Assembly: GCA_927443345.1 (NCBI GenBank)
Contig: CAKMKJ010000002.1
Coordinates: 62,001-126,000 of the forward strand
Direction: 5' to 3'
Origin: an uncultured Anaerolineaceae bacterium
Lineage (GTDB): Bacteria; Chloroflexota; Anaerolineae; Anaerolineales; Anaerolineaceae
Length of the DNA: 64,000 nucleotides
Position 1 is the stretch's first letter. Each line of letters begins with the position of its first letter. A model generated the notes under the pieces. It was not told where the DNA came from. It saw only the letters and a program-made list of their open reading frames with translations, and searched no databases. A program made the position numbers and the translations under genes. Shown here in pieces: positions 1 to 64,000 of this stretch.

Positions 1-348
1 CTCTATGAACTGATGCAAGCCTGTCGTGAATATATTAACATCACCCACCGCAGACTTACATTTGAATGGGCGCTCATTTCAGATGTCAATGACCAGGATA
101 AGGATGCTTATGAATTGGTCAAATTGCTCAAAGGCATGATTTGTCACGTCAACATCATCCAGCTCAATCCCACCAAAAAATATCGTGGCAAGACCCCCTC
201 GCATGAACGTGCACTGGCTTTTCAAGCCATTCTCACAGAGAGCGGCATTCCCTGCACCATTCGCCTTCGCCGCGGCATTGACATTCATGCCGGCTGCGGA
301 CAGCTTGCCCAGCATCAACGAAAATCTGAGAAAACGGAAATGATATAA
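1..348 (+). CDS. rlmN: 23S rRNA (adenine-C2)-methyltransferase RlmN, C-terminal part
   Basis: The reading frame is open from base 1, so the gene is cut by the window edge and about 115 C-terminal residues remain. RlmN is a radical-SAM enzyme that methylates A2503 of 23S rRNA and A37 of some tRNAs. The fragment carries typical family signatures: RRLTFEWALISDVND, then HVNIIQLNPT, then the tail IRLRRGIDIHAGCGQL. The cysteine in AGCGQL corresponds to the catalytic cysteine that forms the covalent RNA intermediate in this family. The radical-SAM CxxxCxxC motif lies outside the window. The stop overlaps the -10 element of the ftsY promoter. Confidence 0.9.
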   Translation, partial: LYELMQACREYINITHRRLTFEWALISDVNDQDKDAYELVKLLKGMICHVNIIQLNPTKKYRGKTPSHERALAFQAILTESGIPCTIRLRRGIDIHAGCGQLAQHQRKSEKTEMI

Positions 349-349
349 T
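341..349 (+). promoter_or_regulatory. Extended -10 promoter of ftsY, predicted leaderless start
   Basis: TGaTATAAT is a perfect extended -10 element. Its last base is 8 nt before the ftsY ATG, so transcription should begin at or within two bases of the start codon. No Shine-Dalgarno sequence lies in between. The element overlaps the end of rlmN. Confidence 0.6.
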
Positions 350-357
350 TTTTACTT

Positions 358-1278
358 ATGGCTGATAACATTTTTGCTAAATGGAAAGAAGGTCTCGACC
401 GCACCCGCAAATCCACTTTTGGACGGATTGCAACCCTGTTTGGGGCTACAGAGATCAAGGAAGAAACCTGGGAAGAGCTCGAAGAATTGCTCATCCAGGC
501 TGATTTGGGTGTCGAAACTACCATGCGCCTTGTCAAAAAGCTTAAATCCCATACTTCCGAGCTTGGATTAACCAAAAGTTCAGAATTACAGCAAGTGCTG
601 CATGATGAGCTTCTTTCTTTACTTAAAGTTCCCGAAGAATTACCCATAAATGGTGTTTCACCGGCCGTGATCCTGCTGGTGGGTGTTAATGGCTCTGGCA
701 AGACCACCACAGCCGCCAAACTGGGCAAGCTTTATACTCAACAAGGCAAAAAGGTGCTGCTCGCCGCCGCGGATACATTCCGTGCGGCAGCCATCGATCA
801 GCTTCAGGTTTGGGCAGACCGCCTTGGTCTGCAAGTTGTGGCTGGTCAACCCGAAAGTGATTCCGGTGCCGTGGCTTACGATGCCGTTCAGGCAGCCATT
901 GCACGCAAATTTGATATTGTCCTGATTGATACCGCTGGCCGTCTGCATACCCGCTACAACCTGATGGAAGAGCTTAAGAAAGTTCACCGCGTGGTTGGCA
1001 AGGCCATGCCGGGCGCTCCACACGCCGTTCTGCTGGTCTTAGACGCCACCACCGGACAAAATGCCCTGCACCAGGCTAAAGCGTTTCAAGAAGCCGTCCA
1101 GGTCAATGGGGTAATCCTCTCCAAACTGGATTCCTCAGCCCGCGGTGGCATGGCATTCGCCATTCAACAGGAACTCAACCTGCCAATCTTTTTTGCCGGT
1201 TTGGGTGAAAAACCCGAGGATCTGACGCCTTTCGATCCCGAAGCCTTTGTCAAAAACATTCTGCTCAATCAAAATTAG
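358..1278 (+). CDS. ftsY: Signal recognition particle receptor FtsY
   Basis: FtsY is the SRP-type GTPase that docks ribosome-SRP complexes at the membrane for co-translational insertion. The 306-residue protein has an N-domain helical bundle (about residues 1-95) and a G-domain with the P-loop GVNGSGKTTTAAKLG, the insertion-box region ADTFRAAAIDQL, DTAGRLHT and the guanine-specificity and closing motifs SKLDSSARGG. It is short, without the acidic A-domain of E. coli FtsY, as in many bacteria. The ATG at 358 follows a consensus extended -10 by only 8 nt and has no ribosome-binding site. The prfB start follows the stop by 9 nt, so the two genes are probably co-transcribed. Confidence 0.97.
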   Translation: MADNIFAKWKEGLDRTRKSTFGRIATLFGATEIKEETWEELEELLIQADLGVETTMRLVKKLKSHTSELGLTKSSELQQVLHDELLSLLKVPEELPINGVSPAVILLVGVNGSGKTTTAAKLGKLYTQQGKKVLLAAADTFRAAAIDQLQVWADRLGLQVVAGQPESDSGAVAYDAVQAAIARKFDIVLIDTAGRLHTRYNLMEELKKVHRVVGKAMPGAPHAVLLVLDATTGQNALHQAKAFQEAVQVNGVILSKLDSSARGGMAFAIQQELNLPIFFAGLGEKPEDLTPFDPEAFVKNILLNQN

Positions 1279-1287
1279 AGGAACCAA

Positions 1288-2371
1288 ATGGAAGAACTTA
1301 CCGCATCACTTAAAGAATATCAGACAACCATCCATACGCTCATGGAGCGTCTTTGACTTAACCAACAAGCAGCTTCAGTTGGAGCATCTTCAGAAGCAAT
1401 CTGAAGATTCCAAAATCTGGGATGATCCCAAGCAGGCCCAGCAATTAATGAAAGATATCTCAGAGCTCAAAGATGAACTTAACCTCTGGAATTCTTTAAA
1501 TAAACGCATCAGCGATACGCTTGAACTTTCTCAGATGGAAGACCCTACACTCAACGATGAACTTACCGCTGAGACTGAAAAGATAAACCGCGAACTAAAC
1601 CAATTAAGCCTCTCCACGCTTTTGGGAGGTAAATATGATAAAGGCAACGCCCTGCTCACCATTAATACCGGTGAAGGCGGCACAGACGCCCAGGACTGGG
1701 CTGGTATGCTTGAACGCATGTATTTACGCTGGTGTGAGAACAAGGGTTTCAAGACTGAAATTCTTGATCAAACCGAGGGTGAAGAAGCCGGGATTAAGAC
1801 CGTCACCATGCTTGTTAGCGGTACCTATGCCTATGGGTTTCTTAAAGCAGAAAAAGGTGTTCACCGACTGGTGAGACTTTCACCTTATGATTCTGCTCAT
1901 CGCCGCCACACCTCATTTGCGCAGGTCGAAATCCTTCCCGAAGCTGCACAGGAAGATCCGTTGGTAGTGATAGGCCCAGACGAAGTCAAAATTGACATCT
2001 TCAAATCCTCTGGCGCCGGCGGACAGAATGTGCAGAAGAACTCCACTGCCATTCGCCTCACTCACCTTCCCACCGGCATTGTGGTCACCTGCCAGAATGA
2101 ACGCTCACAGTTGCAAAACCGTGAGAATGCCATGCGCGTTTTACGCTCCCGATTGCTAGACATAGCCCAGGTCGCCGCGGATAAGAACCTCTCTGACCTG
2201 CGCGGCGTCTATCAGAAAGCAGAATGGGGCAGTCAGATCCGCTCTTATGTGCTCCATCCTTACCAGATGGTCAAAGACCACCGCACAGACTACGAAGTGG
2301 GCAACAGCCAATCCGTGCTTGATGGCGACCTCGATGGATTTATAGAAGCCTGGCTCAAATTTAATAAGTAA
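1288..2371 (+). CDS. prfB: Peptide chain release factor 2, expressed by programmed +1 frameshift
   Basis: RF2 terminates translation at UAA and UGA. Translation from ATG 1288, preceded by AGAGGAA over the ftsY stop, gives 22 codons and then an in-frame TGA at 1354-1356. A +1 shift at CTT continues into the long frame ending at 2371, for about 360 residues in total, the normal RF2 length. The protein carries the GAGGQNVQKNST peptidyl-hydrolysis loop. The stop-codon recognition tripeptide reads SPY, in RLSPYDSAHRRHTSF, where the canonical RF2 motif is SPF. The second-frame ORF alone would run upstream into ftsY and lacks the correct N-terminus, so the frameshifted product is the real one. Confidence 0.96.
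1344..1357 (+). promoter_or_regulatory. RF2 autoregulatory +1 frameshift site
   Basis: The arrangement is GGAG, 3-nt spacer CGT, slippery CTT, then TGA C. This matches the classical prfB recoding signal: an internal Shine-Dalgarno-like element three bases before CUU UGA C. When RF2 is scarce the ribosome slips +1 at CUU and reads GAC. The anti-SD match (GGAG) is shorter than the AGGGGG of E. coli. Confidence 0.93.
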
Positions 2372-2386
2372 ATAACGAATAATCAT

Positions 2387-2457
2387 AACCCTGACAAGGT
2401 CGCGATCTTCGCGCCCCCGAGCCGTGAAACGGCGAGTGGGGTTACCTTGTCAGGGTT
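2387..2457. repeat. Branched inverted-repeat element between convergent genes
   Basis: A perfect 14-bp inverted repeat, AACCCTGACAAGGT at 2387-2400 and its complement at 2444-2457, encloses two further perfect hairpins: CGCGA-TCT-TCGCG at 2401-2413 and GCCGT-GAA-ACGGC at 2421-2433. The second is flanked by CCCC and GGGG that can also pair. The whole can fold as a three-way junction. It lies between convergent prfB and pfkA and may act as a bidirectional terminator, but no good T-tract follows on either strand. It may instead be a REP- or MITE-like element. No second copy was seen in this window. Confidence 0.7.
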
Positions 2458-2478
2458 GATCTTATCTAATAAAAAAAA

Positions 2479-3447
2479 TTAGTCTAGAATTTTCGCCAAA
2501 TCGATCAACGACCGATCCAGCTCTTTGGGATGACTAACCACTTCTTCTAGTGGAGTCGGCACGATCTCGTCCTTGATTTCTCCAACGAGCACACCAAAAT
2601 TCCGCTTAGCCATCTGCTCTACCGCTGCAGATCCAAGCCTGCTGGCCAAAATTCGATCATAGGCACTGGGTATACCGCCGCGTTGTGTGTGCCCTAAAAT
2701 AGTAACTCTCAAGTCAAAACCAAGACGATCTCGGTGTTCTGTAAAAAACGCATCCAAAGCGTTGGCGTTATATTTTGCGCCTTCAGCGACAACAATAATG
2801 GCGTGTTCTTTGCCTTTTTCATAGGCAGAAGTTAACACTTCAGCAATGTGTTCAGGGTCGACATCAATCTCGGGCAGTACAACACTTTCAGCGCCGCCAG
2901 CAATTGCAGCCATCAATGCAAGGTATCCGCATTTACGTCCCATGACCTCGATTAAGAAAGCACGCTGATGAGATGAGGCTGTGGTTTTTAAGCGGTCAAT
3001 CGCTTCAAGGGCAATATTGAGTGCGGTATCCACACCAATGGTTACATCACAACCATAAAGGTCATTGTCAATGGTCGAAGCAACACCCACCACAGGAAAC
3101 CCATGCCTGTGCAGCATCAGGCTGCCGGTTTGTGAACCGTTGCCCCCAATCACCACCAACCCCTCTATTTGAGCTTCATTAAGTGAACGTATGGCATTTA
3201 ATTGACCTTTTTCGGTTTTAAATTCCTCGCTGCGTGCACTTCCAAGCATTGTGCCGCCGCGCTGCATCATGCCGCCAACATCACGGGTTCCTAACGGGAT
3301 GAATCTCCCATTAATTAAACCTTCATATCCACCCTTAACCCCAAACACTTCCCATCCTTTGGCAACACCCGTTCTTACCACCGCTCGGATAGCCGCGTTC
3401 ATCCCTGGGGCATCACCACCGCTCGTTAATACCGCTATTCTTTTCAT
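2479..3447 (-). CDS. pfkA: 6-phosphofructokinase
   Basis: The enzyme phosphorylates fructose 6-phosphate to fructose 1,6-bisphosphate in glycolysis. The 322-residue protein has the family landmarks LTSGGDAPGMNAAIRA, GSAR, the STIDNDL catalytic loop, MGRKCGYLA and GHTQRGGIPSA. The start is ATG 3447 behind a strong GGAGG. Glycine in GGNGS at the position equivalent to E. coli G104 argues for ATP rather than pyrophosphate as donor. Two signature deviations stand out: GGDGS is GGNGS, replacing the Mg-coordinating Asp103 equivalent, and PGTIDND is ASTIDND. The catalytic aspartate in TIDND is kept. It is convergent with prfB and stands alone. Confidence 0.94.
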   Translation of the reverse strand: MKRIAVLTSGGDAPGMNAAIRAVVRTGVAKGWEVFGVKGGYEGLINGRFIPLGTRDVGGMMQRGGTMLGSARSEEFKTEKGQLNAIRSLNEAQIEGLVVIGGNGSQTGSLMLHRHGFPVVGVASTIDNDLYGCDVTIGVDTALNIALEAIDRLKTTASSHQRAFLIEVMGRKCGYLALMAAIAGGAESVVLPEIDVDPEHIAEVLTSAYEKGKEHAIIVVAEGAKYNANALDAFFTEHRDRLGFDLRVTILGHTQRGGIPSAYDRILASRLGSAAVEQMAKRNFGVLVGEIKDEIVPTPLEEVVSHPKELDRSLIDLAKILD

Positions 3448-3557
3448 AGTATTCCTCCAAAATAAATAACATGATTCCTATTCTGCCAAGTATAACCAAC
3501 AAATGACAGACTGCCGGCAAAAAAGGTATAAATGCAATACACCAGGTAGAGATGATT

Positions 3558-3601
3558 TGGTACAATTCACATCGCTAAAACAGTTGATAAATTATTATAA
3601 T
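3558..3601 (+). promoter_or_regulatory. Candidate promoter region of the flavoprotein operon
   Basis: Two alternative -10 elements are visible upstream of the gene at 3642: the extended form TGgTACAAT at 3558-3566 and TATAAT at 3596-3601. Neither has a convincing -35 box. Either would give a leader of roughly 30 to 70 nt containing the AAAGGA ribosome-binding site. Confidence 0.35.
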
Positions 3602-3641
3602 GTCGTTTTAGTGCATCCTACAATTCGGATCAAAGGACCCC

Positions 3642-5732
3642 ATGGCCGATCACAGGATTAATAAACACCCCATTTTACCTATTCCAACAAAAAATGAAAT
3701 CTCCTTTTCGTGGCAAGGCAAAACTCTGTCTGCTCACGAAGAGGAAACCATCGCATCTGCATTATATGCCAATGGCATTAAGATATTTGGCCATCACCAC
3801 AAAGACAAATCCCCATTGGGGATTTTTTGTGCAAACGGACAGTGTTCACAATGTATGGTGATTGCTGATGGTTTACCAGTAAAAGCCTGCATGCATACTG
3901 TTGCTGAAGGGATGTATGTCTTTCCAAATAATGGTGATCCTGTCCTTCCTGAAGTAAAGTCTCAACCCACATTTAGACCAGCGCTTGAAATTAAAGTTCC
4001 TGTTTTGATTCTTGGCGGCGGCCCGGCCGGATTATCAGCAGCCATTGAATTGGGTAAATTGGGTATTCAGGTCTTATTGGTTGACGACAAACATCGTCTG
4101 GGCGGCAAGCTTGTGCTTCAAACCCACCGTTTCTTTGGTTCCACTGATGCAGTCTATGCAGGTACCCGCGGAATTGACATTGCTACTATTCTTGAAAAAG
4201 AACTTTTGCAATACCCATCCATTGATGTTTGGCGTCAAAGTACCTGTTTGGCTGTCTTTAGCGATCAAAAAGTAGGTGTTCTCAAAAATGGCAGCGAGTA
4301 CATACTGGTCACCCCTGAAGTCTTGTTAGTGGCCTGCGGTGCACGAGAGAAATTTCTGGCTTTCAAAGGCAATACCCTGCCAGGTGTTTATGGTGCTGGG
4401 GCCTTTCAAACATTGGTCAACCGAGACTTAGTCAAGCCTGCAAATAACCTCTTTATCGTAGGTGGCGGAAATGTGGGTTTGATTGCGGGTTACCATGCAT
4501 TACAAGCTGGCATCAATGTCATCGGGTTGGTTGAAGCCTTGCCTGAATGTGGTGGATATAAGGTGCATAAAGACAAACTTGTGAGAATGGGTGTCCCCAT
4601 CCACACTTCTCACACCATCTTGAGCGCAAATGGCCAAGACAATGTTGAATCTATCAGCATTGCGGCTGTAGATGACAACTTCGTTCCCATCCCTGGCAGC
4701 GAGAAATCTTACGAGTGCGATGCGGTTTTAATTGCCGTTGGCCTCGACCCGGTCTCTGAGTTTTATCAAAAAGCAGTCGATTTTAAGATTAAAGCCTTTG
4801 TTGCGGGTGATGCTGAAGAAATAGCTGAGGCTTCAGCGGCCATCTTTTCAGGCAAAATAAAGGGCCTTGAAATTGCTCAAGCCCTGGGTAAAGAAATCGG
4901 CGAGATTCCAGACGCCTGGTATCGAACGGGTGCCATTCTCAAATCTCGCCCCGGCAACACATTCAAAGAAGACCTGCCCAACCTGCCTGAAGGCGTTGTA
5001 CCCATATTTCACTGCAGCCAGGAAATCCCCTGTGATCCTTGCTCATCCCTTTGTCCGCACGGATTGATCATTGTGGATAAAAAAGATATCCGTTCTGTGC
5101 CTACTTTCGTGGGCAACAATTATTGTTGTGAAGTATGCGAAAAATGTGTGGCGGGCTGTCCAGGCCTGGCCATCACCTTGGTGGATTACCGCGCTAATCC
5201 CGAAAAACCGATTATCTCCATCCCCTACGAATTTTCAAGTGAAATGATCACTCGTGATGATATTGTAACCATTTTAGATACTGAGGGAAATTCCCTTTGC
5301 GATACTGAAGTCTTTGATATTCACAGCATCAAAACCAGTGACCGCACTGTGATAATCCAGGTCGAAACAGATAAAGAAATAGCGCCTCATATCGCCGGCA
5401 TCCGCATCCAATCACCGAAAATCACTCAGCCCATGTTCCAATATGTCAACCATGTCACGGATGATACGATTGTCTGCCGCTGCGAACATGTCAGCGCCGG
5501 CGAAATCCGGGATCTCATCCGCCAGGGCTATAAGGATATCAATGAAATAAAAACTGTGACGCGAGCTTGCATGGGTGCATGTGGAGCAAAAACCTGTGCA
5601 TCACTGATCCGTCGCATTTTTAGAGAAGAAGGCATCCCCAATGACAAGATCATTGATCCTTCTAAACGGCCACTATTTATTGAAGTATCACTCGGCATTC
5701 TGGCTGGTGAAAACAGTGAGGAGTCTAAATGA
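3642..5732 (+). CDS. Multi-domain Fe-S flavoprotein, alpha subunit of a sarcosine/proline/opine-oxidase-type dehydrogenase
   Basis: The 696 residues hold four redox modules. Residues about 18-110 form a [2Fe-2S] ferredoxin-like domain with Cys63, 68, 71 and 83. Residues 118-420 form a two-dinucleotide-binding oxidoreductase with GGGPAG at 125-130 and GGGNVG at 274-279. Residues 455-515 hold ferredoxin-type cysteines (C458/464/467/471 and C495/496/499/502/506) that could bind two [4Fe-4S] clusters. Residues 605-660 form a BFD-like [2Fe-2S] domain with Cys612, 614, 643, 647 and 652. The architecture resembles alpha subunits of heteromeric amino-acid dehydrogenases and HcnB-type proteins. The four-base ATGA overlap with the downstream DAO-family gene implies a two-subunit complex. 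The substrate cannot be told from sequence. Confidence 0.85.
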   Translation: MADHRINKHPILPIPTKNEISFSWQGKTLSAHEEETIASALYANGIKIFGHHHKDKSPLGIFCANGQCSQCMVIADGLPVKACMHTVAEGMYVFPNNGDPVLPEVKSQPTFRPALEIKVPVLILGGGPAGLSAAIELGKLGIQVLLVDDKHRLGGKLVLQTHRFFGSTDAVYAGTRGIDIATILEKELLQYPSIDVWRQSTCLAVFSDQKVGVLKNGSEYILVTPEVLLVACGAREKFLAFKGNTLPGVYGAGAFQTLVNRDLVKPANNLFIVGGGNVGLIAGYHALQAGINVIGLVEALPECGGYKVHKDKLVRMGVPIHTSHTILSANGQDNVESISIAAVDDNFVPIPGSEKSYECDAVLIAVGLDPVSEFYQKAVDFKIKAFVAGDAEEIAEASAAIFSGKIKGLEIAQALGKEIGEIPDAWYRTGAILKSRPGNTFKEDLPNLPEGVVPIFHCSQEIPCDPCSSLCPHGLIIVDKKDIRSVPTFVGNNYCCEVCEKCVAGCPGLAITLVDYRANPEKPIISIPYEFSSEMITRDDIVTILDTEGNSLCDTEVFDIHSIKTSDRTVIIQVETDKEIAPHIAGIRIQSPKITQPMFQYVNHVTDDTIVCRCEHVSAGEIRDLIRQGYKDINEIKTVTRACMGACGAKTCASLIRRIFREEGIPNDKIIDPSKRPLFIEVSLGILAGENSEESK

Positions 5733-6892
5733 CCGTTCCATCAAATCATTATGACGTCATAGTTATTGGAGCGGGTTCATTAGGCACACCCACTGCCTAC
5801 TACCTGGCAAATGCAGGATTAAAAGTACTGGTGCTTGATTCCGTTTCCAGTGTTGGCCAGGGATCCAACAAACGTGCCATAGGTGGCATCCGTGCCACTC
5901 ATTCTGACCCGGCAAAAATCCGCCTCTGTCAGCGCAGCATTGAAATCTTCTCCACTTTCAAAGAAGTTTTCGGAGACGACATCGAATGGGATTGCTGTGG
6001 ATATGCCTTTGTTGCCTATGGTGAAAAAGAAGAAAAGACTTTAAAGAACCTGCTGATTACCCAAAAGAACTATCAACTCAAAAACGATTGGTACGATCCA
6101 AAAGACCTTCAAAAAATTGTGCCTGATCTAAATCCTCATGGATTGCTCGGCGGCACTTTTTCACCTAATGACGGCAGCGCGTCACCACTTCTCTCCAATC
6201 ATGCCTATTACACTCATGCCCTAGAAAAAGGTGCTGAATTCCATTTCTCTGAGGCTGTAATTGACATGCATTTAGATCACGGCCGCATTTCTAAAGTGCT
6301 AACCACCAAATCAGAATATCAGTCAGATTATGTGATAAACTGTGCCGGAGCTTCTGCTGCCTGCATCGGCGCTATGACCGGGCTCGACCTACCGGTAAAA
6401 CCTGATTCACATGAAGCTGCAATTACCGAACCAGTGGCACGTTTTTTAGGTCCAATGATCGTGGATATTCGTCCGGCGGTTGGTTCTAGTAATTATTATT
6501 TTTATCAACATATAACCGGACAAATCATTTTTTGCATCACACCAAGCCCAAATGCCTGGGGTGATGACATCAACGAAACCAGCAGTTTCTTACCCATGGT
6601 TTCACGCAGGATGATCGAAGTGATGCCGCGCTTGAAAAATATCAGGGTGCGCCGCACCTGGCGGGGACTCTATCCCATGACACCTGATGGATTCCCCATC
6701 CTCGGATGGGCGCCAGAAATTTCAAACCTGCTGTTAGGTGTAGGGTTGTGCGGTCAGGGGTTTATGCTCGGCCCTTCTTGTGGTGAACTGCTTACCCGGT
6801 TAGTCGATGGTTCAACTACTGAACAAGATAAAGAGACACTGGATATTCTATCTCCGACACGCAGTTTTAATAGCCAGGAATTACTAAAATAA
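5729..6892 (+). CDS. FAD-dependent oxidoreductase of the DAO/sarcosine oxidase beta family
   Basis: This 387-residue protein starts with the Rossmann fingerprint DVIVIGAGSLGTPTAYYLA and ends with the DAO-family signature region PMTPDGFPILGW followed by GLCGQGFMLGPSCGELL. Relatives include the beta subunit of sarcosine oxidase, dye-linked L-proline dehydrogenase, HcnC and glycine oxidase, which oxidise the C-N bond of amino acids or opines. Its start overlaps the stop of the Fe-S flavoprotein by 4 nt (ATGA), so translational coupling and a common complex are likely. The exact amine substrate is unknown. A HAD phosphatase follows 22 nt downstream. Confidence 0.88.
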   Translation: MTVPSNHYDVIVIGAGSLGTPTAYYLANAGLKVLVLDSVSSVGQGSNKRAIGGIRATHSDPAKIRLCQRSIEIFSTFKEVFGDDIEWDCCGYAFVAYGEKEEKTLKNLLITQKNYQLKNDWYDPKDLQKIVPDLNPHGLLGGTFSPNDGSASPLLSNHAYYTHALEKGAEFHFSEAVIDMHLDHGRISKVLTTKSEYQSDYVINCAGASAACIGAMTGLDLPVKPDSHEAAITEPVARFLGPMIVDIRPAVGSSNYYFYQHITGQIIFCITPSPNAWGDDINETSSFLPMVSRRMIEVMPRLKNIRVRRTWRGLYPMTPDGFPILGWAPEISNLLLGVGLCGQGFMLGPSCGELLTRLVDGSTTEQDKETLDILSPTRSFNSQELLK

Positions 6893-6914
6893 TAAAAATT
6901 ATGAACAGGACATT

Positions 6915-7574
6915 ATGGCACTCAAAGGGATTATTTTTGATTTTGACGGTTTAATTATTGATACTGAAATGCCCGGCTGCAATGCCTGGGCTGAATTGTT
7001 CAACCAACATGGATTTTCCTTTACCATTGAAGACTGGAAGAAAGCCATAGGCACCGGCCCCTCAGCTTACGACCCGGCCCAACATCTTAGCCAATTAACA
7101 AACGGTCTGCTTGACCCTCTGGTCATTCAAGAACAAACACTTGATCGCGCTCGCGAACTGATTGAACTGCAGCCCATGCTCCCTGGCGTGTTAGATTTTC
7201 TTATTGCTGCCCAACGCCTCGGATTCCCAATGGCTGTTGCCTCCAGTTCTAACCGCGAATGGGTTGAAGGTTATCTCACAAAACTAGACATCAGAAAATA
7301 TTTCAAAGTCGTGTGTACTTCCAACGATGTAACCAATGTAAAACCAGATCCTGAGCTATTTTTACTGGCCGCAAAGAGACTCGGCATTTCACCATCAGAA
7401 GCAGTAATTTTTGAAGACTCTCCCAATGGAATAAAAGCAGCTTTTGCAGCGGGTATTCCTTGTATCGCTATTCCTAATGACATCACCAAAAGCATGGATT
7501 TATCTTTGGCCACAAAAATTATTGATTCATTTCAACACCTTAATCCGCAGGCATTAATCGAACTTATGAATTAG
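6915..7574 (+). CDS. HAD-superfamily hydrolase, beta-phosphoglucomutase-like
   Basis: The 219-residue protein has the HAD nucleophile motif IIFDFDGLIIDTE, with Asp9 as nucleophile and Asp11 as acid/base, motif II VASSSNREW, the lysine-containing VKPDPELFLLAAKRLG, and FEDSPNGIKAAFAAG for Mg binding. The helical cap is inserted after motif I, as in the subfamily that includes beta-phosphoglucomutase and phosphoglycolate-type phosphatases. The substrate is not predictable. It lies 22 nt after the flavin oxidase and is probably in the same transcript. Confidence 0.9.
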   Translation: MALKGIIFDFDGLIIDTEMPGCNAWAELFNQHGFSFTIEDWKKAIGTGPSAYDPAQHLSQLTNGLLDPLVIQEQTLDRARELIELQPMLPGVLDFLIAAQRLGFPMAVASSSNREWVEGYLTKLDIRKYFKVVCTSNDVTNVKPDPELFLLAAKRLGISPSEAVIFEDSPNGIKAAFAAGIPCIAIPNDITKSMDLSLATKIIDSFQHLNPQALIELMN

Positions 7575-7582
7575 TGCAGAAA

Positions 7583-7591
7583 TGATATACT
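7583..7591 (+). promoter_or_regulatory. Extended -10 promoter upstream of relA/spoT homologue
   Basis: TGaTATACT lies 23 nt before the ATG at 7615 and overlaps the sequence just after the HAD gene stop. It predicts a leader of about 17 nt that includes a weak GGGTG ribosome-binding site. Confidence 0.45.
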
Positions 7592-7614
7592 TTATCGATA
7601 TTTAATGGGTGTAG

Positions 7615-9864
7615 ATGATGATCAGCTCGGAAAAACTGGCTCCCTGGCTTGAAAACCTGATTGAGCGGCTTCCTGAATCATATTCAGTTGCCGATCGAGA
7701 GATGATCACCCACGCCTATAAATACGCCGAAAATGCTCATGAGGGTCAAAAAAGAGCTTCAGGCGAACCCTATATTACCCATTGTGTCGCCGTAGCCATC
7801 ATTCTTGCCGAGATGCAGGTTCAACCAATTGTTGTATCGGCTGCATTATTGCATGATACGGTTGAAGATACAAATATTACTCTCGATGATATTCGCAAAG
7901 GATTTGGCCCAGAAATCGGCGGATTGGTCGATGGCGTTACGAAACTAACCCACCTGCCCCGTGTCAGCCGTGCCGACCAGCATGTTTCCGAGATTTTTGA
8001 CCAAATCACAGAAGATTCCGAAGCAGATGATTCTCTGCATGATTCACAGCTCGCCAGAGACCGACGCCATGATCTTGCCAATGAAACCCTGCGCAAAACT
8101 TTTCTGGCAATGGGTGAAGATATTCGCGTTATTCTCATCAAGCTTGCTGATCGTCTTCATAATATGCGAACTTTGGGTTTTATGCCCGAGAAAAAACGTA
8201 AACGCATCGCCCAAGAAACCCTTGATATTTTTGCCCCGCTTGCCAATCGGCTTGGTATTTGGCAGCTTAAATGGGAACTAGAAGATCTCGGGTTTAGATA
8301 CACAAATCCTGAAAAATACAAAGAAATCGCACAAAATCTGTCTGAAACTCGTCTTGAGAGAGACAGACAGATGCAAGCCATCAGTGACAAAATAAATAAA
8401 TTATTAACTGATGCAGGTGTAAAAGTCGAAATATCGGCGCGTAGCAAACACATTTTTTCCATCTATAAGAAAATGCAAGAAAAAAACAAACCCTTTGAAC
8501 TTGTACGCGATTTAAGAGGGGTTCGTTTAATCGTTCAGGATATTCCTGCCTGCTATTCAGCATTGGGTTTGATCCATACGAATTGGAGACCCATTCCAAA
8601 TGAATTCGACGATTACATTGCTGGCCCAAAAGATAATTTCTATCAATCTCTTCACACTGCCATACTCTATGATGATGGAAAACCGCTTGAAGTTCAGATC
8701 CGTACCTCAGAGATGGATGAAAATGCCGAGTTTGGCATCGCAGCCCATTGGAAATATAAAGAAAAGGGTCCGCATGACGAAAAATATGAACAGCGCATTA
8801 ACTGGCTGAAAAAACTGATGGAATGGCGTCAGGATGTTGAAGACGCCAATGAGTTCGTTGACGGTATGAAAACAGACGTCTTCCAGGATCGGGTTTACGT
8901 GTTTACCCCCAGGGGAGATATCATCGATTTACCTTCAGGCTCCACCCCCATTGATTTTGCCTATCATGTGCATACCGAGATCGGCAATCGCTGCAGGGGT
9001 GCCAAGATTAATGGCAAGCTCGTTAATCTCGAATACACCTTAAAAACTGGTGACCAGGTAGAAATTTTAGTGGCCAAACAAGGCGGCCCGTCAAGAGACT
9101 GGTTAAATGTCAACCTGGGTCTTGTTAAAACACAACGTGCCCGCTCAAAGATCAGGGCTTGGTTCAAACATCAAAATCGCGATCAGAATTTGTCTCAAGG
9201 TAAAGATATTCTCGAAAAAGAGCTTCGCCGTTTGGGACTGGTGGATTATAACGTTGAGAAATTTGCAAATAACTTCGACTTCCGCAGCATGGATGATCTT
9301 TATGTTGCAATTGGATGCGGTGATATTTCCATCGGGCATTTGGTAAACCTCCTAAGTGAAGGTGAAAGAGTCCAACCAGATTTCTTGTCACCCAGACCTG
9401 TTGCACCACAACGACAAATCAGCGATACAGCCGTATCAGTATTAGGGTTGAAAAATATACTTGTCACTTATGGCAAATGCTGCAAACCTGTTCCAGGTGA
9501 CGAGATTATTGGTTACATCACCCGTGGACGCGGTGCCACCATCCATCGTCAAGATTGCCCCAATATATTACGCATGACCGACCATGATAGAATTGTCCGC
9601 GTCACCTGGGGAGAACCCCAATTAACCTTTCCAGTTGAAATACAAATTAAAGCTTACGACCGACAAGGCTTGATGGGAGATATCTCTTCTTTGTTAACGA
9701 ATGAAAACATAAATTTGAGCGATATTAAGCTAAATGTCTTGCATAACTTAGCCCATATGGTCTTAAAGCTTGAGATTTCTGATATTGCTCAACTTTCACG
9801 AGTTTTGACCAAAATCGAAAACCTGCCCAATGTGATGGAAGCTCATCGTCTTAAACCAGGATAA
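7615..9864 (+). CDS. rel: Bifunctional-type RelA/SpoT homologue, (p)ppGpp synthetase/hydrolase
   Basis: The protein makes and probably degrades the stringent-response alarmone. Its 749 residues contain an HD hydrolase domain (His80-Asp81 in LLHDTVEDT, ILIKLADRLHNMRTL), a nucleotidyltransferase domain (DLRGVRLIV to VQIRTSEM, FGIAAHWKYKE), a TGS domain (VYVFTPRGDIIDLPSGSTPIDFAYHVH) and a C-terminal ACT domain. Between TKLTHL and the LRKTFLAMGEDIR helix the hydrolase part carries about 35 extra residues rich in acidic and basic side chains. The synthetase motif reads EFDD (residues 330-333), the acidic type known from synthetase-only RelA rather than the RFKD type of bifunctional Rel, although the HD site is intact. 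Two Met codons begin the frame and either could be used. Confidence 0.95.
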   Translation: MMISSEKLAPWLENLIERLPESYSVADREMITHAYKYAENAHEGQKRASGEPYITHCVAVAIILAEMQVQPIVVSAALLHDTVEDTNITLDDIRKGFGPEIGGLVDGVTKLTHLPRVSRADQHVSEIFDQITEDSEADDSLHDSQLARDRRHDLANETLRKTFLAMGEDIRVILIKLADRLHNMRTLGFMPEKKRKRIAQETLDIFAPLANRLGIWQLKWELEDLGFRYTNPEKYKEIAQNLSETRLERDRQMQAISDKINKLLTDAGVKVEISARSKHIFSIYKKMQEKNKPFELVRDLRGVRLIVQDIPACYSALGLIHTNWRPIPNEFDDYIAGPKDNFYQSLHTAILYDDGKPLEVQIRTSEMDENAEFGIAAHWKYKEKGPHDEKYEQRINWLKKLMEWRQDVEDANEFVDGMKTDVFQDRVYVFTPRGDIIDLPSGSTPIDFAYHVHTEIGNRCRGAKINGKLVNLEYTLKTGDQVEILVAKQGGPSRDWLNVNLGLVKTQRARSKIRAWFKHQNRDQNLSQGKDILEKELRRLGLVDYNVEKFANNFDFRSMDDLYVAIGCGDISIGHLVNLLSEGERVQPDFLSPRPVAPQRQISDTAVSVLGLKNILVTYGKCCKPVPGDEIIGYITRGRGATIHRQDCPNILRMTDHDRIVRVTWGEPQLTFPVEIQIKAYDRQGLMGDISSLLTNENINLSDIKLNVLHNLAHMVLKLEISDIAQLSRVLTKIENLPNVMEAHRLKPG

Positions 9865-9927
9865 TTCATCATTGGATAACAAATTTATCAATCAAAAGGA
9901 GTATTTTCGCCAATTGTGCAAAAACGC

Positions 9928-9956
9928 TTTACGAATTGACCAGGTTAGGGTAAAAT
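9928..9956 (+). promoter_or_regulatory. Promoter of the VKOR gene
   Basis: TTTACG at 9928-9933 and TAAAAT at 9951-9956 are separated by 17 bp. The predicted start near 9963 gives a leader of about 36 nt with GAAGGG before the ATG at 9999. Confidence 0.45.
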
Positions 9957-9998
9957 GCCAGCCGGTTTATTGACCCAGAAACGTTCATAGAAGGGTGA

Positions 9999-10436
9999 AT
10001 GAAAAAAATAACCATTATTGCCATTGTTGCATCCATTATCGGTTTTATTGATTCTGCATATTTAACCATCATCAAGTTCACCAATTCGCCAATTTACTGC
10101 ACCCCTGGTCTTGGTAATTGTGAATCAGTACAAAACAGTCAATGGTCTACAATATGGGGAATTCCCATAGCGCTTTTAGGTGCCTTGGCATATTTGTTTC
10201 TGATTTTTTGTTTTGTTTTTGAACAAAGTATTCCAGTCTTAAAGCGATACTCCGATTATTTAGTTTTCGGCACCAGTTTTTTTGGTTTTCTTTATTCGCT
10301 ATACTTGACCTATCTAGAGCTTTTTGTACTACAAGCCATTTGCCAATGGTGCATTCTTTCTGCAATTTGTATGACAGTTGTATTCATTACAACCATTATT
10401 CGTTTGAAAGAACAACAATTACGAACAAGTAAATAG
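9999..10436 (+). CDS. Vitamin K epoxide reductase family protein
   Basis: Bacterial VKOR homologues are membrane oxidoreductases that use quinone to re-oxidise thioredoxin-like partners, driving disulfide formation outside the cytoplasm. This 145-residue protein has four to five membrane segments, the active-site pair Cys115-Gln-Trp-Cys118, and the loop cysteines Cys34 and Cys41 in CTPGLGNCESVQNS. It consists of the VKOR core only, without the fused thioredoxin domain found in some bacteria. The DsbA-like partner must be encoded elsewhere. A small cysteine-containing protein follows 13 nt downstream and shares the terminator at 10705. Confidence 0.9.
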   Translation: MKKITIIAIVASIIGFIDSAYLTIIKFTNSPIYCTPGLGNCESVQNSQWSTIWGIPIALLGALAYLFLIFCFVFEQSIPVLKRYSDYLVFGTSFFGFLYSLYLTYLELFVLQAICQWCILSAICMTVVFITTIIRLKEQQLRTSK

Positions 10437-10449
10437 GAGGATTTATTCT

Positions 10450-10686
10450 ATGCCACGTATCAAATGTCACTATCTGGATTGTGCGTTTTTAGATGAAGGA
10501 ATATGCAGCGCCGGAATGGTCGAGCTTGACCCTGACACTGGTTGTAAAACGTATTCTGCCAACGCAGATTCAGCAACCGAAGATGACTGGGATACTGAGG
10601 AAGACGAATTGGAAGAATGGGAAGAGTTAGACGAAGACGAAGACGAAGAGATTTGGGAAGAAGACGATACCGAAGAGTCTTACTAG
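10450..10686 (+). CDS. Small DUF1540-like cysteine protein with acidic tail
   Basis: This 78-residue protein has an N-terminal cluster Cys6, Cys11, Cys19 and Cys32 (CHYLDC, GICSA, GCKTY), spaced like DUF1540-type metal-binding mini-domains. It continues with an extremely acidic tail of about 40 residues, mostly Glu and Asp with Trp. A good ribosome-binding site (TAGGAGG) precedes ATG 10450. Placement directly after VKOR hints at a redox or metal link, but no function is established. Confidence 0.8.
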   Translation: MPRIKCHYLDCAFLDEGICSAGMVELDPDTGCKTYSANADSATEDDWDTEEDELEEWEELDEDEDEEIWEEDDTEESY

Positions 10687-10704
10687 GATAATAAATCAAA
10701 AAAT

Positions 10705-10733
10705 ATAAAACCCCGGTTTTTCCGGGGTTTTAT
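10705..10733 (+). terminator. Rho-independent terminator after the VKOR/DUF1540-like pair
   Basis: A perfect 12-bp stem, ATAAAACCCCGG with its complement, encloses a TTTTT loop. The A/T-rich stem base doubles as the T-tract. Confidence 0.85.
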
Positions 10734-10751
10734 TCACTGAAAGAAACCCCG

Positions 10752-12014
10752 ATGCAAAACCAGGTTCAAAAAGATCTCAAGCACAACATTTTTTTTAACA
10801 TCTTTGATGGAGCCTTTTTTGGATTTGCTGTCGGCTTTGCATCATATACAACCATAATCCCGCTGTTTGTCGCCACAATGACAAATTCAGCTACGCTTAT
10901 TGGCCTCATCCCTGCTATCCACAATATGGGATGGCAGTTGCCTCAATTAATGATGGCAAAAAGAATATCAAAAATGGAACGCATCAAACCAACTGTCTTG
11001 ATGCTTACCATTCATGAACGTGCACCCATTTTTGCCCTCGCGTTGATCGGATTATTGCTGCCGGTAATCGGATCTAGTGTCGGTTTGATGTTAACTTTTG
11101 CCGTACTCATATGGCAGGGATTGGGTGCTGGTTTAACTGCCAATGCCTGGCAAATCATGATCACCAAGATCATACCTGGAGATCTTCGCGCGACCTTCTT
11201 TGGTGGACAGTCAGCTGCAGCAAATTTGCTAGCCAGTTTAGGTGCAATACTTGCTGGTATTATGCTGAAACAGATTGCTCCACCCTGGGATTTTGCATCC
11301 TGTTTTTTTGTTGCCTCAAGCTTATATGTAATTTCCTGGTTGCTCCTCAAACAAACCCGTGAACCCTTGAAACTACCAGAGAATGAGGCATTTCAGGCAC
11401 AACCTCTTGGGCGCGAAGTTATCCAAATTCTAAAAACGGATAAAGTGTTTCGAAATTTTTTGATCAGCAGATTCGTATCTCAATTTGGCATGATGGCTTT
11501 TGCCTTTTACACCGTTTTTGCTGTAAAACATCTGGGCATGAATACCATCACTGCTGGAGTAATGACCAGTATTCTTATGATTACTCAAGTAGTAGCTAAT
11601 CCATTATTAGGCAGAATCGCAGACAAATGGTCACGTAAATGGGTTTTAGTAATAGGAAGCGCAGTCTCGGCCATCAGTGCTGTTCTTGCTTTAATAATCA
11701 AGCAGCCAGAATTGTTTGTGCTCGTCTTTATCCTCATGGGTATTGGCGGTGCAGCATTTTGGACGATCGGCTTGACCATCTCACTGGAATTTGGGACTGA
11801 AAACCAAAGACCTACATACGTCGGAATGGCAAATACACTGATTGCACCAAGCGCTATCCTCGCCCCTCTTTTGGGAGGTTTCCTGGCTGATTCTTTTGGT
11901 TATCCGGTTACTTTCATAGCGTCAGCAATATTTGGTCTGATCTCGATGATCACACTTGCACTAATGGTAAATGACCCTAATAGAGAACGTATTCGCAAAA
12001 TTGAACATGTCTAA
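10752..12014 (+). CDS. Major facilitator superfamily transporter
   Basis: The 420-residue protein shows about 12 hydrophobic segments and the MFS loop signature in the second half (NPLLGRIADKWSRKW). The short charged C-terminus is cytoplasmic in the family's usual topology. The substrate is not identifiable; efflux of a small molecule is a reasonable default. No strong ribosome-binding site precedes ATG 10752, and the gene begins only 18 nt after the terminator hairpin. Its stop codon directly abuts the stop of the convergent MATE gene with no base between them. Confidence 0.88.
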   Translation: MQNQVQKDLKHNIFFNIFDGAFFGFAVGFASYTTIIPLFVATMTNSATLIGLIPAIHNMGWQLPQLMMAKRISKMERIKPTVLMLTIHERAPIFALALIGLLLPVIGSSVGLMLTFAVLIWQGLGAGLTANAWQIMITKIIPGDLRATFFGGQSAAANLLASLGAILAGIMLKQIAPPWDFASCFFVASSLYVISWLLLKQTREPLKLPENEAFQAQPLGREVIQILKTDKVFRNFLISRFVSQFGMMAFAFYTVFAVKHLGMNTITAGVMTSILMITQVVANPLLGRIADKWSRKWVLVIGSAVSAISAVLALIIKQPELFVLVFILMGIGGAAFWTIGLTISLEFGTENQRPTYVGMANTLIAPSAILAPLLGGFLADSFGYPVTFIASAIFGLISMITLALMVNDPNRERIRKIEHV

Positions 12015-13424
12015 TCAAACAGCAAGCGAAATGTTTTCCACTTTTTGCGTGAGGTCATTGATCCATTTCTTTGAGAAGTAGCGTTTAACACCCACAATTA
12101 ATTTGACCGCTTCTTCTGTAAACGTCAAAGCATATACAAAATATACTGGTAATCCAAGCAAGAATGCACCTGCTGCAGTAATGGGAACCCCGATAAACCA
12201 TATTACCAAACCATCCAATACTAATGAAAACTTGGTATCTCCGCCTGAGCGCAATATTCCAATAATAATCACATGGTTTGATGCCTTCATCCACAATCCA
12301 CATGAAAAGATGGTCAGTATTATTTTTGCATTGGCAATAACTTCTGGGTCTACTTTATAGAATTGGAAAATGTTACCTGCCAGTAGATAGACTATCCCAC
12401 CCATTAATAGTGCACCAGTTCCCTGAATCAATAACGATCTTCCGCCATAGAGATAAGCCTTATCGCGATTTCCCTGACCGATCTGGTTCCCAACCATAAT
12501 CGAGGTGGCAGTTCCTAATCCAAGAAAGACGACAAAAGCCATTTGCTCAATAGTTGAAATGATGTTAATGCTTGCAACAGCAATGGTGCCAATATGACCA
12601 TAAATAATGGTATAAGTGGTGATTCCCAAAGACCATAACACCTCATTCAAAATCACAGGCAGCACGGGTTTCATCACAGCCACCATAAATTTAACATTGA
12701 GGTCAACAATGTCCATGATTGAAGCTGCAATCGGAGTCATCCTATCCCAATAAACACTGATCAAAATAGCAAAACACTCAAGTATTCTCGCAATTAAACC
12801 TGCCATAGCCGCCCCTTGAACGCCCATGGCAGGCAATCCAATAGCCTGGATACCAAAAATGAAGGGGTACGCAAGCAAAACGTTCAAACCCAAAGCACTG
12901 GTACTGACGATCAATGGCAATCTTACATTGCCAGTCGAACGCGCCGCAGTACTAAAAACAGCCGTCATGGCGAAAAATAGGTAACTCCAGCCATAAATAC
13001 TAAGAAATTTGCTTCCGATCAAAATAACTTGAACATCTTTTGTGTAGATACCTAGCGCGAATGAAGGAAAAAAAACAGCCACAATCCAGAAGAAAAGTGC
13101 AGGAATAAGACTAAGCTTAATGGTTAATCCAAGCACTTTACGAATATTCGGTATATCTCTCTTCCCCCAAAGCTGCGCAACAAACATGGCTGACCCGCTG
13201 CAAATTCCGAAAATCACCAGGTTCAATAAAAACCAAATCTGGTTTCCCAAGCCAACTGCTGCCACAGATTCTTCGCCTAATTGACCAATAAAAATTAGTG
13301 CAACCATATTGAGAGACGATGTAATTAAATTTTGTAAGGCAATCGGCACAGCCAATCGCATCAATTGACGATAATACTCATTGTCGCGGAAAAAATCCAA
13401 GATGGTATTGATCTGACTCTTCAC
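12015..13424 (-). CDS. MATE-family multidrug/Na+ antiporter
   Basis: The 469-residue protein has 12 hydrophobic segments and the two-fold repeated organisation of MATE exporters. Family-typical stretches are MRLAVPIALQNLI near the N-terminus and GLGTATSIMVGNQIGQGN at the start of the second bundle. MATE proteins export cationic drugs or metabolites using Na+ or H+ gradients. The start is GTG 13424 with GAGAGG 8 nt upstream; a TATAAT on the minus strand lies at 13459-13454. It is convergent with an MFS transporter, so two unrelated exporters sit end to end. Confidence 0.92.
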   Translation of the reverse strand: MKSQINTILDFFRDNEYYRQLMRLAVPIALQNLITSSLNMVALIFIGQLGEESVAAVGLGNQIWFLLNLVIFGICSGSAMFVAQLWGKRDIPNIRKVLGLTIKLSLIPALFFWIVAVFFPSFALGIYTKDVQVILIGSKFLSIYGWSYLFFAMTAVFSTAARSTGNVRLPLIVSTSALGLNVLLAYPFIFGIQAIGLPAMGVQGAAMAGLIARILECFAILISVYWDRMTPIAASIMDIVDLNVKFMVAVMKPVLPVILNEVLWSLGITTYTIIYGHIGTIAVASINIISTIEQMAFVVFLGLGTATSIMVGNQIGQGNRDKAYLYGGRSLLIQGTGALLMGGIVYLLAGNIFQFYKVDPEVIANAKIILTIFSCGLWMKASNHVIIIGILRSGGDTKFSLVLDGLVIWFIGVPITAAGAFLLGLPVYFVYALTFTEEAVKLIVGVKRYFSKKWINDLTQKVENISLAV

Positions 13425-13646
13425 TAAACATCCTCTCTTTAGAACAGAGGAGTATTATAATCTGCCATACTTGCATTCTGTGAATCTGTGATTAACGCCA
13501 ACAAGTTTCTTTTTCAAATCAATTTACACAACCTCCCCTACACATTCTGGTCACTTCGCTCTTATTACTTACGTCATCAAATTAACATAAGAGAAATGCC
13601 ATTGTTTGTTTATAAGAACCAAACGAGTAAAAAACATGGAAAAACA

Positions 13647-13674
13647 TTGTCAGTGTTAATAAGTGTGGTAAAAT
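13647..13674 (+). promoter_or_regulatory. Promoter of the rpsF operon
   Basis: TTGTCA and TAAAAT with a 16-bp spacer form a good sigma-70-type promoter. The predicted start near 13681 gives a leader of about 90 nt. Confidence 0.65.
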
Positions 13675-13705
13675 TCCCCTTTGGTTAGCAGAGAAATTCC
13701 TGCTG

Positions 13706-13764
13706 CCTTTCCGCTCTTGGCACCACTTGCAGTGTTGACTGAGGGCAAACCCGTGGAAAGGAGG
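13706..13764 (+). promoter_or_regulatory. Candidate S6:S18-binding leader hairpin of rpsF
   Basis: CCTTTCC at 13706-13712 pairs with GGAAAGG at 13755-13761. The closing stem is followed by an asymmetric internal loop whose 3' side contains CCG at 13751-13753, the hallmark reported for S6:S18 autoregulatory leaders. The pairing takes up part of the AAAGGAGG ribosome-binding site of rpsF, so a stabilised hairpin would block translation. The inner stem is short and assigned by eye. Confidence 0.5.
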
Positions 13765-13772
13765 TTCCCATA

Positions 13773-14093
13773 ATGCGTACGTATGAAGTAGTTCTAATTG
13801 TTCATCCCGAACTTGACGAGACTGCGTTTAAAGAGGTTATCGAAAAGGTTCAGGGTTGGATCACCGCAGCCAGCGGTTCTATCGTAAAATTGGACATCTG
13901 GGGCAAACGTCGTTTGACCTACATGATCAATAAGCAACGTGACGGTCAATACGTTTTAATTACTGCTGAATTTGCTCCCGCTTTCGCTGCAGAACTTGAA
14001 CATCTTTTGCGTTTTCTTGAACCCATAATTCGGTTCATGATTACCGTGGTTGAAAAACCGGCACCGAAAGTAGAAGAAGTAGAACAGGCATAA
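13773..14093 (+). CDS. rpsF: 30S ribosomal protein S6
   Basis: S6 binds the central domain of 16S rRNA together with S18. The 106-residue protein begins MRTYEVVLIVHPELDE and has the family core WGKRRLTYMINKQRDGQYVLI, followed by the helix HLLRFLEPIIRFMIT and a short Lys/Glu-rich tail. A strong AAAGGAGG lies 8 nt before ATG 13773. It is the first gene of the rpsF-ssb-rpsR operon and probably regulated by its own product with S18. Confidence 0.97.
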   Translation: MRTYEVVLIVHPELDETAFKEVIEKVQGWITAASGSIVKLDIWGKRRLTYMINKQRDGQYVLITAEFAPAFAAELEHLLRFLEPIIRFMITVVEKPAPKVEEVEQA

Positions 14094-14112
14094 GCTTCGT
14101 GAGGAGTTCGGC

Positions 14113-14517
14113 ATGAGTCGAGATTTGAACAAAGTGATGATCATTGGTCATCTTGGACGAGACCCAGAGATGAGATATACACCTTCTGGCCGACCTGTCA
14201 CAACATTTACAGTTGCCACTAACCGCACTTGGAACACATCAGATGGTGAAAAGCACAATGAAACTGAATGGTTTAATGTAGTTTCTTGGGGCAACCTGGC
14301 TGAGATTTGCAAACAATACCTCTCCAAAGGACAACAAGTCTATGTAGAGGGGCGCCTGCAAACCCGAAGATGGGAAGATGCGGATAATATCAAACGCAAC
14401 AGTGTAGAAATTGTGGCTTCTGAGATGATGATTTTGGGTGATCGTCATGAATCAAATCAGACGAATTCCAGTTCTCATGAGCCTGAACAGATTAATGATG
14501 AAGAGTATCCGTTCTAA
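14113..14517 (+). CDS. ssb: Single-stranded DNA-binding protein
   Basis: The 134-residue protein carries the OB fold (MSRDLNKVMIIGHLGRDPEMRYTPSG, then TEWFNVVSWGNLAEICKQYLSKGQQVYVEGRLQTR; only parts are diagnostic). The tail is short and acidic, ending EEYPF rather than the common DDIPF. The terminal Pro-Phe that docks partner proteins is kept. SSB coats single-stranded DNA at replication and repair sites. It sits between rpsF and rpsR, the usual bacterial order. Confidence 0.96.
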   Translation: MSRDLNKVMIIGHLGRDPEMRYTPSGRPVTTFTVATNRTWNTSDGEKHNETEWFNVVSWGNLAEICKQYLSKGQQVYVEGRLQTRRWEDADNIKRNSVEIVASEMMILGDRHESNQTNSSSHEPEQINDEEYPF

Positions 14518-14531
14518 TGGAGTAAGTAGAC

Positions 14532-14816
14532 ATGTCAGATGAAAATTTTTCAGAAGGTGAACGCTCATATGGCAACAGACGGTTTGTAGCCCGACCAAAA
14601 ATTTGCCAATTTTGTGCAGACAAATCAATCAATATCGATTACAAATCCGTCGATATGCTTCGCCGCTTTGTAACTGAAGATGGTCGCATTCGCCCTAGGC
14701 GTCAAACAGGCACCTGTGCTTTACATCAGCGCTCATTGGCTGTTGCAGTAAAACGCGCCAGGCATATTGCCATCCTCCCCTTCACTGGTGAGCGCTGGTC
14801 AGACGCCATTCGCTAA
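14532..14816 (+). CDS. rpsR: 30S ribosomal protein S18
   Basis: The 94-residue protein has the S18 core [22 protein letters not shown], then [19 protein letters not shown] and [12 protein letters not shown]. The Cys-x2-Cys pair near the N-terminus and the further cysteine before HQR match forms of S18 that may bind zinc. Its partner S6 is encoded two genes upstream, and both bind 16S rRNA as a dimer. The rplI gene that often follows is absent here. Confidence 0.96.
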
Positions 14817-14835
14817 AAAGTATTCAAGCATTAAT

Positions 14836-14865
14836 AGGGCATGGAGGAAAATACCTCTATGCCCT
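14836..14865 (+). terminator. Intercistronic hairpin between rpsR and the PPIase gene
   Basis: AGGGCATGGAGG pairs with CCTCTATGCCCT through a 12-bp stem with one G-T wobble and a six-base loop. Only TTTG follows, so it is a weak terminator or a processing and stability element that lowers expression of the downstream gene. Confidence 0.5.
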
Positions 14866-14888
14866 TTGTCGAATAACCGAGGATTACC

Positions 14889-16229
14889 ATGGCAAATGAA
14901 AAGAATGAATCAGAGCAAAAAGTAGTAACCAAGAAACATATCGCTCGTCAAGTAAAAGAACAAAGACAACGCAAAATAGTCTTAATTAGTGTTATCTCAA
15001 TCCTTGTTGTCGTCATCCTGCTAATAACATACGGTGCACTTTCAAAAACTGTACTCTTGGCTGGAAAAACCGTAGCAAAGGTAAATAACGAGAAAATCAC
15101 TGTTGAACAATTCCAAAAACGCGTTCGCTACGAACGCCAAACACTCACTCAAACATACACCAGTTATTACTCATCGGGTTTTGCCCAATTTCTGCAATCA
15201 TATATGTTGCAAATTCAAAACCAGTTGGATAATTACATCAGCTTTGGCAGCACCGTTCTCGATAACATGGTCGCTGAAAGACTGATTGTTCAAAAAGCCC
15301 AAGAATTAGGTTTCACAGTTTCTGAAGAAGAAATTGATATTGAAATCCAGGAAAACTTTGGTTACTATCCAAACGGCACGCCTACAGTTGAACCAACGGT
15401 TGAATACCGACCAACATCCACACTTTCGGCTGAACAGTTGGCTTTGGTAACAACCCCCACTAGTATGCCAACGGATCGTCCCACAGCAACCCCCGAAGGT
15501 GTAACATCAACCCCCGACCTTACTTTGGTACCCACTGAAGCTGCTGCTACTGCAACTGAAGTGATTCCCACCAACACGCCTGCAGTTGAAGTAACTGCAA
15601 CACCAATACCACCTACAGCTACTGCTTATACCAAAGAAGGTTATGATAATCTCTATGCGACGGTAATTGCCAACCTTGATACAGTGACCAAATTTGGTGA
15701 AGCAGATTTTAGAGATTATGTACGAAACATCATCTACAGCCAAAAACTTTATGAATATGTCACCAAGGATATTGCTGACGAACAGGATATGGTTTGGGCC
15801 AGGCACATTCTTGTTGCGACTGAAGATGAAGCAAAAACTGCCATAGATCGCTTAAATTCTGGTGAAGATTTTGCAGTTGTAGCAGCAGAATTATCCAGCG
15901 ATACCTCAAACAACACACTTGGTGGTGATTTAGGTTGGATATATCAGGGCCAGATGGTTCCAGAATTTGATGCCGCTATTTGGGCGATGGAAATTGGTGA
16001 GATTAGCCAACCCGTGAAAACCAGTTTCGGATATCACATCATCCAGGTTCTGGGTCATGAAATTCGTCAGCTTAGTGCTGAAGAATTAACCTCGGCCAAT
16101 AGTACGGTTTACCAGACTTATATCAATAACCTCAAAACTGAAGCAACCATAGAAAAGAATGACGTATGGGCTTCTGTTGTTCCAAGCGAACCTACCATCC
16201 CCACAGAAATTCGCACGGCTGCACAATAA
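14889..16229 (+). CDS. Membrane-anchored parvulin-type peptidyl-prolyl isomerase (SurA/PrsA-like)
   Basis: The 446-residue protein has a charged cytoplasmic start, one membrane anchor at about residues 29-52 and a SurA-like helical region around residues 55-155. A linker at about 160-250, very rich in Thr, Pro, Ala and Val, follows. The parvulin rotamase domain is at about 300-390 (ARHILV, GEDFAVVAAELSSD, GGDLGWI, VPEFDAAIW, TSFGYHIIQV). Such proteins assist folding of exported proteins outside the membrane. The low-complexity linker looks like a flexible spacer. It lies downstream of rpsR behind a hairpin and is closed by a strong terminator. Confidence 0.9.
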   Translation: MANEKNESEQKVVTKKHIARQVKEQRQRKIVLISVISILVVVILLITYGALSKTVLLAGKTVAKVNNEKITVEQFQKRVRYERQTLTQTYTSYYSSGFAQFLQSYMLQIQNQLDNYISFGSTVLDNMVAERLIVQKAQELGFTVSEEEIDIEIQENFGYYPNGTPTVEPTVEYRPTSTLSAEQLALVTTPTSMPTDRPTATPEGVTSTPDLTLVPTEAAATATEVIPTNTPAVEVTATPIPPTATAYTKEGYDNLYATVIANLDTVTKFGEADFRDYVRNIIYSQKLYEYVTKDIADEQDMVWARHILVATEDEAKTAIDRLNSGEDFAVVAAELSSDTSNNTLGGDLGWIYQGQMVPEFDAAIWAMEIGEISQPVKTSFGYHIIQVLGHEIRQLSAEELTSANSTVYQTYINNLKTEATIEKNDVWASVVPSEPTIPTEIRTAAQ

Positions 16230-16242
16230 TCTAATTCTCCAT

Positions 16243-16281
16243 AAAAAAAACTCCGAGATTTTGTGTCTCGGAGTTTTTTTT
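16243..16281. terminator. Bidirectional terminator between PPIase gene and smc
   Basis: A run of eight A, CTCCGAGA, a short loop, TCTCGGAG and eight T form a perfect 16-bp symmetric structure. It serves the plus-strand PPIase operon and the minus-strand rnc-smc operon. The smc stop codon lies at its right edge. Confidence 0.92.
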
Positions 16282-19200
16282 ATTTGACCATATCCTCGCT
16301 GATTTCATCCAGTCTCAGGCTGATCACCTGACTGGCAGAGTCACGCCCCATGGTGACACCATAAATGACATCAGCCACCTGCACAGTATTTCGGTTGTGT
16401 GTAATAAGAATAAACTGAATGTCTTGACTTAGTTCTTTTAGCAATTCAGTGAAGCGTCCCACATTTGCTTCATCCAATGCTGCATCCACTTCATCCATCA
16501 CACAGAACGGGGTTGGCGAAACTTTTAGCAATGAAAATATCAATGCCACAGCCGTCAGCGACCGTTCACCACCTGAAAGCAGCGAGAGCCCCTGTTCTCT
16601 ACGACCGGGAAGTTTAGCTTCGATATCGATCCCTGTTTCAGTAGGATTTTCATCATCGGTAAGGATCAACCTCGCCGTTCCACCACCAAATAAACGCGTA
16701 AACATCACCTTGAATTCTGCAGCTACAGCATTAAAAGTTTTTCTAAATTCTGTGCGCATCAGATCATCGAGTTCACTGATGATCTGGCGTAAATCTTCAT
16801 CTGCTTTTCTCAAGTCTGCCATTTGATTGGTTAAGTAATCAAACCGTTCTTTGACTTCGTTGTACTCCAATTTGGCATCTGGATTAATGGCGCCCATGCG
16901 TCGCATCAATGCTCTTTGACGGTTGATTGAGTCTTCCAAGCCTTGTGGAATCTCAGAAAGATTATTTAATTGATTTACACCTTCAAGCGGTAGCGGTGTT
17001 GGACCAGTGACGTCTGCATTGTATTCCAACTGTACCAGGCCAAAATCTTCCTCAATTTTTCGTCGAAGGTTTTCCAAACTCTCAACTATTCGGGCAACTT
17101 CAAGTTGAGATTGTGTGCTGCTTCGTTCAGCGTTGGTTTCGGCTTGCTGAGCAAACGTATAGTCATCCTGTAGTTTGGAGTAATGAGTTTCAACTTCTGC
17201 AAGTTCTTTTTCAGCAGGATCAATCTTCACTTGCAATTTTGCAATCGCCTCGTTAAGTTCCAGCTCTTGTTTTTGTAATATAACCTTCTGCTTTTCCGAA
17301 TCAGCCAATTGGCTGGCAGTTACTCCCAATCTTAGGTTGATATTTTCAACACTGGATTGATTTTGCTTTACGGTTTGTGAGTATTCAGCCTGGCGTCTTT
17401 CAGCATCAGCCACACCGCGAGAAACAACAGCGACTGATGTATTCCAATGCACAACCTGCGTTTGGAATTCTTCAAGTGAAACGCCCCTGAGTTGCTGGTT
17501 CACATCACGGATGACTTCAGTCTGTTCGCTAATTTTTTCTGTTCCTGAACTGATTTGTTTATCTATATCAGCTAGTTCAATCGTGGTTTTTTTAATGTCG
17601 TCATTAATCGCAACAAGTTGCGATTGCTGCCACTCGTTTTTCTGGTTTTGTTGATCAAACCCTCTGGCTGCAGCTTGATAGGTTCGCTCACATGCCTCAA
17701 CTTCTTGCCTTGAGGTGCGCAAACCCTGGTCTTCTTTTTGACGAGTTGCCCGCAAGTTTTGAATGGCTTCTTTCAGTTTGCCGAATTTACTCTCATGCTC
17801 ATCAAGAGCGCCTTCAACATTTTCGATCCTATCCATCAACTCACGTCGTTGACGTGGACGTCCAACCAGGCTGGCCCGTTTATCTTTGCCTGCAATGATT
17901 ACGCCAGAACCCAGGAATACTTCACCCTTGAGCGTCACAATGCGCCCAGATTGCGGGATGGATTCCAACAATCGCTTGGCAGCTCCGCGGTTTTTAACCA
18001 CCAGCACTTGCCCGAGTAAGACTGATAGCATCGGTTTGAGTTCTTTACTGCCACCCACCAGGTCGGCGGCAACCCCCAACACATCCTGTTCTTTTATTTC
18101 TTTTATCTTTTCAATGGATCTTGCCCATGCAGTCGGAACCAGAATCGCACGTCCGTTTGTGTCGAGGTCGAGATAATCAAGCGCTTCATCGGGGTCTGTT
18201 GCAGCATCCATCAAAATGGCATCCAATTGATCGCCTAACACAGATCCAATAGCCGTTTCTAGTTCTGCTGGCACTTCAAGCAATGAGCTGATGGCTTTGA
18301 ATTGACCTTTTAACTTGCCCGCTTTAGCCGCCTGGATCAAATTCTTCGCGCCTTCAGCCAAACCCGTCAGCGCATTTTCTGCCTGATCCAAAACATCCAG
18401 TTGAGCCTTTAATCGCGAGTGTTCAGACTCAAGACGATTCAATTCTTGAAAATATTGTTTCTCTTCTTCTTCTTTCTTATGCAATTCATCAATATGCTTT
18501 GCAGAAGTCAACTGTAATTCTTCATAAGTTAATTGTGCTGCTTCAAGATTCTTTTGGGCGTCTTCTTTTTGCTTTGAAACTTCAGCGAAAGCTGATGCAC
18601 TATTTTTAATGTTGGTGGTTAACGTAAACTGAGTATTCGATTGTGATTCCATGCGGCTTGTAAGCTCACGCTGATGTGCTTTTAGCTGCACTTGTTTGGA
18701 TTCAGATTCAGACAATAGTCTGCGAGCCTGTCTGAGTTGATCATCAATCTTCTCTCGCTCTTTTTGCCGGACATCTAATTGAGTTTGTGCGATCTTTAAT
18801 TGTTCTTGGGCTTCTATCAAATCACCTTGAAGCCTCGTTTTTTCTTCAATAAGTGATTCAAGTTTTTCTTTTTGAACCACAGATTGTTCTTCATTATTGT
18901 TGAGATCGTTCCTTAAGCTTACTTCTTGATCTCTAAGAGAACGAAAACGCTCGTCTAAAACAGCCAGGTCGCGGCTGATTTTCTCACGCCCTGAATGAAT
19001 TCCAGCGGATTCAGTGTGCCACAGGTTTAGTTCTTCACGTAATTGCATTAATCTGGTGCGTGCCGTTTGAACATTGGTATCGATATCAAGACGTTTTTGG
19101 CGCGCAGATTTTACTTTCTCTTCATGATTACGCAAAATCTCTTTGGAACGCACCAGATCTTTTTGTGTGTTCTGCCAATGATAGCCATACCAATCTCTTA

Positions 19201-19882
19201 GCAGCACCTGAAGGTCTGCCTGAACATGGTCATATTCCTCAGCGCGCTTGGCCTGTCGTTCAAGGCTCCGTAAACGTGGTTCTAACTCAGAGAGGATATC
19301 TTGAACGCGCTCAAGGTTTCGCCGGGTTGAATCTAATCGAGTTAAAGATTCTTCACGTCTTGATCGAAAAAGCCCGATACCTGCAGCTTCTTCAAAGAAT
19401 TTTCGCCGTTCTTCAGGCCGCAATGAAAGTGCAGCATCAACCAAGCCTTGTCCGATGATGGTATAGGTTCGTTCAGCAAGACCTGATTGAGCCAGAAGCT
19501 CAGAAACATCCCTTAGGCGCACACGCTGTTTATTCAGCAGGTATTCATTATCGCCATCACGGGTTGCTCGACGGGCTACTGAAACTTCAGAGTAATCAAT
19601 GGGCAGCCAGCCTTCTTCATTGTCAAAAGTAATGGAAGCAGATGCCATTCCTGCACGCGGACGTTGGTCTGATCCCGCAAAAATCATATCATCGGTTCTT
19701 TTTCCGCGTAAAAGCGTATACGATTGTTCTCCTAAAACCCAGCGTAACGCGTCTGAAATGTTTGATTTTCCTGATCCGTTAGGTCCAACAATGGCAGTGA
19801 TGTTGCCAGGGAATTCAAACATAACCCGGCTGGCGAAAGTTTTGTACCCATGTAGTTCAAGTGCTTTTAATCGCGGCTTCAT
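16280..19882 (-). CDS. smc: Chromosome segregation ATPase SMC
   Basis: SMC forms the ring-shaped condensin that compacts and segregates chromosomes with ScpA and ScpB. The 1200-residue protein has the N-terminal Walker A (GPNGSGKSNISDALRWVLGE), long coiled coils, a hinge at about residues 515-650 (FKAISSLLEVPAELETAIGS, LVGRPRQRRELMDR at its end), and the C-terminal signature LLSGGERSLTAVALIFSLL with Walker B FCVMDEVDAALDE. Its ATG overlaps the rnc stop codon by one base (TAATG), so translation is coupled to rnc. Its partner gene scpA is 2 kb away on the other strand. Confidence 0.97.
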   Translation of the reverse strand: MKPRLKALELHGYKTFASRVMFEFPGNITAIVGPNGSGKSNISDALRWVLGEQSYTLLRGKRTDDMIFAGSDQRPRAGMASASITFDNEEGWLPIDYSEVSVARRATRDGDNEYLLNKQRVRLRDVSELLAQSGLAERTYTIIGQGLVDAALSLRPEERRKFFEEAAGIGLFRSRREESLTRLDSTRRNLERVQDILSELEPRLRSLERQAKRAEEYDHVQADLQVLLRDWYGYHWQNTQKDLVRSKEILRNHEEKVKSARQKRLDIDTNVQTARTRLMQLREELNLWHTESAGIHSGREKISRDLAVLDERFRSLRDQEVSLRNDLNNNEEQSVVQKEKLESLIEEKTRLQGDLIEAQEQLKIAQTQLDVRQKEREKIDDQLRQARRLLSESESKQVQLKAHQRELTSRMESQSNTQFTLTTNIKNSASAFAEVSKQKEDAQKNLEAAQLTYEELQLTSAKHIDELHKKEEEEKQYFQELNRLESEHSRLKAQLDVLDQAENALTGLAEGAKNLIQAAKAGKLKGQFKAISSLLEVPAELETAIGSVLGDQLDAILMDAATDPDEALDYLDLDTNGRAILVPTAWARSIEKIKEIKEQDVLGVAADLVGGSKELKPMLSVLLGQVLVVKNRGAAKRLLESIPQSGRIVTLKGEVFLGSGVIIAGKDKRASLVGRPRQRRELMDRIENVEGALDEHESKFGKLKEAIQNLRATRQKEDQGLRTSRQEVEACERTYQAAARGFDQQNQKNEWQQSQLVAINDDIKKTTIELADIDKQISSGTEKISEQTEVIRDVNQQLRGVSLEEFQTQVVHWNTSVAVVSRGVADAERRQAEYSQTVKQNQSSVENINLRLGVTASQLADSEKQKVILQKQELELNEAIAKLQVKIDPAEKELAEVETHYSKLQDDYTFAQQAETNAERSSTQSQLEVARIVESLENLRRKIEEDFGLVQLEYNADVTGPTPLPLEGVNQLNNLSEIPQGLEDSINRQRALMRRMGAINPDAKLEYNEVKERFDYLTNQMADLRKADEDLRQIISELDDLMRTEFRKTFNAVAAEFKVMFTRLFGGGTARLILTDDENPTETGIDIEAKLPGRREQGLSLLSGGERSLTAVALIFSLLKVSPTPFCVMDEVDAALDEANVGRFTELLKELSQDIQFILITHNRNTVQVADVIYGVTMGRDSASQVISLRLDEISEDMVK

Positions 19883-20628
19883 TAATTCTTTTCCGATTTA
19901 TGGGGGATGTGTTCTGTTAATCCTAATCTTTCAAGTGCATTTATCGCAGCTTGTTTGGTGGCGGCTTGTTTGCTAAACCCTATTCCTCCGCCGTTGACCT
20001 TTCCATTTATGATGACATCCACTTCAAATAGTTTTGAATGATCAGGTCCTGAGGCATTCCGGGTCAAATATTGAGGCGCTTGATACCCCTTGCCTTGTGC
20101 CCATTCTTGAAGTTTGCTTTTTGGATCTTCATCCTTATGGTTTTCGAGGATGTCTTCTGAAGCGGTAATCAACATGGGACCAATAAACTTCATCACACCA
20201 TCAATGCCTTGTTCGAGATAAATGGCGCCAATGACAGCTTCAAATGTATCGCACAATAAACCTGAGCGGTCATTTCCACCTGCCTGTAATTCACCCCGCC
20301 CCAACCGCATGGCTTTGCCCAGATCAATCATGCGTGCAAAATCAGCTAATTGAGCCGTGTGGACCAAGGCTGAGCGCATTCGGGTTAGGTCACCTTCTGG
20401 CATTTCTGGATAGCGGTTATATAGCCATGCACCCACAATGAAATCAAGCACCGCGTCACCAAGAAACTCAAGTCGCTCGTTGTCTTCAAGTGCTTCGGCA
20501 TGTTCATTTAGGTAAGATCGATGGGTAAGTGCGCGGCTTAAAAGTAGGAGGTTTCCGAATCCTTTTAATACCCTGTTGGCAAATTCTTGCGGTGATTCAG
20601 AAACCGAGTTGGAATTTGGAAGATTCAA
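19882..20628 (-). CDS. rnc: Ribonuclease III
   Basis: RNase III cleaves double-stranded RNA during rRNA and mRNA maturation. The 248-residue protein has the catalytic signature NERLEFLGDAVLDFIVG, the second acidic site CDTFEAVIGAIYLEQG, and a C-terminal double-stranded RNA-binding domain (PKSKLQEWAQ to AATKQAAINALERLG). The start is a TTG at 20628 with GGGAG 6 nt upstream; no ATG fits better. It is translationally coupled to smc, an order common in bacteria. Confidence 0.95.
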   Translation of the reverse strand: MNLPNSNSVSESPQEFANRVLKGFGNLLLLSRALTHRSYLNEHAEALEDNERLEFLGDAVLDFIVGAWLYNRYPEMPEGDLTRMRSALVHTAQLADFARMIDLGKAMRLGRGELQAGGNDRSGLLCDTFEAVIGAIYLEQGIDGVMKFIGPMLITASEDILENHKDEDPKSKLQEWAQGKGYQAPQYLTRNASGPDHSKLFEVDVIINGKVNGGGIGFSKQAATKQAAINALERLGLTEHIPHKSEKN

Positions 20629-20695
20629 TGATTACTCCCGGAAGAAGGAGAGCGCCAACCACCCTGCCAGAGTGGTTCGCGTTCACATTATTCCA

Positions 20696-21808
20696 TTATG
20701 ATAAGATAGTTGATTTATACCCCGAACCTGTTATTATCGCAACTACGGGAGTCTTAAAATCTTTGATGTTTTGTTTGATCGCAGCCCACACCAATGCGGA
20801 TGTGGGTTCCATATAAAATCCTTGTTTAGCCGATTCCTTCCATGAATCCAATAATAAACCTTCCTCAATGGCAACCATTTCACCCCTTCCAGTTATCATT
20901 CTTTCTAAAATTGAACTACCCCTGGCTGGTTGAGAAACCTTCACTCCTTCTGCCGCTGTCTCACTTAACTTCACTTCAGATATTTGCCTTGTGCTATTTG
21001 AATATGCAGATACTACGGGGGCACATCCACAGGATTGCACGCCAAGATAATACGGCTCATGTGGAATACGCCCCGCTTTATTCATGCTCTCAAATCCGCG
21101 CATGATCCCGTAGAGCAATCCGCCATGCCCTACCGGTGCAATCAAAGTCTCTGGTACCTTTCCAAGTTGTTCAACTATTTCATATGCAATCGTGGCAATA
21201 CCGGTTAGCCCAAAGGGCATCCAGGCATGGCTCGCATAAACAGCGCCTGCATTTGCAGCCTTCAAAACAGCTTTGGCAGCCTCCCTTCGCGGACCAGGCA
21301 CTTGAATCAACTCAGCACCATAGCGTTCTATTTGCATTCGTTTTGGGCCGGAAGCCGATTCCGGCACGTAGACCCGTGCATTTATCCCCGCTCTGGCACA
21401 GTAGCCGGCAAACGAAGCACCTGCATTACCTGATGAATCTTCAACAGCAAATCTAACGCCTCTTGAGTTCAAAAAACTCACCAATACGGCTGAACCCCTG
21501 TCTTTATACGAGCCTGTGGGATTGTGACTTTCCATTTTACAAAAGATTTCATTCCCATTGATTGTAGTGGAGAGCAATGGAGTATTTCCTTCTCCGAGCG
21601 TGACTAAACCGAAATCCTGTACAAGTCCAAATAATCGGGTGTATTTCGTCATCCCATAAGTTGAGTGGTCGATCAAGTCATCTGAATAAGCAGGAAATTC
21701 AGCGTAATCGAACGAACCACCGCATTCACATTGAAAAGGAGTCTGGTCATTAGGAAAAATTTTATGGCACTTCGAGCATGCAATAATCGTCATTATCTGT
21801 CCATTCAT
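20696..21808 (-). CDS. thrC: Threonine synthase-like PLP-dependent enzyme
   Basis: The 370-residue protein begins with a small zinc ribbon (Cys11, Cys14, Cys27, Cys29), as in many archaeal and bacterial threonine synthases, and continues with the fold-type II PLP core. The PLP lysine is Lys102 in NPTGSYKDRGS. The SSGNAG loop and the phosphate-binding glycine-rich loop APVGHGG follow. Threonine synthase converts O-phosphohomoserine to threonine. Related enzymes such as threonine deaminase or cysteate synthase cannot be fully excluded. ATG 21808 and ATG 21793 are both possible starts; neither has a strong ribosome-binding site. Confidence 0.82.
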   Translation of the reverse strand: MNGQIMTIIACSKCHKIFPNDQTPFQCECGGSFDYAEFPAYSDDLIDHSTYGMTKYTRLFGLVQDFGLVTLGEGNTPLLSTTINGNEIFCKMESHNPTGSYKDRGSAVLVSFLNSRGVRFAVEDSSGNAGASFAGYCARAGINARVYVPESASGPKRMQIERYGAELIQVPGPRREAAKAVLKAANAGAVYASHAWMPFGLTGIATIAYEIVEQLGKVPETLIAPVGHGGLLYGIMRGFESMNKAGRIPHEPYYLGVQSCGCAPVVSAYSNSTRQISEVKLSETAAEGVKVSQPARGSSILERMITGRGEMVAIEEGLLLDSWKESAKQGFYMEPTSALVWAAIKQNIKDFKTPVVAIITGSGYKSTILS

Positions 21809-21829
21809 GAATTCAGGTTTGCATAAATA

Positions 21830-21835
21830 ATTATA
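21830..21835 (-). promoter_or_regulatory. -10 element of the thrC-like gene
   Basis: TATAAT on the minus strand predicts a start near 21823 and a very short leader of about 15 nt before ATG 21808. It faces the scpA promoter 50 bp away. Confidence 0.5.
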
Positions 21836-21881
21836 GCGCGAGATGAAAATTCCTAAAAAATGTGGCCTGCCATGGTGATTC

Positions 21882-21890
21882 TGCTATAAT
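21882..21890 (+). promoter_or_regulatory. Extended -10 promoter of scpA, predicted leaderless start
   Basis: TGcTATAAT ends 6 nt before the GTG start codon at 21897. Transcription is expected to begin at the GTG itself, leaving no room for a ribosome-binding site. Confidence 0.65.
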
Positions 21891-21896
21891 AACCGC

Positions 21897-22685
21897 GTGG
21901 ATTTTCAAATTGCAAGTCACCAGTCCGATGCATATCAGATCAATACCGAGGTCTATTCAGGCCCACTTGATCTTTTGCTGCAGCTTATCGAACGTGCTGA
22001 ATTAGATATCACCCGGTTGGCACTAGCCCAGGTAACTGACCAATTTCTCGACTATCTCCATCACCTTGAAGAACAGAATGCAGCCGAGGTCTCGGCATTT
22101 TTAGTGATCGCTGCCAGATTAGTTCAAATCAAGTCATCCGCACTGTTGCCCAGACCCTCTCTCCCTGGCATTCAATTTGAAGAAGACCCCGGTGAAGCTT
22201 TAGCCCGCCAATTAATCATCTATAAACGTTTCAAGGAACTCTCAGGTTTTCTGGATGAACGGGAAGTCAAGAAATTACATACTTATCTGCGCATGGATAC
22301 CACCCCGCGCACTCAGATTGCAACCAAACTGGATTTAAGTGATTTGACTTTGGAAAATTTGGTTCAGGTTGCCAGAGAAATCTTCCGCGACGCTAATAAC
22401 CTACCTCCACTGAGTGAAGTTGTGTCGTTTCCACGTATCACCATTCGCGACAAAATCAAAGTCATTTTAGACCGGTTGCAAAAAGATGGCGGTATATCTT
22501 TTTCTAAATTGATAGGCAAAAAAAACAATCGCGTTGAAATTGTCGTTACTTTTTTGGCGATGCTCGAACTTGTCAAACGCCACATTGTTGGCGCAACACA
22601 AGAAACGCTTTTCGGCGATATTGGCCTTATTTCTGAAGGTGAAATCGCCTCGCTTGACGACCAGGATCTCGAGTTTGTTGAGTAA
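21897..22685 (+). CDS. scpA: Segregation and condensation protein A
   Basis: ScpA is the kleisin that bridges SMC heads. The 262-residue protein has the N-terminal SMC-neck-binding region (YSGPLDLLLQLIERAELDI), the central helical part with FLVIAARLVQIKSSALLP, and a C-terminal winged-helix region (TFLAMLELVKR). The GTG at 21897 directly follows a perfect extended -10 box, so the message is probably leaderless. No scpB gene follows; a terminator closes the gene. Confidence 0.93.
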   Translation: MDFQIASHQSDAYQINTEVYSGPLDLLLQLIERAELDITRLALAQVTDQFLDYLHHLEEQNAAEVSAFLVIAARLVQIKSSALLPRPSLPGIQFEEDPGEALARQLIIYKRFKELSGFLDEREVKKLHTYLRMDTTPRTQIATKLDLSDLTLENLVQVAREIFRDANNLPPLSEVVSFPRITIRDKIKVILDRLQKDGGISFSKLIGKKNNRVEIVVTFLAMLELVKRHIVGATQETLFGDIGLISEGEIASLDDQDLEFVE

Positions 22686-22703
22686 TTAATTTTTTGAACA
22701 ACT

Positions 22704-22747
22704 AAAAATCCCCAGAAGAGGCAAATACTCATTCTGGGGATTTTTTT
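22704..22747 (+). terminator. Terminator after scpA, shared with the convergent gene
   Basis: AAAAATCCCCAGAA pairs with TTCTGGGGATTTT across 14 bp with a 14-nt loop and a run of T. The A-run on the other side lets it work for the minus-strand gene ending at 22764. Confidence 0.9.
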
Positions 22748-22763
22748 ATAGTAGATAAACGCG

Positions 22764-23312
22764 TTATTCAGCAACACTCTCATCATTTGAATAAAGGTTA
22801 TAGGGTAATTTATTCCCCACCCAGACCGCCATTAAACTGATATTGTCATCAGATTCATTAAGCTCAGGCTGCGCTGATTGTAAGGTTTTAATCAAGGATT
22901 CAAAATTATCGGTTTTAGGCCAATCAATTTGAAAACCTGGCAGCAGGCTACGGTCACTTTCAAGCGGTTGCAAGGTCCATCCTCTTTCTGTCAACAAGCT
23001 GTGCATGGCAGATTTTAATTTTGGATGAAGGTTGCACCAGCATTCCATGACGGTAGCCGAAAACTCATGCGACCGCTCAAATAATGATGGACTGTTTTTT
23101 ATTTTTATGGAAAGAGGAGCCTGACCACTGTTCCTAAATCCGGGAACATTCACATTTTTTGAAAACATTTTTAATATCAATTGTTTCTGCATTGGTGTGC
23201 ATTGATCTAGAGCAGAAAACACTTCATGCAGCACAACCAGCCGATAATCTTCTCGCATGAATTCATTGACCGCATGGAATGGCAATACTTGAATTTTCTT
23301 TTCATCACTCAT
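22764..23312 (-). CDS. Conserved-looking hypothetical protein
   Basis: This 182-residue soluble protein is not recognised. It is mildly basic to neutral, mostly helical in the first half (VNEFMREDYRLVVLHEVFSALD, partly quoted) and ends with an acidic tail. It has a tryptophan- and cysteine-containing stretch MECWCNLHPKLK around the middle and no membrane segment. It lies 14 nt after an aldo/keto reductase gene on the same strand and ends at a shared terminator, so the two form a small operon. Coding appears real from the clean operon spacing and the GGAAAG ribosome-binding site before the start. Confidence 0.7.
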   Translation of the reverse strand: MSDEKKIQVLPFHAVNEFMREDYRLVVLHEVFSALDQCTPMQKQLILKMFSKNVNVPGFRNSGQAPLSIKIKNSPSLFERSHEFSATVMECWCNLHPKLKSAMHSLLTERGWTLQPLESDRSLLPGFQIDWPKTDNFESLIKTLQSAQPELNESDDNISLMAVWVGNKLPYNLYSNDESVAE

Positions 23313-23326
23313 AATTTTCTTTCCTG

Positions 23327-24280
23327 TCAGTTTCGAGAAATTATCTTGCTAACCAAATCACTGGATTCATCCAATTTTTGAACTTCAACTTCTGTTAAAT
23401 GCCAACCTACAGCACCAGCATTTTGTTCAACCTGATTAATGTTCTTTGCTCCAGGTATGGCTAATGTTCCCTTGCAGATAACCCAATTTAGTGCCACTTG
23501 TGAAGCAGTTTTGCCATCGTGGTCCAAACCTATGCTTTTCATCAACTTAATCAAAGGCTGAATGGCTTCAAGCAATGCACGGTTATAATGTGCTGCGCGC
23601 GTCCCCTTGGGCGGATTATCTGGTGTATATTTACCGCTCAAGATACCCATTGCGAGTGGACTATACGCAATGACCTTTATTCCATTCGCCTTGCAGTAAT
23701 CCAAAAGCCCATCTTTTTCAATGCGCCGTTCGAGCAGATGGTATTCCACCTGGTTTGAAACCAACGGGATTCCCTTCTTTTGAAGTGCTTCCACTGATCG
23801 CTTGGTGAGTTCAAGATTGTAATTTGAAACGCCAACCGCAGAGATCAATCCTTCTTCATAAACTTCAGACATTTGTTGCATCCAGCGCTCAACACTCACA
23901 GGAGGCAGCGGCCAGTGCATTTGGTATAGATCGACCTTTTTCAGCCCTAAACGCTTTAAACTGGCTGCCAGGGTCTTCCTTAAGGCGTCTTTTGATAGTC
24001 GCCATGGGTAAGGCATAATTTTCGTAGCAATCAATACTTTTTCATTCACAGATGGCAATAGCTGCCCGATAAATTTTTCTGATTTTCCCTGGCCGTAGAC
24101 TTCAGCCGTGTCAAAAAAACGGATGCCATTATCAATGGCGGCATGGAAGGTTTCTTCAACTTCATTGGCGGAATATTTGTTGCCATAACCCCAGACCAAT
24201 CGGTCTCCCCAGGCCCACGTGCCGATTCCAAGTTCAACTCCGTCTAAAACCGCTGGTTGTGGCGTTGCTTGTTTATCCAT
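23327..24280 (-). CDS. Aldo/keto reductase
   Basis: The 317-residue NADPH-dependent reductase has the TIM-barrel tetrad Asp57 and Tyr62 (FFDTAEVYG), Lys87 (IATK) and His122 (YQMHW). The C-terminal cofactor motif IPGAKNINQVEQNAGA is also present. The substrate is unknown; the family reduces sugar aldehydes, methylglyoxal and other carbonyls. ATG 24280 has GGAG 6-7 nt upstream, and a minus-strand TATAAT lies at 24314-24309. Confidence 0.93.
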   Translation of the reverse strand: MDKQATPQPAVLDGVELGIGTWAWGDRLVWGYGNKYSANEVEETFHAAIDNGIRFFDTAEVYGQGKSEKFIGQLLPSVNEKVLIATKIMPYPWRLSKDALRKTLAASLKRLGLKKVDLYQMHWPLPPVSVERWMQQMSEVYEEGLISAVGVSNYNLELTKRSVEALQKKGIPLVSNQVEYHLLERRIEKDGLLDYCKANGIKVIAYSPLAMGILSGKYTPDNPPKGTRAAHYNRALLEAIQPLIKLMKSIGLDHDGKTASQVALNWVICKGTLAIPGAKNINQVEQNAGAVGWHLTEVEVQKLDESSDLVSKIISRN

Positions 24281-24308
24281 ATTATTCTCCGATTATTTCA
24301 ATTCAATG

Positions 24309-24314
24309 ATTATA
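24309..24314 (-). promoter_or_regulatory. -10 element of the aldo/keto reductase operon
   Basis: TATAAT on the minus strand gives a leader of about 20 nt that includes the GGAG ribosome-binding site. Confidence 0.5.
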
Positions 24315-24397
24315 CACATGTTTAACATTCAAAGATAAATCGCTCATAAATGAAATGGGATATAATTTATTATCAAGAAAAAATCCAGGAGGACTGT

Positions 24398-25045
24398 ATG
24401 GTAGAACACATTGAATTTGTAAACAATTACAATGACCTTTCTACGGATGAGGGTTTTCAGTACGAATTTTCTTGCAATCGATGCGAATCTGGATATAGAA
24501 CCAAGTTTAAACCTTCTGTCACAGGTAAACTGACGAATGTATTGGAATCTGCAAATTCAATCTTTGGGGGTGTATTTGGTACTGCTGCCAATATCGGTGA
24601 AAAAGTTCGATCTTCAGGCTGGCAAAAAGCAAACGATGAAGCATTTGCCGAAGCTGTCGCTGAAATAAAACCTTATTTTATACAATGTCCTCGTTGTAAC
24701 TCATGGGTGTGTCGCCAGAAATGTTGGAATGTTAAAAAAGGTCTTTGTAAATCTTGCGCTCCTGACCTTGGGGTTGAAATGGCTGCTGCTCAAGCATCCA
24801 AATCAGTCGAAGAGGTTTGGGCTCACGCTGCCATGGCAGAAGAAGATAAGAAATTGGGCACTGAATATTGGCGTGAAGGAATTACCGCCACCTGTCCAAA
24901 ATGTGAAACACCTTTGGCAGTTAATGCCAAATTCTGTCCAAATTGTGGCGAATCTTTAAAAACAAAAACGAATTGTCCTAAATGCAATGCAAAATTACTT
25001 CCAAATGCAAAATTTTGTGCTGAATGTGGACAAAAAATAGAGTAA
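24398..25045 (+). CDS. Zinc-ribbon protein of unknown function
   Basis: The start is ATG 24398, not the upstream in-frame ATG at 24350, because CAGGAGG lies 7 nt before it and TATAAT at 24361-24366 would start transcription downstream of 24350. The 215-residue product has an N-terminal CNRC pair, a middle cluster CPRCNSWVCRQKC with CKSC, and two C-terminal zinc ribbons (CPKC-CPNC and CPKC-CAEC). Such double ribbons often serve as protein- or nucleic-acid-binding tails. There is no membrane segment. It precedes mutS but is separated from it by a terminator. Confidence 0.85.
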   Translation: MVEHIEFVNNYNDLSTDEGFQYEFSCNRCESGYRTKFKPSVTGKLTNVLESANSIFGGVFGTAANIGEKVRSSGWQKANDEAFAEAVAEIKPYFIQCPRCNSWVCRQKCWNVKKGLCKSCAPDLGVEMAAAQASKSVEEVWAHAAMAEEDKKLGTEYWREGITATCPKCETPLAVNAKFCPNCGESLKTKTNCPKCNAKLLPNAKFCAECGQKIE

Positions 25046-25068
25046 GCCATTGATAATATTTCGTAACA

Positions 25069-25101
25069 GGGTTCTAGCGAAAGCCAGAACCCATATTTTT
25101 T
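25069..25101 (+). terminator. Terminator between zinc-ribbon gene and mutS
   Basis: GGGTTCT pairs with AGAACCC around an inner GC-GAAA-GC tetraloop. A T-run follows at 25095-25101. Only 17 nt separate it from the mutS ATG, so the mutS promoter must overlap or precede it. Confidence 0.75.
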
Positions 25102-25118
25102 GAGTAAATGGAATTATC

Positions 25119-27695
25119 ATGTCTGAAGAAATAACCCCAATTCGCCAACAATATCTGGATATCAAGAAAAAATATCCAGACACGATCGTATTCTTTCGCC
25201 TTGGAGATTTTTATGAAACCTTTGACGAAGATGCCGAGATCACCTCGCGTGAATTGGATATTGTGCTCACCGGACGCGGCTCTGCTGATAAAGGCAAACG
25301 TATTCCCATGGCGGGTATACCCTACCATGCCGTTGAAAATTACCTATCACGATTAATCGATAAAGGTTACCATGTTGCCATCTGCGAACAAGTTGGCATT
25401 CAACCTAGTAAAGGTATTTTTCCACGTGAAGTCGTTCGTGTGGTCACCCCTGGCACTGTTTTTGAACCTTCATTACTAAAAAGCGACCGCAACAACTTTC
25501 TTGCCGCGGTAACCGCCACTCAAGATCATTTTGGCCTCGCCTATGTGGATATTTCTACTGGAGAGTTTCAGACCACCGAGATCGCCAGTCTGGATACACT
25601 CAATGATCTGCGTTCTGAATTATCTCGTTTGAATCCAGCCGAAGTCTTGTGCCCTGAATCACTCAAACTGAACGGTTCATATGATGGGCACGTTACTCGT
25701 CTTCCAGATTGGCGATTTGAATCTGGCCGCTGTCGAGAGACCATTCTACGCCTAATGGAAGTTACCACCCTAAACGGCTACGGCATGGAAGGTCTTCCGC
25801 TTGCCGTTCAAACCTCAGGAGTAATTCTCCAATACCTAAAAGACACACAACCTTCGTCATTGTTACTATTAAAAGGCATATCAGTCTATTCCACTTCAGA
25901 GTTCATGACCCTAGATGCAGCCACTCGCCGCAACCTGGAACTCACTGAAACCATTCGCCGCGGCGATATTCACGGTTCTCTGCTCTCGATTCTTGACCAT
26001 GCGACCACCCCCATGGGGCACCGCTTAATCAGACAATGGGTCAGCAAACCTTTGCTTAACCTTGAAACCATTCGTGCACGTCAACTGGTTGTGCACTTCT
26101 TCTTCAGCAATTCCATGCTCAGACTGGGCTTCAGAAGCCTTTTACAACACCTGGGTGACCTTGAAAGGCTTGTCAACCGCGTCACTGCTGGCAATGCCCT
26201 TCCACGCGATCTTGTGGCCATTCGTGCCATCATCGGACGTTTGCCTGAGATTAGAGCGATTCTGCCTTCTGAGGAACCAGTTTTAGCCGCCTTGCTGACC
26301 AATTATCACCTGTGCCCCGAAGCGCTGGATATTCTTGATAAAGCTATTGATGACAACCCTCCAGCTACTTTAGCGAATACCGGCATCATCCGTGCCGGCT
26401 ATTCAGAAGAACTCGATAATGTTATCGAAATGTCACGTCATGCCCGTGAGTGGATTTCAAACCTCGAAAGTGTTGAAAGAGAACGCACTGGCATTCGCAC
26501 GCTTAAGGTGGGGTTCAACAAAGTCTTTGGTTATTATCTCGAAATCACACACAGCAACACCACCCAGGCACCACCTGAATACATCCGCAAACAGACACTA
26601 GTGAATGCCGAACGCTACATCACACCTGAAATGAAAGAATATGAAGCTTTGGTATTAAATGCGGAAGAACGCATTCATGAGATTGAGCTTAAATTATTCA
26701 AAGAAATCTGTCAGCAATTGACACGCTCCATCCCGCGATTGTTGGATACTGCGCGCACCATTGCCGAATTGGATGTGCAAGCTGGTCTGGCTGAAATTGC
26801 TGCACTTGAAAAATATGCCCTGCCTGAAATGACTGATGACACCACCCTTGAAATTACCGATGGACGCCATCCAGTTGTTGAAACCACTTTGCACGGAGAA
26901 CGTTTTGTGCCGAATGACATTATCATGGAATCCGGTGAGTCAATCCGCATCATTACAGGACCAAACATGGCCGGTAAATCCACATTTTTACGGCAGGTAG
27001 CGTTAATCGTGCTCATGGCTCAAATCGGATCGTTCGTACCGGCAGCCAAGGCAAAAATTGGCCTGGTGGACCGCATTTTCACCCGTATCGGCGCCCAGGA
27101 TGAAATTCACGCCGGACAATCCACTTTCATGGTTGAGATGATCGAAACTGCCAACATCCTCAATCATGCAACCCCTCGCAGTCTGATCATTCTGGATGAA
27201 ATTGGCCGCGGCACATCCACTTATGATGGCCTTTCAATCGCTTGGTCAGTGGTCGAGTTTCTGCATAATCATCCACGGCTCAAATCGCGCACCTTTTTTG
27301 CCACCCATTATCATGAACTTACCCAGCTTTGCGAATTGCTGCCTGGTGTGCGAAATTACAACGTCGCAGTCAGTGAAACTGGCAACACGGTTGTCTTTTT
27401 GCACAAGATCATTCCTGGTGGTGCGGATCGTTCATACGGCATTCATGTGGCTCAAATGGCAGGCATTCCGCGCCCGGTGATTTCACGCGCCACTGAAATA
27501 TTAAAACAGCTTCAAGAAAGCTCCGGTTCGGCAGTCAAGATTGAAGCGCATTCATCCACGCAAATGGCGCTCTTTCCTGAAACCAATCCCTTGTTGGATG
27601 AACTCAGAGGGATTGACCTGAACACCATTCCCCCACTGGAAGCATTAAATATCCTGTATGAATGGCAAAGAAAGTTTATACCTCCAAAGAAATAA
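25119..27695 (+). CDS. mutS: DNA mismatch repair protein MutS
   Basis: MutS recognises mismatches and recruits MutL. The 858-residue protein has the mismatch-contacting F-x-E motif in LGDFYETF, connector, lever and clamp domains, and the C-terminal ATPase with Walker A TGPNMAGKSTFLRQ, DEIGRGTSTYDGLSIAWSV as Walker B and D-loop, and FATHYHEL. Length and domain order match MutS1. It is convergent with a membrane-protein gene 12 nt away. No mutL lies in the window. Confidence 0.97.
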   Translation: MSEEITPIRQQYLDIKKKYPDTIVFFRLGDFYETFDEDAEITSRELDIVLTGRGSADKGKRIPMAGIPYHAVENYLSRLIDKGYHVAICEQVGIQPSKGIFPREVVRVVTPGTVFEPSLLKSDRNNFLAAVTATQDHFGLAYVDISTGEFQTTEIASLDTLNDLRSELSRLNPAEVLCPESLKLNGSYDGHVTRLPDWRFESGRCRETILRLMEVTTLNGYGMEGLPLAVQTSGVILQYLKDTQPSSLLLLKGISVYSTSEFMTLDAATRRNLELTETIRRGDIHGSLLSILDHATTPMGHRLIRQWVSKPLLNLETIRARQLVVHFFFSNSMLRLGFRSLLQHLGDLERLVNRVTAGNALPRDLVAIRAIIGRLPEIRAILPSEEPVLAALLTNYHLCPEALDILDKAIDDNPPATLANTGIIRAGYSEELDNVIEMSRHAREWISNLESVERERTGIRTLKVGFNKVFGYYLEITHSNTTQAPPEYIRKQTLVNAERYITPEMKEYEALVLNAEERIHEIELKLFKEICQQLTRSIPRLLDTARTIAELDVQAGLAEIAALEKYALPEMTDDTTLEITDGRHPVVETTLHGERFVPNDIIMESGESIRIITGPNMAGKSTFLRQVALIVLMAQIGSFVPAAKAKIGLVDRIFTRIGAQDEIHAGQSTFMVEMIETANILNHATPRSLIILDEIGRGTSTYDGLSIAWSVVEFLHNHPRLKSRTFFATHYHELTQLCELLPGVRNYNVAVSETGNTVVFLHKIIPGGADRSYGIHVAQMAGIPRPVISRATEILKQLQESSGSAVKIEAHSSTQMALFPETNPLLDELRGIDLNTIPPLEALNILYEWQRKFIPPKK

Positions 27696-27707
27696 TTCTT
27701 TGGGAGA

Positions 27708-28775
27708 TCATCTTTTGGTAACCCGTCTAACAACCAACAAAACCAAACCCAACAAAAATATACCCAGGCACCAGATTATTAGTGCTTGTCCAGCAGTTTG
27801 CAACCCTTTTTGGAAGACCTCAATCAACAATCCTTCCAACCCTTGAAGCGTACCAGAAGTTGCTGTATTGGCATAAAGTGCCCCGAAATCCGCTCCTCCT
27901 GACATGTATAGCCATACACCTGCTAGTGCTGAAGCCACACTTGCGAAAATCAACGGAAAACCTAATGCGCCAGTCAACCAACGGATTGACCGAATTGAAA
28001 GCAAAATGATCAAGAGTGCCAGCACCAGGCAAATCCACGGAAAAAGTGACAGGGTCGAGCGTACCTTTTTATAGATTTGAAAAACCGGTGATTTTACCAA
28101 GTTCTCAATAATACCCGCCTGCCCTGCTGGGGGAAGAATAATCGCTGAGGGTAAACTGGCCGAAAAAGAATCTATTACAGGGTCAAGAATGATATCCATA
28201 TTGAGAAAACCACTTAAGGGAGGACGACACAAAGCAAATTCACCCTGCCCGCTTTGCACAGCAGTCATAATCTGTGTCAATTGATCAAACGAGCAATCTG
28301 GCAGATTCTCAAGCAGAATAATCACGGCTTGCTTACCTTCTGCACTCGCAAGGTGGTCTTTAATTGGCTGCAAGTCCACGATGATACTCAACGAATCAGT
28401 TTCAAAATTCATAAAATCAACAACAGATGCCATCGCTGCTTCAGTTTCCGCTTCAATCCATCCCGACGGCAGCAATGAAGTCATCAACCATTTGAATTGC
28501 TCCTGGTCCAACCCGGCCAGCAAACTGCTTTGGAGTGCTGTAGACCCCGAAGCCATTACTGTTTCACCTAATAACACTGGCATTTGATCGTAGAAGTTGG
28601 TTTTCTTTAAAACAGTTGAGTAAAAATCTGCCTTAAACAGGGTTTGATTTATGGATGTGTTTATAATAGCCGGGATCAGACATACTGCCAGCATTATTGA
28701 AAGTCCAAAAATGAAGCCTTTCGCTGCAGATCCTGGATAATTATTGTTAGGTGGTTTTAAGTTTGTCATTTTCAC
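27708..28775 (-). CDS. Membrane protein of unknown function
   Basis: The 355-residue protein has one membrane segment near residues 20-40, an extracytoplasmic region of about 200 residues, and three membrane segments in the C-terminal third (CLVLALLIILLSI, SVASALAGVWLYMSG, LGIFLLGLVLLVV). No family was recognised. It is the last gene of the fmt-reductase-amylase operon, beginning 3 nt after the amylase stop. The extracytoplasmic domain contains a conserved-looking pair of cysteines around LPDCSFDQ and ALCRPPL. Confidence 0.75.
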   Translation of the reverse strand: MKMTNLKPPNNNYPGSAAKGFIFGLSIMLAVCLIPAIINTSINQTLFKADFYSTVLKKTNFYDQMPVLLGETVMASGSTALQSSLLAGLDQEQFKWLMTSLLPSGWIEAETEAAMASVVDFMNFETDSLSIIVDLQPIKDHLASAEGKQAVIILLENLPDCSFDQLTQIMTAVQSGQGEFALCRPPLSGFLNMDIILDPVIDSFSASLPSAIILPPAGQAGIIENLVKSPVFQIYKKVRSTLSLFPWICLVLALLIILLSIRSIRWLTGALGFPLIFASVASALAGVWLYMSGGADFGALYANTATSGTLQGLEGLLIEVFQKGLQTAGQALIIWCLGIFLLGLVLLVVRRVTKR

Positions 28776-28778
28776 TTC

Positions 28779-30179
28779 TTAATAGGGGAAAAATAAGCTG
28801 CCAGAAACCGCAGGCAGTTGTAATGTGATTTTTTTGTCAATCACAACAAATTCTTCGGTCGCCAATACATTGCGCAGACTTTTATGAGTTGCCAACGGGG
28901 TACCTTCAAAATCAATGGTCATATCTGAAGGTGAATTCTCGAAATTAATAAGTATCAACCCACATTCGTGGTCGATCTCACGAATGAAAGCCAGACATTT
29001 ATTACCAGGCTCGGTATTTAATAGTTGGAAGTTGCCACGGCGTAAAGCGACCTTGTCTTTACGAAAACGGATCAATTTTTTGATCCAATCTCTCAGCGGA
29101 GTCATCCACTGCGATTCATCCCAGTTGAAAGTTCTGCGGCAATCCGGGTCTTTGCCACCAAGCAAACCGATCTCATCACCATAATAGATCGCTGGAACAC
29201 CACTCATTGTAAACAACAGCAAGTATCCCAACTTGGCTTTGGCAATATCGCCACCAACCTTGGTCAAGAAGCGCTCCACATCATGGCTGCCCAGCAAGTT
29301 GTACATAGCCTTGGTGTTTTCACTACTATATTTCGTTTGAATTTTTTGTAGATCAAGTTTGAACTGCTCCATTTTTAGCTCACCGGCTAACATATCCACA
29401 ATCAAATCGCGAAGCGGATAATTCATGAGTCCGTCAAAATGGTTGTCACCTACCCAGCGCGGATCCCCATCCCAAATCTCACCAACCAGATAAGCATCTG
29501 GATTGGCACTGCGCACTACATTTCTAAAACGCAGCCAGAATCCATCATCATTGATCTCATTAGGAACATCCAATCGCCAACCGTCAATCCCCTGCTCAAT
29601 CCAGTAGCGTGCAACTTTGAGAATATATTTTTCTACTTCAGGGTTGGAGGTGTTAAATTTTGGCAGGCTTTTGTATTTCCACCATCCATCGAAGGTGGTA
29701 GCGTCACCAGGTGAATAAGCATCTACCGGGAATTTCTTAATATGGAACCAATCAGTATATGGCGAATCTGACTGATTTTCCAAGACATCGTTAAAGGCAA
29801 AGAAACCTCTACCGCAGTGGTTGAACACGCCATCCAGAATAACCTTCATCTCATTTCGGTGGGCAACATCAAGCAGCGTAAAAAACTCAACCTTGTTTCC
29901 CAATTTTGGGTCGATTTGAAAATAATCCACCGCATTGTAACGATGATTGGAGGGGGAAAGAAAAATTGGATTCAGGTAAATCGCATTGATACCAAGATCA
30001 AGCAAATAATACATATGATCAATGATGCCTTTGATATCACCGCCATGAAAACCAACAAGGGTTGGTTTGGCATTCCAGGGCAGTACCGATTTTGGGTTAT
30101 TGCCATTATGCCCATTTGCAAAACGATCTGGAAAAATCTGATAGAAGATGCTGTCTTGCACCCAACCCGGAACGCTCAT
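28779..30179 (-). CDS. Glycoside hydrolase family 13 alpha-amylase-type enzyme, cytoplasmic
   Basis: The GH13 barrel shows all conserved regions: DGVFNH, GWRLDVPNE with the nucleophile Asp, LVGEIW with the acid/base Glu, and LLGSHDVERF. The MSVPGWVQDSIFYQIFPDRFA start and MNYPLRDL stretch resemble neopullulanase and cyclomaltodextrinase-type enzymes. There is no signal peptide, so it acts on imported oligosaccharides. ATG 30179 is chosen because GAGG lies 7 nt upstream and it overlaps the reductase stop as ATGA; an upstream ATG at 30197 would add six residues. The product is 466 residues. Confidence 0.9.
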   Translation of the reverse strand: MSVPGWVQDSIFYQIFPDRFANGHNGNNPKSVLPWNAKPTLVGFHGGDIKGIIDHMYYLLDLGINAIYLNPIFLSPSNHRYNAVDYFQIDPKLGNKVEFFTLLDVAHRNEMKVILDGVFNHCGRGFFAFNDVLENQSDSPYTDWFHIKKFPVDAYSPGDATTFDGWWKYKSLPKFNTSNPEVEKYILKVARYWIEQGIDGWRLDVPNEINDDGFWLRFRNVVRSANPDAYLVGEIWDGDPRWVGDNHFDGLMNYPLRDLIVDMLAGELKMEQFKLDLQKIQTKYSSENTKAMYNLLGSHDVERFLTKVGGDIAKAKLGYLLLFTMSGVPAIYYGDEIGLLGGKDPDCRRTFNWDESQWMTPLRDWIKKLIRFRKDKVALRRGNFQLLNTEPGNKCLAFIREIDHECGLILINFENSPSDMTIDFEGTPLATHKSLRNVLATEEFVVIDKKITLQLPAVSGSLFFPY

Positions 30180-31234
30180 TTTATCCTCTTGAGCCATTGA
30201 TCTAGTTTTTCTGGCTGATTCGCGAATTCCTCTTTTGAAGCTTCACCAGATGCCATCTGTTCCAACAATTGGCATAATCCATCATTTACCGGGGATGGCA
30301 CACCAACTTTTGACGCATAACGCGAAACTGCACCATTGAGGAAAGTAACTTCACTGGTCGTCTTGCCAGAATACAAGTCAATGTGAAAAGACGGCATCTT
30401 GGCGCCGCGACCTTTTGCCAAAGGTGCACCAATTAAAGTGCGACTCAAATTTGACGGCAGTGAATTGAGAAGAATCATGAGGGGTTTAACAGGGGTACCC
30501 GGCAAATTCACCAGGTGAATGTGCATCCGCCTCATGACCTCAATGGCTTCGCGAATTTGTTCCAATTCAATTCGCCATGTCAGCGGATGCGAGTATACCT
30601 GAGCGGGTGTCCAGTTTAATATAGCAGAAGTGGCATTCGCCAAAAGGTTGGTGAGCATCTTTGACCACTTCATATCCGCTCGCGATTCATACCCTTTTGC
30701 GCGTAACCCCGCTAAATTAAAACAGTCAATTAAAGTCTGCGAAATAGGATGTCCGCTTTCGATACCAACTCCGCGCAATTTTTCCAATCTTATATTGCCC
30801 AGACCTGAACGCCCCACCGCGCTGGTAATGCTGCCGCCGATTACTTTCTCCTCACCCAATTTGCGGGCAATTAGCGCTTCATTATCAACTCCGTTTTGTA
30901 AACACAACACAGGTGGTAATTCTTCTTCAAGACCGGTGAGCAATTCCATTACCGAAGCAGTGTCATTTGACTTCACAGCCAATAAGGCAACATCTATTGG
31001 CTTACCCGAGATCACTTGTCGCACATCTGAAGTAATCTCAAAATTGCGAACCGAAATCTCATTACCGCCGATGTTCAAATGGATTTCTTTTGCATCAGCG
31101 TCTTTAATAAATTCCTTCTTCTCAATGAAAGTAACCTTCGCGCCTTGAGCAGCCAGGCTTCCGCCAATATACGTACCAATAGCTCCCATGCCAAAACAAA
31201 TAACACTTAATGATTTATGTGTGAATTTACTCAT
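30176..31234 (-). CDS. 2-dehydropantoate 2-reductase family protein
   Basis: The 352-residue protein has an N-terminal NADP-binding fold (CFGMGAIGTYIGGSLA) and the family motif LLAVKSNDTASV with LQNGVDNE. The C-terminal helical domain includes SRADMKWSKMLTNLLANA, whose Lys matches the ketopantoate reductase catalytic region. PanE makes pantoate for coenzyme A. Paralogues of this family act on other 2-keto acids, so the symbol is withheld. It starts 4 nt after fmt and overlaps the amylase gene by 4 nt. Confidence 0.85.
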   Translation of the reverse strand: MSKFTHKSLSVICFGMGAIGTYIGGSLAAQGAKVTFIEKKEFIKDADAKEIHLNIGGNEISVRNFEITSDVRQVISGKPIDVALLAVKSNDTASVMELLTGLEEELPPVLCLQNGVDNEALIARKLGEEKVIGGSITSAVGRSGLGNIRLEKLRGVGIESGHPISQTLIDCFNLAGLRAKGYESRADMKWSKMLTNLLANATSAILNWTPAQVYSHPLTWRIELEQIREAIEVMRRMHIHLVNLPGTPVKPLMILLNSLPSNLSRTLIGAPLAKGRGAKMPSFHIDLYSGKTTSEVTFLNGAVSRYASKVGVPSPVNDGLCQLLEQMASGEASKEEFANQPEKLDQWLKRIK

Positions 31235-31238
31235 ATTA

Positions 31239-32153
31239 TTAATCAGTTTCCCAATTTTGGAAGCCTCTCAAAAAGTCAGTTCCAGGCATCCACTTCTTGC
31301 CAGCCGGTTGCACTTCAAGGAGCAGCACCCAACCATCTGGCGTGCTTATGGCTGGAACTTTATCTAGAACACTGCGCATCCCTGCGGGTTGCGTTTCTGA
31401 GTTTTGGATTTTTACTTTGCGAACCTTTAAGACTTGTCCATTGATATCGAAAAAAGTCCCTGGCCAATCGTTTAGAGCTCTTACTTTTCGGTCAATTGCA
31501 ATTGCAGATTTTGAGAAATCAAGCAATCCATCTTCCTTGTTGAGCATACCTGCATAGGTGTCTCCACTTTCAGGCTGCGGTGTTGGACTCAATCGACCGG
31601 CAATGTAATCTTCAAGTGCATCGAGTAGAAGTGAACCCCCCAAAATTGAAAGCTTGTCAGTCAAGCTGGTTAAGGTTTCGTTTTCTGCAAGGTATACTTT
31701 TTCTTGAATCAAAATTGGACCAGTGTCGATGCCGGCATCCATTTTCATGATACTGACACCTGTAAATTCATCGCCATGCAAAATAGCTGCCTGGATGGGT
31801 GCGGCACCCCGCCATCGCGGCAAATAGGAGGCATGCACGTTTATGCATCCAAATTTAGGTAGATCAAGCACTCTCTGCCTCAGAATCTGACCAAAAGCAG
31901 CCACCACAATTACATCCGGGTTCCAAGCCTGAAGTTGGGCGAAGGCTTCATCCTTCAAACGTTCAGGTTGAATCGTCGCGATGCCTAATTGGTCTGCCAA
32001 AACTTTTACGGGGGGTGAGGTTAGTATCTTTCCACGCCCTGCTGGACGATCAGGTTGGGTAACTACACCAACAACCCTATACTTGGTAACCAGCGATTCC
32101 AGAATTTTTGCAGCCAAATCGGGAGAACCCATAAAGACGACTTTTTCAGACAT
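31239..32153 (-). CDS. fmt: Methionyl-tRNA formyltransferase
   Basis: Fmt formylates initiator Met-tRNA using 10-formyl-tetrahydrofolate. The 304-residue protein has VFMGSPDLAAKILESL at the start and the catalytic region INVHASYLPRWRGAAPIQ with the Asn-His pair. The matching Asp is in MDAGIDTGPIL. A C-terminal OB domain carries RALNDWPGTFF at its entry. The ATG at 32153 follows TGtTAAAAT by 6 nt, so the operon fmt-reductase-amylase-membrane protein probably starts with a leaderless message. The def gene usually next to fmt is not in the window. Confidence 0.96.
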   Translation of the reverse strand: MSEKVVFMGSPDLAAKILESLVTKYRVVGVVTQPDRPAGRGKILTSPPVKVLADQLGIATIQPERLKDEAFAQLQAWNPDVIVVAAFGQILRQRVLDLPKFGCINVHASYLPRWRGAAPIQAAILHGDEFTGVSIMKMDAGIDTGPILIQEKVYLAENETLTSLTDKLSILGGSLLLDALEDYIAGRLSPTPQPESGDTYAGMLNKEDGLLDFSKSAIAIDRKVRALNDWPGTFFDINGQVLKVRKVKIQNSETQPAGMRSVLDKVPAISTPDGWVLLLEVQPAGKKWMPGTDFLRGFQNWETD

Positions 32154-32159
32154 GCAATG

Positions 32160-32168
32160 ATTTTAACA
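32160..32168 (-). promoter_or_regulatory. Extended -10 promoter of the fmt operon, predicted leaderless
   Basis: TGtTAAAAT on the minus strand ends 6 nt before the fmt ATG. It faces a plus-strand -10 box for the gene at 32212 within the same 58-bp gap. Confidence 0.55.
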
Positions 32169-32199
32169 TAATCAATGTCTGGATTGAATAAATCGAAGG

Positions 32200-32205
32200 T
32201 AAAAT
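32200..32205 (+). promoter_or_regulatory. -10 element of the gene at 32212, predicted leaderless
   Basis: TAAAAT ends 6 nt before ATG 32212. No TG extension or clear -35 box is present, so this call is weaker than its divergent partner. Confidence 0.4.
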
Positions 32206-32211
32206 TCAAAC

Positions 32212-32559
32212 ATGGATCAATCACTGGCCGAACTTGAACTTGCAAAAGCGTATGAAACCAGACTCAAAGGCAATGAAGGAATGGCCAGGGTTTTAGCTCG
32301 CAGAGCTGCAGGATTGGCAATAAGGGAATACCTTGAAATGTTAGATTTTGACCAAAGGGGATTGTCACTAAATGCTTTGCTTAATAATGGTGATGTTAGA
32401 AGAAAACTTCCAGCAGCCGTTTACGAAGCCCTGGATCGATTATCAACCCGTATTGGGATGGAATTTAGCTTCCCAATGAATTTCGATTTATTGTTAGACG
32501 CTAAATTTGTGATTGAAAAAATATCTTTAGTCAATGGAGTAGAAAATGACAGATACTGA
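32212..32559 (+). CDS. Small helical protein, possibly HEPN-like
   Basis: The 115-residue protein is predicted all-helical, with the stretch AKAYETRLKGNEGMARVLAR followed by RAAGLAIREYLEM. This spacing of charged and small residues resembles HEPN-type helical bundles, but the family is not certain. Its last codons overlap the start of the glutaredoxin gene by 14 nt, so the two are co-translated. It has no ribosome-binding site and a -10 box just upstream. Confidence 0.7.
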   Translation: MDQSLAELELAKAYETRLKGNEGMARVLARRAAGLAIREYLEMLDFDQRGLSLNALLNNGDVRRKLPAAVYEALDRLSTRIGMEFSFPMNFDLLLDAKFVIEKISLVNGVENDRY

Positions 32560-32800
32560 TCAGAAAATCAAAATGTATGGCACATCATGGTGTGGCGATT
32601 GTCGAAGAGCAAGAAACTTCTTTGCTGAAAACAAAATTGAATATGAATGGGTTGACATCGACCTTGATAAAGACGCCGTAGAATATGTCAAGAGTGTTAA
32701 TAAAGGGTGCAAAAGTGTGCCAACAATCTTGTTCCCAGATGGAACACTCCTGGTTGAACCTTCAAGTTATCAACTAAAAGAACAATTTGGTTTGAAATAA
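32546..32800 (+). CDS. Glutaredoxin/mycoredoxin-like protein
   Basis: The 84-residue thioredoxin-fold protein has the redox motif W-C-G-D-C (MYGTSWCGDCRRARNFF) and the cis-Pro loop KSVPTILFPDG. The Cys-Gly-Asp-Cys centre and the arginine-rich helix after it resemble actinobacterial mycoredoxins and NrdH-type redoxins, which use mycothiol- or thioredoxin-reductase-linked electrons. It overlaps the upstream small helical protein gene. Confidence 0.88.
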   Translation: MTDTDQKIKMYGTSWCGDCRRARNFFAENKIEYEWVDIDLDKDAVEYVKSVNKGCKSVPTILFPDGTLLVEPSSYQLKEQFGLK

Positions 32801-32816
32801 TTAACCCTTGGTCGGA

Positions 32817-33062
32817 TTAACGCTTCTTTAGTTTTGAAATAATCCAGACCGTTAATGCGCCGGCAAATAATCCAGCACCGACAACAATTACGCCCATCCG
32901 TCTTTTTGATTTTTCTATCAAAATAGCCGGCGTTTTTGCCAGTCTGGTTTTTAATTTACCCATAAATACCGGATCAGGCATTACCGGTTTTAACATACTG
33001 GATAATTTTTCTTCCAGCCCAAACATGCCCTTATTATTCATATCATTCATTTTACTTTCCAT
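32817..33062 (-). CDS. Small membrane protein downstream of an ECF sigma factor
   Basis: The 81-residue protein has a soluble N-terminal part of about 55 residues and one membrane segment (VIVVGAGLFAGALTVWIISKL) before a Lys-Lys-Arg end. The topology suggests a cytoplasmic N-terminus. It begins 15 nt after the sigma-factor stop with AGGTG as ribosome-binding site. The position is that of an anti-sigma factor, but it lacks a recognisable zinc-binding anti-sigma motif and is very short. The role is a guess. Confidence 0.65.
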   Translation of the reverse strand: MESKMNDMNNKGMFGLEEKLSSMLKPVMPDPVFMGKLKTRLAKTPAILIEKSKRRMGVIVVGAGLFAGALTVWIISKLKKR

Positions 33063-33077
33063 ACGTTTACACCTGTA

Positions 33078-33653
33078 CTAATCTGATTTGTATCCAATAC
33101 GTTCCATCTCTTCTCGCAAAGCAATAAGTGCCCGGTGATACAAACTCTTAATTGCGCCTTCGCTTCTTCCCATGATTTGAGCAATTTCTGCATTTGATAA
33201 ATCTTCGAGGTACTTCAATAAGATCAATTGCTGCCGATCTGCAGAGATTCTACGAATCGCCTTCATCAGCAGGATCAATTCCTGGTTCTTTTCTAGCATT
33301 CGTTCAGGTTGATCTGCCTTATGCGGAAGGTCAAGATGATCTTCAAGAGGCACTTCTTTACGGCGCAGGTTATCACGGTGCCAATTGGCAATCAGATTAT
33401 GAGCAATCCGATACAACCAAGCTGAAAAGGGCACTCCTTTATCAACATAAGTATTAATGTGCCCAAATGCTCGATAAAAGACACGCGATGTTATATCTTC
33501 CGCATCGGATGCAGACCCAATGCGATAGTAAATGTAGTTATAAATGCGGGTTACGTTTTTCTCGTAAAGAAAGCTGAAGGCCTCCGGGTTACCTCCGCAG
33601 GCTAACGCTACCGCATTTTGATCTGTGATGTCTACTACTTCGCTCTCATGCAT
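33078..33653 (-). CDS. ECF-type RNA polymerase sigma factor
   Basis: The protein of about 191 residues has sigma region 2 (FLYEKNVTRIYNYIYYRIG, then DAEDITSRVFYRAF and PFSAWLYRIAHNLIANWHR) and region 4 with a helix-turn-helix (LSNAEIAQIMGRSEGAIKSL). It has no regions 1 or 3, which defines the extracytoplasmic-function class. The start is taken as ATG 33653; a TTG three codons upstream is possible. It lies between a membrane subtilase gene and a small membrane-protein gene on the same strand. Confidence 0.93.
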   Translation of the reverse strand: MHESEVVDITDQNAVALACGGNPEAFSFLYEKNVTRIYNYIYYRIGSASDAEDITSRVFYRAFGHINTYVDKGVPFSAWLYRIAHNLIANWHRDNLRRKEVPLEDHLDLPHKADQPERMLEKNQELILLMKAIRRISADRQQLILLKYLEDLSNAEIAQIMGRSEGAIKSLYHRALIALREEMERIGYKSD

Positions 33654-33706
33654 CTTTTTCAATAGATATAACCCATAATAAATGTCATAGTTACACCAGA
33701 ATCATA

Positions 33707-36109
33707 TCATGGTTGCCAATCCATCGCGGCTTGTACTGCTCGATAAGCATCTACCAATCCTGATTCTATGGGTTCAGTTGGTGCTACACAATTTGGCAGT
33801 TGTCCCTGGTAAGCGTGTGAAGTCTCAACCAGTATTTTTGATGTTTGGTCGATATTCCCAATCAATTTAGGATTAGCTGACCACATCAAAGCCACCACAC
33901 CGCTGATGTGCGGAGCTGCAAATGAAGTGCCACTCGAGCTCGAGTATGCACCGCCCGGACTTGATGAAATTACATTTTCTCCTGGCGCCAGGATTTCTGG
34001 TTTATGGTGATTTTGTTTATCCACCGCGAATGATTCCAAAGAAGAGAAACTGGATATGTTTCCTTCCTGATTGATGGAACCCGCAGAAAACACTTTGGAA
34101 TAAATCGCTGGCGGATCAATCACGGTATCACAGCCATAGTCGCCAGAATTGCCAGCCGCCACAGACATGTATATGCCTGCCTGTTTCAGGGCATCCACTG
34201 CCGGAAGGAATACGTTTGAATCACAACCTTCAGCAGCCGGACAGCCCCAGGAATTATTAATGATCATTGCTCCCTTGGAGGCATCACCATCGGTGAACGC
34301 ATCCCCTCCTTGCGGAAACGGCGCCAGCATGAATTGCATACAATCAAGATAAAATCCCGGGTTTCCCTGGTTTCTGGCCAGGTTGACACAGCCAATCCAC
34401 TCCGCCCCAGGCGCTACACCGGTATTCTGGCCCAACATTATCCCCAACGTTAGTGTTCCATGACCCGAGATGTCAGTCGGAAAGGATGTTTGGTTCCAAG
34501 GATCAAACCAGTTGAAATCATCATTAGTGGCTTCACCGCGATAAGCCGCTGCTATTTCTGGGTGCCTGCCATCCACCCCACTGTCGGTCTGTCCGATCAA
34601 GATGCCTTCACCAGTTATACCCAATTCAATTATCACTTGGTTTGCATGAATCATGCTGAGGTTCCATAAGGTTTCTTCAGGCAAACTTAAAATGTCGCCT
34701 TCCTCAACGATCAATGGTTTCGGTAACGGCCTCAACTGTGGATTCTCCAAAATACGATCAACAGATGGATCATTTTGAAGCAGCAATTTAGCGATTAATC
34801 CACCTTGTACTTCAATGCCATTGACCAAATAGTAAGGCGTATAGTTCAAATTTAGTATGTCTAAACGATCGTGTATTTCAGATTGCGTAATCTCGGCTGT
34901 TTTTACTAATTCGTCATAAACTGCAGTTCTTCTTGCCTCATAATCTTGAATACTAGAAGCAAATGAGACATCAGCCTGTTGTTTAAGAATAATAAACTGG
35001 TTGTCTCCAAAAAATCCGACCTGTCCCCACCCGAAATACAATATAACGATTGTGACAACACCAAAAATCACAAATCCAAGATGAGCTGATTTTGGCAAGC
35101 TAATCCGGTGAATATTTTTTAAGTTAGGCAGCAGCATGATGGAAAAAAACTGAACTGCCAAAAAGGTAAACCAGGCTGCCTTATTGGCCCACTCCAGTGT
35201 TTCTCCGGTTCCTCCGGTAAATATCAAAGAAAGTTCATCCATATCAAAGAAAATTAATGGAAGACTGAACAGTAAACCTATAATCGTACTGGCAGGTAAT
35301 CTGCCATGGTCTTTATTTTTCCTCCAAATGAAAGACATGGCCGCGATTAACCAGCCGGCGATGGGCACAGTCACGACCAGCATTTGCTGAGATCCATTTA
35401 CCGCCAGAGCAGTTATGCTGATAAGCAAGAAAACAGCCACAACCAGCCCATCGAAAATAATTTTCGAAATTTTAAAGCTGCCATCAACCGATTTGCTCTG
35501 ATTTAAGTATTCTTGAAAAATAAATTTTCCTGAATACCATGCAAAGATAACACCTACGAAAATTGCAAGAATTGTGTCCAGCCAGGATCCCAATGCTCCC
35601 CAAAGTAACCAGGGAAAACAAATGATCGCCCCAATAATAACAATCACACCAGAAAAATTTTGTTTACTAGAAATTTCTTCTGAGACCTCACCATTTTTTC
35701 GTGAAAACAAATTGCGGCCAGCAATGACCATCAGAAGCGCGGCTGCTTGAAGGATGGCGGTCAAGTTTTGCTCAGCCAACCACAAGGTTTTTGAAGGGAT
35801 CGAAATCACTGCCAGGATGGCAGCATAAGTCCAAAGTTTAAAAATTCGTTTGATGCGAGGCTCTTTCACCAACTTAGCCATCAACAAGCACACCACCAGG
35901 ATTAGTAAACTGGTTACCATGTGTGTAATCCAGCGATAATCCGGTGAATGCCCGCTGATTTGCATGATGGTCTGTTCATTTACCCAGTTGATAAATAGAT
36001 TTAAACCGCTAAACAAGATAACCCAGATAAAGCTAAAAATAGTCAGGCTAATAAGACCGCAGCCAATGGATTTATTTGGTTCTTCAGTATTCATATTTTG
36101 TGGGTTCAT
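33707..36109 (-). CDS. Membrane-anchored S8 (subtilisin-like) peptidase
   Basis: The 800-residue protein is a fusion. Residues about 17-400 hold roughly eleven hydrophobic segments. Residues about 400-495 form a soluble, possibly propeptide-like part. The rest is a subtilase domain with Asp509 (GQTDSGVDG), His550 (SGHGTLT), the oxyanion Asn in AAGNSGDYG and Ser729 (SSGTSFAAPHISG). The triad is complete, so it should be active. No signal peptide precedes the first membrane segment. Most subtilases are secreted with a cleaved prodomain, so a polytopic N-terminal half is unusual. The ECF sigma factor gene follows about 50 nt downstream on the same strand. Confidence 0.9.
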   Translation of the reverse strand: MNPQNMNTEEPNKSIGCGLISLTIFSFIWVILFSGLNLFINWVNEQTIMQISGHSPDYRWITHMVTSLLILVVCLLMAKLVKEPRIKRIFKLWTYAAILAVISIPSKTLWLAEQNLTAILQAAALLMVIAGRNLFSRKNGEVSEEISSKQNFSGVIVIIGAIICFPWLLWGALGSWLDTILAIFVGVIFAWYSGKFIFQEYLNQSKSVDGSFKISKIIFDGLVVAVFLLISITALAVNGSQQMLVVTVPIAGWLIAAMSFIWRKNKDHGRLPASTIIGLLFSLPLIFFDMDELSLIFTGGTGETLEWANKAAWFTFLAVQFFSIMLLPNLKNIHRISLPKSAHLGFVIFGVVTIVILYFGWGQVGFFGDNQFIILKQQADVSFASSIQDYEARRTAVYDELVKTAEITQSEIHDRLDILNLNYTPYYLVNGIEVQGGLIAKLLLQNDPSVDRILENPQLRPLPKPLIVEEGDILSLPEETLWNLSMIHANQVIIELGITGEGILIGQTDSGVDGRHPEIAAAYRGEATNDDFNWFDPWNQTSFPTDISGHGTLTLGIMLGQNTGVAPGAEWIGCVNLARNQGNPGFYLDCMQFMLAPFPQGGDAFTDGDASKGAMIINNSWGCPAAEGCDSNVFLPAVDALKQAGIYMSVAAGNSGDYGCDTVIDPPAIYSKVFSAGSINQEGNISSFSSLESFAVDKQNHHKPEILAPGENVISSSPGGAYSSSSGTSFAAPHISGVVALMWSANPKLIGNIDQTSKILVETSHAYQGQLPNCVAPTEPIESGLVDAYRAVQAAMDWQP

Positions 36110-36195
36110 TGAATTCTCATTCTTCTTCAGATAGTTGTTCTTGGAGGCTTGTATATTTTTGAAGCTGAGACTAAACTAAACAAGTACAAAATGAT

Positions 36196-36201
36196 TATAA
36201 T
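36196..36201 (+). promoter_or_regulatory. Candidate -10 box upstream of the lipase-like gene
   Basis: TATAAT lies 47 nt before ATG 36249. No matching -35 box was found. CGGAGG precedes the start codon. Confidence 0.35.
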
Positions 36202-36248
36202 TTCAATATATTGTTCTTGACAAACAAATACTATACCGGAGGATTGGC

Positions 36249-37085
36249 ATGCAGCATTCTGAATATAATTGGACAACCCCAGACAATGTAAAACTCTACG
36301 GTCAGGAATGGAAACCAGAAGGAAAACAAAAAGCAGCCATTGTCATGGTTCATGGGCTGGGAGAACATTCAGGCAGATATGAACATGTGGCTGAGGCATT
36401 TACCCAGGCCGGTTATAGCTTAACTGCCTTCGACCTCCGTGGACATGGAAAGTCAGAAGGAATCCGAGGACACGCTCCCTCGTACGCTGCAATCATGGAA
36501 GATATAACTCATAATGTCGATCTGGCAAAAGAGCATTTCCCCGGGATGCCTGTTTTCCTCTATGGACACAGCCTTGGTGGCAACCTGACCCTATATTATT
36601 GCCTGACCCAGAACCCCCAAATCAAAGGCGCTATTGTAACCAGCCCAGGTCTTGCAACTGCCGCACCAGTTCCTCCGGTAAAGCTGGCATTGGGCAAATT
36701 GATGTACAACCTCATGCCTGCCATGCAAATGGATAACGGACTGCTGCGATCAGGTTTATCGCGTGACCCCGAAGTTGAAAAAATATATTCAAACGACCCC
36801 CTTGTTCACCCAAAAATTTCTGCTCGGCTCGCGCTTGACTTAATCAATAACGGCAAATTCATCATTGATCATGCTGCTGAATTCCCAATTCCGCTTTTAT
36901 TAATGCAGGGAACTGGCGATTATATTGTCAATCCCCCAATGACCAAAACATTTGCCAATGCTGCCCCACTCTCGAAAATAACCTTTAAGGTATGGGATGG
37001 TTATTACCACGAATTGCATAACGAACCGGAAAAAGCCCAAGTCTTAAAAACCATCACTGATTGGCTCGATCTGGAATTGAAATAA
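36249..37085 (+). CDS. Alpha/beta hydrolase, monoacylglycerol lipase-like
   Basis: The 278-residue protein has the oxyanion-hole region MVHGLGEHSGRYEHVAEAF, the DLRGHGKSEG loop, the nucleophile elbow GHSLGGN and the catalytic Asp and His near MQGTGDYIVNP and YYHELHNEPEK. These are hallmarks of bacterial monoglyceride lipases and lysophospholipases of the serine aminopeptidase S33-like group. No signal peptide is present. The gene stands alone, with a hairpin at 37102-37129 after it. Confidence 0.9.
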   Translation: MQHSEYNWTTPDNVKLYGQEWKPEGKQKAAIVMVHGLGEHSGRYEHVAEAFTQAGYSLTAFDLRGHGKSEGIRGHAPSYAAIMEDITHNVDLAKEHFPGMPVFLYGHSLGGNLTLYYCLTQNPQIKGAIVTSPGLATAAPVPPVKLALGKLMYNLMPAMQMDNGLLRSGLSRDPEVEKIYSNDPLVHPKISARLALDLINNGKFIIDHAAEFPIPLLLMQGTGDYIVNPPMTKTFANAAPLSKITFKVWDGYYHELHNEPEKAQVLKTITDWLDLELK

Positions 37086-37101
37086 GCGAAAAATAAACCT
37101 G

Positions 37102-37129
37102 CAAGGGTCAAGGTAAATCTTGACCCTTG
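37102..37129 (+). terminator. Hairpin after the lipase-like gene, overlapping the next promoter
   Basis: CAAGGGTCAAG pairs perfectly with CTTGACCCTTG around a six-base loop. No T-tract follows, so it may be a weak terminator. Its 3' arm contains the -35 box TTGACC of the promoter for the SHMT-GcvT gene. Confidence 0.55.
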
Positions 37130-37148
37130 TTACGCTTCAAGCTAAAAT
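37120..37148 (+). promoter_or_regulatory. Promoter of the SHMT-GcvT fusion gene
   Basis: TTGACC and TAAAAT are separated by exactly 17 bp. The predicted start near 37155 gives a leader of about 155 nt containing several hairpins. Confidence 0.6.
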
Positions 37149-37154
37149 ATATAG

Positions 37155-37311
37155 TCTGTATGGTTTAGTGCAGTTCCAATTACCTGAATAATGGTAGCTG
37201 AGTATTCTATGATGCAATCATTTGCTCAAAAAACCACCCACAGATGCACAATTCATTGTCATCTCAAGGTGGTTCTTTAATTTTTTACCAGAATTGATAG
37301 GGAGATTTACC
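37155..37311 (+). promoter_or_regulatory. Structured leader with terminator-like hairpin before SHMT-GcvT
   Basis: The leader contains ATGAT-GCA-ATCAT at 37209-37221. A long stacked hairpin at 37232-37274 follows (AACCACC/GGTGGTT, AGATG/CATCT, ACAAT/ATTGT), then TTTAATTTTTT, which is an intrinsic-terminator layout ending 25 nt before the ATG. TGGTTT at 37161-37166 could pair with AAACCA at 37231-37236 and break the terminator. This fits attenuation or a riboswitch. It does not match the glycine riboswitch consensus by eye. Confidence 0.5.
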
Positions 37312-40300
37312 ATGACTGATTTCTTAATGCGCAGAAGCCTCGCCGACCTTGACCCTGAGGTATTGCAATTATCTGAATACGAGAAGGAACGTCAATTCCG
37401 TAAACTGATCTTGATCCCTTCAGAGAGTACTGCACCCGCTGCCGTGCGCGAGTCATTGGGATCGGTATTTCAAAATATATACGCAGAAGGTTATCCCGAT
37501 GAAGATATGCGCTGGATGACCGAGTCTCAAATTCTGGATTATCCCGCTCGACTAACCTATTACCGCCGCAACGCGGATCCGCGCTACTACAAGGGTGTGG
37601 AATACGCAGACATGGTTGAGAGTCTGGCTCGCCGTAGATGTGCCGAAACTTTCGCCACTGACCAGATCAGCGCTGATCAAATCTACGTCAATGTACAGGC
37701 GCTTTCAGGTGCCCCTGCAAATAATGCTGTTTACAATGCCCTGATTGAAGTAGGCGACTCCATCCTCGGCATGAACCTGCTGCATGGCGGGCATCTCACA
37801 CATGGTTCCTCCGTTAATCGCTCCGGCAAACTCTACAAAGTTACACATTACAATGTTGATCCGGTCACTGAAATGATCGACTACGATAAGGTGCAGCAGA
37901 TTGCCCTTGAATGCAAACCTAAAATTCTAATTTGCGGTTATTCATCTTATCCATTTGTGCCCGATTGGAAACGTTTCAGAGAAATTGCCGATTCCGTTGG
38001 TGCCTACTTACTTGCCGATGTTTCGCATATTGCAGGTTTGATTGCAGCAAAAACCATCTCGTCTCCTGTCGGTCATGCCCATATCATCACCTTTACCACT
38101 CATAAGACCATCTGCGGACCTCGCGGTGCATGCATCCTCACCACTGATGCTGCCCTTTCAAGAAAGATCGACAAAGGTGTCTTCCCCGGCGAACAAGGCG
38201 GCCCTCATGTGCACGTTTTTGCAGCACTGGCAACCACCTTCAAAATTGCACAATCAAAAGCTTTCGCAGAGCTTCAAAATCAAATCGTCAAAAACAGTGC
38301 TGCACTCACCAACCAACTTCAAGCGCGAGGCATGCGCATCCCATTTGGCGGCACCAACACCCATCTTGCCAACCTGGATTGTAAACTGATTAAAGGTAAT
38401 GATGGCACAACCCTCTCCGGTGACATGGCTGCCCGCATCCTGGATGTGGCAGGCATTGTGCTCAACCGCAATACCATCCCTGGTGATAAAACAGCCAACA
38501 ATTCTACAGGCATCCGCTTTGGTACACCCTGGATGACCCAGCGTGGACTTAATGAAACCGATATGGTCGAAGTGGCCAATATCATGGTTGACCTGCTTCA
38601 AGCTTGCACGCCATATTCTGTTGAGACGCGCAAAGGCCTTAGCTCACGCGCAAAAGTGGATTTCAAGGTTCTTGAAGACGCCAAGCAACGCGTTAGAACC
38701 CTTTGTGAAAAAGCTGGTGCTGACCTTGATTACAAAAAGAATGGCTATCCGCAATTCTATTATTTAGATGATCAATCTGAGTCAAAAAAAGAACTTGCGA
38801 CGCTGAACCTGAGCGGTCCCAGCCTGCGTCAATACGTTTCCTATTGCTTCACCTCTAATGTTGAAACACTCGAACCTGGTCAGTCTCAAAAAACATCGCT
38901 TTCCACGCCTATGGGGACTATTGCAGGCGCTATTGCTAATGTGGATGGCAATGCATATCGCTTCAGCTTTGCACGCGAAAAATTCGGTCTGGCAGCCACC
39001 TTCCTACGCGGTTTGGCAGAAGGTTATATCACCTTTGACAAAGACATTCCTCGCCGCATCCCTGGCAGCGTCGCGGTCATCGAAGACCTTGAATCGGCAC
39101 CGGTGATTGCAGATGGCGAGCTAGGTATCAGTCAGAAACCTTACTTTATTGGCCAAACCCAGCCCGAAGGCACACCATTGCCAGCCTTTGTATGTGAAGA
39201 AAAAGAATCCAGCGAATTATTGAGAACCTCTCTCTACGAAACCCACAAAAAGATGGGTGCAAAAATTATCCCCTTCGCCGGGTGGGAAATGCCCGTTTGG
39301 TATACCTCCGTGGTTGAAGAACATCTGGCATGCCGCCAGGTTGCCGGCTTGTTTGACGTGTCACACATGGGCGTCTTCCAGGCGGAAGGTGTTCATGCCG
39401 CGCTATTCCTCGAGACAGTATGCGGAAACGATATCAATTCGCTGGCTGTTGGAGAATCCTGCTACACTCACTTCCTTGATCCTGAAGCCAATGTTATCGA
39501 TGACACCCTCGTTTATCGTCGTGACACCAATAAATATTTGGTGGTGGTCAATGCCTCCAATGATGCCAAAGATTGGGCATGGCTGAACGCCGTTCGCGAA
39601 GGTAAAGTCATGATCGATCCTCAACGCCCGTGGATCAAAACCTTTGGCGCCGGTGTTACCCTGCGCAACCTGCGAGACGCCAAAGCTGGCGCAGATATGC
39701 GTGTGGATATTGCCCTACAGGGTCCTAAATCCAGAGACATTCTACTATCACTTGGCTGTGACGAAACGACCCAGAAAAAAGTCAAAGCTTTAAAACGAAC
39801 TGAATTATGTGAAGTCGTGATTGGCGGGTTTGATCTTGTCGTTTCTCGCACCGGTTATACTGGCGAGAAAATGGCCTTCGAATTATTCGTCCATCCCGAT
39901 AAAGCACCAGCCCTTTGGGAAGCCATTTGTAAGGTTGGTGAACCCCTGGGTATGAAAGCCTGCGGTTTGGGTGCCCGTGATTCGCTTCGCACCGAAGCCG
40001 GTCTGCCCCTATATGGCCATGAAATGGGTGGCGAAGATAACTTCAGCGTTTCAGAAGCAGGTTTTGGTTCTTATGTCAAAATATACAAACCCTGGTTCAT
40101 CGGTCGAAATGCTTATATTGAAAAAGAAAAAGCCCGATCAGGCATTGTGGCTCGCTTCAGATTTACCGATAAAGGGGTGCGCATGGCACACAATGGCGAC
40201 CCCGTGATGGATGCCAAAGGCAAAGTCATTGGCAAGGTCACTAGTTGTGCAATTGATAAAGAAGGTTATTTGACCGGTCAGGCTTTTGTAGAAACTCGCA

Positions 40301-40440
40301 GTGCAGTGGTAAACACCCCCATCTCAATCTTCCAGGGTGCTGAGAATTTGTCACCAGTGGCCCCTGCTTCGTTAGAAACCGGAGATCGAATTTCACTTCC
40401 GACTCCGGCCGTTGTGGTAAGTCGTTTTCCAATTTCTTAA
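37312..40440 (+). CDS. Serine hydroxymethyltransferase-aminomethyltransferase (GlyA-GcvT) fusion
   Basis: ATG 37312 follows GGGAG; an upstream in-frame extension to 37222 would run through the leader terminator and is rejected. The 1042-residue protein has an SHMT domain at about residues 1-485 (LILIPSEST, YAEGYPDED, PLP lysine Lys265 in TTHKTICGPRG). A segment of about 150 residues follows, then a complete glycine-cleavage T-protein domain at about 637-1042 (AGWEMPVWYTSVVEEHL, GLFDVSHMG, IDDTLVYR, SRTGYTGE). SHMT interconverts serine and glycine; GcvT passes the glycine methylene group to tetrahydrofolate. The fusion places two folate-linked steps of one-carbon metabolism in one chain. Residues about 500-575 resemble a degraded N-terminal GcvT fragment (LEPGQSQKTSLSTPMGTI). 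Confidence 0.93.
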   Translation: MTDFLMRRSLADLDPEVLQLSEYEKERQFRKLILIPSESTAPAAVRESLGSVFQNIYAEGYPDEDMRWMTESQILDYPARLTYYRRNADPRYYKGVEYADMVESLARRRCAETFATDQISADQIYVNVQALSGAPANNAVYNALIEVGDSILGMNLLHGGHLTHGSSVNRSGKLYKVTHYNVDPVTEMIDYDKVQQIALECKPKILICGYSSYPFVPDWKRFREIADSVGAYLLADVSHIAGLIAAKTISSPVGHAHIITFTTHKTICGPRGACILTTDAALSRKIDKGVFPGEQGGPHVHVFAALATTFKIAQSKAFAELQNQIVKNSAALTNQLQARGMRIPFGGTNTHLANLDCKLIKGNDGTTLSGDMAARILDVAGIVLNRNTIPGDKTANNSTGIRFGTPWMTQRGLNETDMVEVANIMVDLLQACTPYSVETRKGLSSRAKVDFKVLEDAKQRVRTLCEKAGADLDYKKNGYPQFYYLDDQSESKKELATLNLSGPSLRQYVSYCFTSNVETLEPGQSQKTSLSTPMGTIAGAIANVDGNAYRFSFAREKFGLAATFLRGLAEGYITFDKDIPRRIPGSVAVIEDLESAPVIADGELGISQKPYFIGQTQPEGTPLPAFVCEEKESSELLRTSLYETHKKMGAKIIPFAGWEMPVWYTSVVEEHLACRQVAGLFDVSHMGVFQAEGVHAALFLETVCGNDINSLAVGESCYTHFLDPEANVIDDTLVYRRDTNKYLVVVNASNDAKDWAWLNAVREGKVMIDPQRPWIKTFGAGVTLRNLRDAKAGADMRVDIALQGPKSRDILLSLGCDETTQKKVKALKRTELCEVVIGGFDLVVSRTGYTGEKMAFELFVHPDKAPALWEAICKVGEPLGMKACGLGARDSLRTEAGLPLYGHEMGGEDNFSVSEAGFGSYVKIYKPWFIGRNAYIEKEKARSGIVARFRFTDKGVRMAHNGDPVMDAKGKVIGKVTSCAIDKEGYLTGQAFVETRSAVVNTPISIFQGAENLSPVAPASLETGDRISLPTPAVVVSRFPIS

Positions 40441-40475
40441 TTCAAACAGGATAAGAAAAGGAGCAATTGATCAAT

Positions 40476-41699
40476 ATGCAAACTCCGTGGGATTTCCGCT
40501 ATGCGCAGCGTACACAACGTATGAAAGCTTCGGCAATTCGAGAGTTACTGAAGCTGACGGAACAACCGGATGTTATTTCGTTTGCAGGTGGTCTACCTGC
40601 ACCGGAAGTTTTTCCAGTGGAAGAGTTCCGCCGTGCCTGCAATTATGTGCTGGATCATCAAGGCGCAGAAGCACTGCAATATGGCACCACTGACGGCTAC
40701 GTTCCTTTACGTGAGATGATTGCCCGTTATACCAACCGCCTGGGCATCGGCGTCAGCAAAGAAAACATCATGATCACCTCCGGCTCTCAACAGGCGCTTG
40801 ATCTACTTGGAAAAATTTTTATTAATCATGGCGATCGCATTCTGGTTGAAAACCCGACCTATCTTGGCGCCATCCAGGCCTGGAATGCATACGGTGCAGA
40901 TTACATCCCCGTCGCCCTGGACGATGAAGGTATGGATACTCGCAAATTAGAAGACGCTCTGCGCAAAGGCCCTAAATTCATCTATGTTCTGCCAAATTTC
41001 CAGAATCCAACCGGCTGTACACTTACTCTTGAACGGCGAAAACAACTAATCAAACTTGCCGATCAATACGGTGTGCCCATTATTGAAGATGATCCTTATG
41101 GCCAACTCCGCTACGAGGGTGAAGATTTGCCGGCAGTCGAATTGCTCGATTCTCAAATGCGCGATAAAACCAACGCTTATTCTGGCAATGTCATTTATTT
41201 AAGCACTTTCTCGAAAATTCTGGCCCCCGGTATTCGCCTGGCCTGGGTCATCGCCCCAACAGAAGTGATCAATAAACTGGTGCTTGCCAAACAGGGTGCT
41301 GATCTGCACACTTCCACCTTCAACCAGATCGTGGCGCATGAAGTCGGTCAGCACGGATATCTAGACCGCCATGTGAAATTGATTCAAGATACTTATCGCG
41401 AACGGCGTAATGTGATGATTGAGTCACTTGAAGAACACATGCCCAATGGCGTCACCTGGACAAATCCCCAGGGCGGGCTATTCTTATGGGTTAACATGCC
41501 TGAACAAATAAATGCCATTGAAATGTTCAAAGATGCCGTATTACAAAAAGTGGCATATGTACCCGGAGAAAATTTCTTTGCCTGCGGTGGCGGCGAAAGC
41601 AGCATGCGCTTGAATTTCTCTTGCACCAAACCTGAGCTGATTAATGAAGGTATTGCAAGACTCAGCAAAGTCATCAAAGTGAAGTTGCGCGAAGGATAA
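40476..41699 (+). CDS. PLP-dependent class I aminotransferase, 2-aminoadipate aminotransferase-like
   Basis: The protein of about 407 residues has the fold-type I features VISFAGGLPAPEVFP, LQYGTTDGYVPLR, ITSGSQQALDLLGK, NPTG, IIEDDPYGQLRYEG, and the PLP lysine in STFSKILAPGIRLAW. These patterns are shared by LysN/aminoadipate, kynurenine and broad-specificity branched-chain or aromatic aminotransferases. The exact substrate is not decided. ATG 40476 is preferred over TTG 40467, because AAAGGAG at 40457-40463 is only 3 nt from the latter. It follows the SHMT-GcvT gene by 35 nt and may share its transcript. Confidence 0.88.
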   Translation: MQTPWDFRYAQRTQRMKASAIRELLKLTEQPDVISFAGGLPAPEVFPVEEFRRACNYVLDHQGAEALQYGTTDGYVPLREMIARYTNRLGIGVSKENIMITSGSQQALDLLGKIFINHGDRILVENPTYLGAIQAWNAYGADYIPVALDDEGMDTRKLEDALRKGPKFIYVLPNFQNPTGCTLTLERRKQLIKLADQYGVPIIEDDPYGQLRYEGEDLPAVELLDSQMRDKTNAYSGNVIYLSTFSKILAPGIRLAWVIAPTEVINKLVLAKQGADLHTSTFNQIVAHEVGQHGYLDRHVKLIQDTYRERRNVMIESLEEHMPNGVTWTNPQGGLFLWVNMPEQINAIEMFKDAVLQKVAYVPGENFFACGGGESSMRLNFSCTKPELINEGIARLSKVIKVKLREG

Positions 41700-41705
41700 T
41701 TCCGC

Positions 41706-43436
41706 TTACTCTTTAGGTGACCACAATTTAAAATCATTAAAAATTGATCCCCCAACAAATTCCAGCAAAATGGAATTGTCGGGGATTAATTTTGTATCGA
41801 TGGGCATGAACCAATCCAGAAAAGCCAGCAGTCTTTTAGCTTCCACGTATTCCATGGTTCCATAAGTCACCTGCCGCAATAATGGTTCAACTAAAGACTT
41901 TAGCACTGATAATTCATAAACCAATGCGGAATTGAATAATTTATTGCCATATTCCTGGTATGGGAATATATTTTCCTTCTCGCCGCGCTGAACTGAATCC
42001 CAATTGTGGATGGTCTGCTGGGCGGTGTATCCGCGTTCTCGCGAGTCTCGCACAATTCTTCTTAGCAGCCGGGTATCCGTTGTAGATATACGGTTATATC
42101 GGTCAAGGTTTAACTGCGTTAAGCAGGATGCATAAATCTTAAATGTGGACGTGGGATCAATATCTGGTAGAAGTTTTGGATTCAATCCATGAATGCCCTC
42201 AAGAATAATCATCTGATCTGGGCGCAACTTCACAACCTGACCTGGTTTGCTAAGCCCTTCTCTGAAATCATAATGAGGCAATTGGATCTCTTCTCCCGCA
42301 ATTAGTCGTTTTAAATCGCTGGCTAACTGCCTGGTATTCATGGCACGGATGGATTCAAAATCATATTTACCAAATTTATCTTTTGGGGTATCTTCACGAT
42401 TGACAAAATAGTTATCCATCTCAACGGGAAATGGTGAAAAACCATTCGCAAGTAATTGAACCGTTAATCGTTTCGAAAAAGTAGTCTTTCCAGAAGAGGA
42501 TGGACCTGAAATAAGGATAATGCGCGATTCGTCAGATTTCTCTGCAATATGCTGTGCAACATCATTGATCTGAAGCTCATGCAGCGCTTCTGAGACCAAT
42601 ATGATCTCACGTATATTGCCTGCTTGAATAGCGTCGTTGAGCGCTCCGACTGATTCGATGCCCAACCGGTGCAGCCAATTGCCATATTGTCTGAAAGTAC
42701 TTAACAGCTTTGGATAACTGGTCATGGGGCCGATGGTTTTTGGAGAGTTCCGTCGCGGAAAACGCAAAACAAATCCTTCACCAACGAGGTCAAGATCAAA
42801 CCATTTCAAGTAGCCAGTAGAAGGCACCATGTAACCATGATGGTAATCTTGATGTTCATCGAGCTTGTAAAGCACAAGATACTCTTTTTGACGATATTTC
42901 AATAGCTGTACCTTATCAATCAAGCCTTTCGTTTGAAAGTAACTGATTGCATCATCCAGTGGCACAGTCTGTCTAGTGAATTGAAGGTTTTCTTCGACCA
43001 ACTCTTTCATTCTTTTCTTCATCTGGTTGATCTCACGGATTGTAAATTCATTTTCCGAAAAGACCTGGCAATAATAACCACCTGAAGAGACTGAATGATC
43101 TAGCGTCATCTGAGCTTCTGGGAATAATTCTTCAAATGCAGCTTCCAACAAAAAAGTAATAGAACGACGATAAATCCGAGCGCCGTCATCATCACCCATT
43201 GTGATTAAACTAATGCGTGAATCCAGTTCAATTGCAAAGGTTAATTCGCGTAATTCGCCATTTACCACTGCTCCCATGATGGGCGGGTTATCCCATTCAG
43301 GCAGCATTTGTAATAATTCTTCAAGCGTGGCGCCACGTTGACCGGTATATACCCTGCCATCTGGCAAGATAATTTCAACTGTTGTACGAGTTGAAGTAAA
43401 ATTTGTTGCGGGAGATTCGAAATTATTAGTTATCAT
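41706..43436 (-). CDS. TGS/ThrRS-N2-like domain fused to uridine kinase-like domain
   Basis: The 576-residue protein has a TGS domain (about residues 18-85, VEIILPDGRVYTGQRGATLEE partly quoted). A domain like the second domain of threonyl-tRNA synthetase follows (about 90-190, FLLEAAFEELFPEAQ, SGGYYCQVF), and the C-terminal half is a uridine-kinase/phosphoribulokinase-type P-loop kinase (GPSSSGKTTFSKRL, EMDNYFVNREDTP, LPHYDFREG, ILEGIHGLNP). The HxxxH editing site of the synthetase domain is not kept: the equivalent helix reads RRSITFLL. It is a known but poorly characterised combination; nucleoside phosphorylation regulated by the N-terminal part is an inference. It is convergent with the aminotransferase, 6 nt apart. 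Confidence 0.88.
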   Translation of the reverse strand: MITNNFESPATNFTSTRTTVEIILPDGRVYTGQRGATLEELLQMLPEWDNPPIMGAVVNGELRELTFAIELDSRISLITMGDDDGARIYRRSITFLLEAAFEELFPEAQMTLDHSVSSGGYYCQVFSENEFTIREINQMKKRMKELVEENLQFTRQTVPLDDAISYFQTKGLIDKVQLLKYRQKEYLVLYKLDEHQDYHHGYMVPSTGYLKWFDLDLVGEGFVLRFPRRNSPKTIGPMTSYPKLLSTFRQYGNWLHRLGIESVGALNDAIQAGNIREIILVSEALHELQINDVAQHIAEKSDESRIILISGPSSSGKTTFSKRLTVQLLANGFSPFPVEMDNYFVNREDTPKDKFGKYDFESIRAMNTRQLASDLKRLIAGEEIQLPHYDFREGLSKPGQVVKLRPDQMIILEGIHGLNPKLLPDIDPTSTFKIYASCLTQLNLDRYNRISTTDTRLLRRIVRDSRERGYTAQQTIHNWDSVQRGEKENIFPYQEYGNKLFNSALVYELSVLKSLVEPLLRQVTYGTMEYVEAKRLLAFLDWFMPIDTKLIPDNSILLEFVGGSIFNDFKLWSPKE

Positions 43437-43538
43437 CTATTTCTCTACTTTAAGATTTTAACTGATTATAATTCTCAATTAGTCGTGTAAAGAAAATGAA
43501 TTTTGCGAATCAAATTTAATTGCTTGAACGGAGCCTGC

Positions 43539-43814
43539 ATGGAGCCAAATTATCAAAATCTTGACCCTGAAGAAAGAATCAATAAATTTTTGGCAGCAGT
43601 ATCAGTTCTTTTGGGTTCTGCAAGTATTTGTGCTGGAATTGTTCCGATAGTTGGTGTGATTGGCGCGGTTATCAGCCTTTTCGCAGGAATAAGAGGCCGT
43701 CATTCAGAATCCAACAAACTTGCCACATTGGGAATAGTAATTTCCGCTTTTGCCTTGACCATTTCTGTGGTGTACGCCATTTTCGTCCAAATTGGCAAAC
43801 ATGGAAGCCCCTAA
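43539..43814 (+). CDS. Small DUF4190-like membrane protein
   Basis: ATG 43539 has CGGAG 6 nt upstream and is preferred to the in-frame extension from 43503. The 91-residue protein has two membrane segments separated by a short basic loop (GIRGRHSESNK). The glycine-rich first segment and the second segment LGIVISAFALTISVVYAIF resemble DUF4190-type proteins. The function is unknown. A TATAAT lies about 70 nt upstream in the divergent gap. Confidence 0.7.
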   Translation: MEPNYQNLDPEERINKFLAAVSVLLGSASICAGIVPIVGVIGAVISLFAGIRGRHSESNKLATLGIVISAFALTISVVYAIFVQIGKHGSP

Positions 43815-43827
43815 TCCTTTTTGAATT

Positions 43828-44676
43828 CTATTTTTTCTGAGAAATGAATAACATCCGATCGAGTAGAGTATTTTGCAAAAATGCAAAAACAATCACAATC
43901 GGTAATGACATAATAATAAACATCGAAGCCAGAATACTCCATGGTTGAGCATTGCCTGATTGAACCATTGCATAAATTGACATAGCTAATGTTACTGTCT
44001 CTGCTTCACTGACAAATAACCAACCCATCGCAAACTCTGAATATCCCATTAAAAACGCAATGAGCCCTGCGATAGTGATTGATGGTAAAGCTAGCGGAAG
44101 TGAAATATGCCCAAAAGTCTGCAAACTATTAGCCCCATCCAAAAATGCTGCTTCTTCCAATTCTTTTGAAACAGATTGAAAACCTGCTCTCATATTCCAT
44201 ATACAAAAAGGGAGAGCAAAAGTGGCATACACGAGGGTTAATCCCAATAATGTTGTTCGTAATTGGACCATACTCAATACAATATACAGAGGTGTCATGA
44301 AGGCTACTGGCGGAAGCATTGCTGCCAGAAGAAGAACAAATAGTGCGGGTTTCTTACCAGGAAAGCGAAATCGGGCAAAGGCATAAGCCAATGAAGCCCC
44401 TAAAATTAACGCAATAAATGCGGCTCCAATAGAGACAATCATACTGTTGACTAATAAATGAGAAAAATCAACAGATTGATAAGGTCTATCAAGTACAGTG
44501 AAAAAGGGTTCAAGAGAAAAAACTTTCGGAAACAACCTGAATTCTACTGGCCGACTTTTAAGAGAGCCATCAAAAGCTAACCGAATTGCACCCCAAATTG
44601 GAACCAAAACATAAAAGCCAATAACGATCAAAGCTATTTGAGTGAGTAATTGCTTAAACCAGTTCATTTTACGCAT
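43828..44676 (-). CDS. Carbohydrate ABC transporter permease, MalG-type (second pair)
   Basis: The 282-residue protein has six membrane segments and the EAA loop ELEEAAFLDGANSLQTFGHI-type signature that contacts the ATPase. It matches inner-membrane permeases of maltose-type importers. Its start overlaps the end of the GT39-MalF fusion gene by 8 nt, so it is the obvious dimer partner of that permease. No ATPase gene lies nearby; a shared MsmK-type ATPase elsewhere would be needed. Confidence 0.9.
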   Translation of the reverse strand: MRKMNWFKQLLTQIALIVIGFYVLVPIWGAIRLAFDGSLKSRPVEFRLFPKVFSLEPFFTVLDRPYQSVDFSHLLVNSMIVSIGAAFIALILGASLAYAFARFRFPGKKPALFVLLLAAMLPPVAFMTPLYIVLSMVQLRTTLLGLTLVYATFALPFCIWNMRAGFQSVSKELEEAAFLDGANSLQTFGHISLPLALPSITIAGLIAFLMGYSEFAMGWLFVSEAETVTLAMSIYAMVQSGNAQPWSILASMFIIMSLPIVIVFAFLQNTLLDRMLFISQKK

Positions 44677-46825
44677 AAGTCACTCCCTCACTGGCTTTAC
44701 TCCATTTATTTAAAATCATCACAAAAATTACAAGAAATCCCACAGTAATAACGTTAATCACTGCTGATATCGCAAATTGACCATTTATAAAGAATCCGCT
44801 TGGGTTAAAAAAATTGTAAGACAAACCTGCCATGGTTAATTGCCCCGTGGGGAAGACCTGAAACAGATAAAACTGGTTAAAAGCAAAAATACTTCTTATA
44901 ATTACTGCTGGAATTATTAAAGGCAATAACAATGGCCAAGTAATCCATCTAAATTTGTTGAACCCAGTTGCGCCATCCATCGCAGAGGCATCATATACTT
45001 CAATTGGCAAAAGCTTAAGACCTGCTGAAGCAGCCAACATCATAAACGGAAACCCATACCACACCCCTGCAATGAGCAAAACCAGAATTTGCATTTCGGA
45101 AGAATTTTGCCAGCCATTAAGAAATGAAAAAGGAAAACTGGATCCAAATTGACTAACCCCTAGACTAAGCCATCCAGTTACTGGTTGGAATACATTCACC
45201 CACATTAATGCGCCTATCATTTCTGGAATTGCCCAAGGCAAAATAAATAAAATCTCCCATCCCTTTTTTAGAAATACTTTGTTTTGTCTTAACAATAGTG
45301 CAGCAACTAATCCTAAAAATGATTGTAGAGCCACGGATACAATCGTCCAAAAAATGTTAAAAAACAAGACACCGCTATCTGTCAGATAGTTCATCGTTGA
45401 GGGATATGCATTGGTTCCAATATAGCCGACTACTTTTTCACGGAATGGAAAAACTGTTTCAAGAGGCTTGACCTCTCCAATTACTCCACCCCAAACCTCT
45501 CTAAAAATACCACCTTCAAACCCATCTTTGATAGAGACACTGTTAAAATTTGAGAGAGAGACACCAATTTCAAATACTAGTGGTAATAAAGTAAAAACTA
45601 CAAAAACAATGATTCCAGGAATTAACCAGGGAAGTGCTTTCTTTGTGTCATTTCTTTCAACGGCTCTGTTTTCCGATTTTTTTAGTCGCATTCTAGAGAA
45701 CCAACTGGAAATTGGAGATAGAATCGTTTTATTAAACCCTTCACCCGCTATGATACACAAAGGTGCGGTTAAGATGACGATATACTGAGCCCATTTCACA
45801 GGATAAATAAACAAAAAGGCAAGCGCAATGAATACCCAGATTGCGTATAGTGGTTGTTTCTTTATTTGACTTTTAAATCCAAGAATAGCAAATAATGTTA
45901 TCAATGGATCAACGGCCACCAGAATAGAATTTGGCTGCCACAATTTTGGTGTTGAAAATAGGTATACCAAGGGCTGCCAAAAAGGATATCCTGCATTGGT
46001 GACTTCAGAGGCAGTTGAAGAATATGATGCATAATACAGGATTGTTTCTTGTAATCTCCCTAAAGGATTTGCCCAGAAATAAGGATTTGTTGCAAAAAAT
46101 ACCAAAATGGAGATCGCACCCCATCCTAAAATCGGCAAAATTGCTTTTTTAACTTCTTTCTTCTGAATTGCTAATATTAGCCAATCAACTAAAATCGCAA
46201 TCCCAACAACACAATAGATATATTTTGATGCTGCAGTCAACCCAAGAAATAATCCAGCCAAAATTAGCCAGCCAAACGATTTATTCTTCCTTTTCTTCCA
46301 TTCTATGTAAGCGAAGGCAGACAATAGACTTGTGAAAGCGGGTAATGCCTCGAGCATCACCTGACTTACATATTTAGTTGTAAATGCATGAATCGCAAGA
46401 AAAAACCCGCCAACAGGATCGACAAGTGCGACCAAAATAGCTGTTAATGTACCAAAAATCGCACTGGTTATTCTGGCATTGCGCAATAGATCCCGAGGAA
46501 GATACTGGTTTGGTCCAGCTGATGTTGGACGATCAGCGATTAAGGTTTTCTCTGGCAAAGGCAACAGGCTGATGCCAAAAACGATCTTCGCTAATGGAGG
46601 ATGTTCTGGACGATAATTTGTCTCTGTTAATGAATCCCAATCGCCTGTTCTAAAAATGGTCGTGTACTGTTGAGCCGCGCGCAAGTAATCATCTTCATCA
46701 TAATCCACGTTTAAAGTAGTCAAAGCATGCCATCGAATAAAACCAGCCAAAGCTGCAACGATGATAATGGCAAGAACCATTAACAGTTTTATTCCCTTTT
46801 TATTGTTCACCATACACCCATCCAA
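44669..46825 (-). CDS. Fusion of a GT39/ArnT-like membrane glycosyltransferase domain with a MalF-type ABC permease
   Basis: The 718-residue protein has two unrelated membrane parts in one uninterrupted frame. Residues about 1-375 have the first-loop acidic motif DYDEDDYLRAAQ, the loop motif EHPPLAK and multiple membrane segments, as in PMT/ArnT-type GT-C glycosyltransferases. A basic linker (MRLKKSENRAVERNDTKK) follows. Residues about 393-718 form a complete MalF-like permease with EAA loop VYDASAMDGATGFNKFRWI. An internal Met at the linker has no clear ribosome-binding site. It lies 10 nt after a secreted amylase gene and overlaps the MalG gene by 8 nt. I know of no characterised protein with this domain pair. 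The glycosyltransferase half may be inactive or a membrane scaffold. Confidence 0.85.
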   Translation of the reverse strand: MDGCMVNNKKGIKLLMVLAIIIVAALAGFIRWHALTTLNVDYDEDDYLRAAQQYTTIFRTGDWDSLTETNYRPEHPPLAKIVFGISLLPLPEKTLIADRPTSAGPNQYLPRDLLRNARITSAIFGTLTAILVALVDPVGGFFLAIHAFTTKYVSQVMLEALPAFTSLLSAFAYIEWKKRKNKSFGWLILAGLFLGLTAASKYIYCVVGIAILVDWLILAIQKKEVKKAILPILGWGAISILVFFATNPYFWANPLGRLQETILYYASYSSTASEVTNAGYPFWQPLVYLFSTPKLWQPNSILVAVDPLITLFAILGFKSQIKKQPLYAIWVFIALAFLFIYPVKWAQYIVILTAPLCIIAGEGFNKTILSPISSWFSRMRLKKSENRAVERNDTKKALPWLIPGIIVFVVFTLLPLVFEIGVSLSNFNSVSIKDGFEGGIFREVWGGVIGEVKPLETVFPFREKVVGYIGTNAYPSTMNYLTDSGVLFFNIFWTIVSVALQSFLGLVAALLLRQNKVFLKKGWEILFILPWAIPEMIGALMWVNVFQPVTGWLSLGVSQFGSSFPFSFLNGWQNSSEMQILVLLIAGVWYGFPFMMLAASAGLKLLPIEVYDASAMDGATGFNKFRWITWPLLLPLIIPAVIIRSIFAFNQFYLFQVFPTGQLTMAGLSYNFFNPSGFFINGQFAISAVINVITVGFLVIFVMILNKWSKASEGVTYA

Positions 46826-46835
46826 ATGTTGTTGA

Positions 46836-48482
46836 TTAATCAGTTTCTATTACGAATAAACTTATTGAATAGGGGGAAATAGTGTTAATCGGAATGTAGC
46901 CAGATATTTCTGAATTCTCAATAGTAAAAGAACTAGCAATAATATTTCCCAATAAACTTGTTAAGCGGTATTTCCCATCTTGTAAAAACGGTGATTCCCA
47001 TGAGAGAGCACTATCCTCCAAGATAGATTTTGACAGATTAATTAGTACCAATATTGTTTCGTCGCCATCATTGCGCAGTGCAGCATAAGCACTCTTGTTT
47101 GACGTTTTGACAGCCAATAAATTACCATTTAACAATGCTGGGTGAGATTTACGCAAATCAATTAATGTCTTGTAAGTATTAAGTAAGGATTCAGGTAAGT
47201 CTTTTTGCTCATCGACATTAACAGTAGAAAAATTACTATCTGGCAGACGCCATGGTGTAGCACTGCTAAAGCCAGCATTGTCTTCAGCAGTCCATTGCAT
47301 GGGTCGGCGAATATCCTCATCAGGTTTGGTTCCTAGCATGCCTATTTCTTCGCCATAATAAATAAATGGCGTGCCAGGAGAAGTGAGTAATAACGCAGCC
47401 GCCACTTTGGCTTTATCGACATTGCCATTAAGCACACTCATGATCCGGTTTTGATCATGATTGGTCAGAAATGTTGCAAAATTCCAATCTGGGGCATCAT
47501 TTTCAATAAAACTGATTGCACTTGTCACGCCTGAATTGGATTCTCCTTTGGTACTATTAACAAAACCTTGGGCTATTTCAAAATTGAAGACCATGTCCAT
47601 CTGGTCACCAGAGTACAAAGTGGTCATACGGGCATCGCTGCTGGCTACTTCACCAACTACATAAGTATCAGGGTTGATGTCCTTATAAAAGGTGTAAAAC
47701 TGTTTGAACCAATCATGAGTTTGTTGGGTGTTTTCCACCTTTTCCCCTTCTTCAATCAAATGCTTGGCTGCGTCAATTCTAAAACCGTCCACCCCAACAT
47801 CACTAATCCAATAATTAACCACCTTTTCCATTTGCTCAGTCACATCTGGATTTAAGTAATTGAGATCAGGCATGCAGTCACAAAAATATCCATAATATTG
47901 TTTTGCTGAAGGGCCAACTGTATTATCATGCCAATAATTACCTTTACCTGTTTCGGACCAAACATACCAATCATGATAATCAGATTCATCACTATTTCGT
48001 GCATCAATAAAAAATGGATGTTGACTTGATGTATGATTTAAAACCATATCAATAATGATCTTAATTCCACGCTTATGTGCTTCAGATAATAGGTTATTAA
48101 AATCCTCCATCGTCCCATATTCTGAATTGATGGCGTAATAATTCATCACATCGTACCCATGATAAGAAGGAGAAGGATGAATTGGCATAAGCCAAATTGC
48201 GTCAATTCCCAAATCAGTTTTGGTATCCGGATTTCCGTCATTCAAGTAATCAAGTTTTTCAGTAATTCCGTTGAGGTCACCAATTCCATCATCATCACTA
48301 TCATAGAAACTTCTGACAAAGATTTCATAGAAAACAGCGGTTCTCCACCAGGGGGAGTCACTAACCGCAGCTTGTGTTGCCTCTGCAGTCTCGGAAATCG
48401 TTTTAGTTTGTATATATGGTGTTCCACAACTTACAATAAACACAAATGACAGAATTACAAGAAATAGAGAAGGTTTTTTCAT
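46836..48482 (-). CDS. Secreted lipoprotein alpha-amylase (GH13)
   Basis: The 548-residue protein starts with a lipoprotein signal peptide, lipobox FIVSC with Cys19 to be acylated. The GH13 catalytic barrel starts near residue 45 (WWRTAVFYEIFVRSFYDSD). Catalytic regions are DMVLNHTSSQHPFF, GFRIDAAKH with the nucleophile, VVGEVASSD with the acid/base, and FLTNHDQNRIMS. It should sit outside the membrane and degrade alpha-glucans to feed the importer. A terminator lies just upstream of the gene on the minus strand, so it may need its own promoter or readthrough from the malG-type gene. Confidence 0.93.
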   Translation of the reverse strand: MKKPSLFLVILSFVFIVSCGTPYIQTKTISETAEATQAAVSDSPWWRTAVFYEIFVRSFYDSDDDGIGDLNGITEKLDYLNDGNPDTKTDLGIDAIWLMPIHPSPSYHGYDVMNYYAINSEYGTMEDFNNLLSEAHKRGIKIIIDMVLNHTSSQHPFFIDARNSDESDYHDWYVWSETGKGNYWHDNTVGPSAKQYYGYFCDCMPDLNYLNPDVTEQMEKVVNYWISDVGVDGFRIDAAKHLIEEGEKVENTQQTHDWFKQFYTFYKDINPDTYVVGEVASSDARMTTLYSGDQMDMVFNFEIAQGFVNSTKGESNSGVTSAISFIENDAPDWNFATFLTNHDQNRIMSVLNGNVDKAKVAAALLLTSPGTPFIYYGEEIGMLGTKPDEDIRRPMQWTAEDNAGFSSATPWRLPDSNFSTVNVDEQKDLPESLLNTYKTLIDLRKSHPALLNGNLLAVKTSNKSAYAALRNDGDETILVLINLSKSILEDSALSWESPFLQDGKYRLTSLLGNIIASSFTIENSEISGYIPINTISPYSISLFVIETD

Positions 48483-48497
48483 AAAGCCCTTTTCATC

Positions 48498-48526
48498 AAA
48501 AAAGGCGGTCTTTCGACCGCCTTTTT
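48498..48526 (-). terminator. Terminator after the first malEFG set
   Basis: On the minus strand AAAAAGGCGGTC, a GAAA loop and GACCGCCTTTTTT form a strong terminator between the MalG gene and the amylase gene. It would separate the two halves of the sugar locus. Confidence 0.88.
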
Positions 48527-48528
48527 AT

Positions 48529-49548
48529 TTACCCTTTTACACCACCAGCCGTTAGACCGTTGACAATTTGTTTCTGAAGCAGAATGTAAACGATCGCAAC
48601 AGGCAGGGCAACAATAATCGCCATAGCCGCAAAGCGGTTCCAAGGGATCGAATTTGCATATTGGCCAGTCATATTATAGAGTGTCATTGCAAGCGTGTAG
48701 TCGCCTGGTTGAGTAAGGAACAACCATGGCAAAACAAACTCTTGCCAATGACCGATAAAACCCAAGAAAAATGTAACAGCCATTTGAGGCGCAGCTAGAG
48801 GAATAACAATCCTAAAGAAAACCTGATTGGGATCTGCCCCATCTATGGCAGCCGCTTCTTCAAGTTCATGCGGAATCGTGTCAAGGTAACCCTTCAGATT
48901 CCAAACTGCAAAAGGCAGCGCTGTCGAAATCATTGCAATACCAACACCAATAAGTGAATCTCGTAAGTTGAAAAGAAGCTTGGCAGCCGTACCCGGATCA
49001 CATGCAGTAAATGGTTGAATTATCATTGCGCCATCAGCACAAGTTTTTACTTGCAGACTATTCATCAGCAAAAATAAAGGAGTGACCAACCCCACTGCGG
49101 GCATTAAGAGTGGAATAAAAACCATCAGCATTAATATTTGCCTAAGTTTAAATTTAAACCGTGAGAATGCATAAGCTGCAGATATGGCAATTAGTAAGGC
49201 AGCCAATCCAACTAAAATTGATAGCAAAGCACTATTCTTAAGTAATTCAAGAAAAGTTACCGGATTTGCAGTAGGCCGATCAAGCACTTGTTGGTATGCA
49301 ACAAGAGAAATTTCTTTTGGGAACAATTCAAGACTGGAAGGTCGGGTTGATTTTGAGCTAAATGACAATGTAATAATGTACATGATCGGAAACATGACCC
49401 CGATAGTAATCAACAAGCAAATTAGTTGAATTCCTAATTGTCTCCACAGAGGAAGCTTTTCACTTCCACCTTTGTTGCCAGAGGTATCCATGGTAAAGAA
49501 TCGCACCAGAAAATTTTTCCGTTTAGGTTCTTGAGATACTGTTGTCAT
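48529..49548 (-). CDS. malG: Carbohydrate ABC transporter permease, MalG-type (first pair)
   Basis: The 339-residue protein has six membrane segments and the EAA loop HELEEAAAIDGADPNQVFF followed by IPLAAP. A loop of about 30 residues after LFLLMNSLQVKT is longer than in the second MalG here and contains two cysteines. It starts 1 nt after the upstream permease gene, so the pair is translationally coupled and forms the membrane channel of the importer. Confidence 0.92.
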   Translation of the reverse strand: MTTVSQEPKRKNFLVRFFTMDTSGNKGGSEKLPLWRQLGIQLICLLITIGVMFPIMYIITLSFSSKSTRPSSLELFPKEISLVAYQQVLDRPTANPVTFLELLKNSALLSILVGLAALLIAISAAYAFSRFKFKLRQILMLMVFIPLLMPAVGLVTPLFLLMNSLQVKTCADGAMIIQPFTACDPGTAAKLLFNLRDSLIGVGIAMISTALPFAVWNLKGYLDTIPHELEEAAAIDGADPNQVFFRIVIPLAAPQMAVTFFLGFIGHWQEFVLPWLFLTQPGDYTLAMTLYNMTGQYANSIPWNRFAAMAIIVALPVAIVYILLQKQIVNGLTAGGVKG

Positions 49549-49549
49549 T

Positions 49550-50563
49550 TTATGACTCCGAATAACTTTCTGTGGCTTTGGTAATCCGATTTGTGATCAG
49601 GAAGATTGTGAGTGCCACAAAAAATATGATCACAGAAAATGCACCAGCCGCACCATAAAGTCTCAAATTCCTAACAAGGTCATAGGCGAAAGTAACCAAG
49701 ATTTCTGTTGACCTCGCAGGACCGCCAGCGGTCATGAAAAACACAAAATTAAACAAATTGAACGATAAGGTGAAGCCATATACTGCCGCAGGAATCATCG
49801 CAGGACGTATTAATGGAACTGTAATGTTCCAAAACTGGAAACTTTTTGAAGCGCCATCTATTGAGGCTGCCTCATAGAGCTCTTTTGGAATACTTTGTAA
49901 CGCCCCCGTTGCTACCAAAACCATAAACGGCCAACCCAGCCAAAAATTGGCAATCATCATGGCATAATAAGCGAGTGGTAATGGACCATTAGGCAACAAC
50001 CATGGAATTGGCGGTTGATATTCAAACAGCCATCTGATTTTTACTGGATCTACATTTCCAAATAGTTGCGAAAAAAAGGTTAATGACTGATTCATTGCAC
50101 CATATTGCTCGTCAAAAATATTTCGCCAAATTGTCGCAACTACAATTGGAGGAATTACAACAGGTAATACATAAATAGCCCGATAAATCTTTTTGAACCA
50201 AATACCATTAACATTTAAAAGAACAGCAATGAGTATACCTGCAGGAACATGCAACATCACGTTTGTTAGAGCCCACCATATGTTGTAAGTGAGAACTCTG
50301 AAGAAATCAAAATTTTGAACTGGCAAGCCGCCAGTGATAATATCAATATAGTTTTGTAAACCAATTTGGTTTAATTTTGGAGAATTCAAACCCAATAAAA
50401 GGTCTTTTGTTTGAAAATCTGTAAACGAAATAATCACCTGGTATATCAGTGGATAAAATGTAATTACACCTAAAACAATGAACGCAGGCAATAGATACAA
50501 ATAGGGAAGAAATGATTTTTTAAAATTAAATTTGCGTTTTACAGGTACCGTAATCGTTGCCAT
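49550..50563 (-). CDS. malF: Sugar ABC transporter permease, MalF-type (first pair)
   Basis: The 337-residue protein has six membrane segments (first near residues 18-40, LPYLYLLPAFIVLGVITFYP) and the EAA loop PKELYEAASIDGASKSFQFW. It pairs with the MalG gene immediately downstream. It is separated from the binding-protein gene by 122 nt holding two long hairpins, which probably set its expression well below that of the binding protein. Confidence 0.93.
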   Translation of the reverse strand: MATITVPVKRKFNFKKSFLPYLYLLPAFIVLGVITFYPLIYQVIISFTDFQTKDLLLGLNSPKLNQIGLQNYIDIITGGLPVQNFDFFRVLTYNIWWALTNVMLHVPAGILIAVLLNVNGIWFKKIYRAIYVLPVVIPPIVVATIWRNIFDEQYGAMNQSLTFFSQLFGNVDPVKIRWLFEYQPPIPWLLPNGPLPLAYYAMMIANFWLGWPFMVLVATGALQSIPKELYEAASIDGASKSFQFWNITVPLIRPAMIPAAVYGFTLSFNLFNFVFFMTAGGPARSTEILVTFAYDLVRNLRLYGAAGAFSVIIFFVALTIFLITNRITKATESYSES

Positions 50564-50600
50564 CAGTCCCTCTTATATAGATATCCGGAACATTTTGTAA

Positions 50601-50638
50601 TGTCAAAGCAAATGGAAGAAATTCCATTTGCTTTGACA
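50601..50638 (-). other. Long intercistronic hairpin between malE and malF (distal)
   Basis: A perfect 17-bp stem (TGTCAAAGCAAATGGAA with its complement) is capped by GAAA (read on plus) and lacks a T-tract. It may protect the malE message from 3' decay. Confidence 0.75.
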
Positions 50639-50645
50639 ACTTAAA

Positions 50646-50676
50646 TCTAGCAAGAAGGAATCCCTTTCTTGCTAGA
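50646..50676 (-). terminator. Intercistronic hairpin directly after malE (proximal)
   Basis: TCTAGCAAGAA pairs with TTCTTGCTAGA over 11 bp, with two further G-C pairs possible. On the minus strand it starts about 10 nt after the malE stop and is followed by only ATTTAA, so it would terminate partially at best. Confidence 0.6.
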
Positions 50677-50685
50677 AACAACTAA

Positions 50686-51918
50686 TTACTTATTTGCAGC
50701 TTCGGCACCAGCTTTTACCCAGGCGTCAGGAGTAATACCCTGTTCGTAGACTTGGTCAGTACCGCAGAAGTTGGACCAGTAAAGGCCTAACTGGGGAACC
50801 TGTGGGCGAATTGTAGCGCCAGCATTGAAAGCGTCAACAAGGCCCTGAATCAGGGGATCTGAAATGGTGATATCGGTGAGCACAGGAACATGACCCGCTT
50901 CATTCATCATCACGGTTTGAGATTTTTCATTGGTCAAATAGAGAGCGACCTTTAAAGCAGCTTCTTGATTGGAGCTATTCGGGTTGAAATAGAAACCATC
51001 AACACCAAGCATGGGTTTGGCAGCGCCAGCAGGGCCAGCGGGTAATGGTGCAATACCCAATTTGTCACCCAAAGCAGTTTTGTAATCGCCCATTGCCCAG
51101 TTACCATTCACGATCGCAACAGCTTTTCCTTCAGAGAAGGGAGCTAAACCATCAGAATCAGTTTTGGTCCAGGAATTGGTCTTGGAGATTTGATACAGAT
51201 CATTTAACCAAGTCATAGCATCTACAACACCGGTACCTTGATCAGCAACAACTTTCCAATCGGCGTCAAAAATTTCGCCGCCAAAAGCACTAAAGAAACC
51301 ATAGTTGTGGTAGCAGCCATAAGCAAAGGCTACTTCGGTTCCGTCCTGCATCAACGCGAGCAATTCATCAGTTGTGGCGGGCGGGGTTGGTAGAAGTTCT
51401 TTGTTGTACCAAAGGGTAACAGCTTTGAGAGTTTCAGGAATACCATAAAGTTTTCCATCAAGGCTCATACCGTCGATTCCCAATTGATTTATTCCATCCA
51501 ATTGACCTGCAGCAAGGTCGGTGATATCGGCTAATAAGCCGGCACGAGCATCATCGCCAAGGCTGTCATTGGGGGCAATGAACATATCTGGTCCACCACC
51601 GGCAGCAACATCGGTTCGATATTTGTTGTAAATATCATTAAAGGGAACTTGCAAGACATTGATAGTGATTTCGGGCATATCAATAGCTGCCTGCTCAAGG
51701 TTTTTAGCCAAAGCTAACTCTTCAGCAGATCCAGTACCATAAGCGTGCCAGAAGGTTACTTCAACAGGGGCCATGGCTTCGGTAGCCATAGGCGCTTCAG
51801 TTGCATCTGCAACAGGTGCTTCAGTAGCAACGGGGGCTGCGGTTGGAGTGGCGCATGCAGTCAGGATGAACGCCAAAACCAAAATCATAGTAAATACGGG
51901 CATTAACTTCTTAGTCAT
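50686..51918 (-). CDS. malE: Extracellular sugar-binding lipoprotein, MalE-type
   Basis: The start is ATG 51918 with AAGGAGAG 7 nt upstream; a longer in-frame version from 51963 lacks such a site and would bury the signal peptide. The protein of about 410 residues has a lipoprotein signal (LVLAFILTAC, Cys22) and a short Ala/Thr/Pro-rich linker. The solute-binding fold of the maltose/oligosaccharide family follows (EVTFWHAYGTGSAEE, VPFNDIYNKYRTDVAAGGGPDMF). It delivers sugar to the MalF/MalG channel. It is the only binding protein in the locus although two permease pairs are present. Confidence 0.93.
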   Translation of the reverse strand: MTKKLMPVFTMILVLAFILTACATPTAAPVATEAPVADATEAPMATEAMAPVEVTFWHAYGTGSAEELALAKNLEQAAIDMPEITINVLQVPFNDIYNKYRTDVAAGGGPDMFIAPNDSLGDDARAGLLADITDLAAGQLDGINQLGIDGMSLDGKLYGIPETLKAVTLWYNKELLPTPPATTDELLALMQDGTEVAFAYGCYHNYGFFSAFGGEIFDADWKVVADQGTGVVDAMTWLNDLYQISKTNSWTKTDSDGLAPFSEGKAVAIVNGNWAMGDYKTALGDKLGIAPLPAGPAGAAKPMLGVDGFYFNPNSSNQEAALKVALYLTNEKSQTVMMNEAGHVPVLTDITISDPLIQGLVDAFNAGATIRPQVPQLGLYWSNFCGTDQVYEQGITPDAWVKAGAEAANK

Positions 51919-52020
51919 TTCTCTCTCCTTTTTACAAGTTAACCAAAAAACAAGATTGTTCAAAATTCACAACATAAAAATTGATCCGAAACACCTCCTT
52001 TATCATTTCACATAGTAGCA

Positions 52021-53010
52021 TTAAGCTGTTTCCCTTTCAATAACCTTCAGTGGCAACCTTATATGTTGAATTGGTTGAGAAGATTCTGTCAGGCGCGATA
52101 AAAGCAAATTCGTGGCTATTTTTCCAGATTCATCTAATGGTTGATGTACAGTGGTTAAACCAAATGAATCCGCCACGTCGATATCGTCAAATCCAACAAT
52201 CGCGATGTCTTCAGGCACTCGCAAACCGAGAATTCTGGCTTGCTTGATTAATGCGATTGCCTGAAGATCAGTTGCAGCAAAAAAAGCAAGAGGTAAACCA
52301 TGCTTTACCAGGTTTTTTAAAACTATTCCAGGATCAAATGCATATTCGTTGATGAAATCATCCGGCAGTTTAATATTATGCTCAATAAGGGCTTTTTGAT
52401 AACCTTCCATTCTCTTGGCTATAGGATCGTGTCCAAATTCAGGCTTAATCTGCCCGCCAATGAAAGCTATCTTTTTATACCCTTTTTTGACCAAATACTT
52501 GGTTGCCATATACCCACCTGAAACGTCATCAATTTCAACAGTCGAAAAATGAGAATGGTAATATTCAATCAAAACGGTTTCAAGATCATTACTTAATAAC
52601 CTTTGAGCAATGGTATTGTCAAAAGTTTGCGAGACGATGATTAAACCATCAAGCGTTGAGCGCAATGGTAGCGTTTCTAAGTAGCTGGTCTCTTGAGACC
52701 GTGAGTTTACCGGATAAATCACCAATTCATATTCATTCTTACTTAATACCTCTGCAATGCCTCGCAGACGTTGAACAAAAGAGGGTGTGGTAAAAAATGG
52801 AATTAGTACCCCAATGCGTCTTGTATCCATGAAGGCTCGCGCACGAGATTCAGCTTTTGGGACGTAACCCAAGTCATCAATGGCATTCATAACCATTGAC
52901 CTGGTTTCTTCTTTTACACGTAGGGGGAAATTTAATACTCGAGATACAGTCGCTATACTGACGCCTGCTTGTTGAGCCACGTTGTAAATTGTTGCTTTTG
53001 AACTGGACAT
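52021..53010 (-). CDS. LacI-family transcriptional regulator
   Basis: The 329-residue protein has the LacI N-terminal helix-turn-helix and hinge helix (TIYNVAQQAGVSIATVSRVL) and a periplasmic-binding-type effector domain that ends with PLKVIERETA. It stands upstream of the malE gene on the same strand, without an intervening terminator, so it most likely represses the sugar locus and responds to an imported sugar or its derivative. A clear operator palindrome was not found. Confidence 0.93.
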   Translation of the reverse strand: MSSSKATIYNVAQQAGVSIATVSRVLNFPLRVKEETRSMVMNAIDDLGYVPKAESRARAFMDTRRIGVLIPFFTTPSFVQRLRGIAEVLSKNEYELVIYPVNSRSQETSYLETLPLRSTLDGLIIVSQTFDNTIAQRLLSNDLETVLIEYYHSHFSTVEIDDVSGGYMATKYLVKKGYKKIAFIGGQIKPEFGHDPIAKRMEGYQKALIEHNIKLPDDFINEYAFDPGIVLKNLVKHGLPLAFFAATDLQAIALIKQARILGLRVPEDIAIVGFDDIDVADSFGLTTVHQPLDESGKIATNLLLSRLTESSQPIQHIRLPLKVIERETA

Positions 53011-53051
53011 ATTATCCGTTTCTTTGTAACAACTTTACTGAAAGCTCTTAC

Positions 53052-53080
53052 ATTATAAAGATTTAATTATTGAAAGTCAA
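53052..53080 (-). promoter_or_regulatory. Promoter of the LacI-family regulator gene
   Basis: On the minus strand TTGACT and TATAAT are separated by exactly 17 bp, near consensus. The predicted leader is about 35 nt. Autoregulation is likely for this family. Confidence 0.7.
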
Positions 53081-53147
53081 CCCCTTATGTAAATTTCATG
53101 TTAAATTTGAAGAAATTTCATATTCCATTTTTCACGGGTTTTTGTTT

Positions 53148-53153
53148 TATAAT
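53148..53153 (+). promoter_or_regulatory. -10 element of the LipM-like gene, predicted leaderless
   Basis: TATAAT ends 6 nt before ATG 53160. No ribosome-binding site lies between. An in-frame extension up to 53070 would include the promoter itself. Confidence 0.55.
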
Positions 53154-53159
53154 TTTTAC

Positions 53160-54014
53160 ATGCTTTCACAATCTGAAAACACAGGGCGCAATCCAAATGG
53201 TCAATGGCGGCTTATAAAATCGCCACCCTCATCTGCTGCTTTCAATATGTCTCTTGATGAGGCATTACTTATTTCAACGGCGCAGAAACACGCTCTACCA
53301 ACCTTGCGCCTGTATTCCTGGATGGTACCATCTATATCGCTAGGGTACGCCCAACCCTCTTTGGATGTTGATCAGCAGGAATTGTCAAATCATGCCTGGC
53401 AATTAGTACGCAGACCAACAGGTGGTAAAGCAATTTTGCACACCGACGAACTGACTTATTCCATATCCGCACCACTTGATGAACCTTTGGTGTTGGGTTC
53501 GCTGCTAGAAAGTTATCAACGCATCTCACTTGGGTTGCAAAAAGCGCTTCAACAATTAGGGTTACAAACGATAGCTGAAAACAAATCCGATTTACCCGAC
53601 GAACATTCCAGGAAGGAACCCGTATGTTTTCAAACACCTTCCAATTATGAAATCACCTGGAAAAATAAAAAGTTGATCGGCTCTGCCCAAGCCAGAAAAC
53701 ATAGCGGTGTACTTCAACACGGCTCGCTTCCACTCAGCGGAGACCTTTCAAGAATTACTCAAGTTCTTGCGTATCCCTCTCAAATGGATCGTGATACTGC
53801 AGCACAGAAAACCCTGGCACGAGCCACAACACTTGAAGCCGCAACCGGAAAGATATTCACCTGGGATGAGGCGGCCGATGCTATTATCCGTAGTTTTTCT
53901 GCAGAATTTGGGATTACCTTTCTCGAAAGCCTTCCGACTCAAGAAGAAATGGATATAACAAGCAATTTAGTTCAGTCCAAATACGACTCACATTCTTGGA
54001 ATTATCGTATTTAG
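53160..54014 (+). CDS. lipM: Octanoyltransferase/lipoate-protein ligase family protein, LipM-like
   Basis: The protein of about 284 residues has the LplA/LipM fold: WRLIKSPPSSAAFNMSLDEALL, RLYSWMVPSISLGYAQ, the lipoyl-lysine region VRRPTGGKAILH, and KLIGSAQARKHSGVLQHGSLPL. The cysteine in EPVCFQTPSNYEI lines up with the catalytic Cys of LipM-type octanoyltransferases and is missing from true ligases, which favours LipM. Lipoylation is needed by the glycine-cleavage H protein and keto-acid dehydrogenases, so it connects functionally with the GcvT fusion in this window. ATG 53160 is chosen because of the -10 box 6 nt upstream. Confidence 0.8.
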   Translation: MLSQSENTGRNPNGQWRLIKSPPSSAAFNMSLDEALLISTAQKHALPTLRLYSWMVPSISLGYAQPSLDVDQQELSNHAWQLVRRPTGGKAILHTDELTYSISAPLDEPLVLGSLLESYQRISLGLQKALQQLGLQTIAENKSDLPDEHSRKEPVCFQTPSNYEITWKNKKLIGSAQARKHSGVLQHGSLPLSGDLSRITQVLAYPSQMDRDTAAQKTLARATTLEAATGKIFTWDEAADAIIRSFSAEFGITFLESLPTQEEMDITSNLVQSKYDSHSWNYRI

Positions 54015-54080
54015 ACTACGTAATAATCAATACAAAGGGGTCAGTCACAAATCTCTCCTCAAATCTATGGAAAGCTAATT

Positions 54081-54089
54081 TGGTATAAA
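54081..54089 (+). promoter_or_regulatory. Extended -10 promoter of the SanA-like gene, predicted leaderless
   Basis: TGgTATAAA ends 7 nt before ATG 54097. No ribosome-binding site fits between the two. Confidence 0.55.
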
Positions 54090-54096
54090 ACTTGCT

Positions 54097-54756
54097 ATGA
54101 TAAAAAAGAGTATAAAAATGTTGATTAAACTTCTATTTTGGATGATTATTGCTTTCGTGGCTGCTTTTGGGTTGCCCCGCTTGCTCACTGAAATTCTAAG
54201 TATAGGCAAAATCAAAACAGTTGATTCATCCATAACAACGCGTGTTGCAATCGTTTTTGGTGCAGGTTTACAACGGGATGGCACCCCGTCACCAGTTTTG
54301 CAAGATCGTGTGAAGTCGGCGGTTCAACTATATCAAGCAGGAAAGGTCGAAAAGCTTCTTATGAGCGGTGACAATCGGTTTGTCGATTACAACGAACCTG
54401 GTGCGATGCAAGTATTCGCCATCACTCTTGGTGTTCCGCAAGAAGATATAGTGCTCGATTACGCGGGACGAAGAACATACGACACTTGTTATCGCGCTCT
54501 CCATATCTTTGGCGTAAAAGAAGCAATATTGGTGACCCAAAGTTTTCACCTGCCGCGGGCACTTTTTACTTGCAATGGTATCGGTTTGAAGTCCACCGGT
54601 TTAGCTGCTAACCTGCAGTATTACCGTAAATACTCCAGATTGATATGGAATACTCGAGAACTAGCCGCTACCACAGTGGCGTTGTGGCAGGTCTGGTTCA
54701 GCCATCCCCTGCCTGTTATGGGTGATCCAGAACCTATTTTCCCCAGTGAGAATTAA
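54097..54756 (+). CDS. SanA/YdcF-family (DUF218) membrane-anchored protein
   Basis: The 219-residue protein has one N-terminal membrane segment and a DUF218 domain: VAIVFGAGLQRDGTPSPVLQDRVKSA partly quoted, LLMSGDN, EPGAMQVFAITLGVP, RRTYDTCYRA and VTQSFHLPRALF. Relatives include SanA (vancomycin tolerance) and ElyC/YdcF, linked to envelope integrity, with no proven enzyme activity. It is followed 5 nt downstream by an HD-domain gene, so the two are co-transcribed. Confidence 0.88.
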   Translation: MIKKSIKMLIKLLFWMIIAFVAAFGLPRLLTEILSIGKIKTVDSSITTRVAIVFGAGLQRDGTPSPVLQDRVKSAVQLYQAGKVEKLLMSGDNRFVDYNEPGAMQVFAITLGVPQEDIVLDYAGRRTYDTCYRALHIFGVKEAILVTQSFHLPRALFTCNGIGLKSTGLAANLQYYRKYSRLIWNTRELAATTVALWQVWFSHPLPVMGDPEPIFPSEN

Positions 54757-54761
54757 TACCA

Positions 54762-55337
54762 ATGAAAACTCGTGAAGAAGCGCTCGCCATTGTTCATCAA
54801 TATATCAAGAATCCACAGTTAGTGAAACACATGCTGTGTGTCGAAGCTGCCATGCGCTTTTACGCCCGAAAATTAAACCAGCCAGAAGATCTATGGGGCA
54901 TTACAGGCATCTTGCACGATTTTGATTGGGAAATTCACCCCACCTATCAAGAACATCCTCTGGCAGGGGCTCCCATACTGCGCGAGTTGGGTGTTGAAGA
55001 AGAAATAGTGCAGGCCATTCTTAGTCACGGAGATCATCTTAAACTTCCACGTGAAACCCTGCTTCAAAAAGGGTTGTATGCCTGCGATGAAATTACCGGA
55101 TTGATCACGGCTGTGGCTTTGGTGAGACCTTCCAAATCACTTTACGATCTTGAAGCCAGTTCTGTCAAGAAGAAATGGAAAGATAAGGCTTTTGCAGCAG
55201 GCGCCAACCGTGATGAGATTGAACATGGAGCGGCTGAATTTGGAGTTCCGTTATGGGAACATTGTACGAATGTAATTCTCGCCATGCGCGAGATTGCCAA
55301 TACACTTGATCTCGAAGGTTCTTTAACCGCCAACTAA
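54762..55337 (+). CDS. HD-domain phosphohydrolase-like protein
   Basis: The 191-residue protein has the HD motif in ITGILHDFDWE, followed by the metal-binding HPLAGAPILRELGV and ILSHGDH. The pattern fits HDIG-type hydrolases acting on phosphorylated nucleotides or similar molecules. The substrate is unknown. It is in an operon with the SanA-like gene. Confidence 0.86.
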   Translation: MKTREEALAIVHQYIKNPQLVKHMLCVEAAMRFYARKLNQPEDLWGITGILHDFDWEIHPTYQEHPLAGAPILRELGVEEEIVQAILSHGDHLKLPRETLLQKGLYACDEITGLITAVALVRPSKSLYDLEASSVKKKWKDKAFAAGANRDEIEHGAAEFGVPLWEHCTNVILAMREIANTLDLEGSLTAN

Positions 55338-55368
55338 TCGAGTGACGCACTAAACCGGAGGATGATAG

Positions 55369-56478
55369 ATGGCACTTCAAGGAAAAGGCACCTGGATATG
55401 GAAAATACCCCAATGTGAAGGTGGAAATGCACAATCAATCGCTAATGTCGCCAAAGATTGCGGATTTTCTCATGTTCTTATTAAAATCGCAGATAGTTCT
55501 TACCCCTACAATGTGAACAAGACCACCGGCGCCGATTTGATCCCTCCTGTGGTGGATGCTTTGCGCGCTAAAGGCATTCTGGTATGGGGATGGCATTATG
55601 TCTATGGCTACAACCCCAGTGGTGAGGCTGCTATTGCAATTTCGCAAAGCAAGAAATACAACCTTGATGGCTACGTCGTAGATGCCGAGATTGAGTATAA
55701 ACAACCAGGAAGAGACGCTGTTGCCCGTTCCTTCATGACTCAAGTGCGTAACGGCCTTCCAAACACTCCGATTGCGCTTAGTACATTCCGCTGGCCTTCA
55801 TACCATGGCACCTTTCCATATGCTACTTTCATGCAATATTGTGATTACAGCATGCCACAGGTTTATTGGATAAAAGCACGTAATCCTGTCTATGATCTCA
55901 CTAGATCGTTTAATGAATTCAAAGCCATCAATTCATCAAAACCAGTGATCCCAACCGGAGCAGCATTCCGTGAATCAGGTTGGCAGCCAACCCCTGCTGA
56001 AGTCAAAGATTTTCTCGATTGTGCCAAATCTTTAGGCTGCACCGCTGCCAATATCTACTCATGGGATGATTCCCGCACAGTTTTGCCTGATGTTTGGAAT
56101 CAGGTTGCCAATTATTCCTGGCCTGCGCCAAGTCAACCCGTCCAACCGAGCAACGATATTCTCGATAAATTTTTTGTAATGCTTAATACTGTTACCTATG
56201 ACAAAGTTCTGGATCTTTACACAGATGATGCAGTACATGTGTCTTCAGAAAAAACCATCCAGGGTAAAGAAAATATTCGTATTTTTTATGGTCAATTACT
56301 AGCCAATAATTTGCCTTCCGGCAACTTCAAGATCACCGGTCAAACCAACAAAGGTGAAACGCGGCATTTCACCTGGACATGCACTTCAAACCGTGGAAAA
56401 GTTTATGACGGCAGCGACACCATCGGCATCAAGGATGGAAAAATCGCCTATCACTATACGCACTTCACGCTATCATAA
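55369..56478 (+). CDS. TIM-barrel glycosidase-like protein with C-terminal NTF2/SnoaL-like domain
   Basis: The 369-residue protein has an N-terminal barrel (about residues 1-265) with glycosidase-like features: [37 protein letters not shown] with acidic residues at the end of a strand, and [10 protein letters not shown] Pro/Ser-rich linker leads to an NTF2/SnoaL-like domain (about 275-369, [21 protein letters not shown]). There is no signal peptide. The catalytic residues cannot be assigned with certainty. The strong GGAGG before ATG 55369 supports the start. Its 3' end overlaps the convergent gyrase-subunit gene by 6 nt. Confidence 0.78.
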
Positions 56479-58947
56479 AAGACTTTTTTGCACCAGCTTG
56501 TCGGTTCCAACAGGCAAGGCCACGTTGTCAAGGATTGCAACCAAACCTTGCACTTCATCGCCTGGTTTCAACTCAACCACTACTTTACCGCTGGTCGCCC
56601 TTTTTCCGGTTGGAATTTCATCCAGCCGGATAATTTTTGCGGCTGCCTTTTTCAAATGTAATGCTATTTGCGTGTTCTTTTTGCCAATGGTCAAACCGAC
56701 CATGCCGCAATCAGGTTTAATTTTGCAGGTATTGACCCCTTGCCCATACCGTCCCTGAATTGGAAATTCCTTCTCATCCATACGCCAGCCTTTTCCATCA
56801 GAAGAAACGGCAAATAATTCAAGTCCTTTGGTTATTTCGACCATCCCTGCAACTTGATCGCCAGCCGCCAATTTCAATGCATTCACGCCAGCAGCGACAA
56901 GCCCCATAACACGTACCTCATCCCCTTCAAAACGGATTGACATACCATGATTGGTTAGGATTAAGTATTGTGTTTCATTTTCATTCAACATCGCCCAACC
57001 CAATTCGTCTCCTTCGTTAACCTTGCATAATACAAAAGTATCGGAGGATGGACCGGGAAGTTCAGACACCAGTGATTTTTTGATCATTCCTTGTTTGGTC
57101 AAAGTGGTGACACACAAAGATTCAGAATGTTTTTGATCATGACTGAGACAGAATAATGCAACTGGTGAGTCGCCCTCTTTAAACGAGCAAACCCGATGAA
57201 TATCACTCGCATTTTCAAAATCTTCAACCAAATGCAAAGATTGCACAGCCACACAGGCACACTTGCCCGACTTTGATACCATATACAAATTCTGATGAGA
57301 ATCCGTTTTTAGCAGCAAAACGGGGGCTTCACGGCCACCCATTCTGGGAGGATTCTTTTCAGCAGTCTTGCCGATCTTACCCTCTTTGGATATGGCAATC
57401 CAAACATTCTCAACCGGGGTAACTTCTTTAACCGTCAAGAGATCAGCAGCGACCTTGCCCTGTTTGAGAAGTACAATTTGTGTTTTACGGCTGTCACCAT
57501 ATTTTGTTTTAATTTCAGCCAATTCAGCGATAATCGCCTGGCGACGTTTGGTTTCAGATTTGAGTAATGATTGTAGTTCTTTTACCAAATCAAGCAGGTC
57601 TTTGTATTCCTGCTCGATTTTCTTTCGCTCCAAAGATGCAAGCCTCTTAAGCGGCATATCCAGAATAGCTTGCGCCTGCAAAATACTCAGCTTGAATTTC
57701 TTCATCAATTTTTCGCGGGCTTGATCCGTATCCGCAGCAGAACGGATCAAAGCGATCACTTCATCCAGAAACTTGATGGCAATCCGCAATCCTTCGAGGA
57801 TGTGGATTCGATCTTCTGCCTTCTTTAGATCATATTCACTTCGACGTTTAATGATTTCAAGTCGATGTTCGACAAAGACTTTCAAGGCTTGTTTGAGTGA
57901 AAGCAGTTTTGGTTCACCATTAACTAGTGCCAGCAGGTTGATGCTGTAAGTTACTTGCAAAGGCGTACGTTTATATAAGGCTCGTAAAGTTTTATCTGCA
58001 TCTGCAGCCTTGTTTAACTCGATAACAATACGCATACCATGCCGGTCTGACTCGTCTCGTAAATCTGATACACCCTCAAGATCACCTTCACGTGCAAGCT
58101 CTGCGATGCGCTCAATCAGGCTGGATTTATTGGTCATATAAGGCAGTTCTGTGACAATGATGCGACTTTTGCCGCGCGCCATTTCTTCCAGATTCAAACG
58201 GCCGCGCAGGGTGATCCTGCCTTTTCCTGTAGCATATGTAGCTTGCAGCTCATTTAGCTCATGCTCTTGCAGAATAATGCCGCCAGTGGGAAAATCAGGC
58301 CCCTTGATAAACTTCATCAAGTCGCCAACGGTAATCTCATCCAATTTTTGCCAGTGTTCAAGCATGTAATTTATGGCATCTATCGTTTCAGACAGATTGT
58401 GTGGTGGAATACTGGTTGCCATACCCACAGCAATACCTGTGGCACCGTTCACCAGCATATTGGGGATGGCCGACGGAAGAACACTTGGTTCGCTTAATGT
58501 GTCGTCAAAATTTCGATCATAATTTACGGTGTTCCTATCAAGCTGGTTGAGTAATTCGAGCGCAAAAGGCGTAATTCGCGCTTCGGTATAACGCATGGCA
58601 GCCGGGGGGTCGCCATCCACACTGCCAAAGTTACCTTGTCCATCGATTAGCTCATAACGCATCGAGAAATCTTGCGCCAGGCGTGCCATAGATTCATAAA
58701 CCGCTTGGTCACCATGGGGGTGATACTTGCCAAGAACTTCACCCACGATCCTGGCGGATTTTTTATAAGCCGAATCAGGACGAATTCCCATATCATACAT
58801 TGCATACAGCAGTCTACGCTGCACAGGTTTTAGTCCGTCTCTCGCGTCAGGTAGTGCACGTGAAACGATTACGCTCATGGCGTAATCAAGATAAGATTGC
58901 TGCATCTCGTGATCGATATCGACTCTTTTAACCAGTCCAAGTTCCAT
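56473..58947 (-). CDS. gyrA: Type IIA topoisomerase subunit A (GyrA-like)
   Basis: The 824-residue protein has the breakage-reunion domain with active Tyr120 ([10 protein letters not shown]), the QRRLLYAM and KYHPHGD motifs, and a C-terminal beta-pinwheel. The position of E. coli Ser83 is Gln81 and that of Asp87 is Glu85. In the first blade, where gyrases carry the QRRGGKG-type GyrA box, the sequence is PRMGGREA. The box is therefore degenerate and the enzyme may lack DNA-wrapping supercoiling activity, as topoisomerase IV does. Which of the two it is cannot be settled without the partner B subunit, which is not in the window. GGAG precedes ATG 58947 by 7 nt. Confidence 0.9.
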
Positions 58948-59031
58948 AGATGACTCCGTTCAAGACAATGAATTTCAGCATAAGTTTACCCCACACTGCA
59001 TGAAATAGTGAGTAATTTAAGAGGTTACAAA

Positions 59032-59061
59032 AGAACCCCGAGAAGTCTCGGGGTTCTAAAA
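59032..59061 (-). terminator. Terminator after rpoC
   Basis: AGAACCCCGAG, a 4-nt loop and CTCGGGGTTCT form an 11-bp stem, with a TTTT tail on the minus strand at 59031-59026. It separates rpoC from the gyrA-like gene. Confidence 0.82.
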
Positions 59062-59075
59062 TTGTGTTAATTATT

Positions 59076-62000
59076 CTATTCGGCTAACGGTTCAATAGGT
59101 GCCGCACCGTCGAGGTCAACAACTTCTTCAACCACCGCAGCTTTATCTCCCGGCAAAGTAAATCGGCCATGCACAAAACCCGTTCCTGCAGGGATGAGCT
59201 TGCCAATGATCACGTTTTCTTTTAGTCCGAACAGCGGATCTTCCGTAGACGCAATAGCGGCTCCAGCCAACACCTTGATGGTGTGTTGGAAGGATGCTGC
59301 AGACAAGAAGGAATCAGTACTCAACGAAGCCTTGGTCACACCTAACAGGATTTCAACAAATCTTGCAGGTTGCTTGCCTTCAGCGATAAGTTTCTCGTTG
59401 GTGGCTTTGATTTCAAGGCGGTCAATCACATCCATGGGCAGGTAATGTGAATCACCTGGTCGAATGACCTGCACTTTTCCAACCATCTTGCGGATGATCA
59501 CTTCAAAATGTTTGTCATTGATGTTCTGGCCCTGGGCACGATACACTTTTTGTACTTCAGTCATTAAATAGATCTGGGCAGCTTCACGGCCTTTGATCTT
59601 CAAGATGGTATGTGGATTGATGGAACCTTCAGTTAAAGGCTCGCCAGCTTCCACTGATTGTCCATCACGGATGATTAGGCGTGAGGTGCTCGGAATTTCA
59701 TATTCTTCACTTTCACGCTGTTCATAAGAAACGATCACTTTACGTTTTTCAACACGTACACGACCGTTATGTTGTGCAGTGATTTGTGCTTCACCGAAAT
59801 CGGCGATCACATCTCCCATGGCGACATTGGTCTCGTCTTTGGCGAGAATGTTCCAATCACCTGGCACTTCATATTCATCAGAGACCATTTCACTGTGTTC
59901 GACTCTGACTATCCGTTGATCAGTGGTGCGTTCTGTTTGAAGCAAGCTGGCAACACCAGCAATGCTTGAGACCACCGCTTCACCTTTGGGCATACGGCGG
60001 GCTTCAAACAACTCTTCAACACGGGGCAGACCGGTTGTGATATCTCCACCGGAGGCAACACCACCCGTGTGGAAGGTACGCAGGGTCAACTGTGTGCCAG
60101 GCTCACCGATAGATTGAGCAGCCACGACACCGACAGCAGAACCGAGTACAACCAATTCACCACGGCCTAAATCCATACCATAACATTTGGCGCAAATACC
60201 GTGAATAAGTGAGCAGGTCATGGCTGAGCGGACATAAACCTTGTCAACGCCAGCAGCCATTACCTTGCGAACCATTTCATGATCAAATAATTGATCGCGT
60301 TCACCAATCACTTCACCAGTTTTCGGATCAACGACTCGCGCAGCAATTGAACGTCCAAAAAGGCGCTCGCCGAGGTTCTGACCTGCAACATCATCTTCCT
60401 TACGAATCCAGATGCCATCTTCAGTGCCGCAGTCAACCTCATTGATAATAATGTCTTGTGCAATATCAACGAGACGGCGAGTCAGGTAACCTGCATCTGC
60501 AGTACGCAGAGCGGTATCAGCCAGACCTTTACGGGCACCATGAGTCGAGATGAAGTATTCGAGAGCCGTTAAACCTTCGCGGAAGTTTGAGGTGATCGGC
60601 AAACGGATAATACGTCCGGAGGGATCAGCCATCAAACCGCGCATACCAGCCAACTGGGCAATTGGTCCGAATCCACCTTTGGTGGCTCCGGAGTTGGCCA
60701 TGGTTGACAGGTTTCCATTGGGATCCATGTGCTTGCGCACAGAATCACCAACTTCTTTGGTAGTATCTTGCCAAACTTTGATGACCTGTTCATTACGTTC
60801 TTGTTCGGTCAACAGACCACGGCGATAGCCCTTGTTAATCTGGTCCACTTCAGATTGTGAAGCAGCCAGGATGGCAGCTTTTTCTTCTGGGACTGAAATA
60901 TCAGCCACAGCGATGGTAATACCAGATTTCATGGCATATTGGAAACCAATATCCTTGATATTATCTGCAACTTCAGTAGTCACTGATTCACCGCAGATGT
61001 CATAAACATCAGCGATTAAGTTTTTTATACTTGTTTTTTCAAGTACACGGTTGTCAAACTGAACTTCCGGTGGCAAAATGCGGTTGAACAATACACGGCC
61101 AACCGTCGTTTTAATCATACGGGTTTCAGGTTTTTCAAGACGCACATGGTCATCAGAATACCATGTAAATAGTTTGACATTGACATCGGTATGCAGTTCA
61201 ATCTGCTCTAATTGATAGGCCAAATCTACTTCATCGATATCTGCAAAAGCGCGTCCGTCGCCTTTATGATTACGATTGTCTTCCATGGTCATATAATAAA
61301 CACCCAAAACCATATCTTTACCTGGGCTAATGATAGGCTCTCCATCGGCGGGTTTCAACAGGTTCTTGGAAGAAAGCATCAAAGTACGTGCTTCACGCAC
61401 TGCTTTTTCTGATAGAGGCACATGCACAGCCATCTGATCGCCATCGAAGTCAGCATTGAAAGCGGTAGTAACCAATGGATGCAATTGAATGGCGCTGCCT
61501 TCGATCAGGATAGGCTCAAAAGCCTGGATACCCAAACGGTGAAGGGTTGGTGCACGGTTCAACAGAACGGGTCTCTCCTTGATAACTTCTTCAAGGACTT
61601 CGTAAACTTCAGGGCGGTTGCGTTCAATGAAGCGGCGAGCGCCTTTGACGTTGGCTGCATAGCTGTGAGCGACCAGGCGTGATATCACGAAGGGTCTGAA
61701 AAGTTCCAGAGCCATCGATTTCGGTAAACCGCATTGATATAGTTTCAACTGGGGACCAACCACGATTACAGAACGGCCTGAGTAATCAACACGTTTACCC
61801 AACAGGTTACGACGGAAGCGGCCTTTCTTGCCTTTGAGCATATCGCTCAAAGATTTTAGCTCGCGGCGTCCACGGCGAGAAAGTGCCTTACCGCGCTGTG
61901 AGTTGTCAATCAGAGAGTCAACAGCTTCCTGGAGCATACGTTTTTCATTGCGGACGATTACATCCGGTGCACCAAGTTCCAACAGTCTTTTCAGACGGTT

Positions 62001-63329
62001 GTTGCGGTTGATCACACGGCGATAAAGGTCGTTCATGTCAGAAGTCGCGAAACGTCCGCCATCCAACGGAACCATCGGGCGTAAATCAGGAGGAATAACC
62101 GGTAAAACGGTTAAGATCATCCACTCGGGCCGATTGCCCGATCGGCGGAAGGATTCAACCACTTTCAAACGAGTGGTGGCTTTTTTTCGTTTCTGTTTGC
62201 TTTTTGAGGTCCGAACTTCTGTCCACAAGTCAGCAGAAAGTTTTTCGAGGTCAAGCCGGCGCAGCACATCATAGAATGCTTCTGCACCCATATCAGCCCT
62301 GAAAACTTGTCCCCAGCGGGATTTCAGCTCGCGGTAGCGGCTTTCGGTTAAAAAGGTAAACGGATGAAGCTCTTGCAGTTCATCACGTAAATGTGAATTC
62401 TGGTCTTGTGAAACGCTGGAAGAATCTTCAAGTGAATTACGCAGGGTTTCCATCACTTCATCGGCTTCAGCTTTGATGGTTTCAATGCTCATCTTGATTT
62501 GTTCAAGATCGCGCTGCAATTCCTTCTTGAATTCACTTTCAATCTCTTCAAGACTTTCTTTGACCGCTTTTTGCACGCTAGAAATATGCTTAGAATTGAC
62601 GGTGTCGCCAATATCTGCAATCATTACATCAGCAGCAGTGAAATCAATTTTTTTCTTCAAGACCTGACCCATTTTCTCGGTCAGCATCTTTTCGAGAGCT
62701 TGTCCTTCTTGAATAACAGGTTCGAGGCGTGAAGCTGTTAGTTCGTCAGCCTTAGACTCGATATCAGCCTTTTTCTGCATGAATTCTGCGATTTTCTTAT
62801 CGCGGCCTGTTTTTACATCCAAAATTTTGGTGTTAATTGAGCTCGCCTGTGCACGTTCAGTGTCATTAATTTCGTCTTCAAGTCGTTTCAATGCCTTTTG
62901 ACGGGCATCGTCATCAACGAATGTGACGATATATTGAGCGAAATACAAAACGCGATCTAGGTTACGGCGAGAGATATCCAGCAGCAAACCGAGATATGAA
63001 GGGATACGGCGCGTGTACCAGATGTGGGCCACAGGCGTGGCCAAATCGATGTGCCCCATGCGCTCACGGCGAACCGAAGCTCGGGTAACTTCTACACCGC
63101 ACTTATCACAGATAATGCCTTTGTAACGTGGATTCTTGTATTTGCCGCAGTAACATTGATAATCACGTGAGGGGCCAAAAATGGCTTCACAGAACAATCC
63201 GTCCTTTTCAGGGCGCAAACGGCGATAATTGATGGTCTCTGGCTTCAAGACCTCCCCATACGACCAACTTCTGATGGTCTCAGGTGATGCGAGGTTAATC
63301 CTTAGAGCTACTAAACTTTTTGTTTCCAC
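59076..63329 (-). CDS. rpoC: DNA-directed RNA polymerase subunit beta-prime
   Basis: The 1417-residue subunit has the N-terminal zinc ribbon ([20 protein letters not shown]), the catalytic [16 protein letters not shown] with the three Mg-binding aspartates, the bridge helix and trigger-loop region ([19 protein letters not shown]) and the second zinc site ([13 protein letters not shown]). Residues about 140-310 form a charged, coiled-coil-like insert in the N-terminal part that is not in E. coli. The start is GTG 63329 behind AGGAGG. rpoB is not directly upstream; a histidine kinase gene is there instead. The extended -10 and leader hairpin show that rpoC has its own promoter. Confidence 0.97.
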
Positions 63330-63373
63330 TAAACGCCTCCTGTTGGGAATCCTGGAGCTATTAAAACGCGTAG

Positions 63374-63401
63374 CAGCGCACGGACTATTGTTCTTGCGCT
63401 G
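63374..63401 (-). promoter_or_regulatory. Hairpin in the rpoC leader
   Basis: CAGCGCA pairs with TGCGCTG around a 14-nt loop, about 45 nt before the rpoC start. No T-tract follows. It is a possible site for autoregulation or RNA stability. Confidence 0.5.
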
Positions 63402-63445
63402 GTTAACTGAGGTGGGTGCAGTCTATAAAAATCATGCAACCAAAA

Positions 63446-63454
63446 ATTATACCA
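63446..63454 (-). promoter_or_regulatory. Extended -10 promoter of rpoC
   Basis: TGgTATAAT on the minus strand is a perfect extended -10. Predicted transcription from about 63439 gives a leader of about 110 nt. Confidence 0.65.
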
Positions 63455-63468
63455 CTTTTTTCGGGAAA

Positions 63469-64000
63469 TCAACGGGCAATTTCTTTTTCCGGTTTATCAA
63501 TTTGAGTGATCGGCACTTGCAAGAAGAAGGTACTCCCCTTACCCAATGTGCTGACAGCCCACACCTTTCCATGGTGCCGCTCAGCAATGGATTTTACAAT
63601 GGATAAACCTAAACCAGAACCTTTAAGCCCGCCACTATCTTTACTGCCATTACGGCTAAGCTTGTCAAAGATCTTGTCGATATCCAACGGTGCAATCCCT
63701 GGTCCATGATCTTGAATCTCAAAAACCACATTCTCAGGGTTGACTTGCAATCTCAATGCAATCTTTCCGCCTAACGGAGAGAACTTGATGGCATTATCCA
63801 ACAGATTATAGAGTGCTTGCTGAAGAAGAGCTTTATCTGCATCAATTTCAAGGCTTTGAGCTATTGTCAGTTCTCGCATGATTTGAACCTTGCGCTGGGT
63901 TGCCAGTGGCTGCAGCACCTTCATCACTTCGTCAAACAACTCCATAGGTGCTATCTTCTCAAGTTGCAGAACGCTGCCTGATTCAATTCTTCCGAGATCA
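63469..64000 (-). CDS. Sensor histidine kinase, C-terminal part
   Basis: The frame is open to the window edge, so the N-terminal sensor part is missing. The visible part begins with the end of the dimerisation domain (DLGRIESGSVLQLEKI) and continues into the HATPase domain: N-box LYNLLDNAIKFSP, G1 DHGPGIAP, F-box IFDKLSR and G2 GLKGSGLGLSIVKSIA. It autophosphorylates using ATP in two-component signalling. The response regulator is not visible. The gene ends 15 nt before the -10 element of rpoC. Confidence 0.93.
   Translation of the reverse strand, partial: DLGRIESGSVLQLEKIAPMELFDEVMKVLQPLATQRKVQIMRELTIAQSLEIDADKALLQQALYNLLDNAIKFSPLGGKIALRLQVNPENVVFEIQDHGPGIAPLDIDKIFDKLSRNGSKDSGGLKGSGLGLSIVKSIAERHHGKVWAVSTLGKGSTFFLQVPITQIDKPEKEIAR

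Follow-up and report, generated by a model that had tools for sequence, protein, structure and literature searches.

The joined gene and its neighborhood

The window, by which we mean the whole 64,000-nucleotide stretch of DNA analyzed here, features on its minus strand, in order, a lacI-like gene, a binding protein gene, malF1, malG1, an amylase gene, a gene joining a glycosyltransferase (GT) region to a MalF-type permease, and malG2. One binding protein thus accompanies two permease pairs, and the genome itself has one OB_MalK ATPase match. The features of the locus are:

52021..53010 (-), LacI-type regulator, named from sequence
50686..51963 (-), sugar-binding protein, MalE-like, lipoprotein by eye (family profiles)
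49550..50563 (-), malF1 (family profiles)
48529..49548 (-), malG1 (family profiles)
46836..48482 (-), secreted α-amylase, lipoprotein-like by eye (PF00128)
44669..46825 (-), GT-C/MalF-type fusion gene of 718 codons if read from TTG 46825, more likely 714 from ATG 46813
45716..46813 (-), GT-C (PMT/ArnT-like) module, residues 5-370, about ten transmembrane (TM) helices, with the loops of the putative active site on the outer face
46694..46705 (-), D41-Y-D43-E44, first outer loop, putative catalytic motif (motif conservation)
46595..46606 (-), EHPP (74-77), aligned to HPP[LF]xK of Pmt4
45782..45796 (-), KWAQY (344-348) (KWxQY conservation)
45635..45715 (-), cationic, fast-evolving linker, residues 371-397, cytoplasmic by the drawn topology
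44672..45634 (-), MalF-type permease module (F2), residues 398-718 (Pfam, phmmer and structure match)
44963..45001 (-), EAA loop (609-621), expected ATPase contact (alignment)
43828..44676 (-), malG2, partner permease, overlapping the fusion gene by 8 nt

A sequence-only reading of this locus had described a single uninterrupted frame of 718 codons, lying between a secreted amylase gene and its MalG partner. Both statements hold: the minus-strand frame 44669..46825 has no stop across its 718 codons, and the gene order is amylase, fusion, MalG. The mechanical start is TTG 46825; ATG 46813 is the likelier one, since it is preceded by an SD-like GGATGGG and yields 714 aa, the length of its four nearest relatives. 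The gene is truly one joined coding frame, with a length far beyond chance, a matter settled by conservation.

Two further frames of the window deserve mention in their own right. At 37222-40440 (+), a 1072-codon frame comprises a serine hydroxymethyltransferase (PF00464) and a glycine-cleavage T protein (PF01571). The same two domains share a single frame in a same-genus relative (L041:1730-4858), other relatives have frames of 1041-1074 aa at this site, and no account of this fusion was found in the literature searched. At 33707-36109 (-), an 800-aa frame features a subtilisin-type peptidase domain (residues 500-765) after a long preceding part, hydrophobic by eye.

Fold and topology of the two halves

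When the whole fusion protein was compared with Pfam, BPD_transp_1 alone was matched, above its cut-off (E 3e-12, 47.0 bits against 26.4), with zero GT families at E ≤ 1. Searched separately, the GT half reaches PMT_2 (E 4e-4) with 20.9 bits, below the cut-off of 26.1, which keeps it out of PMT_2 membership. At E ≤ 1, 3/10 members of alignment A2, which comprises the window's GT half, stand-alone relatives and the GT frame of genome G062 (see below), match PMT (best 4e-6), and 3/10 match PMT_2. Fused proteins match PMT in 1/12 cases and PMT_2 in 0/12; forms in which the GT is joined to a β-propeller match PMT_2 in 3/10. A profile of 28 GT rows found Pmt4 chains in the PDB at 2.5e-6 and 3.8e-5. 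The AlphaFold model of the GT half, from 28 rows, has a pLDDT of 94.3 and a pTM of 0.92, and Foldseek comparison of this model with the PDB returned 16 rows at E ≤ 1e-3, 14 of them PMT, ArnT or oligosaccharyltransferase entries and the other two chains of translocon entries. VIA aligns the model with Pmt4 (9i5l) at Z 27.4 (3.5 Å over 337 residues) and with ArnT (5f15) at Z 25.8 (3.6 Å over 311 residues); PDB chains absent from the VIA list were not counted as evidence. As modeled, the first half is clearly a PMT/ArnT-like GT-C membrane fold, so the prospect that it would prove unlike GT-C enzymes can be set aside, and the model and the Pmt4 profile match together support the claim of a GT39/ArnT-like region joined to a MalF-type permease.

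The second half had been described as a full-length sugar permease with an EAA loop, and the data agree. BPD_transp_1 is matched by 12/12 fused proteins, with the EAA region conserved, and residues 396-718 find E. coli MalF chains by phmmer at E 1e-22 to 5e-21 and SugA at about 1e-12. With 84.1 bits against a cut-off of 392, the half falls outside the MalF equivalog (NF008232). The full-length model (pLDDT 85.4) aligns with SugA over residues 390-715 (Z 24.1) and with MalF over residues 390-711 (Z 23.8); its pTM of 0.75 makes the relative placement of the GT and permease domains uncertain. The linker, 8 of whose 27 residues are K/R, has a pLDDT below 50 at residues 384-391.

In the drawn topology, whose TM limits were hand-set from model helices and whose sides alternate by construction from an N-terminus taken as cytoplasmic, the D-x-D-E, EHPP and KWxQY motifs lie outside, and the cationic linker and EAA loop inside. 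The DYDEDDY and EHPPLAK segments picked out by the sequence-only reading are both present and would face outward. We take D-x-D-E to be the counterpart of the PMT/ArnT acidic motif.

Recurrence and conservation across Chloroflexota

To catalogue the architecture in related genomes, three samples and one collection were searched. The family sample comprised 147 genomes, of which 39 match the GT half; 30 loci were read, 12 of them with the GT fused to the permease and one (G062) with the halves in overlapping frames, leaving nine matching genomes unread for architecture. In the class sample, 49 of 396 genomes match, and 22 of the 30 loci read (L009 and L059-L087, the window's included) are fused. 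The phylum sample yielded matches in 28/400 genomes; among ten new loci read, L241, L242, L244 and L247 have the fusion, and none of these four belongs to the class. A scan of 84,980 species genomes with the fusion alignment produced 162 relatives, of which the best 79 loci were kept; all 79 carry Chloroflexota titles. This set favors fused forms because it holds the best of 162 stretches from a fusion-alignment scan, and some of its loci are the same genes as in the genome samples. In every one of these 79, a frame covers at least some of each half, and in 70 it includes at least 300 aa of GT and at least 250 aa of permease. A MalG-type gene follows the fusion directly in 75/79, two of the other four loci stopping at a contig end, and the 8-nt overlap between the two genes recurs in 58/79. 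Whether related genomes have the fusion with the same neighbors had been raised as a check; it does recur, often beside the same kind of genes.

A stop, or two separate genes, at the linker in relatives would have spoken against the fusion; one frame is instead the rule and the exceptions are few. Of the nine incomplete loci among the 79, six are truncated where their contigs stop (L168, L176, L187, L189, L194, L204). The other three lie away from contig ends: the GT half of L178 is broken in frame, with an upstream frame keeping D-x-D-E, L202 lacks its first 74 residues, and the permease of L206 is reduced to 39 residues. L198, counted among the 70, lacks its first 50 residues. Genome G062 (L050) has both halves in two overlapping frames rather than one, and G330 (L107) retains about 40 permease residues, in another frame. 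A plasmid search with the full fusion as query matched 870 records, with no match reaching 80% of the query length; among the 20 matches listed, all lie within the permease half.

The genomic context of the fusion is of two main kinds. Maltodextrin context was assigned where BLAST against the genes of the window identified a binding protein, malF1, malG1 or an amylase, and prfA, prmC and uvrC neighbors were named from sequence; 36 of the 79 kept loci have the former, 29 the latter, one both and 13 neither. In those 29 and in L088-L092, the GT-MalF2/malG2 pair (GT-F2/G2) lies between prfA-like and prmC-like translation-termination genes. No binding-protein gene was detected beside the pair in the prfA-context loci; in the five such genomes whose malF1 region was fetched, a separate binding protein/malF1/amylase operon was present in 5/5, with malG1 labeled in 4/5 and a nearby ABC ATPase gene, named from sequence, in 5/5. 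Within the class sample, MalF1 (E ≤ 1e-90) occurs in 20/22 fused genomes against 28/374 others (Fisher p 1.5e-18, a test that counts unread matching genomes as not fused, ignores shared ancestry and treats two 396-genome samples as identical). Both fused genomes lacking MalF1 have the fusion close to a contig end, with a MalG1-like gene next to it. In G339 (Pfam-confirmed) and G352 (BLAST), the gene immediately upstream of the fusion encodes a binding protein, and likewise in G330, where the permease half is broken.

Conservation of the GT half was assessed over 80 fused rows, 79 from the kept loci plus the window's own. All 72 rows that extend to D41, D43 and E44 retain these residues; H75 and K80 are kept in 73/74 each, R118 in 76/76 and KWxQY in 80/80. 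Eight rows fall short of D-x-D-E: five of them start at the edge of a contig, another is L178 with its broken GT half, and the remaining two are L198 and L202, in whose loci the segment was looked for and not found. All 17 stand-alone rows and all 12 propeller rows keep D-x-D-E, and among the rows classed as "other" the first D is lost in 2/3. Gly takes the place of this first Asp in the GT homologs of L124 and L125 (genus g10), whose 633-638 aa include a long N-terminal extension. Seven pairs among six same-genus proteins were compared for dN/dS, pairs without values being saturated; the values, rough because dS is near saturation, are 0.05-0.09 for the GT half (four pairs), 0.04-0.07 for the permease half (three pairs), and 0.19 and 0.30 for the linker (two pairs). 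The earlier suggestion of a decayed enzyme reused as a scaffold is disfavored, because the outer-face motifs are kept, with D-x-D-E in 72/72 rows, and dN/dS in the GT half lies far below 1.

In a quick GT tree of 92 chosen rows, some genes being entered twice, all 59 fused rows fall inside one starred set of 68, which also takes in five tandem stand-alone copies, L111, the contig-cut L099, G062's GT frame and the broken form of G330. The fused label needs six changes on this tree, only two of them forced by starred branches, and a single old fusion followed by losses or partial copies is thus the simple reading of these sequences, not proof. Stand-alone GT genes are found directly before the GT-MalF2 gene in L138, L142, L158, L166 and L196; the position of such tandem copies inside the fused clade suggests that they are perhaps partial duplicates that have lost the permease half.

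The same GT domain also features in a second lasting fusion, to a Reg_prop β-propeller (10/10 forms scanned), found in L115-L123, L058, L112, L114, L249 and L250, mostly within maltodextrin operons at the position of GT-MalF2. In the GT tree these forms comprise one group of 12 (support 86, not starred). Nine of the 12 come after genes for a binding protein, MalF, MalG and an amylase-like protein; L121 follows an amylase gene where its contig begins, and L112 and L114 have other surroundings. Downstream of several of these forms come a GH57-like gene, named from sequence, and the uridine-kinase-like and aminotransferase genes also seen in the window. In L249 and L250, outside the class, the propeller form comes after a MalF-MalG pair.

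Proposed function and relation to known systems

We propose that the fusion comprises an outward-facing GT-C core with intact candidate catalytic residues, joined by a short cytoplasmic linker to a MalF-type permease. Paired with MalG2 and served by the MalK-type ATPase of this genome, it would form a second permease pair of a maltodextrin system that also has MalE, MalF1, MalG1 and the secreted amylase. The GT module, judging by its fold, would take a sugar from a polyprenyl-phosphate carrier and, held beside the docking place of binding proteins, may glycosylate those components of the starch-uptake machinery that lie outside the cytoplasm, with Ser/Thr sites of lipoproteins such as the binding protein and amylase the likeliest targets by analogy with GT39 enzymes. 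As a whole this explanation is tentative, its chances falling somewhat short of even. Its parts differ in strength: the motifs and model make it probable that the GT module is a tethered, active enzyme, and the MalG partner and EAA loop, together with the binding-protein gene found directly upstream in a few genomes, support sugar import through GT-F2/G2. The loci beside prfA/prmC/uvrC without detected sugar genes (29/79), those beside neither gene set (13/79), the sub-threshold Pfam score of the GT half, the missing D-x-D-E segment of L198 and L202 and the uncertain placement of the two domains in the model count against the proposal. The sequence-only reading had spoken of transport coupled to membrane glycosylation; the genetic linkage fits this, and the coupling itself stays a proposal.

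That the acceptor is a protein is possible, at rather less than an even chance, and by analogy we weigh it a little above a sugar acceptor. The preference derives from Caldicellulosiruptor bescii, in which deletion of a GT39 gene near celA is reported to abolish glycosylation of secreted enzymes (PMC6151902). Thr/Pro-rich linkers were considered as proof of a protein acceptor and rejected as not specific. The binding proteins of this genome mostly have Thr/Pro/Ala-rich linkers, and some GT-F2 operons feature binding proteins or amylases with few Ser/Thr in the linker, so the linkers single out no acceptor; the lipobox finder used here is a simple pattern that makes some false calls.

The strongest of the alternatives, though rather unlikely, is a sugar acceptor: at the importer mouth the GT would add a lipid-carried sugar to maltodextrins, or to some surface glycan, and F2/G2 would import or otherwise handle what is formed. 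Both modules found behind the GT, MalF2 with MalG2 and the Reg_prop propeller at the same operon position, may recognize carbohydrate, and both partners could point equally well to a sugar acceptor, as does the placement of GT-PROP after a MalF-MalG pair in L249 and L250. Moreover, at what we take to be the sugar-pocket positions of MalF, the region is partly changed in F2. However, the top-ranked folds are protein O-mannosyltransferases, and spending activated sugar on food would be costly. We also consider import-coupled glycosylation, in which the GT would tag or tailor oligosaccharides, or a docked binding protein, at the importer mouth during uptake, such that lipid-linked sugar chemistry and ATP-driven import became one machine in an early Chloroflexota ancestor; this bolder idea we regard as unlikely.

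It is quite improbable that the permease pair instead serves the enzyme, bringing back sugar freed by surface glycan turnover, much as LpqY-SugABC returns trehalose, or helping to supply the lipid-linked donor. The prfA-context pair without a detected binding protein beside it would suit such a role, as would SugA among the solved relatives of the permease, but Type I permeases with EAA loops are importers, the fusion is linked with the maltodextrin system, and the upstream binding-protein genes of G339, G352 and G330 argue in the same direction. A catalytically dead GT module that merely anchors or regulates the importer is very improbable: the match to only the front part of ArnT, the lack of a MIR domain by Pfam and the missing D-x-D-E segment of L198 and L202 are compatible with it, but D-x-D-E, HP, K, R and KWxQY are kept with few exceptions in fused, stand-alone and propeller forms, and dN/dS is about as low as that of the permease. 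An assembly or sequencing artefact, to which the draft metagenome contigs might lend color, is rejected as having practically no chance, refuted by the same joined frame in 79 named loci and by its presence in G173 and G358, genomes of 4.4 and 4.1 Mb that each consist of one contig.

The modules are each known and their combination is apparently undescribed: no description of a GT-C/ABC permease fusion was found in the literature searched, which mostly leaves out subscription papers, and one paper mentions PMT2 genes in Chloroflexi with no such fusion in its accessible part (PMC8756737). GT-C enzymes and ABC importers are each well studied, but no account of their lasting covalent union was found there. 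Its wide occurrence in one phylum and strong purifying selection indicate a kept solution rather than an accident. The frequent adjacency of the fusion to starch-uptake genes suggests that nutrient uptake and surface glycosylation are linked. The fusion thus offers a handle on whether Chloroflexota tie the two together, and on the role of bacterial PMT-like enzymes without known acceptors.

Among known systems, C. bescii Cbes_1864 resembles the fusion in being a GT39-type gene that adjoins glycoside-hydrolase genes, an analogy we suggest without sequence comparison; it encodes 556 aa, with no permease reported in the accessible part of the source (PMC6151902). The GT-Reg_prop proteins of Chloroflexota share the GT family and, in most loci read, the operon position of GT-MalF2, but the propeller replaces the permease and, unlike GT-MalF2, no MalG2 comes next in the loci read. 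Pmt4 (GT39) shares with the GT half the GT-C core fold, over the 337 residues aligned at Z 27.4, and the HPP[LF]xK segment, whereas the fusion's GT half has about ten TM helices and no MIR domain by Pfam, and the C-terminal part of its family is a permease or a propeller. ArnT, which possesses a D-E-type outer motif, shares the GT-C fold over the 311 residues aligned at Z 25.8, but identity is 13%, the fusion's GT half is joined to a permease, and ArnT's own C-terminal region has no counterpart in that half, which matches its front part alone. Finally, MalF and SugA (MalEFGK2, LpqY-SugABC) share with the fusion the permease fold, the EAA loop, a MalG-type partner and a long outer loop after the first helix of the permease, but in the fusion this permease is preceded by a GT-C enzyme in the same chain.
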